DNA from: Anaerotruncus sp. G3(2012)
GTDB lineage: Bacteria; Bacillota; Clostridia; Oscillospirales; Ruminococcaceae
Assembly: GCF_000403395.2 (NCBI RefSeq)
Contig: NZ_KE159674.1
Location: 50,702 to 114,701, forward strand
Length of the DNA: 64,000 nt
Reading direction: 5' to 3'
Shown here: positions 1 through 64,000 of the stretch, piece after piece
Layout of the letters: each line of letters begins with the position of its first letter
How positions within the stretch are numbered: the first letter of the stretch is position 1
Notes under the pieces: model-generated
Seen by the model: the letters and a program-made list of their open reading frames with translations, nothing else
What the model was told of the DNA's origin: nothing
Databases searched by the model: none
Position numbers and translations under genes: made by a program

Positions 1-137
1 CCCTCCCGCACCGCTTTCAGCCAGGCGTGGATCGTCCCTTTCGGGATGCCCAGCTCCTTCGCCGCTTTGTCTCCGCCGATCTCTCTGGCCAGCTTTACGG
101 CCTGTACCTTGTACTCTTTATCGTAGCTTCGAGCCAT
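1..137 (-). CDS. IS3-family transposase OrfA, N-terminal part
   Basis: The minus strand starts at an ATG at 137 behind an AGGAGG ribosome-binding site. It reads MARSYDKEYKVQAVKLARE followed by a helix-turn-helix of the type KAAKELGIPKGTIHAWLKAV, which is the DNA-binding N-terminus of IS3/IS150-type OrfA proteins that recognise the element ends. Only 45 codons lie inside the window, so OrfB and the other end of the element cannot be seen. The gene sits antisense to, and at the broken end of, a serine recombinase fragment, so the element most likely inserted there. Family assignment is from motif recognition only. Confidence 0.75.
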   Translation of the reverse strand, partial: MARSYDKEYKVQAVKLAREIGGDKAAKELGIPKGTIHAWLKAVRE

Positions 138-207
138 TGCCTTTCCTCCTTCTTCTTCTCTTTTTTCTACTCCCTTGAGGAAAAGGTGTCAACTTTTTTT
201 ATACCAT
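1..207 (-). mobile_element. Partial IS3-like insertion sequence (one end in window)
   Basis: Contains the transposase start described for 1-137 plus about 70 bp of upstream AT-rich DNA. The outer end is placed near 200-207, where recombinase-like coding sequence resumes; reading outward on the minus strand the putative end is TGGTATAAAAAAAGTTGACA. The exact terminus is not certain because the partner inverted repeat lies outside the window. Confidence 0.5.
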
Positions 208-776
208 ATCATTCGGAGATATTGCCCGGTACTTCGCCCAGGAAGGGCATACTGGTGTATGACAAGGAGCTGCGCCGGGGCTTCATTTCTCAAATGCTCC
301 GCAACCCCATTTACGCCCAGGCTGACCTGGAGCTGTACGAGTTCTTCAAGGGGCAGGGGGCCGTGGTGGTGAACGAGGCGGCGGACTTCGCCGGGACCAA
401 CGGCTGCTATCTCTACCAGGGCCGGGACGTGCAGGAACGAAAAAACAAGGACTTGAAAAATCAAATCCTTGTGCTGGCCCCCAGCGAGGGCATTGTTCCC
501 GCTGATACCTGGCTGCGGTGCAGGAAAAAGCTGATGGCGAATATCACGTTCCAGGGCGGGCGCAAGCCGAAAAATACATGGCTGGCCGGAAAGATGAAAT
601 GCGGCCACTGTGGGCGGGCGCTGAAAAGCCTGGGCAACCGGGCCGGAACCCACTACCTTTATTGCACCAAGCGGGCGGACAATATGAGCTGCGGGGGCTG
701 CGGGACGCTTCGGACGGCGGAGTTTGAGCAGTTTGTCTATGAGGCTATGGTGCATAAGCTGTCCGAGTTACTTTAA
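208..776 (+). pseudogene. Large serine recombinase, C-terminal fragment
   Basis: The open frame from about 208 to TAA at 774-776 encodes the recombinase domain and zinc-ribbon of a large serine (resolvase-type) integrase. FISQMLRNPIYAQADLELY matches the conserved recombinase-domain block, and KCGHCGRALKS followed by HYLYCTK gives two CxxC-like metal-binding elements. The N-terminal catalytic domain with its serine is missing; the sequence upstream belongs to the antisense IS, so the open frame that begins near base 27 is a chimera and not a gene. Such recombinases mobilise Clostridial conjugative elements and usually lie at one element end. I infer that this marks an old integration boundary and is non-functional. 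Confidence 0.75.
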
Positions 777-1190
777 CGGTTTTAAAACAGGCTCTAAAAT
801 GCTCCAAAAATATTTTGCGTACATCAGGAAAATTGCTCGTTTTTAAGGAAAGGCTAAAAATCAAAATGACAACTCCGATTACAAATAAAATTGTGGATAT
901 AATATTCAAAAATGCCTCCTCCTATCTAACGAAGAAGTGATATGTTCTCTGCTCTTGCTTGCACCCTGTTTGTCAACGTTAATGATAAGTTGTTGTGAAT
1001 ACTTCCTTATCACCGTAAAACTAGGTTTTTGTTTGTTTTTCAGTATTTTTCAAGGTTGCGTTTTTTTCGCAGTTTTGCTTTGCTTGACGCACCACACTTC
1101 CAGACGAGACAGCTACTCATCGCTGGGATCGGGAAAAATCACATTGGTAGTGATCCCATAGCTTTTCAGGCCCTGGAGAGCGGAAAAACT
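777..1190. other. Gene-free AT-rich stretch next to recombinase remnant
   Basis: No convincing gene was found. The short frames here lack ribosome-binding sites and recognisable domains. On the minus strand, 1117-1190 still reads SFSALQGLKSYGITTN in a frame shifted from the permease fragment ending at 1191, suggesting decayed continuation of that gene. An integrated element's attachment site may lie somewhere after 776, since large serine recombinase genes often abut it, but no repeat was identified. Confidence 0.4.
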
Positions 1191-1352
1191 TTAAAGGTTG
1201 AGAAAGACGCTGCAAGTGGCTGTAATCAAAACCACCACAATGATAGCTGCAGTGGCAATCAGACGGTTGGATGCCCGGTTTGACCGGTAGGCCCGCTGGC
1301 TGATCGCCTGAATGGCCTCTTCTGTGCCGGTCTTCTTTTTCCTGTACTTCAT
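1191..1352 (-). pseudogene. ABC permease N-terminal fragment (FtsX-like)
   Basis: A 53-codon frame starts at ATG 1352, overlapping the stop of the upstream ATPase pseudogene by ATGA. It reads MKYRKKKTGTEEAIQAIS and then one hydrophobic segment LIATAAIIVVVLITATC before TAA at 1191. FtsX/MacB-type permeases that follow LolD-like ATPases are several hundred residues long, so this is only a signal-anchor stub. Coding-like sequence in another frame continues briefly beyond the stop. I interpret it as a decayed permease; a real tiny membrane protein is a less likely alternative. Confidence 0.5.
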
Positions 1353-2020
1353 TCTTTGATCCTCCCGTCCTCAATGCGGATCACCCAGTCGGCCAGCCGG
1401 GCAATGGCGTTGTTGTAGGTAATCATCACAATGGTTTGATGGAATTTGACACTGGTGGTTTTCAGCAGAGAAAGCACATCTTCGCTGGTCCTGCTGTCCA
1501 GGTTCCCAGTAGGTTTATCGGCCAATATGATCTCCGGCTTGGTGAGCGGAGCCCGCGCGATAGAAACCCGCTGCTGGCCCCCTGAGAGATTGCTGGGCAG
1601 GTTCTGGAGCTTATCTTGCAGTCCCAAAGTAGAGACGATTTCCTCCATCAGGCTTTGATCCTCTTTTCTTCCGTCCAACTGTACAAGCAGGACGATGTTC
1701 TCATAGGCGTTCAAAATTGAGATCAGATTATAATTCTGGAAGATAAATCCGATGTGACGGCGGCGGAACACCGCCATCTGTTATTCGTTCTTTTCTGAGA
1801 ACAGCTTTCCGTTAATGATGATCTCCCCGGAGATGGGGGTATCCAGGCTGCCCATCATGTGAAGCAGGGTGGACTTGCCGGAGCCGGAGGCGCCGATAAT
1901 GGCCACAAATTCTCCCGGATTTATAGAGAGATCCACACCATCCAAAGCCTTGGTAATATGTTCTCCTTGCTGGTAGTATTTTTTCAGCTGGATCGTTTGC
2001 AGAATCGGTGTAGCTGCCAT
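1349..2020 (-). pseudogene. LolD/MacB-type ABC ATPase, inactivated
   Basis: Starting at ATG 2020 the frame encodes an ABC ATPase of about 224 codons: Walker [11 protein letters not shown]-loop GFIFQNYN, signature LSGGQQRVSIA and a D-loop region. An in-frame TAA at 1781-1783 splits it between Walker A and the Q-loop. The Walker B glutamate is lysine (ILADKPTG instead of ILADEPTG), the H-loop histidine is tyrosine (MITYNNAIA instead of THN), and the signature stretch is one Q short. Such ATPases power peptide-exporting or peptide-sensing FtsX-type permeases. Four independent defects make this a clear pseudogene. It lies 44 bp after the ABC-2 permease gene and was probably the distal part of the same operon. 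Confidence 0.85.
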
Positions 2021-2064
2021 AATAAAAACCGACTCTCTTTTATCGCCGTTTTGTGTGCTTGTTT

Positions 2065-3141
2065 TCAGGAAACCTGGTACTTTGCGAAAATTCCTCGGGC
2101 AAGAACGCTCCCCCCGGCCAGCAGCGCCACCCCTGCGGGAATTGCCCAAAGAGCATACAGCGCCCCGCCGCCCATCTGCTCCACCGACATGAGGGAAACG
2201 AACTGGGCATGATAGGTGGGGAAAAGCACCACCAGCCGGAACAGGGGGCTGACCTCCGAAACGGGGAGCAGCACCGGCAGGCCGTAGAGGAGGGCGGAGG
2301 CCGCTAGGGCTACCATGGGGCTCTTGCAGGCGGCGGAAAAAACCAGGGTGATGCCCACCACCCCCAGCGCCCCGGTAAAGGCCAGCAAAGCCTGATAGGC
2401 CAGCATCGTCCCGCAGGTGATGTTGAAAGGGATTCCTCCCTCGATGTAGGTGAGCTGGGCGAACAGAATGCTGCAATCCAGCCCTTCGGTACCGTAAAAG
2501 GTGAAGGCCATGGCGAGGTTCAGGGCCAGCACCGCTACCGTGGTGAGCAGAGCGGCCAGGACACAGGCGACTGCCTTGGCCCCGGCGCATTTGGTCCTGC
2601 CATACCGGGTGGAGAGAAGGATCTGGTCCACCCCGCCGTACTCCCCGCAGAAGACCGGGGCGGTCATCACCATGAGAAAGAGGGAGAATAAGATCAGAAT
2701 TTTCACCAGATTCCGGCTGGTGCTCAGCCACCCGTCTACATAGCCGATGGTGACTTCTCCCTCCCCGAACACATCGGCCACGGTGCTGCCGTTCCAGCCG
2801 CCATACCGGTCGGCAAAGCGGGTGGAGACGGCGGACTGGGTGGCGTTGTGGTAGATATACAGGGCGTTTATCTCATTTTCCCCGGTCTTGGGGACCAGGT
2901 CGGCCAGCATCCGCTGGACCTTCTCGTCGGTGAGGGTCCCGGCGTACCTTTCGGCCACCGCCTTGTCGATGGACACCGCCTCTTTGCCGGTGCCCTCCCG
3001 GCCCGCACCGTCAAAGGCATACTTGTTCTGGTAGGTGGAAAAGCCGAGAATGGCCGAAAGGAGCAGCACCAGGGCAAAGGCCCCTTGGGTTAGCCGCCGG
3101 GAAAAGATTTTTTTCAGTTCAAAGCCGATGAGTTTTTTCAT
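2065..3141 (-). CDS. ABC-2 type transporter permease
   Basis: The 358-residue protein begins [20 protein letters not shown], the cytoplasmic start typical of ABC-2 permeases, then has one membrane segment (about 20-37), a long extracellular portion (about 40-145) and five further hydrophobic segments through the C-terminus. It is presumably the membrane partner of the ATPase encoded immediately upstream, whose stop overlaps this start by ATGA. The set belongs to an operon with a two-component system, which suggests export of, or self-protection against, a peptide or antibiotic; the substrate cannot be read from sequence. The frame is intact, unlike the ABC genes downstream. Confidence 0.75.
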
Positions 3142-4010
3142 CCTTCATTCCCCCCAAAGCAGTACAAAAACAGGTCCTCCAGATTGGGCTGGACCCGCGC
3201 TGCTCCTGCCACCGGAGGGCGCTCCCCGATGACCCGGAGAACGGTGGTGCCGTTTTCCTCGTTGCGAAGATTGCTGACATTCCAGGAGGCGGCGTACCGC
3301 TCCGCCTGACCGGTGGGGACGCCGCACTCCCAGACAAAGCCGTCAATCTCGGCGGTGATGTCCTGGGGCTTCCCGAACTGGATGATCTGGCCAGCCTTCA
3401 TCAGGATGATCTCCTCGGCGATGAACTCCACATCCGAAACGATGTGGGTGGAGAGGATGACCACCCGATCCTTGGAGAAGGCGCTGATAAGGTTCCGAAA
3501 GCGCACCCGCTCCTTGGGGTCCAACCCCGCCGTGGGCTCGTCCAGAATGAGTATCTTGGGGTCATTGAGCATGGCCTGGGCGACGCCCAGCCGCTGCTTC
3601 ATCCCGCCGGAAAAGGTCTTCACCTTCCGCCTGCTCTCCCCGGCAAGGCCCACCGCCTCCAGCAGCTCCCCTGCCCGTTTCTTGGCGGTCCGGTCTGGCA
3701 GTCCCTTTGCCGCCGCCATGTAGAGAAGAAAGTCCAGGGCGGTGAAGTCGGGGTAGTAGCCGAAGTGCTGAGGAAGGTATCCCAGCAGGCTTCGGTACTC
3801 CTCCCCCATCTCCCGGACCGGTTCGCCATCCAGCAGGATCTTGCCGGAGGTGGGCTCCTGCACGGTGCAGAAAAGCCGCATCAGGGTGGTCTTTCCGGCG
3901 CCGTTCTGGCCCAGCAGGCCATACACCCCGCTGGTGAGGGTGACGCCCAGGTGATCCACCGCTGTTTTCGGGCCGTATCGCTTGGTCAGCCCGACCGTCT
4001 TTAGTTCCAT
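3138..4010 (-). CDS. ABC transporter ATP-binding protein
   Basis: Start chosen at ATG 4010 because AAAGGAG lies 6 bp upstream; a longer in-frame start at 4046 has no such site. The 290-residue protein shows Walker A GQNGAGKTT, Q-loop region YLPQHFGYYP, signature FSGGMKQRLG, Walker B LILDEPTAGLDP and H-loop LSTHIVSD, all intact. The C-terminal 80 residues form an accessory domain. The sequence type matches ABC-2 drug or bacteriocin export ATPases. It couples with the permease downstream and sits 73 bp after the kinase gene, in one transcription direction with the regulator genes, so the two-component system probably controls it. Confidence 0.85.
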   Translation of the reverse strand: MELKTVGLTKRYGPKTAVDHLGVTLTSGVYGLLGQNGAGKTTLMRLFCTVQEPTSGKILLDGEPVREMGEEYRSLLGYLPQHFGYYPDFTALDFLLYMAAAKGLPDRTAKKRAGELLEAVGLAGESRRKVKTFSGGMKQRLGVAQAMLNDPKILILDEPTAGLDPKERVRFRNLISAFSKDRVVILSTHIVSDVEFIAEEIILMKAGQIIQFGKPQDITAEIDGFVWECGVPTGQAERYAASWNVSNLRNEENGTTVLRVIGERPPVAGAARVQPNLEDLFLYCFGGNEG

Positions 4011-4083
4011 AGAAAACTCCTTTCCGGGGAAGAAAATACTCCCCATGGTTTCATGGAGAGTATAAATCAGAATTTTCTATTTT

Positions 4084-5262
4084 CTATCTGATTTCGGAGT
4101 CAGTCCCGAAAAAAGCGGTAACTTTTGCTCCCGCCGGGCCATTCTCCACCTTCAGCCAGCCGCCGTGGTGGCGGCAAAGGGTGGTGCAGATGTAAAGGCC
4201 CAGGCCGAAGTGGCTCCCCTTCTCCCCGGTGAAGTAGGGGTCGGCAGCCTTTTCCAGAGCCTCCGGGGCAAATCCGGGGCCGTCGTCCGCCACCGTGAGG
4301 AGCAGCCCGCCGTCGGTCTCCGCCAGGGAGAGGGCCACGGCGCTCCCGGCGTACCGGGCGGCGTTGGCAACAAGGTTGCCAAACACCTGGGCGACAAAGG
4401 CCCCGTCCAGGGCAAGCCGGGGGGAAGCAGTCCGGTCCTCCATGGAAAAACCCTTCCCTGCCTGGGTACAGACCATCTTACCGCTTTCCGCCAAGGAGGC
4501 CGCCAGGGGGGACAGGGGTGTTGACCGGAGTTCGGGTCGGGTGTCCTCCAGGCGGTGGAGCTGGCTCATGGTGGAGACATACTGCTCCAGCCGGTCGATA
4601 TGCCGCCCCATGGTGATGGCGGTGGCCCGGGTCGGTTCCTCCCCGCTGGCTTGGAGCATCTCGTTGTAGCCCTTGAGGACGGTGAGGGGGGTCCGAAGGT
4701 CGTGGGCAAAGGCGGCGTTGAGACGCTTGCGCTCCTCCATCTGCCGCCACATCTCCGAGAAGTTCCGGGCCAGGGCGGCCCGCATCGTCTCGAAGGAGGC
4801 GGAGAGCTGCCCCAGTTCATCCCTGCTGTGGACGGTGACGGTAAAGTCCAGGTCGTTCTGGGAGATCTTTTCCGAGGCCAGCCGCAGCTCTGCCAGGGGC
4901 CGTTTCAGCTTGTTCCGGTAGAAAAGCAGCGCCGCCCCCAGGATGCAGAGGGCGGACCACACCGGCGTTGTCACCGTGGGCAGGGCCCGGAGGATGTCCA
5001 CTGTCCGCTGGTCCTCCGGGGACAGGGGGAAGGGATCGGTGCCGATATAGGTCCCCTCCCCCAGCTGTTCCCCGCGCTCGTTGGTGAGGTAGTATTTTTC
5101 CATGTTGTCCGGGTAGGCGGCACGGATCTTCTTTACGCCCAGGTCGCACAGGTTGGCAGTCATCTCGCAGAGGGCCAGGGCCAGCAGAACAGCGACGGTG
5201 ATGTACACCACCAGGGCTTTTCTCAGGGGGAGATCCCACCAGCGGCGCCTTATCTGCTCCAT
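4084..5262 (-). CDS. Sensor histidine kinase
   Basis: Start at ATG 5262 inside the end of the regulator gene (13-bp overlap). About 392 residues: a membrane segment near 20-40, an extracytoplasmic loop of about 70 residues, a second segment near 105-125, a HAMP linker, then the HisKA dimerisation helix with FAHDLRTPLTVLKG (phospho-accepting His), the N box NLVANAARYA, G1 DDGPGF and G2 GLGLYICT. It should autophosphorylate in response to an envelope signal and pass phosphate to the adjacent OmpR-type regulator. The small extracellular loop fits sensors of cell-envelope peptides, but the ligand is unknown. Confidence 0.88.
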   Translation of the reverse strand: MEQIRRRWWDLPLRKALVVYITVAVLLALALCEMTANLCDLGVKKIRAAYPDNMEKYYLTNERGEQLGEGTYIGTDPFPLSPEDQRTVDILRALPTVTTPVWSALCILGAALLFYRNKLKRPLAELRLASEKISQNDLDFTVTVHSRDELGQLSASFETMRAALARNFSEMWRQMEERKRLNAAFAHDLRTPLTVLKGYNEMLQASGEEPTRATAITMGRHIDRLEQYVSTMSQLHRLEDTRPELRSTPLSPLAASLAESGKMVCTQAGKGFSMEDRTASPRLALDGAFVAQVFGNLVANAARYAGSAVALSLAETDGGLLLTVADDGPGFAPEALEKAADPYFTGEKGSHFGLGLYICTTLCRHHGGWLKVENGPAGAKVTAFFGTDSEIR

Positions 5263-5933
5263 CGGTAGCCGCACCCCCAAACCGTTTCCAGATAGGCCCT
5301 GTCCGAGTGGACGGCCAGCTTGGCCCGGACCCTGCGGATATGCTCCGCCACCACCCCGCTGCTTCCCTCGCTGTCGTAGCCCCAGATTTTTTCGTAGATA
5401 CGCTCCTTGTCAAAGACCTGGCCGGGATTCTGGGACAAAAGTTCCACGATGTCAAACTCCTTTTTGGTGAGGGGGATTTCCTCCTTGCCGAAGAAGAGCC
5501 GCCGTTCTAAAAAATCGACGGACAATTCCCCGGAAAACTTGATCCGGGCCTGGGACTGATGCCGGACCTCCCGCCGCAAATGAGCCTGGACCCGGGCTTC
5601 CAGTTCCATTAAGGAAAAGGGCTTTAAAATATAGTCGTCCCCTCCGGCGGAAAAGCCCCGCACCTTGTCGGCGTCCTCGATCCGGGCAGTGAGGAACAGA
5701 ATTGGGCAGGCCAAGCGGTCCCGGATAGCCTGGCAGACGGCAAGGCCGTCCATCTCCGGCATGGCCACATCCAGCAGGATGAGGTCCGGGGACTGCTCCG
5801 CCCGCCGCAGGGCCTCCCGACCGCTTTGGGCGGTGAGCACCTCGTAGCCCTTTCCGGTGAAAAAACTGGACAGCATGGCGACGATGTCCGGCTCGTCGTC
5901 CACGATGAGTAGTTTGGTTCCTATGGGGTACAC
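5250..5933 (-). CDS. OmpR/PhoB-family response regulator
   Basis: A receiver domain (about 8-118) contains the acidic pair in IVDDEPD, the phospho-acceptor in LILLDVAMPEMDG, and LKPF with the conserved lysine. A winged-helix DNA-binding domain (about 130-226) ends GYRWSR. The track start is GTG at 5933, directly abutting the AAAGGAGG ribosome-binding site; that spacing is too short, so initiation may really occur a few codons later and the first four residues are uncertain. It heads the operon with its kinase and an ABC transporter. A likely promoter lies just upstream. Confidence 0.85.
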   Translation of the reverse strand: MYPIGTKLLIVDDEPDIVAMLSSFFTGKGYEVLTAQSGREALRRAEQSPDLILLDVAMPEMDGLAVCQAIRDRLACPILFLTARIEDADKVRGFSAGGDDYILKPFSLMELEARVQAHLRREVRHQSQARIKFSGELSVDFLERRLFFGKEEIPLTKKEFDIVELLSQNPGQVFDKERIYEKIWGYDSEGSSGVVAEHIRRVRAKLAVHSDRAYLETVWGCGYRWSR

Positions 5934-5948
5934 CTCCTTTGGGGCAGC

Positions 5949-5977
5949 ATATCAGGTAAATTCCTACTTTTTATCAA
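5949..5977 (-). promoter_or_regulatory. Putative sigma70 promoter of module A operon
   Basis: On the minus strand TTGATA (5977-5972) and TGATAT (5954-5949) are separated by exactly 17 bp, upstream of the AAAGGAGG site of the response regulator at 5250-5933. The -10 box is a weak match. Confidence 0.45.
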
Positions 5978-6025
5978 CTTTCCTGTGCTGTCTCCCCAAT
6001 AGAATACCCCTTTTTACCTCGGAGT

Positions 6026-6400
6026 TCAATCTACGGCATAACGCTTTTGGACCATCGGGGGGAGTTCCTCATAGGACACCTCGGCCCACTCCAAAACGCC
6101 CCGGACGGGCATGACAGTGAGGCGGAGGAAAGCACCCTCCCGCAGTTCCTTGGAGGTTCCGAAGGTGATCTCCTTTTCGCCGCCATTTTCATCGTAGGAC
6201 AATAGAGTATAGGAGTATGGCAGGCCACCCTTGAAATCAACAACGCCTCCCCGACTGTGAACCTCCTCCATCCGGCTGTTGTCGATTTGGGTGTAATAGC
6301 CGGCACTGCCCGTCCCCGACAGAAACCAGATGCCAAAGAATACCAAACCGACCAGAAGGACAGCGGCGGTCCCAATACCAATGAACACTTTTTTCTTCAT
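6026..6400 (-). CDS. YxeA-like (DUF1093) secreted or membrane-anchored protein
   Basis: Start at ATG 6400, because the AAGGAG site is too close to the alternative GTG at 6412. The 124-residue product has a signal/anchor segment VFIGIGTAAVLLVGLVFFG and then a small extracellular domain with GYYTQI, LLSYDENGGEKE and LTVMPVRGV, which is the YxeA/DUF1093 pattern. Proteins of this family sit beside bacitracin or lantibiotic ABC transporters in Firmicutes, with no proven biochemical activity. Here it is the last gene of module B, 15 bp after the second permease. Family call is by motif memory and moderately sure. Confidence 0.7.
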   Translation of the reverse strand: MKKKVFIGIGTAAVLLVGLVFFGIWFLSGTGSAGYYTQIDNSRMEEVHSRGGVVDFKGGLPYSYTLLSYDENGGEKEITFGTSKELREGAFLRLTVMPVRGVLEWAEVSYEELPPMVQKRYAVD

Positions 6401-6415
6401 ATTGTAATTCACTCC

Positions 6416-7195
6416 TTACCAACCTTTTTTCGTGATGACCTGTTTCGATTTTTTTGCCGCTTTTGTTGGCGTGCCTTGTTTGGTGGTCACGACAAGGACA
6501 GCACAAACCAGCAGGGTAGCCAAAAGACTGAACACACAAAGCAGTGGATTCCAATGCACCGCCGGGTCATAGCTGCGGTATCCAACCAGCCCCATGCTTG
6601 CGGTCACGGGATACAAATTGGCCAGGGTCATGTTCCCCGCTGCGAACATCCCGCCGTAGCCATAGACAAAGGCGACCACCGCTCCAATCAGGTGCCCGTT
6701 GGGAAGCCGGGCGGCGATGGCGATGATAGGCAAAACCGCAAGATAGAGAAACAGGCAGTTGGGGATGATCTGCGCCGCTGCCTGGAGGATGGCCGGCAGC
6801 GTCCCGCCGGGGAAGCCCAGCAGAAAGGATGCGGCCACAGTGAACATGGTGCTGGCGAGCCCCAGAAACAGCGAGAGCAGCATGCCGGTGGCTAGCTTGC
6901 CCAGCAGCAGAACGGGAAAGGACACCGGGATGGTCAGGATGTTTTTCAGCGTGTCATCGGTCTCCTCCCGGCTGATGATGTACCCGGTGATGAGGGCGAT
7001 ACACATGGGGAAAATGGTGGTGATATTTTCCTTCATCACCTGCTCCGCAAAAAAGGGAAAGGTCCAGACGGTGCCGTCCAGGGCGGTGGTGGAAAATACA
7101 GTGAGCAGGACGGCAAGGAGCATCAGAAAAACCCCTGCCCAGATCATGTGATACCGTTTCAGTTTCCAAAGCTCGGTTTTCATCAGTGCCACCAT
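6416..7195 (-). CDS. Lantibiotic-type ABC transporter permease (second subunit)
   Basis: Start at ATG 7195, one base after the upstream gene's stop, chosen over an unsupported start at 7231. The roughly 259-residue protein has a cytoplasmic N-terminus MVALMKTELWKLKRYHMIWA and six hydrophobic segments, with the conserved intracellular motif REETDDTLKNILTIP that couples to the ATPase in EpiG/SpaG/BcrB-like permeases. A paralogous motif is in the neighbouring permease. The two permeases and the BcrA-like ATPase would form an exporter that expels membrane-active peptides such as lantibiotics or bacitracin. Substrate is inferred from family. Confidence 0.8.
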   Translation of the reverse strand: MVALMKTELWKLKRYHMIWAGVFLMLLAVLLTVFSTTALDGTVWTFPFFAEQVMKENITTIFPMCIALITGYIISREETDDTLKNILTIPVSFPVLLLGKLATGMLLSLFLGLASTMFTVAASFLLGFPGGTLPAILQAAAQIIPNCLFLYLAVLPIIAIAARLPNGHLIGAVVAFVYGYGGMFAAGNMTLANLYPVTASMGLVGYRSYDPAVHWNPLLCVFSLLATLLVCAVLVVTTKQGTPTKAAKKSKQVITKKGW

Positions 7196-7196
7196 C

Positions 7197-7994
7197 CTAC
7201 TCTCCCCCTCTCTTTTTGTACAGCAGGTCAATGAGCAGAACAGACAGGACCGACATCACGGCCAAGATCAAAACCGTCTGCATGGTTGTGGGGATCAGAT
7301 ACTGCAATCTGCCCACGCTCTCCCGGGCTCCGTGCCGGATCATATCCCCAGCGCACCAAAGATTTGTGAGGGGAATGGGCATCAGCCAGCAGAGAAACTT
7401 GGGCATGACCTCGTAACAGCCCTCGGCGGTCAGGCTCAGCACACTGTAAAAGATGCAGAGCAGGGTGGAGAAGATATAGGTTCTGCTGAAAAAGACCACC
7501 AGCACTACCAGGGGCAGGGTCCCCGCCGTGATGAACACCCCCAGCTTCACTGCCAGCCACAGCTTATAGCCGAGCCCGCCCACCTCGGCGATGAGGCTTC
7601 CGCAGAGGATGGCGACCGTGGCCGAGGACAGGCAGAAGATCAGCCCGAACAGAAACAAAACCGTGATCTTGGCAAAGATCATCTGGGTACCGGTCACCGG
7701 GATGGTCCGCAGGTTTTTGAAGGTGTCGTTGTCCCGCTCCATAAAAAAGAGCATGGCGGCGATGACGGCGATGACGCAGGGCAAGAGCAGCTCCACTGCG
7801 TAACCAAGGACAAACTGGTAAAAATCGTCAAACAGCTGGGCTTTGGTGTCGTACCGGGCCACCATGCTGGGGGTCAGCATCATCACTGCCAGAGGGGGAG
7901 GAAACAGAAAGGCGGAGAGGATGACAAAGGAGATGAATTTTTTTCGCTTTAATTTCGCCAGTTCACAGCCGATCAGTTTAAGCAATCCCTTCAC
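7197..7994 (-). CDS. Lantibiotic-type ABC transporter permease (first subunit)
   Basis: 265 residues, about six membrane segments, starting MKGLLKLIGCELAKLKRKK. It carries the coupling motif MERDNDTFKNLRTIPVT, very similar to the one in the next gene, so the pair arose by duplication as in SpaE/SpaG or CprB/CprC systems. The start lies 17 bp inside the 3' end of the ATPase gene and its stop is 1 bp before the second permease start, showing translational coupling. Expected location is the cytoplasmic membrane. Part of a peptide-antibiotic immunity or resistance exporter by family; no substrate evidence in the sequence. Confidence 0.82.
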   Translation of the reverse strand: MKGLLKLIGCELAKLKRKKFISFVILSAFLFPPPLAVMMLTPSMVARYDTKAQLFDDFYQFVLGYAVELLLPCVIAVIAAMLFFMERDNDTFKNLRTIPVTGTQMIFAKITVLFLFGLIFCLSSATVAILCGSLIAEVGGLGYKLWLAVKLGVFITAGTLPLVVLVVFFSRTYIFSTLLCIFYSVLSLTAEGCYEVMPKFLCWLMPIPLTNLWCAGDMIRHGARESVGRLQYLIPTTMQTVLILAVMSVLSVLLIDLLYKKRGGE

Positions 7995-8901
7995 CCCCTG
8001 TCACCCGCTTAAAGTAGTCCTCCAGGCTTTCCTCCACCGTCACCGCCTCCGAAACCCCCAGGCCGGCCCGCACAAAGGCGGAGACGAGTTTGCTTACTGG
8101 AACCTTGGTGGAATTGACCCGTAGGCTGTGGCGGTCCTCCAGGATGAACCGGTCCGCGGGGAAAACGCCCCTCAAAATTTCTGCTGCCCGCTCCCCGTCG
8201 GAGACGGTGAAGTGAAGGTACTTGTCGCTCTTGGCTTCCAGCTCTCCAAGGCTCTCCTCCTCCAGCAGCACGCCGTGGTCAATGATACCGATGTCGTCCG
8301 CCAGCAGGGCTACCTCGGAAAGGATGTGACTGGAAATGAGGATGGTCTTGCCCCGCTCGTCGCACAGCCCCCGGATGAAGGAGCGCACCTCCGCAATACC
8401 GATGGGGTCCAGGCCGTTGATGGGCTCGTCCAAGATCAGCAGCTCCGGGTCGTGCATCACCGCCAGGGCGATGGCCAGCCGCTGCTTCATCCCCAGGGAA
8501 TATTGGGAGAACAGCTTTTTGTCCCGATAGGGCAGGCCCACCAGCTCCAGTGCGTTTTTGATGGTGCCGCGGCCGTCCACCCCCCGCAGGGTGGCGAAGA
8601 TACGCAGGTTTTCTGTTCCGGTGAGGTTGGGATAAAAGCCGGGGGATTCGATGAGGCTGCCGATGTGGGGCAGTAGCTCCTTTTCGTTACCCCCAAGAGG
8701 CTTTCCCCAGATGGACACCTCCCCGGATGTAGGTGTGGCCAGTCCCAGCAGCAGCTTCATAGTGGTGGTTTTCCCGGCGCCGTTTCTGCCCAGCAGGCCG
8801 TAGATACGGCCCGGCCGGACATGAAGATCCAGCCCGTCCACGCTTTTTTGGGTTCCATATTGTTTGGTGAGCCGTTCTGTTTCGATGATATATCTGCTCA
8901 T
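7978..8901 (-). CDS. BcrA-type ABC transporter ATP-binding protein
   Basis: Start at ATG 8901 with AAAGGAGG 8 bp upstream; the open frame extends further but over the divergent promoter region and is not coding. The 307-residue protein has Walker A GRNGAGKTT, signature YSLGMKQRL, Walker B LLILDEPINGLDP and H-loop ISSHILSE. EPINGLDP and the SLGMKQR signature are typical of the bacitracin/lantibiotic immunity ATPases BcrA, SpaF and NisF. The C-terminal 90 residues form the usual accessory domain. It heads the transporter operon and is divergent from the two-component genes that probably control it. Confidence 0.87.
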   Translation of the reverse strand: MSRYIIETERLTKQYGTQKSVDGLDLHVRPGRIYGLLGRNGAGKTTTMKLLLGLATPTSGEVSIWGKPLGGNEKELLPHIGSLIESPGFYPNLTGTENLRIFATLRGVDGRGTIKNALELVGLPYRDKKLFSQYSLGMKQRLAIALAVMHDPELLILDEPINGLDPIGIAEVRSFIRGLCDERGKTILISSHILSEVALLADDIGIIDHGVLLEEESLGELEAKSDKYLHFTVSDGERAAEILRGVFPADRFILEDRHSLRVNSTKVPVSKLVSAFVRAGLGVSEAVTVEESLEDYFKRVTGGEGIA

Positions 8902-8927
8902 GGCAGCTACCTCCTTTTTACGCTGCC

Positions 8928-9026
8928 AGTTTACCACGCCATCCTTGCGTTTTCTTTGAGAGAACCTTGAGAATACCTTGAGATTACGCCTGCGGGCTAT
9001 ACATTTTTTCTTCCCCGGACTATAAT
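8928..9026. promoter_or_regulatory. Divergent promoter region between transporter and two-component genes
   Basis: On the plus strand TATAAT (9021-9026) with TATACA (8998-9003) at 17-bp spacing would drive the regulator gene. On the minus strand TAAACT (8933-8928) is a plausible -10 for the ABC operon, with no good -35, as expected for an activator-dependent promoter. Three TTGAGA repeats fill the space between. Confidence 0.5.
8956..8988 (+). repeat. Triple 11-bp direct repeat, likely response-regulator binding site
   Basis: TTGAGA occurs at 8956, 8967 and 8978, each followed by two variable bases and AC, giving TTGAGANNACC repeated with exactly 11-bp period. One helical turn between copies is the usual spacing for OmpR-type dimers. 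The repeats lie just upstream of the weak minus-strand promoter and near the regulator's own promoter, so autoregulation and activation of the transporter are both possible. Confidence 0.65.
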
Positions 9027-9051
9027 AAAAATTGGGGTAGGAGGTGGTCCT

Positions 9052-9747
9052 GTGCTGGATAAAGAAATTCTTATCGTTGACGATGAAAAAGACTTGCGGG
9101 ACATGATCTGTTCTATCTTTTCTCATGCAGGTTATACCCAGCTGGTCACGGCGGCCTCCGGGGAAGAAGCCTTGGCGCTGCTCTCGAAAAAAATGCCGGG
9201 TATCATCATTATGGATGTGATGATGCCCGGCCTGGACGGTTTTGCGCTGCTTCAGGAGGTTCGCGCTGTCAGCAGCGTCCCGGTGCTGATGCTCACCGCA
9301 AAGGGGGAGGCGGAGGACCGCTTTGCTGGTTTTGAACTGGGGGCGGACGACTACCTGGTGAAGCCCTTTCTTCCCAAGGAGCTGCTGCTGCGGGTCCGGG
9401 CGATCCTGAAACGGGTCTATTCTCAGGAGAACAATATCGTCACATTGGAAGCCTCCTATGTGGATCTGGACCGGGCGGAGGCTGTCAAAGGGGAGCAGCG
9501 GCTCCCGCTGACTGCAAAGGAATACGCCATCTTTCAAAAGCTGGCGGAGAATCCGGGGCGCATCGTTACCATCGGGGTCCTTTGCCAGATGGCCTGCGGC
9601 GACATTTGGCAGGGATACGAAAACACCCTCATGACCCACATCCGGCATCTACGGGAGAAGATTGAAGAGAACCCGTCAAAGCCCGTCTCCCTTCTTACGG
9701 TAAAGGGGCTGGGGTACAAGCTGATGGTGAAGGAGCCGGAGAAATGA
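9052..9747 (+). CDS. OmpR-family response regulator of module B
   Basis: GTG start at 9052 with GTAGGAGG upstream. The 231-residue protein has a receiver domain (DDEKD acidic residues, phospho-acceptor in IIMDVMMPGLDG, LVKPF lysine) and a winged-helix output domain from about 135 that ends LLTVKGLGYKLM. Its family resembles regulators of lantibiotic immunity such as SpaR and CprR. It is co-transcribed with the following kinase (ATGA overlap) and divergent from the BcrA-like exporter, with direct repeats in the intergenic region that it probably binds. Confidence 0.88.
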   Translation: MLDKEILIVDDEKDLRDMICSIFSHAGYTQLVTAASGEEALALLSKKMPGIIIMDVMMPGLDGFALLQEVRAVSSVPVLMLTAKGEAEDRFAGFELGADDYLVKPFLPKELLLRVRAILKRVYSQENNIVTLEASYVDLDRAEAVKGEQRLPLTAKEYAIFQKLAENPGRIVTIGVLCQMACGDIWQGYENTLMTHIRHLREKIEENPSKPVSLLTVKGLGYKLMVKEPEK

Positions 9748-11105
9748 AAACGGTAAAGCGCTTTTTTCGGAAATATTTTTTGACCATGGTGGGGATTATC
9801 CTCCTGTTCCTGCTGCTCAACGCGCTGTTGTACATTTCGATGCTGGTATGGGCCTGGAAAGCCTCCAACGGCCCAGAAATCTCCATCCATGAGGTGTGGG
9901 ACAGTGTCACCGTGGACGAAACAGGCGGCCTGACCGCGGCGGTCGGGCTGGAGGAGGGGCTAAAGGAAAACGACTCCTGGGCCATGCTTCTGGATGACAC
10001 TGGGGCGGTGGTCTGGGAGGAGCGCCTGCCGGAAGAACTGCCCCGGCGCTACACCCCCACCGATGTGGCCAAATTCAGCCGGTGGTATTTAAGGGACTAT
10101 CCCGTTTTTGTATTGGAGCATCCGGCGGGGCTTCTGGTAGTCGGCACAGCGAAAAACAGCTTTGTCAAATACTGCTCCACCTACAAGGAGCCCTATATCC
10201 GGATCATTTTTGCCGGCCTTGCCGTTGCCGTCGTGGTCAATCTGATTGCGGTGGTCCTGCTGATCTGGTGGAATATGGGGCGGGTGGAAAAAGCGGTCGC
10301 CCCTATCTTGCAGGGCATCGAGACGGTGGCCTCCGGCCAGCCGGTGAGCCTCCCGGAAAAGGGGGAGCTGTCGGAGATCAACCGGCAGCTGAACAAGGCA
10401 GGGGTCTTTATCGCCAAAAAGGACAGTGCCAGGGCCGATTGGATCAGCGGCGTCTCCCACGATGTGCGAACCCCCCTCTCGGTGATCTTGGGCTTTGCCG
10501 GGCAACTGGAGGAGGACGGGAACCTTCCGGCCTCTGTCCGGGAACAGGCCGCCGGCATCCGAAAGCAGGGGGAACGGCTGCGGAGCCTCATCTCCGATCT
10601 GAACCTTGCCTCCCGGCTGGAGTATTCCATGCAGCCCCTTCGGATGGAGAAGGTCTATCCGGTGGAGCTGGCCCGGCAGGCCGTCTGTGAATTTCTCGAT
10701 GGCGGACTGGAGGAGCGGTATGAGATCGGATTTTACGCTGGCCCCAAAAGCGAATCGGCCGCCCTCCAGGGGGATGAAGCCCTGCTGAAACGAGCCTTGT
10801 GCAATCTCATCCAAAACAGCATCGCCCACAATCCCCAAGGCTGCCGGATCGATGTTTCGGTTACAGGGGAGGCAACGGATACGATCATCGCCGTTGCAGA
10901 TGATGGTGTGGGGGTACCGGCGGAAAAGCTGAAGGAGTTGGATGCAGACAGCCGCCCTATGGAAAGCACAGACGAAAAACTGAACCTGCGCCACGGATTG
11001 GGCATCCTGCTGGTTCGGCAGATCGCAGAGGCCCACAAGGGGACGATGACGATGGAAAGCGAGCCGGGGAAGGGCTTCAAAACGGTGCTGGTGTTTCCAC
11101 CATGA
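9744..11105 (+). CDS. Sensor histidine kinase of module B (SpaK/CprK-like)
   Basis: 453 residues. Two membrane segments (about 12-33 and 150-175) enclose an extracellular domain of about 115 residues, larger than in module A. A linker leads to HisKA with SGVSHDVRTPLSVILG, the N box NLIQNSIAHN, ADDGVGV and GLGILLVRQIAEAHKG. The size and domain layout resemble kinases sensing lantibiotics in Bacillus and Clostridioides. The start overlaps the regulator stop by ATGA. The likely signal is an antimicrobial peptide, by analogy only. Confidence 0.85.
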   Translation: MKTVKRFFRKYFLTMVGIILLFLLLNALLYISMLVWAWKASNGPEISIHEVWDSVTVDETGGLTAAVGLEEGLKENDSWAMLLDDTGAVVWEERLPEELPRRYTPTDVAKFSRWYLRDYPVFVLEHPAGLLVVGTAKNSFVKYCSTYKEPYIRIIFAGLAVAVVVNLIAVVLLIWWNMGRVEKAVAPILQGIETVASGQPVSLPEKGELSEINRQLNKAGVFIAKKDSARADWISGVSHDVRTPLSVILGFAGQLEEDGNLPASVREQAAGIRKQGERLRSLISDLNLASRLEYSMQPLRMEKVYPVELARQAVCEFLDGGLEERYEIGFYAGPKSESAALQGDEALLKRALCNLIQNSIAHNPQGCRIDVSVTGEATDTIIAVADDGVGVPAEKLKELDADSRPMESTDEKLNLRHGLGILLVRQIAEAHKGTMTMESEPGKGFKTVLVFPP

Positions 11106-11177
11106 AGTGCTCTGATTTTTTCAAAAGCAGATAAAACGTTGAACATTATCCCTTATAATACCAGCGTAAAAATACGG

Positions 11178-11198
11178 CAGGGATTTTCCCTGTTTTTT
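11178..11198 (+). terminator. Intrinsic terminator after module B kinase
   Basis: CAGGGA and TCCCTG form a 6-bp stem with a 3-nt loop, followed by TTTTTT. It lies 73 bp after the kinase stop. The next small gene has its ribosome-binding site immediately afterwards, so readthrough or a leader role is possible. Confidence 0.6.
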
Positions 11199-11216
11199 GA
11201 GGAGGAGGCAAAAACG

Positions 11217-11714
11217 ATGTACAACCATCCGATTTTAGACGCCAGCGGGAAGGCAAAAAAGATTTAGAACCTGTATTCATAATCAGGGGATGCCGGATGG
11301 GCGAGGGATTTTGCTGTCCTGCAAGGCGAAAAAACGCAGACAATACTTTGTGTATTGCAAGGTTTTTCAACGCGGCAGTCCGGCAAAAGACCCGCTCAGA
11401 CGGTGTCGAATGGTTGTGAATACGGCTTCTTAGATCGTGTTGAGCAGAAATTTCATGTAAAAATCCCCGCAGAGGTGCGGGAACACTATTTGGCCTATAA
11501 TGGCGGTTACCCGGAAAAGCCCGTTTTCGCAGGCGGGGACGGCGAAGAATACTCCGTGGACTGGTTTATTCCTGTATGGGATGGGAAGGAGCGGCCCATG
11601 GAAAAAACGCTGGGATTTTTGAGAGCGGATGACGGTGTCATCCCGGACTGGCTGCTCCCCTTTGCCGGGGAAGGCGGGGGAAACCTCTGTGGCCGACTAC
11701 ATGGACAGGCATAG
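11217..11714 (+). pseudogene. SMI1/KNR4-family protein, interrupted and truncated
   Basis: A good GAGGAGG site precedes ATG 11217, which encodes MYNHPILDASGKAKKI and then a stop. After an inserted block, the same frame continues DRVEQKFHVKIPAEVREHYL, AYNGGYPEKPVF and DWLLPFAGEGGG, the SMI1/KNR4 fold found in bacterial toxin-immunity and contact-dependent systems. Removing 165 bp (11266-11430) restores KKILDRVEQKF without a shift. The 3' end is also damaged: after GEGGGN the family normally continues with a strand-turn region, but here the frame runs into unrelated sequence and ends at 11714. Probably once an immunity protein; now broken. Confidence 0.7.
11266..11430 (+). mobile_element. MITE-like insertion with imperfect terminal inverted repeats
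   Basis: The ends AGAACCTGTATTCATAATCA and the reverse complement of the right end, AGAAGCCGTATTCACAACCA, match at 15 of 20 positions. The element is 165 bp, contains no gene, and interrupts the SMI1-like gene. Excising exactly this block rejoins a continuous reading frame, which fixes its limits better than the repeats do. No clear target duplication beyond a single T is visible. A parent transposase was not found in the window. Confidence 0.65.
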
Positions 11715-11750
11715 GGATAAATGTTGGGGGTTACGCTTTGCCCAAAGTAC

Positions 11751-11800
11751 AAAAGCGGAACACGGCGGTTGTTCTTGTGCTGCTGTGTTCCGCCTTTTTA
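11751..11800 (+). terminator. Intrinsic terminator
   Basis: GCGGAACACGGC and GCTGTGTTCCGC form a long stem with one mismatch around a short loop, followed by CTTTTTA and preceded by AAAA, so it could work in both directions. It separates the SMI1-like remnant from module C. Confidence 0.8.
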
Positions 11801-11828
11801 CGGACCTTGATAGGGCGATAGGAAATTT

Positions 11829-11841
11829 GCGTAAAATACGC
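11829..11841 (+). promoter_or_regulatory. Palindrome upstream of module C regulator
   Basis: GCGTA-AAA-TACGC is a perfect 5-bp inverted repeat 19 bp before the regulator ATG. It could be an operator; no strong promoter boxes were identified around it, so its role is a guess. Confidence 0.3.
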
Positions 11842-11860
11842 TTGAAAGGAAGGGAGCGCC

Positions 11861-12556
11861 ATGAGTAAATTATTCCTGTTGGAAGATGACCTGAGCCTGA
11901 TCAGCGGGCTTTCCTTTGCCTTGCAAAAGGCTGGCTATAACCTGGACATCGCACGCACGCTCCAGGAAGCCGAGAGTCTGTGGCAAGAGGAAAAGTATGA
12001 TCTGCTTGTTTTGGATGTTTCCCTCCCGGACGGTTCGGGCTTTGCATTTTGCGAAAAAGTCCGGCGGACATCACAGGTCCCGATTATTTTCCTCACCGCC
12101 TCGGATGCGGAGACCAGCATCATCATGGGCTTGGACATAGGCGGCGATGATTACATCACAAAGCCCTTCAAGCTGGCGGTACTCATGTCAAGGATTCATG
12201 CGCTCCTTCGCAGGAGCCAGCATTTCCGGCAGGCACCCGAAGAATTGTGTTCCAACGGAATCACCCTTCAGCTGCTGGAGGGCCGGGCTTATAAGGACGG
12301 CGGACCGATAGAGCTGACAGCGACGGAATATAAACTCCTGCGTTTTTTCATGGAGCATCCCGGCATTATCCTTTCCCCGGAGCAGATCATGGGGAGGCTC
12401 TGGGACTGTGATGGAGACTTTACGGACGGCAACACGCTGGCGGTCTATATCCGCCGCCTGCGTGCAAAGATAGAGGATGACCCAGCCAGACCGGCACGGG
12501 TCATCACCGTCCGCCGCATGGGATACAAATGGAATACGGGAGGAAGGACACAATGA
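11861..12556 (+). CDS. OmpR-family response regulator of module C
   Basis: 231 residues with a receiver domain (LEDD acidic residues, phospho-acceptor in LLVLDVSLPDGSG, ITKPF lysine) and a winged-helix domain ending ITVRRMGYKWN. AAGGAAGGGAG precedes the ATG. It is followed by a kinase gene overlapping by ATGA and then a MacB-type ATPase and FtsX-type permease, the arrangement of BceRS-AB and VanRS-like detoxification modules. It likely activates the transporter genes when the kinase detects a cell-wall-active compound. Confidence 0.87.
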   Translation: MSKLFLLEDDLSLISGLSFALQKAGYNLDIARTLQEAESLWQEEKYDLLVLDVSLPDGSGFAFCEKVRRTSQVPIIFLTASDAETSIIMGLDIGGDDYITKPFKLAVLMSRIHALLRRSQHFRQAPEELCSNGITLQLLEGRAYKDGGPIELTATEYKLLRFFMEHPGIILSPEQIMGRLWDCDGDFTDGNTLAVYIRRLRAKIEDDPARPARVITVRRMGYKWNTGGRTQ

Positions 12557-13482
12557 ATTTGCCGGTGGCTTTGCTCTGCTGCGTGTTGTGCGGTGCATTG
12601 ACCGCCCTGTGGGTGGTTTGCCATCGCCTGGGGCAGCAGGAGCGGAAAATGGAGGAAGCTGCCCGCCAGATTGCAGAGTACATTCTGGACCGGCGAGAGG
12701 GCGGCATTGAATGTAATGAAGAAGGGGCCATGTACCGCCTGTTTCATGAGGTCAATTCTCTGGTGGCCATTGCGGATGCCCACACCGACAGTGAGCGGCA
12801 GGCCAAGGAATTTCTGCGGGACACCATTTCCGACATCTCCCACCAGCTTAAAACGCCCATCGCCGCGCTGAACATTTATAACGGCATCCTTCAGCAGGAG
12901 GCAGACAACGCCGATACGGTCCGAGAGTTTACAGGCCTCTCGGAGCAGGAGCTTGACCGGCTCGAATCGTTGGTGCAAAGCCTGTTGAAAATGGCCCGGC
13001 TGGATGCAGGGGCCATCACCCTGGAGCAGTTGCCGGAAAACCTCTCGGAGCTGCTGGAGCAGATCAAAGGACAATATTCCTTCCGGGCCGGGCAAGAGGG
13101 AAAAGAACTTGTTCTGGCGGGGGATGAGCAGAGCGTCCTCCTTTGTGACCGGGTATGGCTGACGGAGGCTATCGGGAACCTTGTCAAGAACGCCCTGGAC
13201 CACACAACACAGGGGGACCGCATCCAAATTCGGTGGCAGCAATCCCCCTGCCTAACCCAGATCACCGTGGAGGACAACGGCAGCGGTATCCATTCAGAGG
13301 ACCTATACCATATCTTCAAACGCTTTTACCGAAGCCGATTTTCCAAGGATACTCAGGGAGTGGGTCTCGGTCTGCCGCTGGCAAAGTCGATCATAGAGGC
13401 CCATCAGGGCAGCATGGAAGTCCATAGCGAACTGGGGCACGGAACGACATTCACCATCTGTTTTCCAATCATGACAAAATAG
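12553..13482 (+). CDS. Sensor histidine kinase of module C
   Basis: Start at ATG 12553 (ATGA overlap, GGGAGGAAGG upstream); an earlier in-frame start has no ribosome-binding site. About 309 residues with a single N-terminal membrane segment LPVALLCCVLCGALTALWV and practically no extracellular domain. HisKA has ISDISHQLKTPIAALN, the N box is NLVKNALDHT, followed by VEDNGSGI and GVGLGLPLAKSIIEAHQG. Kinases without a sensor loop often read flux through the partner ABC permease (BceS type), which fits the adjacent transporter, though the permease here is smaller than BceB. That mechanism is inference. Confidence 0.85.
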   Translation: MNLPVALLCCVLCGALTALWVVCHRLGQQERKMEEAARQIAEYILDRREGGIECNEEGAMYRLFHEVNSLVAIADAHTDSERQAKEFLRDTISDISHQLKTPIAALNIYNGILQQEADNADTVREFTGLSEQELDRLESLVQSLLKMARLDAGAITLEQLPENLSELLEQIKGQYSFRAGQEGKELVLAGDEQSVLLCDRVWLTEAIGNLVKNALDHTTQGDRIQIRWQQSPCLTQITVEDNGSGIHSEDLYHIFKRFYRSRFSKDTQGVGLGLPLAKSIIEAHQGSMEVHSELGHGTTFTICFPIMTK

Positions 13483-13562
13483 TCATCTGCGATTTATCGG
13501 ACAGTAAGGTTTGCGTGGTATGCTGTCTACGCAGTCCAATGAAGGAAAGGAGCATTACACAG

Positions 13563-14246
13563 ATGGACTTGTTACAAGTAGAACACATCTGCAAAACCTA
13601 CGGCGGTGGCGAAGCAGCAGTACACGCCTTGAAGGATGTCAGTTTTTCTGTCCCCAGAGGGGAATTTGTTGCTGTCGTTGGGGAATCCGGCTCCGGCAAG
13701 AGCACATTGCTGAACATGATCGGCGCGCTGGATACCCCCACCTCTGGGAGGGTCTATATTGGGGGGGAGGATACCTTCGCTATGAAGGAAAAGGCCCTCA
13801 CTGTCTTCCGGCGCCGGAATATCGGATTTATTTTTCAGGCGTTCCACCTGATCCCGGAGCTTTCCGTGGAACAGAACATGATTTTCCCCCTGCTACTGGA
13901 TCGCCAGCGGCCTAACACGAGGTATCTGGAGGAGCTGCTGGCCGTCCTGGGGCTGGAGAAGCGCCGGAACCATCTGCCCAGCCAACTCTCCGGCGGCCAG
14001 CAGCAGCGGGTAGCCATCGGGCGAGCGCTGATCACCCGGCCCTCCCTGGTTCTGGCCGATGAACCTACAGGCAATCTGGATTCTCAAAACAGCAGCGAGG
14101 TCCTTGCTCTGCTGAAAAAGACCGCCAGGCAGTACGAGCAGACGGTTATTATGATCACCCACAATCCCGGCATCGCCCACACAGCGGACCGGGTGCTCCA
14201 GGTGTCTGACGGTGTACTGACCGACCTTGGGGGGTGCCGGGAATGA
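13563..14246 (+). CDS. MacB/BceA-type ABC transporter ATP-binding protein
   Basis: Start at ATG 13563 with AAAGGAG upstream, not at the earlier in-frame 13515. 227 residues, complete motif set: Walker [11 protein letters not shown]-loop GFIFQAFHL, signature [15 protein letters not shown], Walker [14 protein letters not shown] and H-loop MITHNPGIA. It is the intact counterpart of the pseudogene at 1349-2020, which has lost several of these residues. The product powers the FtsX-type permease encoded by the overlapping next gene. Role in antimicrobial-peptide resistance or sensing is inferred from neighbours. Confidence 0.88.
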
Positions 14247-16048
14247 AAAGCTATCTCAGCCTGATCCCAATCTCTGCCAAGGTGCGCCGGAGGCAGAACC
14301 GCATGACCCTCCTTTGCATCATCTTCGCTGTGTTCCTGGTGTCGGCTATCTTCAGTATGGCTGATATGGCGGTTCGTATGGAGCAGAGCCGGCTTGCCAA
14401 AAAGCATGGTCAGGCGTTTACCCTTCAGGCAATCATGGACACTTCTATGGGGCAATCCCTTTTTTTGATTGCCGGGGCCCTGTTCCTCCTGATCCTGATC
14501 GCTGGGGTTCTGATGATCTCAGGCAGCATCAACAGCACTGTAGCCCAACGGACAAAGTTTTTTGGAATGATGCGCTGCATCGGCATGAGCCGCCAGCAGC
14601 TTGCACGGTTCGTGCGTTTGGAGGCTCTGAACTGGTGCAAAACAGCCATTCCTATCGGTATCATTCTGGGAACAGTCAGTTCCTGGACCCTGTGCGCTAT
14701 TCTGCGGTTCGTGGTCCAGGAGGAGTTTACCGCTATTCCACTCTTTGGCGTCAGCGCCATCGGGGTCGTCAGTGGCATTGTAATGGGGATCGTCACCGTA
14801 CTGATCGCCGCTTGGATGCCGGCAAGACAGGCGGCTAAAGTGTCTCCTATTGCGGCGGTTTCGGGAAACACAGGGAGTACCGATCGGACGCAGCGGGCGG
14901 TCCGTACCGGTGCCCTTCCTATTGAGCTCTCCCTTGGAACCCATCATGCGGTATCGGCCAAAAAGAATCTTGTTCTGATGACAGGATCCTTTGCCTTGAG
15001 TATCATCCTGTTTCTGACTTTCTCTGTTCTGCTGGATTGGGTGGGCTATCTGCTGCCCCAGTCTGCCAGCGATGCCGACATCACGATCTACGGGGAGTCG
15101 GGGATGAACTGCGTATCCCCGCAAATAGCAAAGGCCATTCGGGCGATAGACGGGGTAGAGAATGTTTTTGGCCGCCGGAGCGTCTTTGAAGTCCCGGCAG
15201 AGCTGGGGCAGGAGGGCTTGCCCCAGACCGTTGACCTCATTTCCTTTGACGATTTCGACCTGAATGCACTGAAAAAGGACGATGTACTGAAAAAGGGCAG
15301 CGACCTCTCCAAAGTCTACGGGGACAACAGCTATGTGCTGGCAATCTGCGACCCGGACGCTCCGCTTCACAAGGGGGATATTATCTGGGTAAATGGCGAG
15401 GCGCTGAACGTGGCAGGGCTGTTGAAATACGACCTGTTTAGCGGGGACGGCTTCTCCCATGGCAAAGTTTCTGTTATTACCTCCGACGAGACCTTCCTCC
15501 GGCTGACCGGTATTGGTGATTATTCCCTTGTCATGGTGCAGGGTGATCTGACAGACGAGAGCGCGGCCGCGATAAGCGACCTGCTGGACGAGGGGCTTCT
15601 CTTCCGGGACCAGAGGGGACAGCGTACCTTTGGAACCTATATCGCCTTTGTGCTGTGCGTTTACAGCTTTTTGGCCATCATTGCCATGGTCACGGTGCTG
15701 AACATCATGAATAGCATCTCCATGAGCGTGTCCGCCAGGGGCAAGCAGTATGGGGCGATGCGGGCCGTGGGGATGGATGGCCGCCAGGTGACCCAAATGA
15801 TCGCCGCCGAGGCCGTTACCTACGCCCTAGCCGGAGGGGTGATCGGATGCACCGGCGGTCTGGCTATCGGAAAGATACTGTTCAACATACTGATCCGAGA
15901 CCACTTCGCTTATGCCGTATGGACGATACCGGTTTTCCGGCTGCTCATCGTTGTACTGTTTGTCGCCTCGGCAACCTTTGCCGCTATCCATGCCCCAGCC
16001 AAACGGATACGGGATATGGCTGTAACAGACACCATCAACGAACTATAA
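14243..16048 (+). CDS. FtsX/MacB-type ABC transporter permease
   Basis: Start at ATG 14243, overlapping the ATPase stop by ATGA. About 601 residues with an N-terminal membrane helix, then two FtsX-like units: helices near 75-210 containing KFFGMMRCIGMSRQQLARFV, a helix near 250-270, a long extracellular domain (about 275-460), and a last trio of helices with KQYGAMRAVGMDGRQVTQMI. The duplicated GMxRxQ coupling motif is typical of two-domain permeases. It is co-encoded with a BceA/MacB-like ATPase and a two-component system, so it probably recognises an antimicrobial peptide or another envelope compound. Confidence 0.83.
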   Translation: MKSYLSLIPISAKVRRRQNRMTLLCIIFAVFLVSAIFSMADMAVRMEQSRLAKKHGQAFTLQAIMDTSMGQSLFLIAGALFLLILIAGVLMISGSINSTVAQRTKFFGMMRCIGMSRQQLARFVRLEALNWCKTAIPIGIILGTVSSWTLCAILRFVVQEEFTAIPLFGVSAIGVVSGIVMGIVTVLIAAWMPARQAAKVSPIAAVSGNTGSTDRTQRAVRTGALPIELSLGTHHAVSAKKNLVLMTGSFALSIILFLTFSVLLDWVGYLLPQSASDADITIYGESGMNCVSPQIAKAIRAIDGVENVFGRRSVFEVPAELGQEGLPQTVDLISFDDFDLNALKKDDVLKKGSDLSKVYGDNSYVLAICDPDAPLHKGDIIWVNGEALNVAGLLKYDLFSGDGFSHGKVSVITSDETFLRLTGIGDYSLVMVQGDLTDESAAAISDLLDEGLLFRDQRGQRTFGTYIAFVLCVYSFLAIIAMVTVLNIMNSISMSVSARGKQYGAMRAVGMDGRQVTQMIAAEAVTYALAGGVIGCTGGLAIGKILFNILIRDHFAYAVWTIPVFRLLIVVLFVASATFAAIHAPAKRIRDMAVTDTINEL

Positions 16049-16226
16049 GCATGGGAAAAAAGATACAGAAAATTCTCCATGATAAATGAAATGGATAGAG
16101 CTGTTGCAGCTTCATCTATACCATTAGGAGGCACAGAAAAGCAGATGGAAACTATATACAGTATCGAAATCACGCTGACAACAAGATATCGTATACGGTA
16201 AACTAAAAGAGCAAATTGTTGTTAAG

Positions 16227-16435
16227 CTATCCCCTCACTTTGAGGGAGGTATCCAGGTAGGAGTTTTGTAATGCAACGCCAGTGGGGTCCTTTATACCCT
16301 GTACGATCTGGAGTATGTCCCCGGCGGTGGAAAAGAGGCGGTACAGCCACAGTCCCTGGCGGCACAGTAGCCGCCCAATACCGGAAACGATGAGGTCGAG
16401 GAAATCCGGGTTTCCGGAGATAAGCTGCCCTTTTA
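16227..16435 (-). pseudogene. Unidentified coding-like fragment cut by an IS element
   Basis: The minus strand is open from the IS end at 16435 down to TAG at 16227 and reads LISGNPDFLDLIVSGIGRLL then CRQGLWLYRLF, which looks amphipathic and protein-like. The start would lie under or beyond the IS inserted at 16436. It may be the N-terminal piece of a conjugation membrane protein, but I do not recognise the family. Orientation is opposite to the T4SS gene on the other side of the IS. The 178 bp between module C and this fragment hold nothing recognisable. Confidence 0.35.
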
Positions 16436-16492
16436 GGGCTTGTTTGAAAAATAAATATTGCACAAACCAAATAAAAGTGCGAAAATAGAGCC

Positions 16493-16834
16493 ATGAAGCG
16501 ATATGAATTGACAAAAGCACAATGGGAACGCGTGAAGAAGTTGCTTCCAGCAGGGAGGACGGGGAAACGAGGCCGACCTCGGAAAGATGATCGAAATATG
16601 CTCAATGGGATGCTTTGGATCGTCCGCAGCGGAACACAGTGGCGCGAATTGCCGGAGGCGTATGGCCCCTGGCAGTCTGTGTATGCCCGATTTGCCAAAT
16701 GGCGGGACGATGGTACATTGGAAACCATATTTCGCGCATTGACCGCAGATGCGGATATGGAAAACCTGAGCCTGGACTCTACCTGCATCAAGGTTCACGA
16801 GAGTGCCAACGGAGGGGGAAAAAACGGCGGATAA
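16493..16834 (+). CDS. IS5-family transposase, first frame
   Basis: 113 residues beginning MKRYELTKAQWERVKKLLP with the DUF4096-type N-terminal region (NGMLWIVRSGTQWRELPEAYG, shortened here) and the first catalytic aspartate in LSLDSTCIKVH. The frame ends 31 bp into the second frame. The G/A-rich run GGAGGGGGAAAAAACGG in the overlap is a plausible slippage site. Joining both frames needs +1 (or -2) shifting, giving a DDE transposase. Confidence 0.8.
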   Translation: MKRYELTKAQWERVKKLLPAGRTGKRGRPRKDDRNMLNGMLWIVRSGTQWRELPEAYGPWQSVYARFAKWRDDGTLETIFRALTADADMENLSLDSTCIKVHESANGGGKNGG

Positions 16835-17252
16835 GGCAGTTGGGCGGACCAGAGGTGGGTTGAACACAAAGCTGCACGCTATTGTGGATGGACTGGGAAA
16901 TCCGGTTGAATTCATGCTGTCTGCAGGGAATGACCATGATTCAGTCCACGCTGTTGAACTGCTGGAAAAGGTAAAAATCAGCGGCAGCAATGTATTAGCA
17001 GACCGGGCTTATGGGGCAAAGACGATCCGAGCTTACATCTCGGAACAAGGAGCCAGCTATGTGATCCCACCGCAGAGCAATGTTTCTGAGCCATGGCCGG
17101 TAGACTGGTGCTTATATAAAGAGCGTCATTTGGTTGAATGCTTCTTCCAAAAGCTCAAATGGTTTCGCAGAATCGCCACCAGATATGACAAATTGGATGC
17201 GTCTTTTCTCGCTTTCGTTTACATTGCCGCTATCGCTATTTTGTTGATTTAG
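16803..17252 (+). CDS. IS5-family transposase, second frame (DDE domain)
   Basis: About 149 codons, starting within the first frame. It contains RGGLNTKLHAIVDGLGNP, the second catalytic aspartate in VLADRAYGA and the catalytic glutamate region ERHLVECFFQKLKWFRRIATRY, which is the YREK-like signature of IS5 transposases. All catalytic elements look intact, so the copy may still be active if frameshifting occurs. ATG 16803 may not be a real independent start. Confidence 0.8.
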   Translation: MPTEGEKTADKAVGRTRGGLNTKLHAIVDGLGNPVEFMLSAGNDHDSVHAVELLEKVKISGSNVLADRAYGAKTIRAYISEQGASYVIPPQSNVSEPWPVDWCLYKERHLVECFFQKLKWFRRIATRYDKLDASFLAFVYIAAIAILLI

Positions 17253-17282
17253 CTCAGCCTTCACTATTTTTCAAACAAGCCC

Positions 17283-19010
17283 TAATGGCTTTCTCGGCGC
17301 ATTGGGATTTGACCTAAATACTTTCGAGCAATACTTCCCCGCTGCCGCAGATTTCCATGATGTGATCATCGGGTTTGCGGTGGGGCTGCTGTTCATTATG
17401 TTGGTATTTCAAATCTTTCGCAACTTCGGCGTTATGCTGGATATGGAGGCGGAAGACCCGCTGAAGATGCTGGGAAAGACCGCCCTTTTTTTCGGGATGA
17501 TCGTTTATTCCCGTTCTATCATCGACCTGATTCTGGGGCTGATGGCCGACCCCTATGCGATATTCTTAAATGCCGCTTCCACCCCATACCAGTTTGAGTT
17601 AAGCACACTGGTGACCGCCATCTTCCACAGCGTTTTTTCCAACCCCTTTATGAATATTGTGGCAGTGATCCTCATGCTGGTAATGGGCTGGCAATTTCTA
17701 AAACTGACAGTGGAATGCGTGGAGCGGTATATTGTATTTTATTTTGCCCTCTACTGCGCGCCGGTGGTTTTTGCCACCAGCGCTTTCAAATCCACTGCGC
17801 AGATTCTGAAATCATGGTGCCGGCTGGTGGCCTCCCAGGCCATGCTGCTGCTCATCAATATCTGGTCTATCAAACTGTTCCTCAGCTTTATGCCGGTGTT
17901 TGAACAGAGCGGCGATCAAATCATTTTTACCTTCCTTATGGGATACGCCTTTCTGAAATTCGCCCAAAAAGCCGATACCCTGCTGCGTATCCTGGGGCTG
18001 AATACTGCCAGCACCGGCGATGTGGTGCGTTCTTTGTGCGGTACCATTGCGGGGATTGCCATGACCATCCGCTCAGCGGCCGGTATGGCCTCCGCTGTTG
18101 GAAAATATTTCAGCGGCGCAGGCTTCATTGCAGGCAAGAGCAGCGGAACAGCAAGCGGCGTTGACTGCAGCGCAGCAGATGAGATCAGCGGTATGGGCAG
18201 CCGAAAGGGCGAAAGCGGAGAGACAAATGCCCCTCCCCCCTTCCAGCGTTCAAGGGCCCGCTGCCGCTGGCGGCGTGACCCTTTTGGGGATCACCGCTGC
18301 TAAACAAGGCTTTGTCGCCGATGTGATGCGGGCCGCCCGCTCCAGGATGGATGGAGGACCGTTTACGATAGAGGAGCCGCCCGCAGCCGATAACAAAACA
18401 GGAGGTGTTGAAGAAAACGGCCAAAAGAAGCCCACAGAGGTACAGGAGGGGAAAATTTCATTGGAACAGGGCGCAGACCATGGAAAAACGGGAGCTGCTG
18501 CCGGATTCCGTAATCTGGATGATGAAACGCTGGAGAGGCTGTCCAACCTGGCCCACGGCCTGCCCCATGATAAGTTTGACCCGGAGAAAGGCACCTCTTC
18601 CGGCGGCGGATTCCCTGCCTTCACCGGAGAGGACGCCAATCTTATTGGCGCTTCTCAGCTGACCCCTGCCGAGGGTGTAGAGCGTTCCATGCTGAAAAGG
18701 GCGGATGGCTCCACCGACACCGTTTACCGCAGGCCGGACACAGGAGAGGCACACATGGTGCAGTTCTCCAGCGTGGACAACGGCGTGATCTAGGGGACCA
18801 CCTCCCCAATAGATCCAACGACCGGTAAGAATAGAAACGTCGTCCATCTCTACCGGAATGCAGTCGGCCAATCAAATCAGGCGCTTTTCTAAAAACAACC
18901 CCGCTAGCCTGGAGGTGTTCCGCAGAGATGGCAGCCGGATCGAGGCGTTTGAAAAATCAAGGCCTGATCCGGAACCTGGCCCTGCCGTAGCGCCGCCAAA
19001 GAAAAAATAA
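17283..19010 (+). pseudogene. Conjugative element membrane T4SS protein (TrbL/VirB6-like), decayed
   Basis: From the IS edge the frame GFLGALGFDLNTFEQYFP runs into a protein with about six membrane helices (to about 18120), like VirB6/TrbL proteins of Tn1549-type elements. Around 18120-18190 the coding frame changes: the original frame turns into low-quality sequence ending at 18303, while the +1 frame continues AEQQAALTAAQQMRSAVWAA to TAG at 18791. Coding-like sequence GTTSPIDPTTGKNRNVVHLY follows that stop, and a third frame (from about 18858) encodes the C-terminus ending APPKKK at 19010. With the 5' end cut by the IS, at least one frameshift and one nonsense codon, the gene cannot give a full-length channel protein. 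Confidence 0.75.
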
Positions 19011-19029
19011 AAGGAAGGAACGATACCCT

Positions 19030-19359
19030 ATGAAACGAATCAAGAATCTTTTTGCCCTGTTGTTTGTGATGATGACGCTTTGCTGTGCTGGTGTAACAGC
19101 TTTTGCACAGACTGGTGCGGAATCCCCTGTCCCGCCCGCTGCTTACAGCGAGTCGGTCGGGGATGAGGCCGATAAAGCGCCTATCCCGGCATCGCCGGCA
19201 GAACCGGAGTTACCGGAGGAATCCCCTGCGCCGCAGCAGGAGACAGCCGCAGCACAATCTGCCGGGGGAAGCCATATTCCCTATTATGTTGGCGCCGGGA
19301 TGGCTGTGTTGGTGTTTATCGGCGTGACCATCTTCTACAAAATAAAAGGAAGAAATTAG
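19030..19359 (+). CDS. Small secreted or membrane protein of conjugative element
   Basis: 109 residues with a signal peptide (KRIKNLFALLFVMMTLCCAG, cleavage likely after AFA), a Pro/Glu/Ala-rich extracellular stretch (about 30-80) and a C-terminal membrane helix YYVGAGMAVLVFIGVTIFY with a basic tail. This architecture matches small mobile-element proteins (CD1107/DUF4366-like, C-terminal part) near T4SS genes of Tn1549-type elements. AAGGAAGG precedes the ATG. Function is unknown. Confidence 0.6.
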   Translation: MKRIKNLFALLFVMMTLCCAGVTAFAQTGAESPVPPAAYSESVGDEADKAPIPASPAEPELPEESPAPQQETAAAQSAGGSHIPYYVGAGMAVLVFIGVTIFYKIKGRN

Positions 19360-19371
19360 GAGGCACAGAAA

Positions 19372-19464
19372 ATGAAGTGGATCAGAATGGCAGCTGGCTT
19401 GCTTTGCCTGGCAATCTTAGGTGCTGGGCTCTATACAGCACATAGCCGAAAAAGATGGCGGTAA
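19372..19464 (+). CDS. Tiny single-helix membrane peptide
   Basis: ATG 19372 follows TTAGGAGGCACAG, an excellent ribosome-binding site 12 bp after the previous stop. The 30 residues form one hydrophobic helix MAAGLLCLAILGAGLY and end in the basic tail SRKRWR. Small helper peptides of this type occur in conjugative operons, but I do not recognise this one. The good ribosome-binding site and operon position are the only support. Confidence 0.45.
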   Translation: MKWIRMAAGLLCLAILGAGLYTAHSRKRWR

Positions 19465-19496
19465 CAGGAAAGGCAGCGCAATGGGTGAAAATGGTA

Positions 19497-19525
19497 TTGC
19501 TGTTCTAACTAAATTCGTGTATAAT
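19497..19525 (+). promoter_or_regulatory. Sigma70 promoter of toxin-antitoxin operon
   Basis: TTGCTG (19497-19502) and TATAAT (19520-19525) at 17-bp spacing, about 34 bp before the antitoxin start. An AT-rich ATAATATTA segment at the -10 box may be the autorepressor site. Confidence 0.65.
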
Positions 19526-19558
19526 AATATTAAAATAACTTTAGAGGAGGCCGGATAG

Positions 19559-19825
19559 ATGCTGATTAAATCTTCTACCACTCTGCGAAATGACTACGAC
19601 AGCCTGGTAAAGCTGTCCAAAGAGAGCGGCGAGCCTATTTATATCACCCGAAACGGCGAAGGGGAAATGATTTTTCTTTCTATTGAGGACTACGAGAAAC
19701 GAGAGGCCGAGTTGAAGCTGCTGGAACAGCTGCTCACTGCCGAGAGAAACCGGTTGGCGGGCGCGCCCACCTATACCACCGGTCAGGTGAGGGCTGAACT
19801 GGAGGACCTATATGAGCAAGCATAA
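19559..19825 (+). CDS. Phd/YefM-type antitoxin
   Basis: 88 residues starting MLIKSSTTLRNDYDSLVKLS, with the Phd/YefM core EPIYITRNGEGEMIFLSIED and a C-terminal helix that would wrap the toxin. AGAGGAGG lies before the ATG. Antitoxins of this class bind their own promoter through the N-terminal half. The toxin gene starts 14 bp before this stop, giving strict co-translation. Confidence 0.85.
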   Translation: MLIKSSTTLRNDYDSLVKLSKESGEPIYITRNGEGEMIFLSIEDYEKREAELKLLEQLLTAERNRLAGAPTYTTGQVRAELEDLYEQA

Positions 19826-20126
19826 GGTCCAGCTGCTGACAGAGGCGCGCCTACAGCTGCGGGATATTGCTGCCTATCATCTTCTGAATGTAGGGCCGCA
19901 ATCCGCCAGAAAGATCACCGACCGCATTTTGGACGCGATTGATAAGCTGGAAGACTTCCCGGAAATGGGTACAAAGCTGCCAGGTAAACGGCTGGACGGC
20001 TACCGAATGCTGGTAGTGGGCCGTTACCTCTGCTTTTACCACATTGATGGCAATACCGTTTATGTTAGTCATATTGTCCACAGCAGCACCGATTATATCA
20101 AAAAACTGTTTCCCGAAAATCTTTGA
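19812..20126 (+). CDS. RelE/ParE-family toxin
   Basis: 104 residues, MSKHKVQLLTEARLQLRDIA then YHLLNVGPQSARKITDRIL, the two-helix start of the RelE/ParE fold, followed by YRMLVVGRYLCFYHIDGN and VYVSHIVHSSTDY, the strands that carry the catalytic or gyrase-contact surface. Whether it cuts ribosome-bound mRNA (RelE) or poisons gyrase (ParE) cannot be told. The pair likely stabilises the conjugative element. A terminator follows at 20171. Confidence 0.85.
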   Translation: MSKHKVQLLTEARLQLRDIAAYHLLNVGPQSARKITDRILDAIDKLEDFPEMGTKLPGKRLDGYRMLVVGRYLCFYHIDGNTVYVSHIVHSSTDYIKKLFPENL

Positions 20127-20170
20127 TAAGGGAAACAAAGGTTAAAACAACCGAATAACAAAATTCATGG

Positions 20171-20205
20171 AAAAGAGCAGTCCTTTTGGGCTGCTCTTTC
20201 CTTTT
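20171..20205 (+). terminator. Intrinsic terminator after toxin gene
   Basis: AAAGAGCAG and CTGCTCTTT pair around TCCTTTTGGG, followed by CCTTTTC. It overlaps the region that would encode the first residues of the longer form of the next gene, which argues that the next gene starts downstream. Confidence 0.75.
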
Positions 20206-20232
20206 CCCAACAGATGGAAAGGAGGGAGAGAT

Positions 20233-21618
20233 TTGTCCGAGGAAAACAGAACATCAGATGGATTGGAGCAGTCGCTGGATAGCGGTATCCATACGGGACC
20301 CGCCGCAAAGGGCGTTTATGACGCCGCCTCTAATATTGGAACTGCAGCGGCCTCTGCTGCCGGGGCCGGAACCGGCGCTGCTACAGGAGCTGGAGCCGCT
20401 GCTGGAACGACGGCCGGTGGTCCTGCTGGCACGGTTTTTGGGACAGTTGCCGGGCTGCTGGCAGGACTATTGGCTAAACCGGTAATCAAGGGAGTGATCG
20501 TCATTGCGTTCTTTCTCGTGATGGTCTTTTCCTCCCTTCCAAGTATGTTCTTTGAAGAGCCGGTTGATATGGCCGACAACACCGGCCCGGAAATGGTTTA
20601 TGGGCAGTTTAAGGACCATGTTCGGGAGGCGTATGAGAAGGACATCCAACACCAAAAGCAAAAAATCGAAGCGGATTTTGAGGCGCGCATTGCCAGCGGG
20701 AAGTTTTCCGGCTATGACCATGTGACCTATACCTACACCTTTGACCCTGTAGAGGAAGCGTTTCTCGCAGAAGTACAGGAAGCCTGCGTACTGATTATTG
20801 CTATGTTTGAGATTCATACCGATGATTGGCGGGAATCATCCTTTGCGCACTTCAAAAGAGCGGTGGACAGCGTAAATTTCTGGCACGATATTGTCGAGAC
20901 TGAAAAGCTGTCCGAAACCTCTACCGTCACCTGGTCGGACGGTGATGAGAAGGAACCGGAATCCACCATCCATGTGGAGATGACCTACCGTTTCCATGAC
21001 AAAGGCGTGGAGCAATTCCGGAATAAGTTTGGTTTGCAGGATGACCGGGAGTATCTCAAAAGTGTGGAGATGTCCTACAACACCCGAATTTACTTTGGGG
21101 AGTTCGCTGACCTGCCTATGGGCGGCATTACCGGCGGTGCCTCCGGCGCTTATCCCGGCGGCGGAACCCATAACACGATCCGCGATACATTGGCCGGGCA
21201 GGATAACCAGGAATTTTTCGGTGGCCCTGCGGGGATGCCGATTCGCGATTATCGCAGCATCACCAGCGAATTTGGCCCCCGCAATTACGCCCCCGATCCG
21301 ATCCACACCAGCATGGATTTCGCTGCGGATGCGGGGACGCCTGTTTACGCGGCGATGGATGGCGTTGTGCTGCTGAAACTCACCAATATGCGTACCTTCG
21401 GCCACCACATTGTGATCGACCACGGCGGCGAAATCACCACCATGCATGCCCATCTGTCCTCCTTTGGAGCCTTCCAGGAAGGGGAGAAGGTACAGCGCGG
21501 CCAAGTGATCGGCTATGTGGGAGGCACTAGCACTGGATTGAGCACAGGGCCTCATCTCCATTTTGAGTATCAGATAAACGGATCTGTCCACAATCCCAGG
21601 CTGATCCTGCCTATGTAA
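20233..21618 (+). CDS. Conjugation-associated M23 peptidase (cell-wall hydrolase)
   Basis: TTG start at 20233 chosen because GGAGGGAG lies 6 bp upstream and the longer frame (from 20167) would translate a terminator hairpin. About 461 residues: an Ala/Gly-rich segment (about 30-75), a membrane helix VIKGVIVIAFFLVMVFSS, an extracellular spacer, and a C-terminal M23/LytM endopeptidase domain with HTSMDFAAD (zinc His and Asp), HAHL and GPHLHFEY (zinc and catalytic His). It would cleave peptidoglycan cross-bridges locally so the transfer channel can pass the wall. All catalytic residues are present. Confidence 0.85.
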   Translation: MSEENRTSDGLEQSLDSGIHTGPAAKGVYDAASNIGTAAASAAGAGTGAATGAGAAAGTTAGGPAGTVFGTVAGLLAGLLAKPVIKGVIVIAFFLVMVFSSLPSMFFEEPVDMADNTGPEMVYGQFKDHVREAYEKDIQHQKQKIEADFEARIASGKFSGYDHVTYTYTFDPVEEAFLAEVQEACVLIIAMFEIHTDDWRESSFAHFKRAVDSVNFWHDIVETEKLSETSTVTWSDGDEKEPESTIHVEMTYRFHDKGVEQFRNKFGLQDDREYLKSVEMSYNTRIYFGEFADLPMGGITGGASGAYPGGGTHNTIRDTLAGQDNQEFFGGPAGMPIRDYRSITSEFGPRNYAPDPIHTSMDFAADAGTPVYAAMDGVVLLKLTNMRTFGHHIVIDHGGEITTMHAHLSSFGAFQEGEKVQRGQVIGYVGGTSTGLSTGPHLHFEYQINGSVHNPRLILPM

Positions 21619-21632
21619 GAAAGGAGCCCCTT

Positions 21633-21863
21633 ATGAAATTTGCAGACCTGCATTCCCTGTTTGAAGCTCCGCCGGAGGTGCTGACACCCGGTGAGGTCAG
21701 CCGCCTCATTCGTGCCAGCGAATCGTATCTCTACCGTCTGATCGCGGAAGAGAGGCTGCCCTGTTTCCGTATAGGCGTTCACTACCGCATTCTCAAACGG
21801 GATGTGGTTCGGTGTTTGGAGGAGGAGACCTATATAGACCGCCATACCCACCCGCCCCCGTAA
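21633..21863 (+). CDS. Excisionase-like MerR/HTH DNA-binding protein
   Basis: 76 residues: LTPGEVSRLIRASESYLYRL followed by RLPCFRIGVHYRILKRDVVRCL, the helix-turn-helix plus wing of Xis/MerR-type helix_turn_helix_17 proteins, which bend DNA for excision or act as small regulators. GAAAGGAG precedes the ATG, 14 bp after the M23 gene stop. It probably regulates excision or transfer of the element. No integrase lies next to it, so regulator is as likely as excisionase. Confidence 0.7.
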   Translation: MKFADLHSLFEAPPEVLTPGEVSRLIRASESYLYRLIAEERLPCFRIGVHYRILKRDVVRCLEEETYIDRHTHPPP

Positions 21864-21883
21864 ATATCATCTCTGATACTAAT

Positions 21884-21997
21884 CGCCGGCTAAAATCCGG
21901 CGATACGCACGCTGCGCGTGCTGGCGTCGCTTCACGCCGCCCCGTCTCATTGAAAAACCAATTTTATAAGGATTTTTCTGATTTTAATTGGTTTTTC
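21884..21997 (+). repeat. Cluster of four inverted repeats
   Basis: Successive hairpins: CGCCGG/CCGGCG (21884-21902), GCACGC/GCGTGC (21907-21921), GGCGT/ACGCC (21923-21938), and GAAAAACCAATT/AATTGGTTTTTC (21952-21963 with 21986-21997), the last a perfect 12-bp repeat around 22 bp. They lie after the Xis-like gene and before the IS at 22024. Could be transcription terminators/attenuators or a DNA-processing site of the conjugative element. Confidence 0.6.
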
Positions 21998-22023
21998 GTA
22001 TAAATCGAAAGGAGTGCCGCCTA

Positions 22024-22612
22024 GACGGTGTCGTCAATAAAGAAGGAGCCAAATAGCAATACAACGTATTTGGACAGCAGCAGCGAAAGAAGCGGCATTT
22101 TTAGCGTAGCGAGTCGCAATACCGCGCCATCTTTTGAGAAGCAGGAAAGCGTTCTCGACGAGATGGCGAAGTTTGTAGAAATATTTATCATACTTCCGAG
22201 GATGTTTTCGGCTTTTCCTTGGCGGAATGACCGGTATCATTCCCTCGTCAACCGCCTTGAGGATGATTGCGTCCGTATCATAGCCTCGATCTGCCAGAAG
22301 ATATTCTGCCTGAAATCCCTCGATCAACCGCGCTGCAATTGTGCAATCCGCTGTGGTACCAGAAGTGACAAAGAATCGCACCGGCATACCATGCGCATCC
22401 ACGGCCAAATGTATCTTGGTGTTGAGCCCCCTTTTGTACGGCCCATCGCCTGATTTCCACCCCGCGCGCCAGCCTTTTTCGCCTATTGTGTTTGGTTTGA
22501 TTTTCTCCCACGCTCTGTCGCTTATATCATGTCGATGCTGTTCCCTCGCCATTTTTCTGCCCTCCTGCTACTTTGAGGACTATTATAGCACATTTCTATT
22601 GACGACACAACC
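22024..22612 (-). mobile_element. IS5-family element, internally deleted
   Basis: 589 bp, bounded by related inverted repeats GACGGTGTCGTCAATA at 22024 and, on the other strand, GGTTGTGTCGTCAATA from 22612, flanked by TA on both sides. The transposase has lost its middle, so the element is defective, though its ends look mobilisable. It lies exactly at the broken end of the VirB4 fragment. Confidence 0.8.
22034..22552 (-). pseudogene. IS5-family transposase with internal in-frame deletion
   Basis: 172 codons. The start MAREQHRHDISDRAWEKIKP and GEKG match the N-terminus of IS5-type transposases, then the sequence jumps to PYKRGLNTKIHLAVDAHGMP, skipping roughly 90 residues that normally contain the DUF4096 region and the first catalytic aspartate. 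The rest is intact with LLADRGYDTDAI and YKLRHLVENAFLLLKRWRGI. Without the first aspartate it cannot catalyse transposition. The deletion is inferred by comparison with the family and kept the frame open. Confidence 0.75.
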
Positions 22613-22796
22613 TAGCCGATTTTAGATAAAAGTTCACCGGCATGATTTCCAGTATCTTTATATACCGTCCATCCTTGGTGACAATGACGCCGTTTTGCAC
22701 ATCCAGCACCGGGAGCCAGCCCTGGGTACTGTTGCGGTACTGGGCGGCGTGGGCCTGCTTGATCTGCTTTCCGAAGATAAGTTCTTTCAGTCCCAT
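22613..22796 (-). pseudogene. VirB4/TraE-like conjugation ATPase, N-terminal fragment
   Basis: Starts at ATG 22796 (TAATG overlap with the PrgI gene stop) and reads MGLKELIFGKQIKQAHAAQY, then GVIVTKDGRYIKILEIMPVN, which is the N-terminal sheet of VirB4-type ATPases of Gram-positive conjugative elements. After about 61 codons it is cut by the IS at 22612. Full-length proteins have about 600-800 residues with Walker motifs, absent here. Gene order PrgI then VirB4 is the standard one in Tn1549-like elements. Confidence 0.75.
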
Positions 22797-23125
22797 TACA
22801 CAGTCCTCCCGCGCTTTTTGCTCTCCAGGGGCGTCCCCCGGAAGGTGATGATTTTCTTTCTCCGTTTCCATCTCCACCAGGCAATCAGGGCCCGGGAAAG
22901 GCTGTCGTCCCCCGGGCCGATGAGGGCAAAGCCCACCGATGGGACTACTAGGGCCATGGTGATGACGATATTTGTGGTAAGGGCGAAAGGCAGCAGCCGG
23001 AAACAGAAAAACAGAGTGGGAACGGCGATGATAGCCGCCTCCACCGTGTTGCGGATGGGGAACAGGCCGAACAGCCGCCCGGCATCGGTGTAGTTGGCGG
23101 GGATATGGTAGGTCACATAGCTCAT
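22796..23125 (-). CDS. PrgI-family conjugation membrane protein
   Basis: 109 residues: a short cytoplasmic start MSYVTYHIPANYTDAGRLFG, two adjacent membrane helices (AAIIAVPTLFFCFRLLPFAL and IVITMALVVPSVGFALI), and a basic C-terminus. This is the PrgI-family pattern (VirB3-like) always found immediately before VirB4 in Gram-positive conjugative elements. It overlaps the regulator gene upstream by ATGA. Frame intact, but its partner ATPase is destroyed. Confidence 0.82.
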   Translation of the reverse strand: MSYVTYHIPANYTDAGRLFGLFPIRNTVEAAIIAVPTLFFCFRLLPFALTTNIVITMALVVPSVGFALIGPGDDSLSRALIAWWRWKRRKKIITFRGTPLESKKRGRTV

Positions 23126-23394
23126 AGCAGCTCTTCACCGTCCTTTGCGTATTCCAGAAGCCGGGATTCCAGCTTTTCAAAATCTTTTTCCAGAGGGGCG
23201 CCATCCGCTCCTCGTTTTGTTATAACAGAGCGAAAAGCCTTGGCTACCAGCTGACGCTGGTATTCAGTGGTGTAGTCGGTCCCCAGCTCAATCTCGATGA
23301 TACGCTGGCGGGATACCTGGGCGGCCTCGGCCAGCTCCCTGTGGGTGACACGGTGTTTCAGGCGCAAAGGGCACATCCAGCGGGTGAGATACAT
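23122..23394 (-). CDS. XRE-type helix-turn-helix regulator
   Basis: Start at ATG 23394, where AAAAGGAAG lies at good distance; the longer frame to 23496 reads through promoter-like DNA. 90 residues, with RVTHRELAEAAQVSRQRIIE as the helix-turn-helix and a C-terminal extension of about 45 residues. It precedes the PrgI gene by overlap and is divergent from the HEPN gene, so it may control either side. Similar short XRE proteins are common in conjugative elements. Confidence 0.75.
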   Translation of the reverse strand: MYLTRWMCPLRLKHRVTHRELAEAAQVSRQRIIEIELGTDYTTEYQRQLVAKAFRSVITKRGADGAPLEKDFEKLESRLLEYAKDGEELL

Positions 23395-23517
23395 AGGCAG
23401 CACTTCCTTTTGAATAAAATAAAGACATCCTGTAAAATCCAGGATACCTGACTTGAAGATTTTAAGGGGATAGCGTATAATGAAATAGAAGATCATACGC
23501 AGAGGGGATGTTTAGCC

Positions 23518-23922
23518 ATGCCGAGTGAAAATCAAATAGAACTGGCCAGGTATCGTATGGGGAAAGCCCGGCAGTGCGCGGCTACGGCCAGGAACATCCT
23601 TTTTGACGGGGATTATGAGGCCAGCGTTGGCCGCTCCTGTTTCGCGATCTTCCATGGGATGCGGGCGGTCTTGATCCTGGACGGTTTCGATTTCAAAGAA
23701 GGCCCTGCTGTTACCGAAAACTTCACGGAGCATTATGTTACAACCGGGCTCTTTGATGAAAGCTCCTCTCAAATCGTCAGGAAGGTATTTGACCTGTGTA
23801 CCGCCTGCAACTATGACGATCCCTTTACAGTTTCCAGGCAGGAAGCCGAACAGCAGGAAGTAAATGCTTGTGCTTTTCTGGAGAAAGTCGAACATTACAT
23901 AGGAAAGCAGATGCTATCCTGA
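23518..23922 (+). CDS. HEPN-domain protein
   Basis: 134 residues. LARYRMGKARQCAATARNIL, ASVGRSCFAIFHGMRAVLIL and the helix FTEHYVTTGLFDESSSQIV are the all-helical HEPN pattern (nucleotide-binding or RNase toxins, often with an MNT nucleotidyltransferase antitoxin). The strict Rx4-6H RNase motif is not obvious. No nucleotidyltransferase gene lies beside it; the divergent XRE gene is 123 bp away. It could be an orphan toxin component or a non-catalytic HEPN partner. Family call is fairly good, function open. Confidence 0.65.
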   Translation: MPSENQIELARYRMGKARQCAATARNILFDGDYEASVGRSCFAIFHGMRAVLILDGFDFKEGPAVTENFTEHYVTTGLFDESSSQIVRKVFDLCTACNYDDPFTVSRQEAEQQEVNACAFLEKVEHYIGKQMLS

Positions 23923-23938
23923 CCGGAGAGCCCCACAT

Positions 23939-23967
23939 TAGACAGTTTGCCGTGTTTATGGTATAAT
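23939..23967 (+). promoter_or_regulatory. Sigma70 promoter of methionine genes
   Basis: TAGACA (23939-23944) and TATAAT (23962-23967) at 17-bp spacing. Transcription would start near 23974, leaving a leader of about 195 nt before the TTG start at 24169. Confidence 0.65.
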
Positions 23968-23973
23968 AAAAAA

Positions 23974-24156
23974 GGACAGCATCGAAGCGGTTGAAAAGTA
24001 TCCTTTTGATTCTTTTCAGGCCTACGGTAGGAGGACATTCTCTGGCAGCCCAGCTTCAGATTGCATGGCCACTAGGCCTGCGAAGCTTGCGGACATTTGC
24101 CCGCTGCTTGTTTTTAAGTGTTTTGGCGATAAAAGCGGCTGTAACCGCTTTCGGAC
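23974..24156 (+). ncRNA. Long untranslated leader, possibly structured
   Basis: About 183 nt between the promoter and the GGAGG site of the homocysteine methyltransferase gene contain several pairable blocks, including AAAGCGG/CCGCTTT (about 24131-24150), and GAAGC early in the leader that could pair with GCTTC further on. I looked for S-box and cobalamin-riboswitch landmarks expected before such a gene and did not find convincing matches. It may be an unrecognised regulator or simply a spacer. Confidence 0.3.
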
Positions 24157-24168
24157 GGAGGAAACAAC

Positions 24169-25914
24169 TTGCGACATGCATTTCAGGCGCCGCTCTGGTT
24201 TGACGGCGCGTTCGGAACCTATTATTTTTCGCTCACAGGGGACGAAACTCCCTGTGAGCTTGCCAATCTAAAGAATCCCGCTTTGGTCGGTCAGATCCAT
24301 CGGGAGTACCTCAAGGCGGGGGCAACGGCGCTCAAAACCAACACATTCGCAGCAAATCCCGGGACGCTGCCCGACCCGGAGCAGCTTGGAACGGTGCTCC
24401 AGGCCGGCTTGGAAATTGCGCAGAAGGCAGCGGCAGAGCATGGTGCGGAGGTATTTGCGGATATCGGAGGCATCAGCGCAACGGATGCGGAACAATTTTA
24501 TCTTACCGTAGCCGAACGGTTCCTTGATCTTGGGGTGACATCGTTCCTCTTTGAGACACTTCCCTCCTACGAGGAATTGGTTCCCGCCCTGAAGCGGATT
24601 CGGGAGCGGGAGCCGGAAGCCAAAATCGTGGTTTCGTTCGCAGTTTCTCAGGATGGATATACCCGGCGAGGCTTGTCCCACCGCGCACTCGCAGGGATAG
24701 CGGCAGCGGATGGGTATGCGGATGCGGTTGGCTTTAACTGCGTCTGTGGGCCGAGCCACATGGTTTCTCTGGTCAAAAGCCTGGGAGAAATCGGCTGCCC
24801 GATCATTGCAATGCCGAATGCGGGATATCCGTCCTCCCTCAATGGACGGGTGATCTTCGAGGACAATGCTGGATATTTTGCAACCCGGATGGTGGAGCTT
24901 TATCAGGCGGGTGTCGACCTTTTAGGCGGATGTTGTGGGACAACCCCCCGCCATATTGCACAGGCGGTTCGGGCGGTGTGCAGTGTGACCCGCCCGGAGC
25001 GTTTGACGGCCGTTTCCGAAAAAACGGTGGCATCCCAAGTCCTGCCGCATGGCGGCAAGGGAAAAAAGGTGATTGCGGTAGAGCTGGCTCCTCCGCAGGA
25101 TTGCGACTGTTCGTTTCTCCTCTCGGCAGCCGGGGAGTTGAAAAGCTGCGGAGCAGATATGATTACAGTGTCGGATTCCCCTCTTTCCCGCGCCCGCGCG
25201 GACAGCCTGATGATTGCGGCGAAGATCCGGCGGGAGGTTGGCATTGAGGTTCTGCCGCACCTTTGCTGTCGGGATAAAAACCACATTGCACTTAAAGCAG
25301 GGATACTCGGTGCGGCACTGGAAGGGATCAACCGGGTGCTGGTCATCACAGGAGACCCGCCGGTGCAAAGCAATATGCGGAACCCGGGGGTATTCAGCTT
25401 CAATTCGTTCGATCTGATCTCGTTTATTGCGAGCATGAATACCGATCTGTTTTCGGGCCGCCCATTTCTGATTGGGGGAGCGCTCAATGTAAACGCGGCG
25501 AATTTCCCGGTTGAACTGGAGCGCGCCCGCAAAAAGATCGCACGCGGCGCGGGGATGCTCTTTTCCCAGCCGATTTTCAGCGAACAGGCGGTCAAAAATT
25601 TTCTGCTTGCGAGCCGGGAGCTCGACTGTGCGCTTTTTGCGGGAATCCTGCCGGTAGCAGGCTACAGAAATGCACTGTTTCTGGTCAATGAGGTCTCTGG
25701 CATTGAGATACCGGATGCAGTAATGCAGTCCCTGAAAGATAAAACGCCTGCACAGGCAGCGGAAATTTCCATTGCATACAGTGCGGGCATATTGGAGCAG
25801 GTCTATGACGCGGCGGACGGCTTTTACATCATGACCCCGCTCAAGCGAGTGGATATTGTGCGGGGCCTGATCGAGCGGATACACCGCCGGGAAGAACAGG
25901 AGGAGTCAAAATGA
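24169..25914 (+). CDS. Bifunctional homocysteine S-methyltransferase / methylenetetrahydrofolate reductase
   Basis: TTG start at 24169 with GGAGG 7 bp upstream. 581 residues. The N-terminal domain (about 1-285) is a homocysteine methyltransferase barrel: DGAFGT, ALKTNTF, VGFNCVCGP and the zinc-binding pair LLGGCCGTTPRHI. The C-terminal half (about 295-575) is a MetF-type reductase with VIAVELAPPQDCD, ADMITVSDSP, LVITGDPP and a QPIF motif near the end. It resembles Bacillus YitJ. It would make methyl-tetrahydrofolate and transfer methyl groups to homocysteine. The next gene overlaps by ATGA and supplies a pterin-binding domain, so together they rebuild the front half of MetH. Confidence 0.87.
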   Translation: MRHAFQAPLWFDGAFGTYYFSLTGDETPCELANLKNPALVGQIHREYLKAGATALKTNTFAANPGTLPDPEQLGTVLQAGLEIAQKAAAEHGAEVFADIGGISATDAEQFYLTVAERFLDLGVTSFLFETLPSYEELVPALKRIREREPEAKIVVSFAVSQDGYTRRGLSHRALAGIAAADGYADAVGFNCVCGPSHMVSLVKSLGEIGCPIIAMPNAGYPSSLNGRVIFEDNAGYFATRMVELYQAGVDLLGGCCGTTPRHIAQAVRAVCSVTRPERLTAVSEKTVASQVLPHGGKGKKVIAVELAPPQDCDCSFLLSAAGELKSCGADMITVSDSPLSRARADSLMIAAKIRREVGIEVLPHLCCRDKNHIALKAGILGAALEGINRVLVITGDPPVQSNMRNPGVFSFNSFDLISFIASMNTDLFSGRPFLIGGALNVNAANFPVELERARKKIARGAGMLFSQPIFSEQAVKNFLLASRELDCALFAGILPVAGYRNALFLVNEVSGIEIPDAVMQSLKDKTPAQAAEISIAYSAGILEQVYDAADGFYIMTPLKRVDIVRGLIERIHRREEQEESK

Positions 25915-26705
25915 TCTTAATTGGAGAAAAGCTCAACAGCTCGATCCCCAAAACGCTGGAAGCGTTCCAGGCAAAGGACGAGAGCGCGGTGGTAGAGCTG
26001 ATCCGCCGTCAAGCGGATGGCGGCGCTCAGTTTCTCGACATCAACACTGCGATCTGCGGGGAAGCAGAGCAGGAGACCCTGCTCTGGGTGATTGGGCTGG
26101 TCAAGGACAACTGCGACTGCGGAATCATGATCGATACGACCGATCCGGCAGTAATGGCTGCGGGTGTGCAGGCGGCTGCGGGCAGGGGGCTGATCCTCAA
26201 TTCGGCGACTATCACCGATCGATTCGAGGAGGTGACCCGGCTGGCACGCGAGAGCGGTGCATCGGTGGTCGGGCTACCGATCGACAGCGAGGGGATGCCG
26301 CACACGGCCCAAGAGAAATGCGCCAAAATCGACCTGCTGATGGGGAAGCTCCGCGAAGCGGGGATTCCCGATTCGCGCGTCTATGTCGATGTGCTGATTG
26401 AGACACTTGCGACCGACGGAGAGAGTGCTAAAAATGCGATTGCCGCTCTGCGCCACGTTGCCGCGAACTATCCGGATGCACAGACCACCTGCGGGCTTTC
26501 CAATATCTCATTCGGGCTGCCCCGCCGTTCGCTTATCAACAGCGCATTCGTCTCCGCTGCGCTCTCCGCGGGCCTGACCAGCGCGATCCTGGATCCTGCC
26601 AGTCCGGCCATGCAGGCAGCACTTGCGGCGTCCAGGGTAGTCGCCGGGCAGGATGACTACTGCATGGACTACATCACATACATCCGATCCCAGGAGGAAG
26701 AATAG
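25911..26705 (+). CDS. Pterin-binding methyltetrahydrofolate methyltransferase domain protein
   Basis: 264 residues of the pterin-binding TIM-barrel family: MILIGEKLNSSIPKTLEAF, GAQFLDINTA, GIMIDTTDPAV, GLILNSATI and TTCGLSNISFGLPRRSLIN, as in the third domain of MetH, AcsE and MtgA. It should bind methyl-tetrahydrofolate and donate methyl to a corrinoid protein. It is translationally coupled to the upstream gene (ATGA). The corrinoid-binding and reactivation domains of MetH are not in the window, so they must be encoded elsewhere. Its end is overlapped by a convergent gene. Confidence 0.87.
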   Translation: MILIGEKLNSSIPKTLEAFQAKDESAVVELIRRQADGGAQFLDINTAICGEAEQETLLWVIGLVKDNCDCGIMIDTTDPAVMAAGVQAAAGRGLILNSATITDRFEEVTRLARESGASVVGLPIDSEGMPHTAQEKCAKIDLLMGKLREAGIPDSRVYVDVLIETLATDGESAKNAIAALRHVAANYPDAQTTCGLSNISFGLPRRSLINSAFVSAALSAGLTSAILDPASPAMQAALAASRVVAGQDDYCMDYITYIRSQEEE

Positions 26706-27256
26706 AGCGGCGCGGGGGCATGTCCTGGATGCGGATAGGCGTTCAGCGGTCCCTGATAGACCAGCTCTGCATGGGGGATCCGCATGAAATCCTGCGGACG
26801 GACGAGTGAATAGTCCTTGTCAAAAAGGTGCAGGCCGCTTTGTTCCAGCACATAGGCGACAAACTGTGAACAGACAAAATGCCGGCGGCGGTGGAGGGGG
26901 ATACCTGCCTGAATCGCGAGCAGGCCGGCGAAGTTGTAGCGGAACCGCCATTCCTGCTGCTCAAACTGGCGGATGCTCTGGTGCAGATTCCAGAATTCGC
27001 GCGCCCGTACCGGCACCCGGTAGACTGCACAGCGGGTGTCGCTGTATTGGCAGTAGATGCCATAGTGGGGCTGCTCTCGGACAAACCCAGCCGCCAGCGG
27101 AAAATAGAGGCACTGACGTCCAAAGCTGTAAAGCCGGTCGAGGGAATCGTCCAGCGAGAGTGAGACATGGTTATATTCGGCGCGGTTAAAAAGTTGTAAC
27201 AGCCGGGAAAAACAGGTCCCGGTCTGGCTGACGACAAAATAGACACAGCGTTCCAC
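26669..27256 (-). CDS. Permuted papain-like cysteine hydrolase (YiiX/NlpC-P60-like)
   Basis: GTG start at 27256 preferred, because GGAGGG lies 7 bp before it; the ATG at 27271 lacks a site. About 195 residues. NRAEYNHVSLSLDD supplies the catalytic histidine near the N-terminus and HFVCSQFVAYVLEQSG the cysteine near the middle, the permuted order of YiiX/YebB-like NlpC/P60 enzymes. No signal peptide, so probably cytoplasmic or not secreted by Sec. The 3' end overlaps the convergent pterin-binding gene by 37 bp. Substrate unknown: amide, thioester or lipid-linked peptide bonds are possible. Confidence 0.72.
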   Translation of the reverse strand: MERCVYFVVSQTGTCFSRLLQLFNRAEYNHVSLSLDDSLDRLYSFGRQCLYFPLAAGFVREQPHYGIYCQYSDTRCAVYRVPVRAREFWNLHQSIRQFEQQEWRFRYNFAGLLAIQAGIPLHRRRHFVCSQFVAYVLEQSGLHLFDKDYSLVRPQDFMRIPHAELVYQGPLNAYPHPGHAPAPLYSSSWDRMYVM

Positions 27257-27382
27257 AAGGAATCCCTCCATTTGATGATGTACTGTAGTTTCTATCTATC
27301 AAAACGAGGGAATGTAACGGCAGACTTCAAATTTTGTCGAAAAAGCGTATAAAAACGAAATATTAGAAAGCAGGGAGCATTT

Positions 27383-27751
27383 ATGATTCGATTCAACCAT
27401 TTTAATTTCAACGTATTTGATCTGGAAAAGAGCCTGGAATTTTATAAGGATGCCTTGAATCTTACACCGGTGCGGGAGAAAAAAGCGCCGGACGGTTCGT
27501 TCCGGCTGGTTTATCTCGGAGACGAAGCGGGAAGTGACTTCACCCTTGAGCTGACCTGGCTACGGGATCGTGAAACCCTCTATAACCTCGGGGATCTGGA
27601 GTATCATCTCGCTTTTACGGCTGATAACTTCGATGAGCTGCACGAAAAGCATCAGAAGATGGGCGTGATCTGTTTCGAGAATCCCGGAATGGGCATCTAT
27701 TTTATCAGTGATCCGGACGGCTACTGGATCGAAATTGTTCCGGTACGGTAA
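27383..27751 (+). CDS. gloA: Glyoxalase I / VOC-superfamily metalloenzyme
   Basis: 122 residues of two beta-alpha-beta-beta-beta units. The four metal ligands of bacterial lactoylglutathione lyase are at the expected places: H6, E56, H75 and E117, with IYFISDPDGYWIEIVP near the C-terminus. It would isomerise the methylglyoxal-thiol hemithioacetal to a lactoyl-thioester. The organism may use a thiol other than glutathione. Single-gene transcription unit closed by a strong terminator. GCAGGGAG precedes the ATG. Confidence 0.85.
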   Translation: MIRFNHFNFNVFDLEKSLEFYKDALNLTPVREKKAPDGSFRLVYLGDEAGSDFTLELTWLRDRETLYNLGDLEYHLAFTADNFDELHEKHQKMGVICFENPGMGIYFISDPDGYWIEIVPVR

Positions 27752-27783
27752 TTTCCAAAATTGCCGCCAGAAGGTACATCACG

Positions 27784-27823
27784 AACAAAGGCAGATAGAC
27801 ATATGTCTATCTGCCTTTGTTTT
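27784..27823. terminator. Strong bidirectional terminator
   Basis: ACAAAGGCAGATAGACAT and its exact complement form a stem of about 18 bp with no real loop, followed by TTTTA. It separates convergent genes gloA and the M20 amidohydrolase, so both probably stop here. Confidence 0.85.
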
Positions 27824-27875
27824 ATAAAAGTCCATATGCGCGATCCTTTGACAGGAGAAATGGTTCTCCTATAGG

Positions 27876-29057
27876 TCAGACACTGTGTTTCTCCAGCCAC
27901 TTCCCGGCGCATCCTGCCAGAACGGCGGCACCCAACGGAAGGACCTCTTCGTTAAAAACGATGGCTGGATGGTGGGAGCCTGCCCGATTGTAGATTTCCT
28001 CTGGGCCGCCGGCGCCGATGCCCATAAAGACCGAGGGTACCTGTTGGGTCACTTCGGCGAAGTCTTCGCTGCCCATCTGCCGGGGAAGCTCCACCATCTT
28101 ATTTGCGATCTGCCCCGTGTAATCCGCCAGTTCTGCGGCCAGATCAGGCTGGTTATGGAGGGAAGCAGTTCCCGCGAGGAACTCCACCTCACAGCTCCCA
28201 CGAAAAAGCGCCGCCATCCCCTGGCAGATCTGCACCAGCCGCTCTTTGGCCATAGCCCGATTCTGGTTGGAGAACGCCCGTATGCTGCCGGTGAGGACTG
28301 CGGCCTCTGGGATGGAATTGTGCAGCTGCCCTGCGTGGAGGGTGCAGACGGTGAGTACCAGCGGGTCCTGTGGGTCGGTCTCCCGGGCGTTTACCTCCTG
28401 AAGGGCCAGAAGAATATGAGCGGCGATGTTGATAGGGTCTACCGCATTTTGTGGAATGGCGCCATGCCCAGCCTTGCCGGTGACGGTGATACGGAAGCTG
28501 TCTGAGGAAGCCAGGGCCGGCCCCTGCCGCCACATCACAGTTCCAACATGGTTGACCCCTGGAAAGACGTGAAGCGCCAAAGCCGCGTCTACCTTGGGAT
28601 TCTCGAGAATCCCCGCTTCTACCATGGCTGCTGCACCCTGGAGACTCTCTTCTCCGGGCTGGAACATGAGTTTTACCTGTCCGGGCAGCTCCGCTTCATG
28701 GCGTTTTAAGAGCCGGGCAGCGCCCAGGAGCATCGTGGTATGGATGTCGTGGCCGCAGGTATGCGCATATCCTCCGGCAGCGGCAAAGGGAAGGCCGCTC
28801 TGCTCCGGCATCTCCAGCGCATCCATGTCCCCCCGCAGGAGGAACACCTTCCCTCCGGGCCGGCCGATGCAGGCGGTGACTCCGCCCGCCAGTTTCTGTG
28901 GCTGAATGCCCAGTGTATCCAACTCCTTGCAGACATGGGCCACCGTGTTGGGGAGCTCCATCCCCAGCTCCGGCATCTGGTGGAGGGTGCGGCGGCAGGA
29001 CACCAACGCATCCTTTTCCGCCAGCGCTTCCTCATAGAGCAGCTTCATTTCCAACAT
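27876..29057 (-). CDS. M20-family amidohydrolase (aminoacylase / N-acyl-amino-acid deacylase type)
   Basis: 393 residues, AAAGGAGAC before the ATG. Metal and catalytic residues of M20D enzymes are present: RGDMDALEMPE, the cysteine ligand of AHTCGHDIHTT, MFQPGEES, a dimerisation domain around GKAGHGAIPQNAVDP, and the final His in NRAGSHHPAI. This family removes acyl groups from amino acids (hippurate, indoleacetyl-, N-acetylcysteine and aminobenzoyl-glutamate hydrolases). It is transcribed away from the sigma54 activator from its own sigma54 promoter. Together with the AbgT transporter and beta-lyase genes on the other side this suggests deacylation of imported N-acyl or aryl-acyl amino acids. 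Confidence 0.87.
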   Translation of the reverse strand: MLEMKLLYEEALAEKDALVSCRRTLHQMPELGMELPNTVAHVCKELDTLGIQPQKLAGGVTACIGRPGGKVFLLRGDMDALEMPEQSGLPFAAAGGYAHTCGHDIHTTMLLGAARLLKRHEAELPGQVKLMFQPGEESLQGAAAMVEAGILENPKVDAALALHVFPGVNHVGTVMWRQGPALASSDSFRITVTGKAGHGAIPQNAVDPINIAAHILLALQEVNARETDPQDPLVLTVCTLHAGQLHNSIPEAAVLTGSIRAFSNQNRAMAKERLVQICQGMAALFRGSCEVEFLAGTASLHNQPDLAAELADYTGQIANKMVELPRQMGSEDFAEVTQQVPSVFMGIGAGGPEEIYNRAGSHHPAIVFNEEVLPLGAAVLAGCAGKWLEKHSV

Positions 29058-29083
29058 GATTCCGTCTCCTTTCTGGCTCTGAT

Positions 29084-29114
29084 GGTATAACGGCTAAAAA
29101 ACGGATGTTATACC
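29084..29114. promoter_or_regulatory. Inverted repeat in the leader of the amidohydrolase gene
   Basis: GGTATAAC and GTTATACC pair around 15 bp. It lies between the sigma54 promoter and the start codon, so it could be an operator for a second regulator or an RNA hairpin. Confidence 0.45.
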
Positions 29115-29188
29115 GGCTTACCGGCAGGACGATCTGCGGGTGTGCTCCCGCTCCTGCTTCGATGATTCATTCTGTATATAAGATAGCA

Positions 29189-29203
29189 GCAATTTTGGTG
29201 CCA
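29189..29203 (-). promoter_or_regulatory. Sigma54 promoter of the amidohydrolase gene
   Basis: On the minus strand TGGCACCAAAATTGC is an exact match to the -24/-12 consensus TGGCAC-N5-TTGC, with GG and GC separated by 10 bp. It points to the M20 gene, leaving a leader of about 120 nt. A short start-codon frame overlapping it is therefore not a gene. Confidence 0.85.
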
Positions 29204-29221
29204 TACCCGGTTCCTCCTTTC

Positions 29222-29251
29222 TTGACAGGGCAGAACCGCCTATGTCATAAT
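29222..29251 (+). promoter_or_regulatory. Sigma70 promoter of the sigma54 activator gene
   Basis: TTGACA (29222-29227) and CATAAT (29246-29251) with 18-bp spacing, about 100 bp before the activator's ATG. The activator thus appears to be made by housekeeping polymerase. Confidence 0.65.
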
Positions 29252-29296
29252 AAATAGGTGGATTTGGAGGAAATAGGGTTGCTTTTTCTGAAAATA

Positions 29297-29330
29297 TCCA
29301 CCGTTTTATCTCCTGTTTTTACCCATTTTA
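29297..29330 (-). promoter_or_regulatory. Putative enhancer (UAS) for the amidohydrolase sigma54 promoter
   Basis: The minus strand reads AAAATGGGTAAAAACAGG followed by AGATAAAACGG. A related sequence (AAAATGGTGAAAAAACAGG then TTGATACGG) lies at 31551 before the other sigma54 promoter. This copy is about 95-125 bp upstream of the -24 box, a normal enhancer distance. Confidence 0.6.
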
Positions 29331-29349
29331 CAAAAGGGGGAAGGGTTTT

Positions 29350-31482
29350 ATGGAAAAACATCTGGCCATCGCTACCTGGGATGCTGATTCGGTGGAGCTC
29401 TATGCCCAGCAGGTGCGGAATTTTCTGGGGGAGCACATTCAGATCAGTACCTATAGCGTGCAGGGGGGCACTATCGACCAGATTGCCCCGGCAGACGTCT
29501 ATCTCATCTCCACCTGTGCCCTGATTGGGCGGGAGATTTCCCACACAATTCCCAATAGCGGGGCAGTGGTGATCACTGAAGTGCGGATCACCCGGGAGAG
29601 TCTCCACCGTCTGATGGCCATGCCGCGGGGAACCAATGCACTGTTGGTGAACATCAACCAGCCCATGGTTACCGAGACCATCGCCCTGCTCAACCAGTTG
29701 GGGGTGGGGCACATTCAGCTGCATCCTTACTATCCGGGAGCCTCGGAACCGCCTCATCTTTCCTGTGCGATCACCACTGGGGAACGGAGGTACGTCCCCC
29801 AGTGGGTAGAGGAGATTATTGATCTTGGCCCCCGGCTTCTCAGCGCCAACACCTTTATCGAGCTGGCCTTTCATCTCAAATGTGAACATATGCTGGACCG
29901 CCCGGATTTTCGGGCTTACCTCTCCTCGTTGGCGGAGCACGCATACAGCATTGAGCGGATGTTTCACAGGTCCATTCAGGTGGAGAGTATCTTCGACCTC
30001 TTTCAGCAGACACTGGAAGCCGGGGTCATCGGGGTGGACTCGGACGGCACCATCTTTGCCTGCAACTCCAAGGCAGAGGCTATCCTGGAGGTCTCTCCAA
30101 ATGATCTTTTGGATCGGAAGGCCCGGAAGTCACTCCCATTCCTTCCTTTTGAGGAATGTTTTGAGGATCGAAAGGCCATCCGTTCCCGACTGGTGGAGAT
30201 CAGCGGCAGTCCGGTGAACGTAAGCCTTCAGCCGGTATTCCGGAATGGGGAACTGATAGGGGCTTTTTGCATTCTCCAACGGTTCCGGGACGAGGAAAAG
30301 CGTCAGCAGAAGATTCGACGGCAGATATTGGGGAAAGGGCACAGCACCAAATACACCTTTGACAGTATCGTGGGGCAGAGTCCCGCTATGGTCACCGCGA
30401 AAGCACTGGCCAAAAAGATGGCTGCCAGCAATGCCTCTGTCCTCATCAGCGGGGAGAGCGGTACGGGAAAGGAGCTGTTCGCCCACGCCATCCATGCCGC
30501 CAGCGCCCGAAGCAGGGAACCGTTTGTAGCCATCAACTGCGCGGCAATCCCCGATTCCCTGTTGGAGAGCCAGCTTTTTGGGTACGAAGAAGGGGCTTTT
30601 ACCGGAGCAAAAAAAGGAGGGCATATCGGGTTCTTTGAGGCTGCCCGGAGCGGCACCCTTTTTCTGGATGAAATCGAAGCGATGAGTCCGCTGCTCCAAG
30701 TGAAGCTCCTGCGGGTTTTGCAGGAAAAGGAGATTGTCCGTCTGGGCGGTGTGGATGTCATCTATGTGAACGTGCGGATTATCGCCGCCACCAATGAGGA
30801 CCTTCCCGCGATCATTCGCAGGGGGGGATTCCGGAAAGACCTCTATTACCGTCTCAGCGTGCTCCCCTTGAGCCTGCCTCCGCTTCGGGAACGGGGGGAG
30901 GATGTGCGCCTGCTCTTTGAAGGGGTCCGGGATGGATTGGGGAAGAAATTCAGCCTGTCTCCGGCTGCCTGGCAGCTTTTAATGACGCATCCGTGGGAGG
31001 GGAATGTCCGAGAACTGCACAACTGTGTGGAATATCTGGCCTATCTGGATAAGCCCTCTATCGAGCCGGAGGACCTCCCAGCGACCATTCTTGCCTGCGC
31101 CAAAGAGCGAGGGATTTCCCCCGATCCGGATGCCCCCTCTATTCCGCCTGTTTCCCCCGATTTTCCGCCCGTTCCCTCTATTTCTCCTGTTTTTCCGGTG
31201 GCCCGCACACCGGCAATGGATACTGTGGACTGGTTGAAATGGAAGGCGGGGCAGAGTCTGCCAGCCTATCGCTTTATCCTGAAGCGGTTGGAAACCGGCT
31301 GCTCTATGGGCCGGAAGAGCCTGGCAGCTCTGGCAGCTTTGGAGGGGATTCCGGCCACGGAACAGACGATCCGTACCGCCTTGGCCCATCTGGAAGAGCG
31401 GGGGATGATAGAGGTGCGACGGGGCCGGGCTGGCAGCCGTCTCACCCCTTTGGGATTTGAGGTTCTGAGCCTGCTGCAATAA
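29350..31482 (+). CDS. Sigma54-dependent transcriptional activator with C-terminal winged helix
   Basis: 710 residues. Residues 1-200 form a PrpR-N-like sensor (ISTCALIGREI, AVVITEVRIT). A PAS-like domain covers about 215-305. The AAA+ domain (about 335-570) has Walker A GESGTGKE (368), the sigma54-contact loop GAFTGA (415), Walker B TLFLDEIE and WEGNVRELHNCVEYL. A Pro-rich linker (585-615) leads to a C-terminal winged helix (about 635-710) instead of the usual Fis-type HTH. It sits between two sigma54 promoters with shared upstream motifs, which it very likely activates. Signal is unknown, probably a thiol or acylated amino acid. Confidence 0.88.
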   Translation: MEKHLAIATWDADSVELYAQQVRNFLGEHIQISTYSVQGGTIDQIAPADVYLISTCALIGREISHTIPNSGAVVITEVRITRESLHRLMAMPRGTNALLVNINQPMVTETIALLNQLGVGHIQLHPYYPGASEPPHLSCAITTGERRYVPQWVEEIIDLGPRLLSANTFIELAFHLKCEHMLDRPDFRAYLSSLAEHAYSIERMFHRSIQVESIFDLFQQTLEAGVIGVDSDGTIFACNSKAEAILEVSPNDLLDRKARKSLPFLPFEECFEDRKAIRSRLVEISGSPVNVSLQPVFRNGELIGAFCILQRFRDEEKRQQKIRRQILGKGHSTKYTFDSIVGQSPAMVTAKALAKKMAASNASVLISGESGTGKELFAHAIHAASARSREPFVAINCAAIPDSLLESQLFGYEEGAFTGAKKGGHIGFFEAARSGTLFLDEIEAMSPLLQVKLLRVLQEKEIVRLGGVDVIYVNVRIIAATNEDLPAIIRRGGFRKDLYYRLSVLPLSLPPLRERGEDVRLLFEGVRDGLGKKFSLSPAAWQLLMTHPWEGNVRELHNCVEYLAYLDKPSIEPEDLPATILACAKERGISPDPDAPSIPPVSPDFPPVPSISPVFPVARTPAMDTVDWLKWKAGQSLPAYRFILKRLETGCSMGRKSLAALAALEGIPATEQTIRTALAHLEERGMIEVRRGRAGSRLTPLGFEVLSLLQ

Positions 31483-31550
31483 CAGGGTGATTGGGCGCCT
31501 TTTTTTATAGCCGAACCACTTCGATCATTTTCGATGGTGCTGGCGATCTG

Positions 31551-31604
31551 AAAATGGTGAAAAAACAGGTTGATACGGGTGTCTGAAAAACAAAAACAGG
31601 TGAA
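31551..31604 (+). promoter_or_regulatory. Putative enhancer (UAS) for the beta-lyase operon
   Basis: AAAAACAGGTTGA at 31561 and AAAAACAGGTGAA at 31592 are direct repeats 31 bp apart (three helical turns). The first copy extends to AAAATGGTGAAAAAACAGG, as in the other sigma54 promoter region. The repeats end about 150 bp before the -24 box at 31755. Confidence 0.6.
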
Positions 31605-31619
31605 TTGGTTGAGAAAAAA

Positions 31620-31647
31620 GGATGTTGGAAGTGCAGTTCCAGCATCC
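31620..31647 (+). terminator. Hairpin after activator gene
   Basis: GGATGTTGGAA and TTCCAGCATCC form an 11-bp stem with one mismatch; the T-rich tract lies about 15 bp further on, so it is an imperfect terminator. It may alternatively affect DNA geometry between enhancer and promoter. Confidence 0.45.
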
Positions 31648-31754
31648 CAAAAGCGCACTCTTTTTTTCTTTTCGTCAGGTTCTCTTGTAAGATTGATAAA
31701 AAATTATCGTTAATTTTTAGTCAAATACACAAAGTTTTTTGATCCCTTGTAAAT

Positions 31755-31770
31755 TGGCACAGTTTATGCA
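31755..31770 (+). promoter_or_regulatory. Sigma54 promoter of the thiol-catabolic operon
   Basis: TGGCACAGTTTATGCA matches the sigma54 -24/-12 consensus (TGGCAC-N5-TTGCA with one substitution) and has the required GG-N10-GC. Transcription would begin near 31782, shortly before AAAGGAG and the ATG at 31818. Confidence 0.85.
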
Positions 31771-31817
31771 GTATTATAGAGCGTATCCCGGAAGGATGCG
31801 AAAGGAGACATGCAGAG

Positions 31818-33002
31818 ATGCAGTATGATTTTAACAAACCCATTGACCGGTGGGACAACAACGCCGTCAAGTATGACGAGATGGAGCAGAAGTACGGTCG
31901 CCGGGACCTGGTCCCCATGTGGATCGCCGATATGGACCTCTGTACCGCCCAGCCGATCATGGACGCCATGGACGCCCGGAACAGGCAGGGGATGTTTGGC
32001 TATACCAGCCGCCCAGATTCCTATTTTGAGTCGGTATGCCAATGGCAGGAGAAGCACAACGGCTGGAGGCCCGACCCCGCCCGGTGTATTTTCAGCCTGG
32101 GAGTGGTCCCCGCCATCTGTACCTGCGTTCGGGAGTTTTCCCAGCCAGGGGATGAGATCCTTTTCCTCACCCCGGTTTATGGAGAATTTTTTGACTCGGT
32201 GGAAAACTGGGACAGAAAGCCGCTTACCGTTTCGCTCATCGAGCAGGATAACCACTACACGCTCGACTTCGACGCTTTTGAGGAAGCGCTCAAGCGCCGT
32301 CCGCCCCTCTTTATCCTCTGCCATCCTCACAACCCGGTAGGGAAGGTGTGGAGCGAGGAGGAGCTGCGCCGGATGGGCGAACTTTGCGTGAAGTATGGCA
32401 CCCTGATTATCAGCGACGAGATCCACAGCGACCTGATGCTCTTCGGGAACAAACATATCCCGATTGCCTCACTGGGAGGGAAGATCGCGGAAAACACGAT
32501 CACCTGCACTTCTGCAACCAAGACCTTCAATCTGGCGGGACTCCAGGCGGCGACCATCATCTTCCCCAACCAAGAGCTGATCGCCAAGTATCAGAAGTTC
32601 TGGAAATCGCTGGACGTTCATCGGAACAACTGCTTCAGCCTGGTGGCTGTGGAAGCCGCTTTCCGGCATGGAGAGGAATGGCTCACCCAGCTTCTGGCCC
32701 ATCTGGAATCGAACGTCCTCTATGTGGAGGAGTTCCTTCGGGAAAACATCCCGGAAATCACGATGGCAAGGCCCGAGTGTACTTACCTGCTCTGGCTCAA
32801 CTGCAAGGGCCTGAACCTCCCCGGTGACGCGCTTCCAAATTTCATGGTGGAGAAGGCGCACCTCGCCTTGAACGACGGTCGGGCATTCGGTAAGGAGGAT
32901 GGGGAAGGGTATATGCGGATGAATATTGCCTGTCCCCGCTCCACTGTGGAAAAGGCCCTGTCCCAGCTGAAACAGGCTGTGGACCAGCGTATGGGCCGCT
33001 AA
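31818..33002 (+). CDS. PatB/MalY-type C-S beta-lyase (PLP aminotransferase fold)
   Basis: 394 residues. MQYDFNKPIDRWDNNAVKYD and VPMWIADMDL are hallmarks of PatB/MalY cystathionine beta-lyases. The PLP-binding lysine is K235 in TSATKTFNLAG; HPHNPVG and IISDEIHSDLM carry other cofactor contacts. Such enzymes cleave the C-S bond of cystathionine or S-substituted cysteines into a thiol, pyruvate and ammonia. First gene after the sigma54 promoter, with AAAGGAG 11 bp before the ATG. Substrate preference is not visible; position with a cysteine desulfidase and acyl-amino-acid transporter favours cysteine conjugates. Confidence 0.87.
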   Translation: MQYDFNKPIDRWDNNAVKYDEMEQKYGRRDLVPMWIADMDLCTAQPIMDAMDARNRQGMFGYTSRPDSYFESVCQWQEKHNGWRPDPARCIFSLGVVPAICTCVREFSQPGDEILFLTPVYGEFFDSVENWDRKPLTVSLIEQDNHYTLDFDAFEEALKRRPPLFILCHPHNPVGKVWSEEELRRMGELCVKYGTLIISDEIHSDLMLFGNKHIPIASLGGKIAENTITCTSATKTFNLAGLQAATIIFPNQELIAKYQKFWKSLDVHRNNCFSLVAVEAAFRHGEEWLTQLLAHLESNVLYVEEFLRENIPEITMARPECTYLLWLNCKGLNLPGDALPNFMVEKAHLALNDGRAFGKEDGEGYMRMNIACPRSTVEKALSQLKQAVDQRMGR

Positions 33003-33107
33003 TGTCAGTTTCCCTCCCCGCCCGGCGGGGATGTGAAAGAGCAGCCCCGTCTGCCCCACCTCTTGTGGAGGCGGGCGGCACTGCAAAAAAATGAGGAGGA
33101 CTTACTT

Positions 33108-34676
33108 ATGGCAAAAAACAAAAACGGCAGTTCCCTGGAAAAGAAGGGTGCCATTGTCCGGGCCATGGATGCCGTGGAACGGGTGGGCAATGCGCTCCCC
33201 AACCCCGCAACCATTTTCCTGATCCTTACCCTGGCAGTCATCATTATCTCTGCGATCTGCGGCTCGCTGGGGGTATCGGTGACCTACGAGACGATTGACA
33301 CCGCCAACGGCAACGCCATCGTCGAAAAGACGGTAAACGCAGTCAACCTGCTCACCCCTGATTCGATCCGCCATCTGGTCACCACTGTGGTCAGCAGCTT
33401 CACCGGCTTCTTCGCGCTTGGCACCGTCTTCACCATTATGATCGGTGTCGGCGTGGCGGACGGCAGCGGCATGATCTCTGCCATGCTGAGAAGAGCCGCA
33501 AACTCCGCCCCAAAAACACTGGTTACCGCCATGGTCGTATTCCTTGGCATTATGTCCAACATCGCTTCCTCCACCGGTTACGTGGTGCTGGTCCCGCTGG
33601 GCGCGATCCTCTTTATGGCCTTCGGGCGGCATCCGATTGCCGGCCTGGCAGCGGCTTTTGCCGGTGTTTCCGGCGGTTGGAGCGCCAACCTTCTGATCGG
33701 TACCAACGACCCGATGTTCGCGGGAATGTCCACCCAGGCGGCCCAGACACTGGACCCCAACTACATGGTTACTCCGGTCTGCAACTGGTTCTTTATGTTT
33801 GTCTCCACCTTCCTGATCACCGCTGTCGGTACCTTCGTCACCGATAAGCTGGTTGAACCCCATCTGGGCAAATACGAGGGCGCTGTGGATGGCGCTACCG
33901 AGGAACTCACCCCTGCTGAGAAAAGAGGTCTGAAATTTGCCGGGATCGCCAGCCTGATCTATGTCGCTCTGATCGTCATTGCAGTGGCTCCCTCCAACGG
34001 CCTCCTGCGCAATCCCGAGACCGGCGGTTTCCTCTCCAGCCCGTTCATGAGCGGTATCATCTTCTTCATCATGCTGCTGTTCCTCATCTCCGGTATTGCC
34101 TACGGTATCGGAGCGGGCACCATCAAAAACGATGAAGACGTTATCCAGCTGATGAACAAATGTATCTCCGGCCTGGCGAGCTTCATGGTTCTGATCTTCT
34201 TTGCTGCTCAGTTCACCACCTGCTTCAACTACTCCAATCTGGGCACAATCATCTCGGTATCGGGCGCAAACTTCCTCAAGGACATCGGCTTTGTGGGACT
34301 GCCGCTGGTTATCTGCTTCATCATCCTCACCGCTTTCATCAACATCTTTATCGCCGTGGACAGCGCAAAATGGGCGATCATGGCGCCGATCTTCGTGCCC
34401 ATGTTTATGCGGCTTGGCCTCTCTCCCGAGCTGACCCAGGTTGCATACCGCATCGGGGACTCCAGCACCAACATCATTGCCCCGCTCATGCCGTTCTTTG
34501 TCCTGACAGTGGCATTCTTCCAGAAGTATGACAAAAAAGCCGGTATCGGCAGCGTTATCTCCACCATGCTGCCCTATTCGATCTGCTTCCTGCTGGGCTG
34601 GATCGTTCTCTTCTCGATCTGGTATCTCCTTGGCCTGCCTCTTGGCCCGGGTGCATCCCTGTTCTATCCTGCCTGA
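33108..34676 (+). CDS. AbgT-family transporter
   Basis: Start at ATG 33108 with ATGAGGAGGA upstream; the longer frame is unsupported. 522 residues with about twelve membrane helices. VERVGNALPNPATIFLILT near the N-terminus and GIMSNIASSTGYVVLVPLGA, IGTNDPMF and GDSSTNIIAPLMPFFVLT are typical of AbgT proteins, which import p-aminobenzoyl-glutamate or related acylated or peptidic amino acids, or export sulfonamides. Second gene of the sigma54 operon. It probably brings in the substrate processed by the M20 and M24 hydrolases. Confidence 0.87.
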   Translation: MAKNKNGSSLEKKGAIVRAMDAVERVGNALPNPATIFLILTLAVIIISAICGSLGVSVTYETIDTANGNAIVEKTVNAVNLLTPDSIRHLVTTVVSSFTGFFALGTVFTIMIGVGVADGSGMISAMLRRAANSAPKTLVTAMVVFLGIMSNIASSTGYVVLVPLGAILFMAFGRHPIAGLAAAFAGVSGGWSANLLIGTNDPMFAGMSTQAAQTLDPNYMVTPVCNWFFMFVSTFLITAVGTFVTDKLVEPHLGKYEGAVDGATEELTPAEKRGLKFAGIASLIYVALIVIAVAPSNGLLRNPETGGFLSSPFMSGIIFFIMLLFLISGIAYGIGAGTIKNDEDVIQLMNKCISGLASFMVLIFFAAQFTTCFNYSNLGTIISVSGANFLKDIGFVGLPLVICFIILTAFINIFIAVDSAKWAIMAPIFVPMFMRLGLSPELTQVAYRIGDSSTNIIAPLMPFFVLTVAFFQKYDKKAGIGSVISTMLPYSICFLLGWIVLFSIWYLLGLPLGPGASLFYPA

Positions 34677-34772
34677 TCATTTTCATTCTTTCCGGGAAGC
34701 GGCTGTGTGTATTGGAACTGCGCGCAACCGCTTCCCCAAGCCATTACAAAAAACGAAAGGAGCGCAACCATT

Positions 34773-35954
34773 ATGCTGCCAAAGGAAGGCCGAATCAAAG
34801 AATTGCTCCGCCAGAAGGGTCTGGACGGGGCGATCGTCTCTTCCCCGGAAAATTTTCATTATGTCACCGGTTTTGGGGGCCATCAGCATACCGTTTCCCG
34901 CCAGCCCGGATTTTCTGTGGCGGTGGTCTCTGCCCGGGAGGATGTCCCCACCCAGCTTACCACCATGGATTTTGAGGTCCCGACCTTTGAGAAGAAGAGT
35001 GCCGGGCGGTTCATCATCAAAAAGTATGACACTTGGGTGGGGCTCAAGACATGGGACGAGATCGCCAACGGTGCCATGATCCCCCCGCCGGCAGTGATGG
35101 AAAGTTCTCTGGACGTGGTAAAAAAGATGGTTCGGGAGATGGACCTGGCGGACAAAAAGTTGGGGCTGGAGATGGAGTATCTTCCGGTTCTGTGTTATAA
35201 TGATATTGCCGCCGCTTTCCCCGAGGCGAAACTTGAGAATATCTCCGATCTTTTTGTCTTTGCGCGGAGTGTCAAAACCCCGGAAGAAATCGAGATGTTC
35301 CGCACCCTCTGCCGGGTTGCCGACGAGGGGTTCACCGCTGTGAGCAAGATTGCGAAGCCCGGCGTCAGTGAGCGGGAGCTGGTGGAAACCTTCCGCAGGA
35401 CGGTAAATGCCACCGGCCTTGCTGTACCGAGCGCCTGGTCGATGTTCTCTACAGGGGAGTCCGGTTCCCGACTCACCCTTCCGGGGGATGGCGTCATCCA
35501 AAAGGGGGATGTGGTAAAATTTGACGCAGGCGTCAACGCCGAGTTCGATTTCTACACCACCGATACCTCCCGCTCCTGGGTGATGGAAGGCGCGGACCCC
35601 GTCCTCTACAAGCTGAAAGACCGCCTCTATGAGGGCCTGCAAAGGATGATAGCCGCTGCCAAACCGGGACTTCCGATCTGTGATCTGTATCATGTGGCAT
35701 ATGATTATGTGAAGGAGATGTTCCCCGCCTATGTCCGGGGGCATCAGGGACACAGCATCAGCATGGGCCCTGCCACCTGCGAGGCCCCCGTCATCAATGC
35801 AGGCACCACTCGCCCGCTGGAAGCCGGAATGATTCTGGCCATGGAGGTCCCCTGCTATATCCCCGGCGTGCAAGGCTTTAACATCGAAGATATGGTACTC
35901 ATCACCGAGGACGGCTGCGAGGTACTCACCCCCAATACCCCCCACTACCTCTAA
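34773..35954 (+). CDS. M24-family metallopeptidase (Xaa-Pro dipeptidase-like)
   Basis: Start at ATG 34773 with GAAAGGAG upstream. 393 residues: a creatinase-like N-terminal domain (1-155) and a pita-bread catalytic domain. Five metal ligands are seen in order: the two aspartates of KFDAGVNAEFDF/YTTDTSR, the histidine of GHQGHSISMGP, and glutamates in LAMEVPCY and FNIEDMVLI. It would release an N-terminal residue from a dipeptide or act on a related C-N bond. Position suggests it processes peptides imported by the AbgT transporter; alternatively a creatinase-like amidinase cannot be excluded. Confidence 0.83.
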   Translation: MLPKEGRIKELLRQKGLDGAIVSSPENFHYVTGFGGHQHTVSRQPGFSVAVVSAREDVPTQLTTMDFEVPTFEKKSAGRFIIKKYDTWVGLKTWDEIANGAMIPPPAVMESSLDVVKKMVREMDLADKKLGLEMEYLPVLCYNDIAAAFPEAKLENISDLFVFARSVKTPEEIEMFRTLCRVADEGFTAVSKIAKPGVSERELVETFRRTVNATGLAVPSAWSMFSTGESGSRLTLPGDGVIQKGDVVKFDAGVNAEFDFYTTDTSRSWVMEGADPVLYKLKDRLYEGLQRMIAAAKPGLPICDLYHVAYDYVKEMFPAYVRGHQGHSISMGPATCEAPVINAGTTRPLEAGMILAMEVPCYIPGVQGFNIEDMVLITEDGCEVLTPNTPHYL

Positions 35955-36142
35955 TCCCCAGAGCCTGTTCCGGACTGTCTCCCCGCTTCTCACCGGCGGA
36001 ATGCTTTGGCGGCCTTTGCGTGGCGGTACCGCTTCCCGGAGGAGAGCGGGGAGAGGCTTTTTGCAGAGGAAACAGCATTCTGAAAAGGTGTGGTACAGGT
36101 TCTAATCCTCTGTCATTTCAAGAAAGAAAGGAAGATGCAGTG

Positions 36143-37837
36143 ATGAAGGTACTGATTGTAGGAGGCGTCGCCGGCGGGGCCGGAGCGGCTGCCCGTCTGC
36201 GCCGCAACGACGAAAAAGCAGAGATTATCCTCTTTGAGAAAGGGGAGTATATCTCCTTCGCCAACTGTGGCCTGCCTTATTATATCGGCGGCACCATCAC
36301 CGAAAGGGCAAAGCTTCAGGTGCAGACTCCGCAGGCATTCCGGGCCCGCTTTAACGTAGATGTCCGGGTACAGCATGAGGTCACCGGCGTCGATTCCGCC
36401 GCAAAAACTGTCACAGTAAAGAACCACGCCACCGACGAGACCTATACCGAGAGTTATGACAGCCTGGTTCTTTCCCCCGGGGCTTCCCCTATCCGGCCCA
36501 AGATGCCTGGGATGGAGGAAAACCACATCTTCACCCTCCGGAACATCCCCGATACATATGCTATTTATGACCATATCCAGCAAGCCGCTCCCAAGACTGC
36601 CGCGGTGATCGGAGCCGGGTTCATCGGTCTGGAGATGGCGGAAAATCTGGCAGACCGGGGGCTTGCAGTCTCGGTGGTGGAGGCCGCTCCCCACGTCATG
36701 GCTCCCCTTGATATGGATATGGCACATACCGTCCATAACTATATCCGCGGGAAGGGCCTCGGACTCTATGTCGGGAAAAAATGCTCCGGCTTTACCAAAG
36801 ACAGCGTCCTTCTGGATGACGGTACTGCTGTCCCCGCCGATATGGTAATCCTCAGTATCGGCGTTGCTCCTGAGACCCGGTTTCTGGAAGGGAGCGGGGT
36901 CGAGCTGGGCGGACGGGGAGAGATTCTGGTGGATGAGGAGCTGCGCACCAGCGTCCCGGATATCTATGCGCTGGGAGATGCCGCCACGGTAAAAAACATC
37001 GTTACCGGCAAGGTGCAGGTGATCCCGCTGGCCGGCCCCGCCAACAAGCAGGCCCGGATTGTGGCAGACGTGATCTGCGGCAAAAAGGCGCGTTACAAAG
37101 GGAGCCAGGGCACCTCTGTCATGAAGTTCTTTGACCAGGTGGTAGCCTGCACAGGTGAAAAGGAGGAGTCCCTCAAAGCCGCCGGAATTCCGTTCCACAA
37201 GACCTTTACCATCTCTGCCAGCCATGCGGGATACTATCCCGGGAGCAGCCAGATGATCGTGAAGCTGCTCTACACCCCTGATGAAGGGAAGGTACTGGGC
37301 GCTCAGATCGTGGGAGGGGACGGTGTTGACAAGCGGATCGACCATCTGGCCAACGCCGTACGGTTTGGGCTCACCGTTTATGACCTTCAGGAGATGGAGC
37401 TGGCCTATGCGCCGCCCTTCTCGAGCGCGAAGGACCCGGTGAACATGGCCGGTTTTGTGGCGCAGAACGTCCTGGAAGGGACCATGAACCCCTTCTACGC
37501 CGAGGACGTGGAGAATCTCCCGGAAAATGCGGTCTGCATCGACGTCAGAGCACCCAGGGAGCTGGAAGCACTGGGTACGGTTCCCGGCTTTGTGAACATA
37601 CCGGTGGATCAGCTTCGCCAGCGCCTTGATGAGATCGACCTTTCCAAACCGCTCTATATCACCTGTCAGGTGGGTCTGCGGGGGTATGTCGCCCAGCGGA
37701 TCCTTGCCCAGAGCGGAGCCAATGAGGTCCACAACCTTTCTGGTGGCTATACCCTGTATTCCGCTTATCGGAAAGACCTCGCCGGTATGGCTGACGCTGA
37801 AAAGAAGAGCTGTGCCTCCTGCGGGAAACAGGAATAG
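36143..37837 (+). CDS. CoA-disulfide reductase fused to rhodanese
   Basis: Start at ATG 36143 with AGAAAGGAAG upstream. 564 residues. An FAD/NAD(P)H disulfide-reductase half has VGGVAGGAGAAARLRR, the single redox cysteine C42 in FANCGLPYY, VIGAGFIGLEMAENL and the FAD site IYALGDAA. From about 470 a rhodanese domain follows with active-site loop TCQVGLRGY. CoADR-rhodanese fusions reduce CoA disulfide, persulfides or polysulfide. In this operon it probably handles persulfide or disulfide sulfur released from cysteine compounds. C-terminus has a CASCGK motif that could bind metal or be redox active. Confidence 0.85.
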   Translation: MKVLIVGGVAGGAGAAARLRRNDEKAEIILFEKGEYISFANCGLPYYIGGTITERAKLQVQTPQAFRARFNVDVRVQHEVTGVDSAAKTVTVKNHATDETYTESYDSLVLSPGASPIRPKMPGMEENHIFTLRNIPDTYAIYDHIQQAAPKTAAVIGAGFIGLEMAENLADRGLAVSVVEAAPHVMAPLDMDMAHTVHNYIRGKGLGLYVGKKCSGFTKDSVLLDDGTAVPADMVILSIGVAPETRFLEGSGVELGGRGEILVDEELRTSVPDIYALGDAATVKNIVTGKVQVIPLAGPANKQARIVADVICGKKARYKGSQGTSVMKFFDQVVACTGEKEESLKAAGIPFHKTFTISASHAGYYPGSSQMIVKLLYTPDEGKVLGAQIVGGDGVDKRIDHLANAVRFGLTVYDLQEMELAYAPPFSSAKDPVNMAGFVAQNVLEGTMNPFYAEDVENLPENAVCIDVRAPRELEALGTVPGFVNIPVDQLRQRLDEIDLSKPLYITCQVGLRGYVAQRILAQSGANEVHNLSGGYTLYSAYRKDLAGMADAEKKSCASCGKQE

Positions 37838-37973
37838 GATCATATAAAGTACGCAAGCTGTGCTGCTGGTTATGCAGTGCGCCGCAGAGCTATTAGAAGC
37901 GGTTCTCAGCGGCCAAAGTGCCGCAGGCTTCACGAGGAATCCAAACATTCTTTCAAAATCAGGAGTGTAAAAA

Positions 37974-39263
37974 ATGCTGGAAAAAAGCACTTACGAAACC
38001 TATATCCGCATCCTTGAGGAGGAGCTGGTTCCCGCCCTGGGATGCACCGAGCCGATCGCCATTGCGCTGGCCTCCGCCAAAGCCCGGGAGGCGCTCGGAG
38101 TCATGCCCGAGAAAATCCGGGCCGCATGCAGCGGGAATATCATCAAGAATGCCAAGGGCGTTATCGTCCCGACCACCGGCAACATGAAGGGCATCAATAC
38201 CAGCGCCATTCTGGGTGCTGTGGCTGGAGACCCCAGCCTCGGACTTGAAGTTCTCAGTAAAGTGGGGCCCGATGACCTTCAGAAGACCCGGGAACTGTTG
38301 GAAGCCGGGATTTGTACCGAGGAGCTGCTGGACACCCCCTCCCGCCTTCACATTGTCATCTGGATGGAAGGGGGCGGCCATACCGCTCTGGCAGAAATCC
38401 GGGACGAGCATACCAATATCATCCGCATCGAGCGGGATGACGAGAAGCTCTTCTATCAGGAGCCGGTAGAGGCCGCCGAGGAGGAGGAAACCTCCGATCT
38501 GGATGCGCTGAATCTGGCTGATATTCTGGAATTTGCCAATACAGTGAATCTGGAAGAGGTTCTGCCCATGCTGTCCCGGCAGGTGGAATACAATACCCGC
38601 ATTGCCCAGGAAGGGATGACCCATATCTATGGCGGCAGGGTGGGGGCGACGCTCCTGCGCCACTATGGGGATAACGTACGCATCCGCGCCCGGGCCATGG
38701 CTGCCGCTGGCAGCGACGCCCGGATGGGCGGCTGTGTCCTGCCGGTAGTCATCAATTCGGGCAGCGGAAACCAGGGGATCACCTGCTCGGTGCCGATCGT
38801 GGTCTATGCAAAATACCTGGGCGCCGCGGACGAAACCATGTACCGCGCTCTGGTGGTGAGCAATCTCGTGGCCCTGCTCCAGAAGAGGGGGATTGGACGT
38901 CTTTCCGCGTTTTGCGGGGCGGTCTGCGCCGCCTGCGGCAGCGGGGCGGGGATCACCTATCTCCACGGTGGTGACTATGACACCATAGGCCGCACCATCA
39001 CCAACACACTGGCCAACGTCTCGGGTATCGTCTGCGACGGTGCCAAGGGCAGCTGCGCCGCCAAGATTGCTGCATCGGTGGATGCGGCCATTCTGGCGCA
39101 TGAGATGTCTATGGACGGAAATACCTTCGGGGCCGGGGAAGGCCTGGTAAAGGAGAGCGTGGAACAGACCATTGCCAGCATTGGCCGGATGGCGGCGGAG
39201 GGTATGCGGGAAACCGACACCGAGATCCTCAAAATTATGATTGGGCAGGGTTCCACTTGCTGA
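37974..39263 (+). CDS. L-cysteine desulfidase family protein (UPF0597/CyuA-like)
   Basis: 429 residues. ALGCTEPIAIALA with C24 and the three late cysteines around RLSAFCGAVCAACGSGAGI are the conserved set that binds a 4Fe-4S cluster in UPF0597 proteins; GAKGSCAAKIA carries another. Characterised members (CyuA) split L-cysteine into pyruvate, ammonia and sulfide; relatives include serine dehydratase alpha-like enzymes. Last gene of the sigma54 operon, followed by a terminator. It would finish cysteine breakdown after the beta-lyase and peptidases. Reaction inferred from family. Confidence 0.83.
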   Translation: MLEKSTYETYIRILEEELVPALGCTEPIAIALASAKAREALGVMPEKIRAACSGNIIKNAKGVIVPTTGNMKGINTSAILGAVAGDPSLGLEVLSKVGPDDLQKTRELLEAGICTEELLDTPSRLHIVIWMEGGGHTALAEIRDEHTNIIRIERDDEKLFYQEPVEAAEEEETSDLDALNLADILEFANTVNLEEVLPMLSRQVEYNTRIAQEGMTHIYGGRVGATLLRHYGDNVRIRARAMAAAGSDARMGGCVLPVVINSGSGNQGITCSVPIVVYAKYLGAADETMYRALVVSNLVALLQKRGIGRLSAFCGAVCAACGSGAGITYLHGGDYDTIGRTITNTLANVSGIVCDGAKGSCAAKIAASVDAAILAHEMSMDGNTFGAGEGLVKESVEQTIASIGRMAAEGMRETDTEILKIMIGQGSTC

Positions 39264-39299
39264 TGCAATAGATAGATTTCCATAGAGGAGCGCCTCCGT

Positions 39300-39352
39300 A
39301 CCATCAAAGGCCGTACCTACACGGCCTTTGATGGGGTGGGGGCGTTTTTTGC
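39300..39352 (+). terminator. Intrinsic terminator ending the thiol-catabolic operon
   Basis: CCATCAAAGGCCGT and ACGGCCTTTGATGG pair perfectly over 14 bp around ACCTAC; a GC-rich spacer and TTTTTT follow. It separates the operon from the GPH-type transporter. Confidence 0.82.
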
Positions 39353-39488
39353 TTGCATTGATTGGTGATTTTTTCCATCCAACTTTCGCGCGTAGCAGGG
39401 AAATTCAGGCGTGCCGCATATTTCAATACCCCCGCTCCATACTTTCAGTATGCGGTTGACCGCAAGGAAAAAGAAAAGGCTGAAAGTT

Positions 39489-40883
39489 ATGAAAAAGATT
39501 ACCTTTGCAAACAAATTGGGCTATATGCTGGGTGACGTGGCAAACAACATGTCGTTTGCGATGTCCTCTTCCTTCCTGCTCGCATTTTATACCGATGTAG
39601 CAGGAATTTCTGCGGCGGCAGCGGGTGTGCTGTTTCTGGTGGCGCGGTTTTGGGACGCGTTTAATGACCCGTTCATGGGTGTCCTTACCGACAGGATGTT
39701 TGCGCGCCGTCTGCGGCGTCAGCGGGGAGCACCGGCGGACAAATTCCGTCCGTTTCTGTTGCAAGGCTCCTGGATCGTGATTGCCTGCGCCATTCTGATG
39801 TTCTTTATGCCGTCCGGGCTGACGCCGATCCAGAAACTGGTCTGGGCCTATGCGACCTATATTCTCTGGGGGATGGCGTACACGTTTGTCAATATTCCGT
39901 ACGGCTCTCTGGCCGCAGTGATGACGCAGGACACCGCCGAACGCGCTTCGCTTTCGGTGGCGCGCGGAATCGGCAGTACGGTGGGAAACCTCATCCCGCG
40001 GATGCTGGTGCCGCTGATCCTCAGCTATTTTGCGGAGGATCAGGCGAAAGGCTATCTGATGGCTATGGTGGCAATGGGTGCAATCGGCATCGTTTCCTAT
40101 GTGATCGCCTATTTTACCGTACAGGAGAATATCAGATCGACCGAACCTCCCAAGGCGCGGGAGGAGGTACGGCCGGTCGAATACCTGCGGGTGATCGGGC
40201 AGAACCGCCCGTTTATCTCGGTCTCGGTTGCGTCTCTCGCGATGATCTTCGGCACCATGATCAACGGTGCCATGCTGATCTATTATTTCAAAAACAACCT
40301 GAATGCATTCACGCTGATGGGTGTCACGACGATCATCAGTATGGTGCCGTCCCTGCTGATCGCCCCGTTTCTTTCGAGGCTGGTCAGGCGGTTCGGCATA
40401 CAGGCGGTCACAGCGGTTGGGAGCCTCCTTTCGGCAGTCTTTTTCGGGCTGACCTTCCTGCTGCCCGATAACATCTGGCTGTATATCGTCCTGTCCTTCC
40501 TCTCCACACTGACTATGAATATCCCCAATTCACTGGTCTGGGGGATGGTTTCCGACTGCATCGACTACAACCAGTATCTCACTGGGAACCGGCAGGAGGG
40601 GATTATCTATGGAACCTACAGCTTTGTCCGAAAAACCGGTCAGGCATTCGCCGGGTTTTTAGCGGGGCTGGGGCTGGACCTGGTTGGCTATAACGCCGAT
40701 CTGGCGGTGCAGAGTGCAGGGACGCTGCTCGGCATCAAATTTTTGACCTTGGGCCTGCCCGCAATCGGGATGCTGATTGCGTGGTTCGCCTACCAGTTCA
40801 TCTGGAATCTGAGTGCGGAGAAAAAGCAGGAGGTCTACCGTCGAATCAACGGGGACAATGAGGGCAGGGGGGCGGCAGCATGA
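39489..40883 (+). CDS. GPH-family (glycoside/pentoside/hexuronide) cation symporter
   Basis: Start at ATG 39489, chosen because MKKITFANKLGYMLGDVANN is the usual N-terminus of the family. 464 residues and about twelve membrane helices. DAFNDPFMGVLTDR and the second-half LVWGMVSDCIDYNQYLTG are the conserved GPH motifs (melibiose/xyloside/glucuronide carriers). It should import a sugar or glycoside with Na+ or H+. No sugar hydrolase lies nearby, so substrate is unknown. The next gene overlaps by ATGA. Confidence 0.85.
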   Translation: MKKITFANKLGYMLGDVANNMSFAMSSSFLLAFYTDVAGISAAAAGVLFLVARFWDAFNDPFMGVLTDRMFARRLRRQRGAPADKFRPFLLQGSWIVIACAILMFFMPSGLTPIQKLVWAYATYILWGMAYTFVNIPYGSLAAVMTQDTAERASLSVARGIGSTVGNLIPRMLVPLILSYFAEDQAKGYLMAMVAMGAIGIVSYVIAYFTVQENIRSTEPPKAREEVRPVEYLRVIGQNRPFISVSVASLAMIFGTMINGAMLIYYFKNNLNAFTLMGVTTIISMVPSLLIAPFLSRLVRRFGIQAVTAVGSLLSAVFFGLTFLLPDNIWLYIVLSFLSTLTMNIPNSLVWGMVSDCIDYNQYLTGNRQEGIIYGTYSFVRKTGQAFAGFLAGLGLDLVGYNADLAVQSAGTLLGIKFLTLGLPAIGMLIAWFAYQFIWNLSAEKKQEVYRRINGDNEGRGAAA

Positions 40884-41293
40884 GGCCGGCGAAGGAATAT
40901 CTGACCGTCTGCGCTATTGGTTCGCTCGGTTACGAGACGCTCGAACTGCTCTGGCGGGGATTTACCCATTGGTCGATGGGGATAGCAGGCGGTGCAGGAT
41001 TCCTGCTGCTCTACCTGGCGGATCTGCGGATGCAGGGGCGTTCACTTTTACGGCGCGCGCTGACCGGCTGTGCCATCCTCACCTCGGTCGAATTTGCGGC
41101 GGGCTGCGTGGTCAACAAGCTGCTGGGGCTGGATGTCTGGGATTACTCGGACGAGCAGGGCAACCTGTTTGGGCAGATCTGTCCGCTTTACGCGATCCTC
41201 TGGTTTCTGCTCTGTATCCCAGTGATGCCACTGGGCCGGATGCTGCGCAACCGTCTTTCTCCTCCGCCGTTTGTCCGGCAAATCGCAGGCTGA
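40880..41293 (+). CDS. CmpB-like (putative ABC-transporter type IV) small membrane protein
   Basis: 137 residues with four membrane helices. GYETLELLWRGFTHWSMGIAGG and the later VVNKLLGLDVWDYSDEQGNL with GQICPLYAILWF are the signature of the ABC_trans_CmpB family (Pfam PF06541-type), common in Firmicutes and functionally uncharacterised. The start overlaps the symporter stop by ATGA, so the pair is co-translated. A bidirectional terminator follows. Confidence 0.75.
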   Translation: MRPAKEYLTVCAIGSLGYETLELLWRGFTHWSMGIAGGAGFLLLYLADLRMQGRSLLRRALTGCAILTSVEFAAGCVVNKLLGLDVWDYSDEQGNLFGQICPLYAILWFLLCIPVMPLGRMLRNRLSPPPFVRQIAG

Positions 41294-41340
41294 AAAGCCT
41301 GCTTTTTCTATATGGGGAAGCTGGAAATGCTTCTCCTGTA

Positions 41341-41380
41341 AAAAACCGGGCTGTCGGGTGTGTCCCGTCAGTCCGGTTTT
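41341..41380. terminator. Bidirectional intrinsic terminator
   Basis: AAAACCGG-CTGTCGGG and CCCGTCAG-CCGGTTTT form a long stem with few mismatches. A-rich and T-rich flanks allow use from both sides; it separates the convergent CmpB-like gene and the sodium-pump genes. Confidence 0.8.
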
Positions 41381-41391
41381 CGTATCTCCAT

Positions 41392-41550
41392 TTATTTGGA
41401 AGTGTTTTGACGGTCAGCTTTGCCGCCCAATCTGGTCAGCAGGGTGACAATCCCGATGATCAGGAGGATCACCGCAAAGATGCCAACCATCCCCAGACCC
41501 ATGATTTCCAGGGAAATCATAAAGTTGGCCATTGCCTGTGCACCAAACAT
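41392..41550 (-). CDS. OadG-like gamma subunit of sodium-pumping decarboxylase
   Basis: A 52-residue protein too short for most gene callers: ATG 41550 behind GGAAGGAGG, one membrane helix MVGIFAVILLIIGIVTLL with a short N-terminal tail rich in Met and a basic C-terminus. Size, topology and position directly downstream of the beta-subunit gene fit OadG/MmdC-type gamma or delta subunits that stabilise the complex. Conserved position is the main evidence. Confidence 0.7.
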   Translation of the reverse strand: MFGAQAMANFMISLEIMGLGMVGIFAVILLIIGIVTLLTRLGGKADRQNTSK

Positions 41551-41568
41551 CCGTTTTTCCCTCCTTCC

Positions 41569-42708
41569 TTATTTCACAAACTGCGGAACCAGATAGAGAA
41601 CGATTCCGCCCGCGATGACGGACCCAATCTGTCCGGAGACGTTTGCGCCGATCGCGTGCATCAGCAGGTGGTTCTGGTTATCCTCTTTCAACGCCATCTT
41701 TTGGATCACACGTGCGGACATTGGGAAAGCCGAGATACCGGCTGCGCCGATCATCGGGTTGATCTTCTCTTTGAGGAAGAGGTTGAGCAGCTTTGCAAAC
41801 AGGCAGCCGCCGATGCTGTCGAAGATAAATGCGATCAGACCCAGTCCCATGATGAGGAAGGTCTCCCAGGTGACAAACTGTTCTGCCTGCATCGAAAACG
41901 AGATTGTGATGCCAAGCAGCAGGGTAATGATGTTCGCAAACTCGTTTTGAGCGGTTTGGGCGAGTGAGTTAAGCACCCCGCATTCCCGCAGCAGGTTGCC
42001 GAACATCAGGAAACCGACCAGCGAAACCGACATCGGTGCAACCAGCCCCGCAATGATTGTCACAAGGATTGGGAAAAGGATGCGGGTGGTTTTGGTGATG
42101 TTTTTTGGATTGTAGTGCATCCGGATGCAGCGTTCTTTCCGGGTAGTGACCAGCTTGATTGCCATTGGCTGGATGATTGGCACCAACGCCATATAGGAAT
42201 AGGCCGCAACTGCGATAGCACCCATATATTGGGATTTGAAAATCTGCGAAACCATAATCGAAGTGGGGCCATCCGCCGCGCCAATGATGCCGATGCAGGC
42301 CGCGTCTTTGAGGTCAAAGCCGAAGAGCGCCGCCAGAGAAATCGTGAAAAAGATGCCGAACTGTGCCGCTGCGCCGAATACCATCATCTTTGGATTGGAA
42401 AGCAGGGGGCCGAAGTCGATCATTGCGCCAATGCCGATAAACAGCAGGATCGGGAGCGCTTCGGACGCCTCAATGGTGGTCTGGAACAGCCATTGGATGA
42501 TCCCCTGCGCCTCAATCCCACCCTGTAAAACCTGATCGAGTACGCCGGTCAGCGGCAGGTTCACCAAAATGGCGCCGAAGCCCATCGGCATGAGCAGCGC
42601 GGGTTCAAACTCTTTGGCAATCGCCAGATAGATCAGAAGCCCGCCGATACCATACATGACGATCTGCTGCCAGGTGACCGACATGATTCCGGATAGTAAG
42701 AAATCCAT
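41569..42708 (-). CDS. Sodium ion-translocating decarboxylase beta subunit (OadB/GcdB/MmdB)
   Basis: Start at ATG 42708 with GAAAGGGG upstream; the longer frame covers an attenuator leader. 379 residues, about nine membrane helices. Key motifs GIGAMIDFGPLLSNP (with the Na+-binding aspartate), IGIIGAADGPTSI and the C-terminal GANVSGQIGSVIAGG are clear. This subunit couples decarboxylation of carboxybiotin to Na+ export. The alpha (carboxyltransferase) and biotin carrier genes are absent from the window, so they must be elsewhere. Substrate could be oxaloacetate, methylmalonyl-CoA or glutaconyl-CoA; the latter two fit butyrate or propionate fermenters. Confidence 0.88.
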   Translation of the reverse strand: MDFLLSGIMSVTWQQIVMYGIGGLLIYLAIAKEFEPALLMPMGFGAILVNLPLTGVLDQVLQGGIEAQGIIQWLFQTTIEASEALPILLFIGIGAMIDFGPLLSNPKMMVFGAAAQFGIFFTISLAALFGFDLKDAACIGIIGAADGPTSIMVSQIFKSQYMGAIAVAAYSYMALVPIIQPMAIKLVTTRKERCIRMHYNPKNITKTTRILFPILVTIIAGLVAPMSVSLVGFLMFGNLLRECGVLNSLAQTAQNEFANIITLLLGITISFSMQAEQFVTWETFLIMGLGLIAFIFDSIGGCLFAKLLNLFLKEKINPMIGAAGISAFPMSARVIQKMALKEDNQNHLLMHAIGANVSGQIGSVIAGGIVLYLVPQFVK

Positions 42709-42833
42709 TTGATTTTCCCCTTTCAACTTGACTGGATTGTTTGCCTCTATTGAGCGTGGGAATGCTGAACAGGAACCGCCGGAGATTCCTGCTGTTTCCC
42801 CTCTTGTAAAAGGATGCCCAGTTTTTTTCGCGA

Positions 42834-42875
42834 TAGAAAAAGACCTGCGTTCCACTTCAATGAAACACAGGTCTT
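42834..42875 (-). terminator. Attenuator-type terminator in decarboxylase leader
   Basis: On the minus strand AAGACCTG and CAGGTCTT pair around 20 nt and are followed by TTTTCT. It stands about 110 nt after the promoter and 125 nt before the start codon of the beta subunit, so transcription must pass it. Confidence 0.75.
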
Positions 42876-42981
42876 GCCATTTCAAGTTAAACCATGGCCC
42901 ATCAGAGCCAATGCTGTTGATTTAACTGCACACAGCTAAGGTGTGCCGACTACTCCCCCGGACTATCCAGTTCACTTTGAC
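42876..42981 (-). ncRNA. Candidate riboswitch or other cis-acting leader RNA
   Basis: Between the TSS region and the attenuator the leader contains GCACAC/GTGTGC (perfect 6-bp stem), GTTAAA/TTTAAC closing a larger loop, and the purine motif GGGGGAGTAGTCGG. Promoter, structured region and terminator in a row is the layout of a transcription-attenuating riboswitch. The class was not recognised; GGGGAGTAG recalls the yybP-ykoY motif but the downstream CCGAA part is missing. Confidence 0.5.
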
Positions 42982-42987
42982 GCTCCT

Positions 42988-43016
42988 ACTATAGCATACT
43001 ACCAAAAAGCTGTCAA
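42988..43016 (-). promoter_or_regulatory. Sigma70 promoter of decarboxylase operon
   Basis: On the minus strand TTGACA (43016-43011) and TATAGT (42993-42988) with 17-bp spacing, nearly consensus. The start codon of the beta subunit is about 280 bp away. Confidence 0.8.
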
Positions 43017-43046
43017 TCTTTTCAAGCCAGTTTCCTGAATTTTTCT

Positions 43047-43727
43047 TCAAAGGCCGATAACAGACGGAAACTCAGAGAGATGTGAGATAGAAAAATCGCA
43101 GTCGGAAGTGGGCGTCCCTCCATCTGGGCAATACCAGCAGGTCGTGATTCCCGCTGCCCGTCCGCCCCGCATGTCAGAACTGAGGGAATCCCCAAGCAGA
43201 ATCACCCGCTCCCGAGGCGGGTTTCCGATCCTGCGCAGCACTTCATCGAAGTATTCCCGCCGAGGCTTGGAATACCCGATCTCCTGCGAAACGAACATCT
43301 CGCGGATATAGGGCCGCAGTTCGGAACGGTTGAACCGGTTGGTCTGGATTTCCAGGATGCCGTTGGTGACGATGTAGAGCGGCAGGGATTCGGACAGGAT
43401 GCGGCAGAGGGAGAGCGCCCCGTCCCGCAGAAAGGCCCCTTCTCCGAGTGCCCGGCTGTAATCCCGGTTGAGTGCGTCCGGATCGAGCGGTAGTCCAAGC
43501 GCGTGGGAAAGCTCGGCGAACCGTTCTATCCGCAGTTCCGACTGGGTGATCTCTCCCTGCTCAAGCCGCTTCCACTGCGCAAGGTTGATTCGGGAATACA
43601 GTGGGACGACTGCATCTGCATCCGGAATCCGGTGCAGCTCACAGAGACGGCGTATCGCGGCATCTTCCGCCCTTCGAAAGTCGAAGAGGGTATCATCCGC
43701 ATCCATCAGGATGACACGGTAGTTCAT
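43047..43727 (-). CDS. HAD-superfamily YjjG-type nucleotidase
   Basis: 226 residues. The nucleophile motif DADDTLFDF (catalytic Asp and acid/base Asp), IVTNG (motif II), the lysine of GYSKPRREYF and GDSLSSDMRGG (motif IV) give a complete HAD site with a four-helix cap, as in the pyrimidine 5'-nucleotidase YjjG. It would dephosphorylate nucleotides, particularly non-canonical ones, or other phosphate esters. Its start overlaps the symporter gene stop by ATGA, although the two functions are not obviously linked. Confidence 0.82.
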   Translation of the reverse strand: MNYRVILMDADDTLFDFRRAEDAAIRRLCELHRIPDADAVVPLYSRINLAQWKRLEQGEITQSELRIERFAELSHALGLPLDPDALNRDYSRALGEGAFLRDGALSLCRILSESLPLYIVTNGILEIQTNRFNRSELRPYIREMFVSQEIGYSKPRREYFDEVLRRIGNPPRERVILLGDSLSSDMRGGRAAGITTCWYCPDGGTPTSDCDFSISHLSEFPSVIGL

Positions 43728-45190
43728 TTGGACAGCTCCTTTTCTTTTTCAAACAGCCTCCAAGAGCGGGGCGAAGGTTCTGGGCCGGGATTCCACTGCC
43801 CGACGTGCTTGGCATGGCGGCGTTGGGAGACTCGCCGGACATAATCGCGGGTAATCGCGAATACCTGGTTGGAGAGGAAGAGAACCGCGATCAGGTTTGG
43901 AATGGCCATCAGCCCGTTGAAAGTATCTGAGAGACTCCAGACCAATTCGAGATGTCCGACACAGCCCACAGCGGTCATCCCGATAAACAGCAGCTGATAG
44001 ATGCCGACCAGTTTTCTGCCGAACAGGTATTCAACCACCCGTTCGCCGTAGTAGGACCAGCCAAGGATCGAGGAAAATGCAAAAAATGCAATCGCTATGG
44101 CAACAAACAATCCTCCTGCCCGTCCGAATGCTCCTTCAAATGCTTCAATCGACATTCCTGCACCTTCCGCGCCGGAAAGATGCGTGCCCGAAACGATGAT
44201 TGCGAGAGCGGTGATCGTACACATAACGATCGTGTCGGCAAACACTTCAAAGATCCCCCACATCCCCTGACGCACCGGCTCTTTCACATTGGAGGCCGAG
44301 TTGACGATGACTGAGCTGCCCAATCCCGCTTCGTTGGAAAAGATCCCGCGCGCCACTCCATACCGGACAGCGCGCATCATCGCATAGCCGCCTGCACCAC
44401 CGCCTACTGCCCGCAGGCTAAATGCCTCCTGAAAGATTGCGGAGAATGCATCGGGAAGCCGGTCTCGATGCAGCCAGAGAATCGCCGCTGCGCCCGCGGT
44501 GTATACAACTGCCATCAGCGGGACGCACCGTTCGGCAACCGATGCGATCCGTTTGATCCCGCCGAGTACGACCAGTCCACAGAGCAGGGCGACAACGATG
44601 CCGGTCGAAAGGGGAGCGATCCGTAAAGCGGACTCGAGTGCACCAGCGATCGAATTGGCTTGAGTCATATTTCCGATTCCAAAGGCAGCGAACATACAGA
44701 AGAGTGCGAACAACACAGCCAGCCATCGGCAGCCCAATCCACGCTCGATATAGACCATTGGACCGCCGACCCAGGCACCTCGTTCATCCCGGTAGCGGTA
44801 GTGGTTTCCGAGGACGTTTTCGGCGTATTTGGTCATCATTCCAAAGAATGCGGAAACCCACATCCAGAAGATGGATCCCACGCCGCCTGCGGCGATCGCG
44901 GTTGCGACCCCGACAATGTTTCCGGTGCCGAGCGTCCCGGCAAGTGCGGTCGAAAGCGCCTGAAATTGTGAAATCGAGTGAGGGTCCCGCTTGTCATGCA
45001 CCTCTTGGTCAAGAAAAATTGCGACAAGCGTTTCCCGCAGCAGCAATCCAAAATGCCGTATCTGAAAAAAACCGGTGCCGGAGGTGAAATAAATCCCAAC
45101 CAGCAGCATAAACCCGACCATCGCCGGCCCCCAGACAAGGCCGCTCAACAGGCTGTTCAGGTCAGTAAGTGTCCGAAAAAATCCCTCCAT
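43724..45190 (-). CDS. AGCS-family sodium:alanine/glycine symporter
   Basis: 488 residues with about eleven membrane helices. The AGCS signature is clear: TALAGTLGTGNIVGVATAIA, KYAENVLGNHYRYRDERG, and IFSNEAGLGSSVIVNSAS. These proteins import alanine, glycine or glutamine with Na+. The sodium gradient could come from the decarboxylase pump encoded nearby. Upstream lies a long gene-free region; the ATG follows AAGGAGAC. Confidence 0.9.
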   Translation of the reverse strand: MEGFFRTLTDLNSLLSGLVWGPAMVGFMLLVGIYFTSGTGFFQIRHFGLLLRETLVAIFLDQEVHDKRDPHSISQFQALSTALAGTLGTGNIVGVATAIAAGGVGSIFWMWVSAFFGMMTKYAENVLGNHYRYRDERGAWVGGPMVYIERGLGCRWLAVLFALFCMFAAFGIGNMTQANSIAGALESALRIAPLSTGIVVALLCGLVVLGGIKRIASVAERCVPLMAVVYTAGAAAILWLHRDRLPDAFSAIFQEAFSLRAVGGGAGGYAMMRAVRYGVARGIFSNEAGLGSSVIVNSASNVKEPVRQGMWGIFEVFADTIVMCTITALAIIVSGTHLSGAEGAGMSIEAFEGAFGRAGGLFVAIAIAFFAFSSILGWSYYGERVVEYLFGRKLVGIYQLLFIGMTAVGCVGHLELVWSLSDTFNGLMAIPNLIAVLFLSNQVFAITRDYVRRVSQRRHAKHVGQWNPGPEPSPRSWRLFEKEKELSK

Positions 45191-45585
45191 TAACCAGTCT
45201 CCTTCGATATCAAAATCATACCATCCACCTCCCGGAAAGTCAATCGGAAAGGCGCTTGGAAACGAGTTCGAGCGCTCTGTGATACGGTGGGTGAAGGGGG
45301 CGGCGCATTCCTACGGAAGTTCCTACCGCTGTTAAGCAACCCTCTGCGATCGTACTGTCGCAGACTGACGATGATTCTTTTCAGCGTTTCTGATGATAGG
45401 ATGATAGGCTATTTATATGCAGAGAATGGAGATAGCCATGACATCTTTTATTAGCTATACTACGAAATAGATAATCTAGGCCCTGTCTGAACTCTTATGG
45501 TTTATCCGATCGGCAATCGACACAGAGGAAAATCCCATATCAATTCAAAGTGAAATGTGCGCTGTCTTTTTTTGATAGAAATTAC
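45191..45585. other. 395-bp gene-free stretch
   Basis: No gene or RNA recognised. It holds a small hairpin-like GCGCT/AGCGC pair (about 45252-45275) and a block starting GGCCCTGTCTGAAC (about 45479) that looks like an end of a decayed insertion element, though no partner or transposase was found. Confidence 0.35.
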
Positions 45586-45614
45586 TTGACAAACTATATT
45601 ATACATCATATAAT
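45586..45614 (+). promoter_or_regulatory. Consensus sigma70 promoter of first PadR operon
   Basis: TTGACA (45586-45591) and TATAAT (45609-45614) with exactly 17-bp spacing, a perfect consensus promoter and thus likely kept in check by a repressor. Confidence 0.85.
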
Positions 45615-45631
45615 ATAGGTAAAGACAATGC

Positions 45632-45644
45632 TATACATTGTATA
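45632..45644 (+). promoter_or_regulatory. PadR-type operator palindrome
   Basis: TATACA-T-TGTATA is a perfect palindrome 11 bp before the GGAG site and just downstream of the transcription start, suitable for repression by the PadR protein encoded next. A less perfect copy ATTATA-TATAAT overlaps the -10 box. Confidence 0.65.
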
Positions 45645-45667
45645 ATATTATTTATAGGAGTGGTTGC

Positions 45668-45994
45668 ATGGTTTTTCAGCTTGGCTCGGCATTGCTCGAT
45701 GCCTGCGTACTTGCAACGCTCAACCGGGGAGATGCTTACGGCTATGTCCTGACCCAGACAGTCAAATCGGTTGTCGAGGTTTCGGAGTCGACGCTCTATC
45801 CGGTTTTGCGCAGGCTGCAAAAGGACGGTGCGCTGACCGTTTATGATGAACCGTTCAATGGGCGGAACAGGCGATACTACCGCCTGACCGACATTGGCAG
45901 GGAACGATTGGCGCGGTATGTTTCGGAATGGGAAACATTCCAGGAGGGCGTGGACAAACTGCTTTTAGGGGGTATCGGGGATGACCAGGAATGA
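45668..45994 (+). CDS. PadR-family transcriptional regulator
   Basis: Start at ATG 45668 with TAGGAG upstream. 108 residues: winged helix with GDAYGYVLTQTVKSVVEVSE, STLYPVLRRLQKDGALTVYD and RRYYRLTDIGRERLARYVSE, the PadR pattern, followed by a dimerisation helix. It overlaps the next gene, encoding a HAAS/DUF1700 membrane protein, by 14 bp; this pairing is common in Firmicutes and the PadR protein usually represses its own operon. Confidence 0.88.
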   Translation: MVFQLGSALLDACVLATLNRGDAYGYVLTQTVKSVVEVSESTLYPVLRRLQKDGALTVYDEPFNGRNRRYYRLTDIGRERLARYVSEWETFQEGVDKLLLGGIGDDQE

Positions 45995-46562
45995 ATTTAT
46001 GTTTCAGCTGCGCACCAAGCTCAAACGGCTGCCGCAGAGCGACGCGGAGGATGCGGTCGCCTATTATCAGGGCTACTTTGACGACGCCGGCCCGGAAAAC
46101 GAACAGGAGGTGATCAAGGAGCTGGGGTCCCCGTCCGAGGTAGCGGGCAAGATCATCCGGGAGTTTGCGTTCAAACAGCTCGAAAACCAGCCGGACAGCA
46201 AAAAAGGAATGGGGCCCATCGGCTGGGTGGTGCTGATCGTCCTTGCGTCGCCAATCGCCCTGCCGGTTGGGATCGCGATCCTGGCTGTATTTTTCGCGGT
46301 TATTGTCTCGGTGCTTGGGATTCTCCTTGGGTTGGGGGCCGCCGGGCTGGTGGCCGCGGCAGTGGGTATATTTTCCGCGGTCGTGGGGATGACGAGCCTT
46401 GTATCCGACCCGGCCAGCACGCTTTATTATGTGGGCAGGGGGATGATTGCGCTGGGTTTCGGCGCGGCAATCCTCTGGGTGGCCTGCTGGCTGGCACGTA
46501 TGGCGGTAGTCGGGATTTCCCGCCTGACGGCAAAATGGATGAAACGGAGGTCTGACAAATGA
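45981..46562 (+). CDS. HAAS/DUF1700 membrane protein
   Basis: 193 residues. The cytoplasmic N-terminal 65 residues (RNEFMFQLRTKLKRLPQSDA, DAVAYYQGYFDDAGPENEQE) are the HAAS domain, a short helical module thought to bind PadR-type regulators. Then come two to three membrane regions (about 78-185) in a low-complexity Gly/Ala/Val helix stretch. The next gene overlaps by 4 bp (ATGA). Acts probably as membrane sensor or transducer of the PadR system. Confidence 0.83.
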   Translation: MTRNEFMFQLRTKLKRLPQSDAEDAVAYYQGYFDDAGPENEQEVIKELGSPSEVAGKIIREFAFKQLENQPDSKKGMGPIGWVVLIVLASPIALPVGIAILAVFFAVIVSVLGILLGLGAAGLVAAAVGIFSAVVGMTSLVSDPASTLYYVGRGMIALGFGAAILWVACWLARMAVVGISRLTAKWMKRRSDK

Positions 46563-47464
46563 AAAAGTCGGTAAAAGTATTTTGGAGCATGTGCTGTGCG
46601 CTGGTGGTGATGGGCGGCGTTTTTACACTGGCGGGGATCCTGCTGGGGATGGACGTTCGCGCAGTTTCCGAGACGTTCCATATTGATGAACAGAACCTGG
46701 AAGCGTTCCAGGAGATCGACATCGCGGTGATAACGGCGGATATTGAGGTTGTCTATTCCGACCACTACGGGCTGAAAGCCGACCTGAAGGGGAAAGGGCG
46801 CGGCAGCGCGGCCAGGACATCGTGGTCTGTGTCGGGCGGAGAGCTGAAGCTGAAAGAAAAAGATAGAAAGACCGGGTTCAAAGATTTCATGGGTGCCGTT
46901 ACAAACCAGAAGATGGACTGGGAAGGGAAAGTGACCGTCTATCTGCCGCAGGGCGCCGCGCTCGAACAGGCTGTTTTTTCGGTGGTCGATGGGGATATGA
47001 ATGCAGAGAAGCTGGAGGCGGGGAAGTTTTCCCATGCGTCTGTTTCGGGAGACCTGCATCTGAAAAACTGCCGGTTCGATTCCTTTGAATTTAATACGGT
47101 CAGCGGGAGGGCCGACGTGGAGGACTCGAACCTCGGGTATGCCGAGATTGCAGGGGTTTCCAGCGATTTGAACCTGCTGCGGGTGACAACGTCAGAGCTG
47201 TCCTGCGATGCGGTTGACGGGGACCTGAAGTTTGTGGGGAAACCGCTCGGGAAAACGAGCATCACCTCGATGTCCGGGGATGTGATATTTGAAATTGACG
47301 GGCAGCGGCAGGACTATGAGATTGAACAGGCGGCTTCGTGGGAGGGGCTGTCACGGGTGAAGATCATCGACGGGTCAGGCGGCGAGGAGCAGAGCCAACC
47401 CGGCAAGCCCAACCGGATCGAAATTTCGGCAATGAGCGGGGAGGCTGTGATTACATTCCGGTAA
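46559..47464 (+). CDS. DUF4097-family membrane-anchored beta-helix protein
   Basis: 301 residues: an N-terminal signal/anchor (VFWSMCCALVVMGGVFTLAG) then repeating short beta-strands (EIDIAVITADIEVVYSD, FSHASVSGDLHLKNC, FNTVSGRADVEDSN, SITSMSGDVIFEI) that form a DUF4097-type right-handed beta-solenoid outside the membrane. DUF4097 proteins occur with PadR and HAAS genes and are probably envelope-stress sensors or adhesins. Third gene of the operon. Confidence 0.8.
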   Translation: MKKSVKVFWSMCCALVVMGGVFTLAGILLGMDVRAVSETFHIDEQNLEAFQEIDIAVITADIEVVYSDHYGLKADLKGKGRGSAARTSWSVSGGELKLKEKDRKTGFKDFMGAVTNQKMDWEGKVTVYLPQGAALEQAVFSVVDGDMNAEKLEAGKFSHASVSGDLHLKNCRFDSFEFNTVSGRADVEDSNLGYAEIAGVSSDLNLLRVTTSELSCDAVDGDLKFVGKPLGKTSITSMSGDVIFEIDGQRQDYEIEQAASWEGLSRVKIIDGSGGEEQSQPGKPNRIEISAMSGEAVITFR

Positions 47465-47482
47465 TTTGTTCACAAATTATAC

Positions 47483-47511
47483 TTGATTTTCCCAACAGGT
47501 TGTATTATAGT
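47483..47511 (+). promoter_or_regulatory. Sigma70 promoter of htpG
   Basis: TTGATT (47483-47488) and TATAGT (47506-47511) with 17-bp spacing, immediately before a CIRCE operator. Confidence 0.75.
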
Positions 47512-47515
47512 GTAG

Positions 47516-47542
47516 TTAGCACTCGAAATAAATGAGTGCTAA
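47516..47542 (+). promoter_or_regulatory. CIRCE element (HrcA operator)
   Basis: TTAGCACTC-N9-GAGTGCTAA matches the CIRCE inverted repeat at all positions. It covers the transcription start of htpG, so HrcA should repress the gene until heat or misfolded proteins relieve it. Confidence 0.95.
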
Positions 47543-47587
47543 CTATTTTGTTTTTTAAAACATTGAGAATAAAGGATGGATTGTTTT

Positions 47588-49486
47588 ATGCAGACAAAAC
47601 AGTTTCAGGCGGAATCCAAACGCCTGCTCGACCTGATGATCAACTCGATTTATACCCATCGGGAAATCTTCCTGCGCGAGCTGATCTCCAACGCTTCTGA
47701 CGCGATTGACAAGCTCTACTATCATTCGCTGTCGGATGGTACAACTGGCCTCTCCCGCGCGGACTTTGCGATCAACCTTGTGGTGGACAAGGATGCCCGC
47801 ACCCTGAAGATCACCGACAACGGCTGCGGAATGACCGCTGAGGAGCTGGAGAGCAATCTCGGCACCATTGCCAAGAGTGGTTCGCTGGCGTTCAAGCAGG
47901 AGAACGAGAAAAACGATGAGATCGACGTAATCGGGCAGTTCGGCGTCGGGTTTTATTCGGCGTTTATGGTCGCATCCTGTGTCACCGTGGTGAGCAAGCC
48001 GTTTGGTTCGGAACAGGCGTTCCGCTGGCAGTCGTACGGCGCGGATGGCTACACGATCGAGGAATGTGAGAAGGAAGGGCATGGCACCGAGATTACGCTG
48101 GTCATCAAGGAGAACGAGGGCGAGGAGAGCTATGACGAGTTCCTCGAGCCGCATCGGATTTCGGGCATCGTGAAAAAATACTCCGACTATATCCGCTACC
48201 CGATTCGGATGGATATGCCTGCAACCCGCGTCAAGGAGGGCAGCCCGGAGGACAAGCCCGAGTATGAACAGTATACGGTGAACGAGACGCTTAACAGCAT
48301 GGTGCCGATTTGGAAGAAGAGCAAATCCGAGGTCACCGATGAGGATTACAACAATTTCTATAAGGACAAATTCTTTGATTATCAGGACCCGGTGCGGGTG
48401 ATCCACAGCAGCACCGAGGGCGCAGCGACCTATAACGCACTGCTGTTCATCCCGGCCCGCGCGCCTTATAACTACTACAGCCGCGAGTATGAAAAAGGGC
48501 TCCAGCTCTATGCCTCCGGCGTGCTGATTATGGAGAAGTGCGCGGACCTGCTGCCCGACTGTTTCAGCTTTGTGAAGGGTTTGGTTGATTCGCAGGATCT
48601 GAGCCTCAACATCTCCCGTGAGATGCTCCAGCACGACCGTCAGCTCAAGATCATTGCGGGGCGTCTGGAAAAGAAAATCCACTCCGAACTGCTCACGATG
48701 CTTAACAATGAGCGGGAAAAATACGAGGAACTGTTCAAAAATTTTGGTCTGCAGCTCAAATATGGCGTCTATAACGAGTTCGGCGCGAAGAAGGACCTGC
48801 TTTCCGACCTTCTGCTCTTCTGTTCGAGCAAGGAGAAAAAGCTGGTTTCACTCTCCGAGTATACCGACCGGATGGGCGAGGGACAGAAGTACATCTATTA
48901 TGCCTGCGGCGAAACAGTGGAAAGAATCGACCGCCTGCCCCAGACCGAGCGGATCAAGGACAACGGCTTTGAAATCCTCTACTTGACCGATGATGTGGAC
49001 GAGTTTGCGCTCAAGATGTTGCGGGAATTTGGCGGCAAGGAGTTTCGCTCGGTTTCAGACAGTGATCTCGGGCTGGAGAACGAGCAGGAGAAAGAGGAGA
49101 CCAAAAAGCAGAATGAGGACAACAAAGAGCTGCTTGACTTCCTCAAGGAGTCGCTCGACGGTAAGGTGAAGGAGGTCCGGGTTTCGGACCGGCTCAAGTC
49201 CCATCCGGTCTGCCTGAGCAGCGGCGGGGAGATCACCCTTGAGATGGAGAAGGTACTCAACTCGATGCCCGGGTCGGAAGGACAGGTCAAGGCAGACCGT
49301 GTCCTGGAGCTGAACCCGTCCCACCCAGTGTTTACGACCCTCCAGAAGCTCTATGCCGAGGATAAGGATAGGGTGAAGGCATATGCGGGTCTGCTTTATG
49401 CACAGGCAGTGTTGATTGAGGGGATGTCGCTCGAAGATCCGGTTGCATTTTCTAATGCAGTTTGTGACCTGATGTCCAAAGAATAA
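47588..49486 (+). CDS. htpG: Molecular chaperone HtpG (Hsp90)
   Basis: Start at ATG 47588 (AAAGGA upstream); the earlier in-frame start has no site. 632 residues. N-terminal GHKL ATPase motifs: [32 protein letters not shown] and [12 protein letters not shown]. Middle domain with RGVVDS-like [18 protein letters not shown], catalytic arginine included, and a C-terminal dimerisation domain. ATP-driven clamp that helps late folding of client proteins. Controlled by CIRCE, a terminator follows. Confidence 0.95.
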
Positions 49487-49497
49487 CAGGATATTTT

Positions 49498-49551
49498 GGG
49501 TCGGCAGATGGTCCCTGGGATAAAAGTGGACTATTTGTCGGCCCTCTTTTT
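49498..49551 (+). terminator. Intrinsic terminator after htpG
   Basis: GGGTCGGCAGATGGTCC pairs along 17 positions (with G-T wobbles) with GGACTATTTGTCGGCCC and is followed by TCTTTTT. The following 290 bp up to the signalling operon are AT-rich without a recognisable gene. Confidence 0.82.
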
Positions 49552-49844
49552 GTGGAATATCACCTTTTTTATCATTTGCTGCAAAGAATCTGTGTCGACT
49601 GCTTGCAGGAACTGCATATTTTGTGGTATCTTAATACATGGGTACGTGGGATTGTGGCTACCCTGCGCCTGATGTTTTTAAAAAAATAATTGTTTTTAAA
49701 ATATTTTATAAGTATTGGAAGTTGGGCAGCGGATTTCAGGTATTCCCCAAAAGGGCAACAGCGCAATAGCAATGTATGGTTCATCCAAATTGGTTTTCGT
49801 TTCGTTCCAGTTTATATTTTGATATAGAAGGAAGGGAATCCCAT

Positions 49845-51974
49845 TTGCAGCACATGCAGAAGCAGAAAATCCTGATTGTGGACGACTCCGAGATGAATCG
49901 TTCGATTCTGGCGGATATGCTGGGAGAGGAATACGAGATATTGGAGGCGGAAGACGGCGTACAGGCGGTAGCAGCCCTTCAGAAGTATGGAATGGATCTG
50001 TCGCTTGTTCTGCTCGACATCGTGATGCCCGAGATGGACGGATTCGGGGTGCTGTCGGTTATGAACAAGCGTCACTGGATCGAGGAAATTCCTGTGATTA
50101 TCATTTCCTCGGAAACCCGCTCCTCCCATATGGAGCGAGCGTTCGAGATGGGTGTCACCGATTTTATCAGCCGTCCGTTCGATGCGCTGATCGTCCACCG
50201 CCGGGTGGTCAACACCATCCTGCTCTATGCCAAGCAGAAAAAACTGGTGGGTCTGGTGGCAGATCAGATTTATGAAAAAGAGCAGCGCAGCAACCTGATG
50301 ATTGATATTCTCAGCCAGATCGTAGAGTTCCGAAATGGGGAGAGCGGGCTTCATGTCCGCCATGTTCATATTCTATCCGAGCTGATGCTCAAAGAGCTGA
50401 TGCAGATGTCTGACCGCTATAAGCTTTCCCGGGCGGATATCTCACTCATCAGCACTGCCTCGGCGCTGCACGACATTGGGAAGATTGCGATTGACGAGGC
50501 GATCCTCAATAAGCCAGGCAGGCTGACGCCCGAGGAGTTCGAGGTGATGAAAACCCATTCAATGATTGGCGCGAACATGCTGAAAGAGATGCCAATTCAC
50601 CAGAATGAACCGCTGGTCAGGGTTGCCGCTGAGATATGCCGCTGGCATCACGAGCGGTACGATGGCCGGGGTTATCCGGATGGATTAAAGGGGGACGAAA
50701 TCCCTATCTCCGCCCAGATTGTGGCGCTGGCGGATGTCTATGACGCTCTGACCAGCGACCGTGTCTATAAAAAGGCGATCCCGCATGAGGAAGCGGTGAA
50801 GATGATTCTGGATGGGCAGTGCGGAACGTTCAATCCGCTGCTGTTGGATTGCCTGACCAATTCGGCCGAAACCATCCAGAGGGAACTGAGCAGCGATTCG
50901 CCGGCGCGGGCAAGCCAGCGGGAGATGCGCAATATCGCAGACGAGATGGTTCGCCATGAGGAGCTGGCGGCATCTGAACGCACCCTTTATCTGCTCGAGC
51001 ATGAACGGATGAAGTACAGATTCTTTGCGCAGATGACGCAGGAAACTCAGTTCGAATATACTGTATCACCCGCGATGGCGACTATCACCCCATGGGGTGC
51101 CGAGCAGCTGGGGCTGGATGAGCTGATTATGGATCCGCTCAACGACAAAAGGGTTCGCTCGCTGCTCAATGAGGGCGACTGGCAGCGGATGATCGAGACG
51201 CTGCATGCCACCACCCCCGAAAACCCGACGGTAACGCATGTCTTTAAAGTCAACCAACATGGAAGATGGAGATGGTCACGGATCATCATCCAGTCGATCT
51301 GGTCGGCCGATGATCCACCACAGTATACAGGGGCAATCGGAAAGGCGATTGATATCCACGATTCTCAGGCTAAGATGGATACACTTGAGCGGATGGCTTC
51401 CCACGACCAGCTTACCGGCCTGCTGAACCATGCCAGTGCGAAAAAGCAGATCGTGAAGCGCATGGAGTCCAGCCTTGACAGTCAGTTCGCGTTGGTTATC
51501 TTTGATCTGGATCACTTCAAATTTTTCAATGATAACTATGGGCACGATTTTGGCGACCGTGTTCTGGTACATATGGCGGAAAAATTGCGGCAGAGGATCC
51601 GAAAATGCGATATTGCCGCCCGGATTGGCGGAGACGAGTTTCTGATCTTTCTGGAATATCGGGATGATGTGGAGCCGATTATCAAGCGGATCTTCTCGTT
51701 CCTTTCCGGCAACTACGGGAATTTGGACATTTCAATCAGCATGGGGATTGCGGAAGCGTCGCTGCTCGGCGCGGATTATGACTCTTTGTTCCATGCAGCA
51801 GATCAGGCGCTTTACATAGTGAAACGAAACGGCAGAGGATACTATCGCTTTTATAATAACATGATGCGGGATGTTCTTTCCCGAATCTCTCCGATTGAAA
51901 GCGAAGGAAGGCCGTCGGCTCATCATCCGCACGAATCCGCCGCAGGATCGACTGAAGAGGAGGATGCCAAATGA
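49845..51974 (+). CDS. Response regulator with HD-GYP and GGDEF domains
   Basis: TTG start at 49845 preferred, since GAAGGAAGGG is 8 bp upstream; the ORF reaching 49776 has no site. About 709 residues. REC domain (phospho-acceptor in LVLLDIVMPEMDG), HD-GYP domain (ASALHDIGKIAID, HHERYDGRGYP) for c-di-GMP hydrolysis, a PAS-like segment, and a C-terminal diguanylate cyclase with RIGGDEFLIF and the inhibitory-site region. Both synthesis and breakdown of c-di-GMP are thus possible in one protein. Followed by an Hpt and a hybrid kinase gene; probably the output of that phosphorelay. Confidence 0.88.
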   Translation: MQHMQKQKILIVDDSEMNRSILADMLGEEYEILEAEDGVQAVAALQKYGMDLSLVLLDIVMPEMDGFGVLSVMNKRHWIEEIPVIIISSETRSSHMERAFEMGVTDFISRPFDALIVHRRVVNTILLYAKQKKLVGLVADQIYEKEQRSNLMIDILSQIVEFRNGESGLHVRHVHILSELMLKELMQMSDRYKLSRADISLISTASALHDIGKIAIDEAILNKPGRLTPEEFEVMKTHSMIGANMLKEMPIHQNEPLVRVAAEICRWHHERYDGRGYPDGLKGDEIPISAQIVALADVYDALTSDRVYKKAIPHEEAVKMILDGQCGTFNPLLLDCLTNSAETIQRELSSDSPARASQREMRNIADEMVRHEELAASERTLYLLEHERMKYRFFAQMTQETQFEYTVSPAMATITPWGAEQLGLDELIMDPLNDKRVRSLLNEGDWQRMIETLHATTPENPTVTHVFKVNQHGRWRWSRIIIQSIWSADDPPQYTGAIGKAIDIHDSQAKMDTLERMASHDQLTGLLNHASAKKQIVKRMESSLDSQFALVIFDLDHFKFFNDNYGHDFGDRVLVHMAEKLRQRIRKCDIAARIGGDEFLIFLEYRDDVEPIIKRIFSFLSGNYGNLDISISMGIAEASLLGADYDSLFHAADQALYIVKRNGRGYYRFYNNMMRDVLSRISPIESEGRPSAHHPHESAAGSTEEEDAK

Positions 51975-52321
51975 CATTACAGGAATGCTATGCAGCGTTT
52001 GGAGGAGATTATGAAGGGGTAGTAGCCCGCCTTCGCAGCGAAAAGACGGTAAAAAAATTTGCACTGAAATTTCTCAACGATAAAAGCTATGATCTGCTTT
52101 GCAGTTCCCTTGAGAAGGGGGACTATGGGGAGGCATTCCGCGCATCCCATACCCTTAAGGGCCTGTGTCAGAATCTGGGGTTCAGCAGGCTTCTGGAATC
52201 CAGCACCCGCCTCACCGAAGCGCTGCGATACGGCTGGAGCGCGGAAGCTGCCGGGCTGATAGATAAGGTAGCGGACGACTACCGGCAGACTGCCAGAGCA
52301 ATCCAGCAGCTGGATGAATGA
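51971..52321 (+). CDS. Stand-alone Hpt phosphotransfer protein
   Basis: 116 residues of helices; the phospho-accepting H60 is in FRASHTLKGLCQNLGF, the Hpt signature. It starts within the stop of the regulator gene (ATGA). It probably shuttles phosphate between the receiver domains of the hybrid kinase encoded next (which lacks an Hpt domain) and the REC domain of the upstream regulator. Confidence 0.88.
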   Translation: MTLQECYAAFGGDYEGVVARLRSEKTVKKFALKFLNDKSYDLLCSSLEKGDYGEAFRASHTLKGLCQNLGFSRLLESSTRLTEALRYGWSAEAAGLIDKVADDYRQTARAIQQLDE

Positions 52322-52359
52322 GAACTCTACGCGAAAATAACCTTTTGAGGTGATCTTAT

Positions 52360-54900
52360 TTGAAAAACGAAACGACTCGTTTCCTGAAGACCAGTCTGAT
52401 TCTGGTGCTGACCCTCTGCGTGGTAACCTTTACGGGTTTGGCGGTTATCATGAACCGGAAAAGTTCGGACACGATCAGCAGGGTGGGGTTGACCTATATG
52501 GAGGGGATGAGCCAGCAGGTTTCCCAGCATTTTGCCACGACGATGAAGCTGCGTCTGGAACAGATGGAGGCTTTGGTTGAGATGATCCCGCCTGATACAG
52601 CCGCTAGTATGGACAGCCTGCGGGAAGAGCTGTCTTATAATGCGCGGATCAGAGGATTTGTTGAGCTGGCTTTCTATTCCCAAGACGGCAATTTTGAGAT
52701 GATCTGTGGGGACGGGGTGAAGCTAGCCGATCCGCCGCCGTTTTTACAGTCGATGAGAAACGGTGAGGAGAAGGTGGCGGTAGGTACCGACAACGAGGGA
52801 AACCGGATTCTGCTGCTGGGTGTGCCTTCACAATATCCCATGTCAGATGGCGAAGTGTGTATCGCTCTGGTGGCGGCGCTTCCGATTGACTATATCAGGG
52901 ATACGCTCGCGCTGGAGACCAATGATCTGGTGAACCTGCATATCATCCGCCAGGACGGAAGTATGGTGATCCGGGGAAGTGATGTTTTCCGGGAGAGTTA
53001 TTTCGACCGGATTCGGGCGGAGTTTTCGACGATCAGCGGCGCGGATGCCGAAGCATATCTGTCCGAGCTGCAGGAAGCGATGTCGAAAAACGAGATTTAT
53101 TCCAATGTGCTCGAGATCGGACGCGATCGTAGTCATGTCTATTGCACCTCGCTGCCCTATTCCGAATGGTATCTGGTGATGGTCATGCCCTATGGCCAGC
53201 TTAGTGAGATGGTCACCGATCTGAGCAGCCAGTGGATATGGATGGTCTTGGGTGCCTGCGGATTGATTCTGGCCGCGCTGATGCTGCTTTTCTGGAAGTA
53301 TTTCCGTCTGATGCACCAACAGATGGTGGCGCTGGAAGAGGCCCGTGAAAGCGCGGAACACGCGAACAAGGCAAAGAGCGAGTTCCTCTCTAACATGAGC
53401 CATGACATCCGCACCCCAATGAATGCCATTGTGGGAATGACAGCCATTGCCACAGCCAACATCGACAATCCCCAGCAGCTTCAGAACTGTTTGAAAAAGA
53501 TTGCCCTTTCCAGCAAACATCTGCTGGGATTGATTAACGATGTGTTGGATATGTCCAAGATCGAGAGCGGGAAGATGACCCTCAATATGGATCAGGTTTC
53601 TCTGCGGGAGGTCATGGACAGCATCGTGAGTATCATACAGCCACAGGTGAAAGCAAAAAAGCAGCATTTTGATGTGTTCATTCATGACATTTCTACTGAG
53701 AATGTCTATTGCGATAGTGTACGCCTGAATCAGGTTCTGCTGAACTTCTTGTCCAATGCGGTTAAGTTTACGCCGGAGGACGGTTCCATACAGGTGGCAC
53801 TCTATGAGGAAGAGTCCCCGAAAGGGGATAAATATGTCCGTATTCATCTACAGGTGAAGGACAGCGGAATTGGGATGTCTGAGGAATTCCAGAAAAAAGT
53901 TTTTGAGTCGTTTGTAAGGGAAGACAATACCCGTGTCCATAAAACTGAGGGAACCGGCCTTGGGATGGCGATCACAAAATATATCGTAGATGCGATGGGC
54001 GGTACGATTGCAGTGAACAGTGCACCCGGCAAAGGGACCGAATTCCATGTCACTCTGGATATGGAAAAAGCAGAACTTCAGGAGATGGACATGGTTCTGC
54101 CTAACTGGAATATGCTAGTGGTGGATGACGACAAGCAGCTCTGTGAGAGCACAGTCGCTTCTCTCGAGTCGATCGGGGTCAACGCGGAGTGGGCGCTGGA
54201 CGGCGAAAGTGCAGTAGAAATGGTGAAAAAACGCCATTGTCAGCATGATGACTATCAAATTATCCTCCTGGACTGGAAACTTCCGGGAATTGACGGGATT
54301 GAAACCGCCCGCCGGATCCGCAAGCATACAGGCGACGATGTGCCGTTGCTTTTGATTTCTGCTTACGACTGGAGCGAGATCGAGGAAAATGCCAGGGGAG
54401 CAGGGATCAGTGGTTTCATCTCCAAGCCGCTCTTTAAATCTACGCTGTTTTATGGCCTCAAGAAGTTTGTTGACCCTCTGTGGCAGGCACAGGAGGACAC
54501 CCTGGAGAGCAGCGAACATTTCAGCGGCAGACATATTCTGTTGGCCGAGGACAACGATCTCAACTGGGAGATTGCGGAGGAGTTGCTTTCTGACCTTGGC
54601 CTGGAGTTGCAGCGCGCGGAAAACGGGCAGGAGTGTGTGGAACTTTTCCAGAAATCCCCGCTTGGATTCTATGACGCTATCCTGATGGATATCCGGATGC
54701 CTGTGATGACCGGGTATCAAGCATCTGAAGCGATACGGGCGCTTGAACGCAGCGATTCAAACCTTCCGATCATCGCCATGACTGCTGACGCATTCTCGGA
54801 GGACATCAAGAAATGTCTGGACAGCGGCATGAATGCGCATGTGGCCAAGCCGATTGACGTTGATGAAGTGGCGCATCTGCTGAAAAAGTATATGAAATAA
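52360..54900 (+). CDS. Hybrid histidine kinase with two receiver domains
   Basis: TTG start at 52360 with GAGGTGA upstream. 846 residues: membrane helix (12-31), extracellular dCache-like sensor (about 35-285), second helix (290-315), HisKA with NMSHDIRTPMNAIVG, HATPase_c with NFLSNAVKFTPED, KDSGIGM and GTGLGMAITKYIVDAMGG, a first receiver (LLDWKLPGIDG) and a second (LMDIRMPVMTG). It should sense an extracellular ligand and pass phosphate via the stand-alone Hpt protein to the c-di-GMP regulator. All catalytic motifs are intact. Terminator follows. Confidence 0.9.
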   Translation: MKNETTRFLKTSLILVLTLCVVTFTGLAVIMNRKSSDTISRVGLTYMEGMSQQVSQHFATTMKLRLEQMEALVEMIPPDTAASMDSLREELSYNARIRGFVELAFYSQDGNFEMICGDGVKLADPPPFLQSMRNGEEKVAVGTDNEGNRILLLGVPSQYPMSDGEVCIALVAALPIDYIRDTLALETNDLVNLHIIRQDGSMVIRGSDVFRESYFDRIRAEFSTISGADAEAYLSELQEAMSKNEIYSNVLEIGRDRSHVYCTSLPYSEWYLVMVMPYGQLSEMVTDLSSQWIWMVLGACGLILAALMLLFWKYFRLMHQQMVALEEARESAEHANKAKSEFLSNMSHDIRTPMNAIVGMTAIATANIDNPQQLQNCLKKIALSSKHLLGLINDVLDMSKIESGKMTLNMDQVSLREVMDSIVSIIQPQVKAKKQHFDVFIHDISTENVYCDSVRLNQVLLNFLSNAVKFTPEDGSIQVALYEEESPKGDKYVRIHLQVKDSGIGMSEEFQKKVFESFVREDNTRVHKTEGTGLGMAITKYIVDAMGGTIAVNSAPGKGTEFHVTLDMEKAELQEMDMVLPNWNMLVVDDDKQLCESTVASLESIGVNAEWALDGESAVEMVKKRHCQHDDYQIILLDWKLPGIDGIETARRIRKHTGDDVPLLLISAYDWSEIEENARGAGISGFISKPLFKSTLFYGLKKFVDPLWQAQEDTLESSEHFSGRHILLAEDNDLNWEIAEELLSDLGLELQRAENGQECVELFQKSPLGFYDAILMDIRMPVMTGYQASEAIRALERSDSNLPIIAMTADAFSEDIKKCLDSGMNAHVAKPIDVDEVAHLLKKYMK

Positions 54901-54910
54901 TACAGATTGA

Positions 54911-54949
54911 CAGAGGCCGGTATGCAGCAAATGCACACCGGCCTCTTGC
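54911..54949 (+). terminator. Intrinsic terminator after hybrid kinase
   Basis: GAGGCCGGT-TGC and GCA-ACCGGCCTC form a 12-bp stem with one bulge around AGCAAAT. The U-tract is weak (CTTG). Confidence 0.7.
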
Positions 54950-54974
54950 AATTTCAGAGAAGCCATGATAAGAT
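54946..54974 (+). promoter_or_regulatory. Sigma70 promoter of second PadR operon
   Basis: TTGCAA (54946-54951) and TAAGAT (54969-54974) at 17-bp spacing; the start of transcription would fall at the beginning of the palindrome described next. Confidence 0.5.
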
Positions 54975-54983
54975 AGAGAAAAC

Positions 54984-55002
54984 TACTGTATATTATACAG
55001 TA
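54984..55002 (+). promoter_or_regulatory. 19-bp perfect palindrome, PadR operator
   Basis: TACTGTATA-T-TATACAGTA, immediately before the GGAGGG site of the HAAS gene. Its core TATA..TGTATA type resembles the palindrome at 45632, so PadR proteins of both operons probably see related sites. Confidence 0.7.
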
Positions 55003-55018
55003 TAGGAGGGAGAATGGT

Positions 55019-56437
55019 TTGACACAGCAAATGTTTCTGGATGAACTGCGAGCGAGGCTGCGACGGCGGATTCCAGAGGAACGGGTACAAGAGATTTTGG
55101 ATGACTATCGGGAATATTTTTCCGATGGTCTCGCAGAGGGGCGCGATGAGAATACGCTCTGCAGAGCATTTGGCACGCCGGCTGAGATTGTTTCGGAGCT
55201 TCAATCGGAAGGAAGATTCGGCAGTTATGGGCATCAGCATCTTTTCGACCTGATCGTCTGGGGAAGTTTCCTGCTTCTTGCATATCTGACCCTCTTTCCA
55301 ATCAGCTGGAGCATACTGGAGGCGCCGCGTTTCTTACACTATGGGCTTCTGTTTGTACCGTTGATACAGATCACTCTACTTGGAACCGGTCATGCCAGAT
55401 CGAGTCTCCTCTCCGAAAAAAGACGGTTAGCGGTTATGACAGGGTGCACGATTGTCCCGGTTCTGATTTTGGCTGGGCTAATCCATGTCCTTTTGCGGGT
55501 CGCAGGTGGAGAAAGCGGTTGGCTGCCGTTTGGGCCTGCGTCGTTGGGTCCTATGATGCATCATCTTTTGAAATTTGGAATGCTCATTGTGCTGGCGGCG
55601 TGGGGGATTGCCATCGTTTGGGGAGGGCGGCGTATTTTTTGGAGCGCCATGCTGTATGCTGGGCTTTTTTCCACGATGCAGGAGATTGGAGAGATGCTGC
55701 ATTGGCTTGACGCGCCAGAAGCGATTGCCGGGATGATATTGGAAAGCTGCATCCCGCTTTTGGTATCTGCTGCATTGTCAGCAACGTTGGGACTCCTTTT
55801 TTCAACAGCGGGAAAAGGCTTGTTGGATGCTGACATAAGCAGGCAGGCGGTTTTCAACCTGATCGGATGGGGCAGTTTTCCGCTGCTTGCATGTTTGATC
55901 TGTCTTCCGCTTATCCGCCGGGATTGGTGGATACCGTCGGTACTTTGTTATGGAATCCCGTTCCTGCCTCTGCTTCAGTGGTTCTGTGTCAAAAAGGGCC
56001 GGGGACGGTCAGTCAGGCAGCCCCCTTGGAAAAAAAGCGCAATCATGCTGGCAGGGTGCATAGCATTCCCAATTTTGACCTTGATTGTGTCCAGCTGCAT
56101 TCCGCTGTGGTTTACCCGAAAAGGAGACGGCTGGATTCCACACGGTTCTGTATCCATTCTGGCGCCGCTCGTAACCGGGCTTGTGGTGGCTGGAATGTTG
56201 ATTGCATTGGTTGGATGGGAGTGTTCCTTCCTCTGGGGGAGGGAAGGGGTAGACTGGCTGGCATTTCTCGATGCGGGATTATTTGCCGCGCTGTACGAGC
56301 TTTCTAAGTTTCTCTACTATTTGGATGATCCGGAAAAGATGCATGGAGCACTATTGGTCTGCTGTAATCCGCTCTGGTTGGGGATAGCTCTGGCAGGATA
56401 CGCGCTTCTGCGTCAGAAAGGATGGAAAGATGATTGA
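55019..56437 (+). CDS. HAAS-domain multi-pass membrane protein
   Basis: TTG start at 55019 behind AGGAGGGAG; the ATG at 55014 meets a stop at once. 472 residues: an N-terminal HAAS domain (FLDELRARLRRRIPEERVQE, LDDYREYFSDGLAEGRDENT) and then about twelve membrane helices in two repeats, with HLFDLIVWGSFLLLAYLTLF and AVFNLIGWGSFPLLACLICL as the corresponding repeat starts, so the membrane part arose by duplication. No enzyme domain is visible. It is followed, with 8-bp overlap, by a PadR gene, suggesting a membrane sensor/repressor pair. Confidence 0.75.
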   Translation: MTQQMFLDELRARLRRRIPEERVQEILDDYREYFSDGLAEGRDENTLCRAFGTPAEIVSELQSEGRFGSYGHQHLFDLIVWGSFLLLAYLTLFPISWSILEAPRFLHYGLLFVPLIQITLLGTGHARSSLLSEKRRLAVMTGCTIVPVLILAGLIHVLLRVAGGESGWLPFGPASLGPMMHHLLKFGMLIVLAAWGIAIVWGGRRIFWSAMLYAGLFSTMQEIGEMLHWLDAPEAIAGMILESCIPLLVSAALSATLGLLFSTAGKGLLDADISRQAVFNLIGWGSFPLLACLICLPLIRRDWWIPSVLCYGIPFLPLLQWFCVKKGRGRSVRQPPWKKSAIMLAGCIAFPILTLIVSSCIPLWFTRKGDGWIPHGSVSILAPLVTGLVVAGMLIALVGWECSFLWGREGVDWLAFLDAGLFAALYELSKFLYYLDDPEKMHGALLVCCNPLWLGIALAGYALLRQKGWKDD

Positions 56438-56741
56438 CCGGCAGATGCTCAAAGGAGTGGTAGAAATGGCTCTGCTTTGGCTTGTTGAGCAGCAGGAGCC
56501 TTATGGATATGAGCTGCTTCGCCAGATGTCGGAGCGATTTCCGGATTTGCAGGAACGGACGGTTTATGCGATTCTTCGCCGCCTGCATGAGAATGGAGAC
56601 ACTGAAACCTTTACCAAAGAGTGTTCCGGAGGTCCTGTGCGAAAATATTATCGGATCACTGGAAAAGGCCGGGAGCGTCTGCAAGAGATGATTAAAAATT
56701 GGAGGGAACTGGAACGAATGATACAGGAACTGGGAATTTAA
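56430..56741 (+). CDS. PadR-family transcriptional regulator
   Basis: 103 residues. KGVVEMALLWLVEQQEPYGY, RTVYAILRRLHENGD and VRKYYRITGKGRERLQEMI are the PadR winged helix; the short C-terminal helix should dimerise. It overlaps the preceding HAAS gene by 8 bp and probably represses the operon through the palindrome at 54984. Here the PadR gene is last rather than first as in the operon at 45668. Confidence 0.87.
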   Translation: MIDRQMLKGVVEMALLWLVEQQEPYGYELLRQMSERFPDLQERTVYAILRRLHENGDTETFTKECSGGPVRKYYRITGKGRERLQEMIKNWRELERMIQELGI

Positions 56742-56814
56742 GTAGAATTATTGTGGCATTTTTCATCCATAGCCGCAGGGATCAAAAGTTGAGGACAAAA
56801 TTTTAAAATAGGAA

Positions 56815-56855
56815 AAAAGAGCGCTCTGAGGAATCTCGCAGAGCGCCCTAAAAAA
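56815..56855. terminator. Terminator between convergent PadR and etfA genes
   Basis: GCGCTCTG and CAGAGCGC form a perfect 8-bp stem around a 10-nt loop, with A-rich DNA before and AAAAAA after the stem, so it works best for the minus-strand butyrate operon and possibly for both. Confidence 0.75.
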
Positions 56856-56859
56856 TGGC

Positions 56860-57873
56860 TTATTCTTTTTTTGCAAGCTCTTTCTTGACTGCCTCGGTCA
56901 GCAGCGGCAGGATTTTATGTACATCCCCGACGACGCCGAAATCCGCAACCTCAAAGATCGGAGCGCCCGGGTCCTTGTTGATCGCGATGATGATTTCCGA
57001 ATCCTCCATACCAGCCAGATGCTGGATTGCGCCTGAGATGCCGCACGCGATATACAGGTTCGGACGGACTGTTTTACCGGTCTGGCCGACCTGGCGGTCT
57101 TTCTCGACCCAGCCCGCATCTACGCATGCACGCGATGACGAGATCGTTCCGCCCAGAACCTCTGCGAGGTCCTCCAGCAGCTTGAAGTTCTCCGGACCGC
57201 CCATGCCGCGTCCGCCAGACACCAGGATTTTCGCATCCTGAATGTCCATCTTGCCCGCAGTTTTCTTGACGATCTCGAGGATTTCCACATTCTTGTGGGA
57301 CGCCAGGTCTGCAACCTCGAATTTCTCGATCTGCGCCTGAGCGCCGTCTTTGACCTCGCCCTTCTGCATAACGCCCGGACGGACGGTCGCCATCTGCGGG
57401 CGGTGGTCCGGACAGAGGATGGTCGCCATGATGTTGCCGCCGAACGCTGGACGGGTCATCATCAGGTTTTTGCTCTCCGGGTCGATCTCCAGCTTGGTGC
57501 AGTCCGCGGTCAGGCCGGTGTGCACACGCGCGGAAACACGCGGCGCGAGGTCGCGCCCGATCGCAGTCGCACCGTACAGCACCACCGCCGGCTGCTTGGC
57601 CAGAATCACCTGATGCAGTGCGTGGACGTACGGCTCGGTTGTGTAGACTTCCAGCGCCGGGTCGTCCACCACGATGATCTTATCCGCACCATATTTTGCA
57701 AGCCTTTCGCACAGCGGCTCCACATTGTGCCCCAGCAGCACCGCGGTCACTTCGGTGCCAAGGTCGTTTGCCAGCTCTTTGCCCTTGCCGATCAGCTCAT
57801 AGGAAACGCTGGTGATCTTGTTGTCTACCTGCTGCGCAAATACAAATACGCCTTTATAATCCTGTACACTCAT
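56860..57873 (-). CDS. etfA: Electron transfer flavoprotein alpha subunit
   Basis: 337 residues. N-terminal alpha/beta domain shared with EtfB, then the FAD-binding C-terminal domain with VSGGRGMGGPENF, SSSRACVDAGWV, GQTGKTVRPNLYIACGISGA and INKDPGAPIFEVADFGVVGD, the EtfA signature. With EtfB and Bcd it forms the electron-bifurcating complex that reduces crotonyl-CoA and ferredoxin with NADH. Last gene of the butyrate operon, 17 bp after etfB. Confidence 0.95.
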   Translation of the reverse strand: MSVQDYKGVFVFAQQVDNKITSVSYELIGKGKELANDLGTEVTAVLLGHNVEPLCERLAKYGADKIIVVDDPALEVYTTEPYVHALHQVILAKQPAVVLYGATAIGRDLAPRVSARVHTGLTADCTKLEIDPESKNLMMTRPAFGGNIMATILCPDHRPQMATVRPGVMQKGEVKDGAQAQIEKFEVADLASHKNVEILEIVKKTAGKMDIQDAKILVSGGRGMGGPENFKLLEDLAEVLGGTISSSRACVDAGWVEKDRQVGQTGKTVRPNLYIACGISGAIQHLAGMEDSEIIIAINKDPGAPIFEVADFGVVGDVHKILPLLTEAVKKELAKKE

Positions 57874-57890
57874 GTTACCACCATCTTTCC

Positions 57891-58673
57891 TTACAGTATG
57901 AATTTCTCATGCAGCTTCTCGACCAGGAAATCCACCGATTCCTGCGCGTCCAGATTCACTACGGTGCCTTTGCCCTTGAGCGCCTTGGTGAACGACTTGA
58001 ACACGCGGGTGGGCGAGCCTTTCAGGCCGATGTTGCCATCCTCGACATCCAGGTCCGGACGGGTCCAGATGGTAACCTCTTTCTCCCGGTAAGCATCGAA
58101 GATGCCCTTCGGGCTCATGTAACGCGGCTCGTTCAGCTCGGCCAGTGCGGTAATCAGGCAGGGCATCTTCGCCTTGATGACGTGGTAACGGTCCTCGTAC
58201 TGCCGCTGAACCTCGACATATTCGCCTTTGACAGTGATCTTCTCCGCATAGCTGATGTTAACCAGGCCGAGATGCTCGGAAATCTGCGGGCCAACCTGTG
58301 CGGTATCGCCGTCGATCGCCTGACGGCCGGTGATAATCAGGTCGTACGGCAGCTTCTTGACTGCCGATGCCAACGTCGAAGAGGTGGCCCAGGTATCTGC
58401 GCCGCCGAATGCGCGGTCGGTCACCAGAATCGCCTCGTCCGCGCCCATGGCCAGCGCCTCACGCAGCGCCAGATCCGCCTGCGGCGGGCCCATCGAAATG
58501 ACAGTCACCTTTGCGCCGTTCTCGTCTTTGATCCGCAGCGCTGCTTCCAGCCCTGCCTTGTCATCCGGGTTGATGATGCTCGGGATTCCTTCACGGATCA
58601 GTGTACCGGTTACCGGGTCCAGCTTGACCTCGTTGGTGTCCGGAACCTGCTTGATGCATACGATAATATTCAA
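57891..58673 (-). CDS. etfB: Electron transfer flavoprotein beta subunit
   Basis: 260 residues starting MNIIVCIKQVPDTNEVKLDP. It has the EtfB core LEAALRIKDENGAKVTVISM, ADEAILVTDRAFGGADTWAT and DLIITGRQAIDGDTAQVGP, which binds FAD/NAD in bifurcating ETFs. Located between bcd and etfA with short gaps, GGGAGCGC before the start. Works with EtfA and Bcd in butyrate formation. Confidence 0.95.
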   Translation of the reverse strand: MNIIVCIKQVPDTNEVKLDPVTGTLIREGIPSIINPDDKAGLEAALRIKDENGAKVTVISMGPPQADLALREALAMGADEAILVTDRAFGGADTWATSSTLASAVKKLPYDLIITGRQAIDGDTAQVGPQISEHLGLVNISYAEKITVKGEYVEVQRQYEDRYHVIKAKMPCLITALAELNEPRYMSPKGIFDAYREKEVTIWTRPDLDVEDGNIGLKGSPTRVFKSFTKALKGKGTVVNLDAQESVDFLVEKLHEKFIL

Positions 58674-58692
58674 TGCTTTGCGCTCCCTTCTC

Positions 58693-59832
58693 TTATTTCA
58701 GCATTGCGCCGGCGATGACCATGCGCTGGACCTCGCTGGTACCCTCGTAGATCTCGGTGATCTTCGCGTCGCGCATCATCCGCTCGACCGGGTAATCACG
58801 GGTATATCCATAGCCGCCGTACAGCTGTACGCACTTGGTGGTGACTGCCATTGCGGTCTCTGCCGCGAACAGTTTCGCCATCGCCGCCTCGGAGGAGAAG
58901 CGCTTTTTGGTGTCTTTCGCCATGGCCGCGCGGTAGACCAGCAGCCGCGCCGCATCCACGCGGGTTTGCAGGTCCGCAAGCTGGAACTGGGTGTTCTGGA
59001 ATTTTGCCAGCGGGCGCCCGAACTGCTTACGCTCCTTGACATATTTGACCGTCTCATCAATCGCACCCTGTGCAATGCCCAGCGCCTGTGCCGCAATCCC
59101 GATCCGTCCGCCGTCCAGCGTGGTCATCGCAATCTTGAAGCCCTCGCCCTCTTTGCCCAGCAGGTTCTCTTTGGGCACGATGCAGTTTTCAAATACCAGC
59201 TCGGTGGTAGACGAACCCCGGATACCCATTTTCAGCTCTTTTTTGCCGATGCTGAAGCCCGGGAAATCCTTCTCGACGATGAACGCCGAAATCCCGTGGT
59301 TGCCCTTGCTCTTGTCGGTCATTGCGAAGATCACGTATGTATCCGCCTTGCCGCCGTTGGTGATGAAGATTTTGGTCCCGTTGAGGACATAGTGGTCGCC
59401 GTCCAGCACCGCCTTGGTCTGCTGGCCCGATGCGTCGGTTCCCGCAGCAGGCTCGGTCAGGCCGAATGCGCCCAGGTGTTTGCCCTGCGCCAGCGGCACC
59501 AGATATTTCTCGATCTGCTCCGGGGTGCCGAACTTGCGGATCGGCTCCGCACAGAGCGAGGTGTGCGCCGACACAATAACGCCTGTCGTACCGCAGACCT
59601 TCGACAGCTCTTCCACGCAGATCGCGTAGGTCAGCGAATCGCAGCCCTGGCCGCCCTGCTCCTTGGTGAACGGGATTCCAAGAAAGCCGTATTTCGCCAT
59701 CTTTTCCACCGTCTCACTCGGGAACCGCTCTTCCTCGTCCACTTCCTGCGCCAGCGGTTTTACCTCTTTTTCCGCGAAATCACGGAACAGCTGCCGCGCC
59801 ATTTCCTGCTCTTTGCTCAATACAAAGTCCAT
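58693..59832 (-). CDS. bcd: Butyryl-CoA dehydrogenase (short-chain acyl-CoA dehydrogenase)
   Basis: 379 residues of the acyl-CoA dehydrogenase family: GLTEPAAGTDASGQQT near the FAD site, MGIRGSSTTELVFENC, and the catalytic glutamate in KITEIYEGTSEVQRMVIAG. GAGGAACG precedes the ATG. It reduces crotonyl-CoA to butyryl-CoA with electrons from the EtfAB encoded next. The 163 bp between it and hbd hold a GCAAAGGATC/GATCCTTTGC hairpin (59880-59904) but no clear terminator. Confidence 0.93.
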   Translation of the reverse strand: MDFVLSKEQEMARQLFRDFAEKEVKPLAQEVDEEERFPSETVEKMAKYGFLGIPFTKEQGGQGCDSLTYAICVEELSKVCGTTGVIVSAHTSLCAEPIRKFGTPEQIEKYLVPLAQGKHLGAFGLTEPAAGTDASGQQTKAVLDGDHYVLNGTKIFITNGGKADTYVIFAMTDKSKGNHGISAFIVEKDFPGFSIGKKELKMGIRGSSTTELVFENCIVPKENLLGKEGEGFKIAMTTLDGGRIGIAAQALGIAQGAIDETVKYVKERKQFGRPLAKFQNTQFQLADLQTRVDAARLLVYRAAMAKDTKKRFSSEAAMAKLFAAETAMAVTTKCVQLYGGYGYTRDYPVERMMRDAKITEIYEGTSEVQRMVIAGAMLK

Positions 59833-59995
59833 ATACGTTCCTCCTGCTATATTTTACTTCCCGATCACAGCCGAAGCAGGTGCAAAGGATCGCTTTGATC
59901 CTTTGCAGGCCCATGGCATCCATTGCGGAGGACTGCCGGCAACGGCCCAAAACCTGCGGGGTGTCAGCCACTTCAAAAGATGGAGCGCGCAGACA

Positions 59996-60838
59996 TTACC
60001 GATTGGTGTAATCGTAGAAGCCTTTGCCTGTTTTCCTGCCGAGCATACCGCCGCGAACCATCTTGCGGAGCAGGGGATGCGGACGGTATTTCGGATCGCC
60101 GAATTCAGCGTAGAGAACCTCCATGATTGCGAGGCAAACATCCAGCCCGACCAGGTCGCCCAGCTCCAGCGGCCCCATCGGGTGGTTTGCGCCCAGTTTC
60201 ATTGCAGTATCAATGTCCTCCACCGAAGCGACTCCATCCGCATAGATGCCAATGCCTTCGTTAATCATTGGGATCAGGACACGGTTGACTACGAAACCCG
60301 CCGCCTCTTTCACCTCGACCGGCACTTTACCGATCTCTTTTGCAATTGCGAAGATTTTTTCCATTGTCTCGGGGGTAGTCTGGAGACCGGCGATCACTTC
60401 CACCAGCTTCATGACAGGGGCGGGATTGAAAAAGTGCATTCCGACCACCGGACGGTCCAGCCCTTTGGACATCTCGGTCAGCGAGAGGGAAGAGGTATTG
60501 GACGCGAAGATCGTCTCGGGTTTGCAGATCCCCTGCAATTTTGAGAACAGTTCTTTTTTCAGATCCATCCGCTCGAGCGCAGCTTCCACAACGAGGTCAC
60601 AATCGGCGACCTTATCATTCAGCCCAGTCGTAATACGGCCGAGAATGTCGTCCATCTTGGCCTGCTCCATCTTGCCTTTTGAAACCAGTCGGGAGAGGTT
60701 TTTCTCGATCCTCTGCTTGCCGCCGGCAGCAAATTCCTCTGAGATGTCGCAGAGGACAACCTCATATCCATCCGTAACTGCGAACGCCTGCGCGATACCG
60801 GAACCCATCGTTCCCGCGCCGATTACTCCAACTTTCAT
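59996..60838 (-). CDS. hbd: 3-hydroxybutyryl-CoA dehydrogenase
   Basis: 280 residues. NAD-binding [38 protein letters not shown], catalytic histidine in [18 protein letters not shown], and [18 protein letters not shown] plus the C-terminal all-helical domain ([17 protein letters not shown]). It reduces acetoacetyl-CoA to 3-hydroxybutyryl-CoA. Between crt and bcd in the butyrate operon. Confidence 0.95.
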
Positions 60839-60872
60839 CTTCGGATACCTCCTGATTTTTCAAATTTCACCG

Positions 60873-61649
60873 TTAACGGTTCAAGAATGCGCCTGGTTTG
60901 CGTTTTTCGAGGAATGCAAGCATGGCATTATGCTGGTCCTCGCTCTCGAAACAGGTGCTGAACTGGTCGGACTCGACCTCCAGCGACCATTGATTCCCTA
61001 CATCCTGTCCGCGGTTGACCGCCATTTTGGTTGCACGAACCGCGATCGGGGCATTTGCGGCGATCCGCTCCGCCAGCTTGACCGCCTCTTCCATCAGGCT
61101 TTCCTGCGGATAGACATGGTTGACCAACCCGATCTGGAGCGCAGTGTTTGCGTCGATCCGCCCTGCGGTGTAGAGCATCTCTTTGGCCCAGCCAAACCCG
61201 ACGATACGGGCGAGCCGCTGGGTGCCGCCGAACCCGGCGGTGATGCCAAGGGAAACCTCCGGCTGAGAAAAAACAGCATTGTGAGACGCGATGCGAATAT
61301 CACAGGCGGATGCAAGCTCACAGCCGCCGCCCAATGCGTATCCGTTGACTGCGGCGATGACCGGGATCGGCAGGGTGGTAAGCGACCGGAAAACACTGTT
61401 GCCTTTTCGGCTCCACTCTTTGCCTTCCTCGTGGGTCATTTCACGCATCATAGCGATGTCAGCCCCCGCAACAAAGGCTTTTTCTCCCCCTCCGGTGATA
61501 ATCAGGCAGCGGGTTTCGTCAATCAAGATGTTGTCGATCGTTTCAGCCATCTCATCCAACACCTGTGCATTGAGCGCATTCATCGCCTTTGGACGGTTGA
61601 TCGTCATGATCCCTACAAAGCCTTTTTGCTCATACTTTACAAATTCCAC
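60873..61649 (-). CDS. crt: 3-hydroxybutyryl-CoA dehydratase (crotonase)
   Basis: GTG start at 61649, 6 bp after TAGGAGG; the frame open to 61862 is not used. 258 residues of the crotonase fold: GGGEKAFVAGADIAMM (oxyanion hole), NGYALGGGCELASACDIRI and the catalytic glutamate in FSQPEVSLGITAGFGGTQRL. It dehydrates 3-hydroxybutyryl-CoA to crotonyl-CoA. Standard family length and complete active site. Confidence 0.94.
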   Translation of the reverse strand: MEFVKYEQKGFVGIMTINRPKAMNALNAQVLDEMAETIDNILIDETRCLIITGGGEKAFVAGADIAMMREMTHEEGKEWSRKGNSVFRSLTTLPIPVIAAVNGYALGGGCELASACDIRIASHNAVFSQPEVSLGITAGFGGTQRLARIVGFGWAKEMLYTAGRIDANTALQIGLVNHVYPQESLMEEAVKLAERIAANAPIAVRATKMAVNRGQDVGNQWSLEVESDQFSTCFESEDQHNAMLAFLEKRKPGAFLNR

Positions 61650-61746
61650 ACAAATCCTCCTAAAAAAATACTTCTCACACATACGCGGCCCAAAACCGCC
61701 ACACATACAACAATGTCCCGGAACCGGTTCCGGAAGAAATGGGATG

Positions 61747-61772
61747 TAGGCCGCCGTTCCCGGCGGCCTGCT
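61747..61772 (-). repeat. GC-rich hairpin between thl and crt
   Basis: CAGGCCGCC and GGCGGCCTA pair around GGGAAC on the minus strand, without a T tract. In the 133-bp gap between thl and crt it may modulate mRNA stability or partial termination. Confidence 0.55.
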
Positions 61773-61782
61773 GGAAAAATCC

Positions 61783-62967
61783 TTATTTGATATTTTCGAC
61801 AACCGCCGACACACCCATGCCGCCGCCGACGCAGAGGGTAGCAAGGCCCTTACCGGCTTCACGGCGTTTCAGCTCATAGAGCAGGGTAACCAGGATACGG
61901 CAGCCGGATGCACCGACCGGATGTCCAATCGAGATGGCGCCGCCATTGACATTGACCTTGGCGGGATCCCATTTCAGGTCCATGCCAACGGCCAGTGCCT
62001 GTGCCGCGAATGCCTCGTTTGCCTCGATCAGGTCCATATCCTCGATCTTGAGTCCGGTCTTTGCAAACAGTTTTTGGGTAGAGGCGGCAGGGCCAATGCC
62101 CATGTATGCCGGGTCGACACCAGCGGAGGCACCGCCGATCCATTTCGCCATCGGCTTGATGCCCAGTTCAGCCGCTTTTTCAGCGCTCATGACGACGATC
62201 GCAGCCGCACCGTCATTGATGCCGGAAGCGTTTGCAGCGGTGACAGTGCCGTCCTTCTTGAATGCGCCCTTGAGCTTTGCAAGCCCTTCAACGGTCACAC
62301 CGTCGCGCGGGAACTCGTCCTTATCGAACATCACGGTCTCTTTTTTCACCTTGACCGGCACCGGGACGATCTCTTCATCAAATTTACCGGCTTTCCGGGC
62401 AGCTTCACATTTCTGCTGGCTCTGCGCGGCAAACGCATCCTGCATCTCGCGGGTGATGCCATATTTCTCGGCGACATTCTCTGCGGTGATGCCCATATGG
62501 TAGTCATTGAACGCATCCCAGAGCGCATCTTTAATCATTGTGTCAACCAGCGTGCCGTTGTTCATGCGGTAGCCGTAACGCGCCTGCGGCAGCGCAAACG
62601 GAGCCGCCGACATATTCTCCATGCCGCCTGCAACGATGATATCCGCTTCACCGGCTAGGATCATTGCAGCCGCCATGTTGACGCATTTCAGGCCGGAGCC
62701 GCAGACGTTATTGACAGTCAGTGCAGGGACGTCGACCGGAACCCCCGCCTTCACTGCGGCCTGACGTGCAACGTTCTGCCCCAAAGCGCCCTGGAGCACG
62801 CAGCCCATCAGCACCTCATCGACCGCCTCCGGCTTGACCCCGGCGCGGTTGAGCGCTTCCTTAATCACGATAGAACCCATCTCCGCCGCCGGAACATTCG
62901 CCAGCGAGCCGCCCATTCTGCCGAGCGCGGTACGCACAGCGCCAACCAGTACTACTTCTCTTGCCAT
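61783..62967 (-). CDS. thl: Acetyl-CoA acetyltransferase (thiolase)
   Basis: 394 residues. The thiolase active site is complete: nucleophile cysteine in [17 protein letters not shown], histidine in [18 protein letters not shown] and the second cysteine in [16 protein letters not shown]. It condenses two acetyl-CoA to acetoacetyl-CoA, the entry step of butyrate synthesis. First gene of the cluster; ACGGAGG precedes the ATG. Biosynthetic rather than degradative role is inferred from the operon. Confidence 0.95.
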
Positions 62968-63186
62968 AATAAACGCCTCCGTTATTTATTTTGGTCTTCC
63001 ACTTCTTCAACCCCGCTCACAGGCGGTGAATTACTAGCCCAGTATACACCAGTTTCGCACAAATTGCTAGAATCCTTCCGTTTTTCCGCAAATTTTCCTG
63101 CAAAAAACACAACCTAATGCAGTTTTTTGTCTCCTGTATCGGGAAAAGCAGGAAAAACGCATTTTTTCCTGCAAGTACCAGCCCTG

Positions 63187-63552
63187 TCAATCCCGCTGTT
63201 TGAAAAGCACCAGATCCACCCGTTCGTCGGTGATCTGTACCGAAGCGCGGTCGATCATCTGCCCAATCAAATGCAGTTCGGAGTCCTGCCCGCCCCCGTT
63301 ACGGTTAGAGCCTGCGAGCTGCCAGAAAAATTCCTCCAGGCTTTGGTCCCGTTCGGATTCTTCCACCTGTAGAAAGCGTTCAAGGTCGTTGACCCGGGCG
63401 CGCTCCGAAGGGCTGTATCCGCTTGAAAAGTGCAGTTCGCATCCGTTTTCCAGCCGCAGCAGGTTAATCCGTATCCCCTGAGAGCCGACACTAAAGAAAA
63501 AATAAGTCAGCTCATCCATAATTCGGGTCATCTTTTTGATAGTCGCATTCAT
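63187..63552 (-). CDS. Unidentified conserved-looking small protein
   Basis: Start at ATG 63552 with AAAGGAAG upstream. 121 residues, soluble, reading MNATIKKMTRIMDELTYFFF, GIRINLLRLENGCELHFSSG and a charged region that ends RVDLVLFKQRD. No domain recognised; the Glu/Arg-rich middle (ARVNDLERFLQVEESERDQS) is probably helical. It follows the membrane-protein gene on the same strand after 116 bp, so the two may be co-transcribed. Confidence 0.6.
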   Translation of the reverse strand: MNATIKKMTRIMDELTYFFFSVGSQGIRINLLRLENGCELHFSSGYSPSERARVNDLERFLQVEESERDQSLEEFFWQLAGSNRNGGGQDSELHLIGQMIDRASVQITDERVDLVLFKQRD

Positions 63553-63651
63553 CCCTACCACTTCCTTTCCTGTTTTTATCGCGAAACAGCGAAGCGCTGC
63601 TTCCTGAACCATCCAGGGGCTGCCTGAAAGCTAAAATGATCGTCCGGTTTA

Positions 63652-63671
63652 CAGTTTTCAAGCAAGCCCTA
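63652..63671 (-). repeat. Solitary IS5-like terminal repeat
   Basis: On the minus strand AGGGCTTGCTTGAAAACTGT starts inside the stop codon of the adjacent gene and resembles the end of the IS at 16436 (GGGCTTGTTTGAAAAATA) at about 14 of 18 positions, including the TA that precedes it. No partner end or transposase was found, so it may be a decayed IS or chance. Confidence 0.35.
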
Positions 63672-64000
63672 ATCACCATCTTCTTTGCGGAATGCCTCGA
63701 TCAGCGGCAACAGCACCATACAGACCAGCCCCGCAGCAAATCCGTTGTTGTAAAGATTCAATCCGCCGTGTAGAATGTTGGTGTTGAGCACGACCGAAGC
63801 GTGCAGGATTCCCGCAAGGATCCCCCATTTCCAGCCGTACTGCCCAGAGATCGGGGCGAGCCCGGTCGAAAAAAGGGCTGCCAAAAGCACGCTGGGGGAA
63901 TCCAACTTCCAGACCATAAAATAAGAGCTTATGACCACCCCCGCCATCACTGGGACGATATTGCGCATATGCTTACCAAATGCACCAAATCCACAGATGG
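63669..64000 (-). CDS. Membrane protein, C-terminal part (possibly DUF1576 family)
   Basis: The frame is open to the window edge and continues upstream of the internal ATG at 63968 as ICGFGAFGKH, so the true start is outside. The visible 110 residues contain about four membrane helices: IVPVMAGVVISSYFMVW, SVLLAALFSTGLAPISG, WGILAGILHASVVL and GFAAGLVCMVLLPLIEAF. GFGAFGKHxxN with GLAPISGQYGWKWG recalls DUF1576 transporters, from memory only. The TAG stop is shared with a solitary IS-like end, so the C-terminus could be altered. Confidence 0.5.
   Translation of the reverse strand, partial: ICGFGAFGKHMRNIVPVMAGVVISSYFMVWKLDSPSVLLAALFSTGLAPISGQYGWKWGILAGILHASVVLNTNILHGGLNLYNNGFAAGLVCMVLLPLIEAFRKEDGD

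Follow-up and report, generated by a model that had tools for sequence, protein, structure and literature searches.

What kind of RNA stands ahead of a gene annotated as the beta subunit of a sodium-pumping decarboxylase, and what does it sense? The question is raised by a leader within the 64,000-nucleotide stretch of Anaerotruncus sp. G3(2012) DNA, hereafter the window. The initial annotation placed this leader before a sodium-pump decarboxylase subunit gene, and that gene is indeed found on the minus strand at 41569..42708. It encodes an OadB-type membrane protein of 379 aa from the sodium ion-translocating decarboxylase subunit beta family (PF03977, 503 bits; TIGR01109, 408 bits; PDB 6iva, E 2e-91). 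Directly downstream of OadB on the same strand (41392..41550) lies the gene for an OadG-like single-helix protein of 52 aa, which ends shortly after its helix and matches PF04277 below the cut-off (E 0.0022). The next genes upstream encode a YjjG-type nucleotidase and an AgcS-type symporter. In a tree, a long stem (1.1) with 100/100 support separates the OadB subfamily considered here from 25 other OadB rows. The point of interest is the target, as a probable Mn2+ sensor precedes two genes known as membrane parts of a Na+-pumping decarboxylase.

The leader has the layout of an attenuator. Transcription is predicted to start from a sigma-70-type promoter on the minus strand (42988..43016) that combines TTGACA, a 17-nt spacer and TATAGT with an extended -10 (TG before the -10). 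The near-consensus promoter described earlier is thus present, with 11 of 12 consensus bases, and is the best among four sites in 3 kb; the number of sites is itself unremarkable, as shuffles yield 1.9 sites of a looser kind. The pairable blocks that had been listed (GCACAC/GTGTGC, GTTAAA/TTTAAC and GGGGGAGTAGTCGG) all occur in the leader, which folds on the minus strand into five stems and a 16-pair terminator ahead of the OAD_beta gene. Sequence inspection and folding place this intrinsic terminator at 42840..42875 (minus strand), with a loop of 4 and a U-run at 42841-42837, confirming the terminator reported before the gene; its distance to the start codon (42708) is 131 nt and not the 125 nt given initially. 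Same-genus leaders (L006-L011) show the hairpin and the U-run, so that the terminator is also found in close relatives. The entire leader is more stable than 200/200 dinucleotide shuffles (z -4.2), with the excess coming mostly from the terminator. Because the free energy of the aptamer part alone is not unusual against shuffles (z -0.44), conservation and covariation are the beyond-chance evidence for an aptamer.

The initial annotation regarded a sodium-responsive RNA as attractive and pointed to an Rfam covariance search that included Na+-I (DUF1646), a model contained in Rfam 15. When this search was run, RF00080, the Mn2+ riboswitch, was the best of four matches to the leader at E<=10 (29.6 bits, E 1.7e-6), followed by SSRC10 (28.7 bits) and two weak ones. 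No Na+ family is among these four matches, Na+-I included, and the sodium proposal is left unsupported. The RF00080 match lies below the gathering score of 45, and no Rfam model reaches its gathering score anywhere in the window. The same 45-bit threshold is reached in 0/61 genomes (own and relatives) and in 2/14 control genomes. Two leaders before mntP also fall under it, as do the pieces L279 and L280 with the Escherichia coli mntP and alx leaders. We take the RF00080 gathering score as a poor divider for these leaders, and its use as a cut-off may leave Mn2+ riboswitches widely overlooked.

R1, a covariance model built from 17 related leaders, scores the window leader at 81 bits (E 5.2e-21), its sole match at E<=1 in the genome. 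Leaders outside the training set were also recovered (L012, L019, L022, L024, L026-L029, L035 and L051). On the E. coli leaders R1 is weak, scoring mntP at 14.3 bits and alx at 6.4 bits with filters off and matching neither with default filters. By sequence and covariation the leader belongs to the yybP-ykoY class, and its RNA is very probably a yybP-ykoY-type Mn2+ riboswitch. We note that the mntP gene of the same genome (L049; G000:C6:3135-3584) has no detectable Mn2+-type leader.

The aptamer spans 42868..42960 on the minus strand and comprises P1.1 (42960-42957/42871-42868), P1.2 (42950-42947/42879-42876), P2 (42946-42941/42933-42928), P3.1 (42927-42919/42893-42885) and P3.2 (42909-42905/42900-42896), in all of which every pair is standard in the window. 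Our alignment joins 17 leaders, 7 before OadB and 10 before other genes, and GGGAGUA, UCAACA and AGAC are invariant in 17/17. RNAalifold draws 18 pairs from it, with two-sided changes at 15, and 96.4% of the cells are paired versus 31-48% with slid partners. Covariation among homologous leaders, for which the initial annotation had called, is found: the score of 0.729 is reached by 0/500 shuffles (maximum 0.192), in a test that somewhat favors the structure, as it was derived from the same alignment and the shuffles ignore the relatedness of the leaders. Further pair types, one of five measures, do not exceed the shuffles, 106/500 of which reach the count. Covariation supports stems P1.1, P1.2, P2 and P3.1, and by eye P1.1 varies as CGGG/CCUG, CAUGGG/CUCAUG and AUGAG/CUCAU. 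The junction, also read by eye, is three-way, with only UGAAA (42884-42880) between P3.1 and P1.2 and no fourth helix. This absence is not disqualifying, because a streptococcal three-way form is described in PMC9495176 as canonical yybP-ykoY.

The published metal site consists of G8, G9, A10, G93 and A94 of L1 and C44, A45, A46, C47 and A48 of L3, with the N7 of A48 binding Mn2+, as given in PMC6754395. Every one of these bases has a counterpart in the window leader, and the site is intact. The L1 5' strand GGAGUA (42951..42956, minus strand) holds the A10 equivalent at 42954, in alignment columns 8-13 that are invariant in 17/17 leaders. The L1 3' strand AAGA occupies 42875-42872 on the same strand, with columns 99-101 likewise invariant in 17/17. 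The C44 equivalent (42919) and the L3 loop AACAGCAUU lie at 42910..42919 (minus strand); UCAACA is the invariant part, and the equivalent of the Mn2+-binding adenine A48 falls at 42915, the roles being those assigned in PMC6754395. Beside A48, the window has a G at the place of Xanthomonas oryzae U49. The partial yybP-ykoY consensus noted in the initial annotation proved to be the right clue: alignment with relatives shows both conserved loops in full.

Two forms of L3 are distinguished in PMC6754395, ACAUACU in X. oryzae and UCAAUUC in Lactococcus lactis. We compared 49 OadB leaders, 30 from a species-genome set (the best 80 of 591 loci) and 19 others, training rows included; L207 and L208 are weak R1 matches, and duplicates of two genomes were omitted. 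All 49 have GGGAGUA and AGAC, and in each of them four consecutive U occur within about 70 nt. Sorted by pattern, with a few misplaced, 18 have the UCAACA form of L3, 27 a short form and 4 something else; read by eye, L265 and L024 are short-L3 leaders and L247 is a variant. Both main forms are also seen by eye in E. coli K-12, before mntP (UCAACAUACU) and before alx (CGUCAUUACG). The idea that short-L3 leaders are necessarily another ligand class was rejected, as L. lactis, according to PMC6754395, and E. coli alx have the short form. As a separate observation, three OadB leaders (L231 1844-1939, L234 1850-1943 and L247 1852-1951) are natural variants with UCGSUA for UCAACA, in which the A48 position is kept and its neighbors are not.

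How such an RNA could switch is suggested by the overlap of its helices. The 5' arm of the terminator includes the 3' strands of L1 and P1.1, and 42871-42868 is common to terminator and P1.1, so that the terminator and the ligand-bound aptamer are mutually exclusive. For secondary structure alone, the aptamer with terminator and without P1.1 folds at -44.2 kcal/mol versus -24.7 for the aptamer with P1.1. From this difference it follows that termination is the default and that Mn2+-driven docking must act during transcription, as PMC11087558 describes for L. lactis. In the absence of Mn2+, the strand AAGACCUG would join the 16-pair terminator and transcription would stop before the gene. Mn2+, with Mg2+, bound between L1 and L3 would hold the weak 4-pair P1.1; the held helix would keep AAGACCUG out of the terminator, and RNA polymerase could then read into the OadB-OadG-like pair. 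This logic matches that reported for L. lactis and X. oryzae (PMC11087558, PMC6754395). We infer both Mn2+ as the ligand and the direction of switching, and hold with high confidence that this yybP-ykoY riboswitch senses Mn2+ and acts as an ON switch of transcription. The earlier proposal that premature termination is under the control of a structured, ion-type riboswitch is in this respect well founded.

The company that the RNA keeps elsewhere leans the same way. R1 was run on 291 Clostridia genomes, drawn evenly from a larger group, and yielded 114 matches in 99 of them. After leaving out the matches in G092, G213 and G328, and one match that is the second aptamer of a tandem, we examined 110 places and classed their first downstream genes by similarity to chosen seeds, ten of which were checked against Pfam. 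These genes encode P-type cation ATPases (35), MntP (30), Na_Ca_ex exchangers (14), GDT1 (10), ABC (6), OadB (5), TerC (3), TetR (1) and CitMHS (1) proteins; five places have none, two of them cut by a contig end. Known cation-exporter families thus follow 92/110 of the examined places, whereas the window's own gene is an OadB. All five OadB cases of the survey belong to the OadB subfamily, and an R1 match is seen at 0/24 canonical OadB loci, for which flanks were short.

Linkage of the RNA to the OadB gene recurs among relatives. A protein search in 61 genomes (own and relatives) found 26 with a close subfamily member (62-100% identity); other matches lie at 30-54%, plus one 72% fragment, and 15 genomes have no match. 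Similar leaders stand upstream of the subfamily gene in 15/26 (L005-L012, L019, L022, L024 and L026-L029); at L018 a leader with A10 changed to C is seen by eye only, and at 10/26 subfamily genes the leader is absent. RF00080 and inspection locate the same RNA in relatives before mntP, a P-type ATPase gene and a TetR gene, and six same-genus genomes have it before mntP. Within the genus, where genomes are few, the RNA precedes OadB in 7/7 genomes having the subfamily and mntP in 3/7 of these; mntP carries it in 3/4 genomes of the genus without the OadB subfamily. The idea that mntP and the OadB subfamily replace each other was considered and rejected, as MntP (PF02659) occurs in 54/61 genomes. 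In a wider scan of species genomes, from which the best 80 of 591 subfamily loci were taken, R1 matches at E<1e-3 within about 300 nt upstream of 30/80. Weaker matches precede the gene at L207 (E 0.022) and at L208 of [Clostridium] symbiosum (E 0.013), each with a terminator by eye. An acceptable leader is missing at 48/80 of these best loci, among which R1 matches at L210 and L212 are remote from the subfamily gene, and L261 and L272, with less than 180 nt of upstream sequence, are too short to judge.

Several other places carrying the RNA deserve mention in their own right. At L099 (G068:C60:4834-4928 and 4978-5068), two Mn2+-type aptamers in tandem, separated by about 50 nt, precede the gene for a P-type cation ATPase. 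Genes for ABC transporter ATPases stand directly behind a Mn2+-type leader at L074, L076, L079, L110, L122 and L148. A gene for a CitMHS-type (citrate family) transporter lies behind a short-L3 leader of this type (L162 233-1552); together with OadB, this case could hint at metal-citrate handling.

Could the RNA respond to something other than Mn2+? A variant of yybP-ykoY that responds to a different divalent ion, such as Ca2+, with the gene pair handling that ion, would fit with the 14/110 survey targets that are Na_Ca_ex exchangers, 11/14 of whose leaders are without UCAACA (two of these have CCAACA). A review (PMC7266159) considers other divalents to be the probable ligands of some yybP variants, and a streptococcal mgtA RNA is reported in PMC9495176 to bind Ca2+ as well. 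However, UCAACA is retained in the window and in its genus, and mntP leaders of that genus and of E. coli show this form as well; we regard the alternative of another divalent ion as improbable. A constitutive attenuator without any ligand would need only the terminator, which is strong by itself, but would not account for the conserved loops and the compensatory P1.1 changes across leaders, making it very improbable. Na+ sensing retains its appeal through the Na+-I riboswitches, ion sensors that precede oxaloacetate decarboxylase genes in some bacteria, as stated in PMC9337991. Since the Na+-I model finds no match in the window leader at E<=10 and the conserved core is that of yybP-ykoY, we consider a Na+-sensing riboswitch exceedingly improbable. 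The riboswitch itself is, in our reading, an ordinary Mn2+ sensor, missed by the Rfam cut-off in all 61 genomes searched.

The role of the gene pair is harder to assign, and its conserved residues pull in two directions. Residue counts compare 79 subfamily rows (the best 80 of 591 loci, leaving out the badly aligning L224) with 24 canonical rows. In StOAD, the Salmonella pump, PMC7274780 assigns Na+ binding to Asp203, Ser382 and Asn412, a critical role in carboxybiotin decarboxylation to Glu40, and an important one to Arg304 and Asn311, whose alanine mutants are moderately inhibited. Glu40, Asp203, Ser382 and Asn412 are retained in 79/79 of these best subfamily rows. Arg304 is kept in 6/79 (Ser in 47, Thr in 10, Asn in 7) and Asn311 in 38/79 (Lys in 24), versus 24/24 canonical rows for both. 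Thus the Na+ site is strictly held and the biotin-handling residues are relaxed. The window protein, a member of the OAD_beta family with the Na+-site residues Asp203, Ser382 and Asn412, also has Glu40 and Asn311 and replaces Arg304 with Ser. Among the rows of this set with the RNA, 4/32 retain Arg304. As R304A inhibits StOAD only moderately, according to PMC7274780, loss of Arg304 weakens but does not exclude decarboxylase function. The substitutions G201A, V381I, V384F, V416Q and G353D (StOAD numbering), which are fixed in the subfamily and lie near the ion site, were tried as a sign of Mn2+ specificity and rejected, as a Trichococcus member in a full decarboxylase operon has them.

The neighborhoods were examined in flanks of 1.5-2 kb for most subfamily loci, contig permitting. 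A small OadG-like gene follows OadB in 68/80 of the best loci and in most other loci. The 68 adjacent gamma-like genes encode 37-162 aa, and 50 fall within 37-58 aa. In StOAD gamma, alpha binding is reported to depend on residues 61-84, so that most of the adjacent gamma-like proteins would be too short to dock alpha in that way; a long tail is present in at least three loci (L267, L271 and L272). A biotin-carrier motif appears in the flanks of 2/80 of the best loci (L254 and L274) and 0/30 other subfamily loci, compared with 9/24 canonical loci, whose flanks are partly shorter; a tenth, L191, is a chance match. Clustering of flanking ORFs at the best 80 loci gave no neighbor shared by more than six loci except the small gamma gene, which is mostly below the size used. 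At the window locus, no biotin-dependent partner gene (carboxyltransferase or biotin carrier) is among the neighboring genes scanned. BCCP, OadA and carboxyltransferase are encoded elsewhere in the genome; its PF02436 domain lies in a carboxyltransferase-BCCP-OadA cluster, with no beta subunit in the 10 kb examined. An argument against decarboxylase function from the absence of OadA falls, because PF02436 is present in 26/26 subfamily genomes among the relatives. One further oddity is L015, where the 88-aa gamma-like ORF after OadB also has the GIIGGADGPTAI stretch, a motif of the OadB H1 tip.

Judged from sequence, the product of the OadB-OadG-like pair quite possibly takes part in Mn2+ efflux or handling, a role that fits the loss of Arg304 in most members and the rarity of adjacent partner genes. 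Our more specific proposal is tentative: the pair may be an exporter of Mn2+, or of divalent cations, with the OAD-beta fold turned to manganese. Most simply this would be a Na+/Mn2+ exchanger, given the retained Na+ site and the loss of Arg304 and of biotin partners next door; bolder and less likely is a form of the same proposal in which decarboxylation still drives a Mn2+ pump. Alternatively, a Mn2+ riboswitch may control a genuine membrane part of a Na+-pumping decarboxylase that borrows its carboxyltransferase and biotin carrier from elsewhere, with Mn2+ serving metabolism, for example through a Mn2+-dependent carboxyltransferase, and not Mn2+ export. The strict retention of Glu40 and the Na+-site residues, together with Asn311 in the window, would suit such a pump, and the moderate effect of R304A tempers the loss of Arg304. 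The Trichococcus member L274, which a quick tree places at the base (SH-aLRT of 93 for all others), belongs to a row of Fumerase_C, OAD_gamma, Biotin_lipoyl, subfamily OadB and PYC_OADA genes and retains Arg304 and Asn311. Of the columns whose residue is fixed in all other members and rare among canonical rows, it departs in only three. At L254 (64-3116), a biotin carrier, a canonical OadB and a subfamily OadB follow one another on the same strand. PF02436 is found in all 26 subfamily genomes among the 61, and the subfamily in 0/16 genomes lacking an OadA frame shorter than 1,100 aa, a pattern that common descent may explain. From L274, L254 and the co-occurrence with PF02436, we conclude that a true decarboxylase subunit stood at the origin of the subfamily or is among its members. 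Against a pump at the window locus stand the relaxed Arg304 and Asn311, the scarcity of nearby biotin-carrier motifs, the 50/68 adjacent gamma-like genes too short for an alpha-binding tail, and the lack of R1 matches at the canonical OadB loci. We consider a Na+ pump under Mn2+ control rather unlikely at this locus, and the complete decarboxylase operon of the basal Trichococcus member keeps it credible.

Either a large stand-alone subfamily is mislabeled as "sodium ion-translocating decarboxylase subunit beta", or a Na+ pump is under the control of manganese. Riboswitches have helped to assign function to badly annotated transporters, and the OadB-OadG pair may be an unrecognized part of manganese control. 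PMC7266159 raises the possibility that further transporters in the regulon are specific for Mn2+ and that other divalents are sensed by some variants. The portions of the literature searched, among them PMC9337991, PMC11477304, PMC9495176 and PMC7266159, yielded no link between yybP-ykoY and OadB, and an unremarked table entry may exist.

Set beside known systems, the leader shares with yybP-ykoY (RF00080) the loops L1 (GGAGUA with AAGA) and L3 (UCAACA), a P1.1 that overlaps the terminator, the proposed ON logic, and its occurrence in relatives ahead of genes for MntP and P-type ATPases. It differs in its compact three-way form versus the published four-way one, in its score below the gathering threshold and in its OadB-OadG target. 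The protein pair resembles the beta and gamma subunits of the oxaloacetate decarboxylase Na+ pump (PDB 6iva/6iww) in family, Na+-site residues and the small gamma next door. Unlike that pump, it belongs to a separate subfamily, has lost Arg304, has neither alpha nor biotin carrier next to it and a gamma without tail, and stands behind a probable Mn2+ riboswitch.

SSRC10 (RF02617), filed as a streptococcal sRNA, matches the same stretch of the leader (E 0.0014), with similar loops and terminator; its L3 has the short CGUCANNNC form whereas the window has UCAACA, and the match is below the gathering score of 56. Matches of this model to riboswitch leaders, terminator included, occur in the window (42962-42835) and at L007, L022, L024 and L027, also below the gathering score. 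In Streptococcus pyogenes, SSRC10 precedes a putative calcium transporter, as noted in PMC3675131. We suggest that SSRC10 probably represents a yybP-ykoY riboswitch leader that ends at its terminator. Finally, in another genus a fluoride riboswitch (L022 2792-2881; 38.9 bits, cut-off 34) lies shortly downstream of an OadB subfamily gene.
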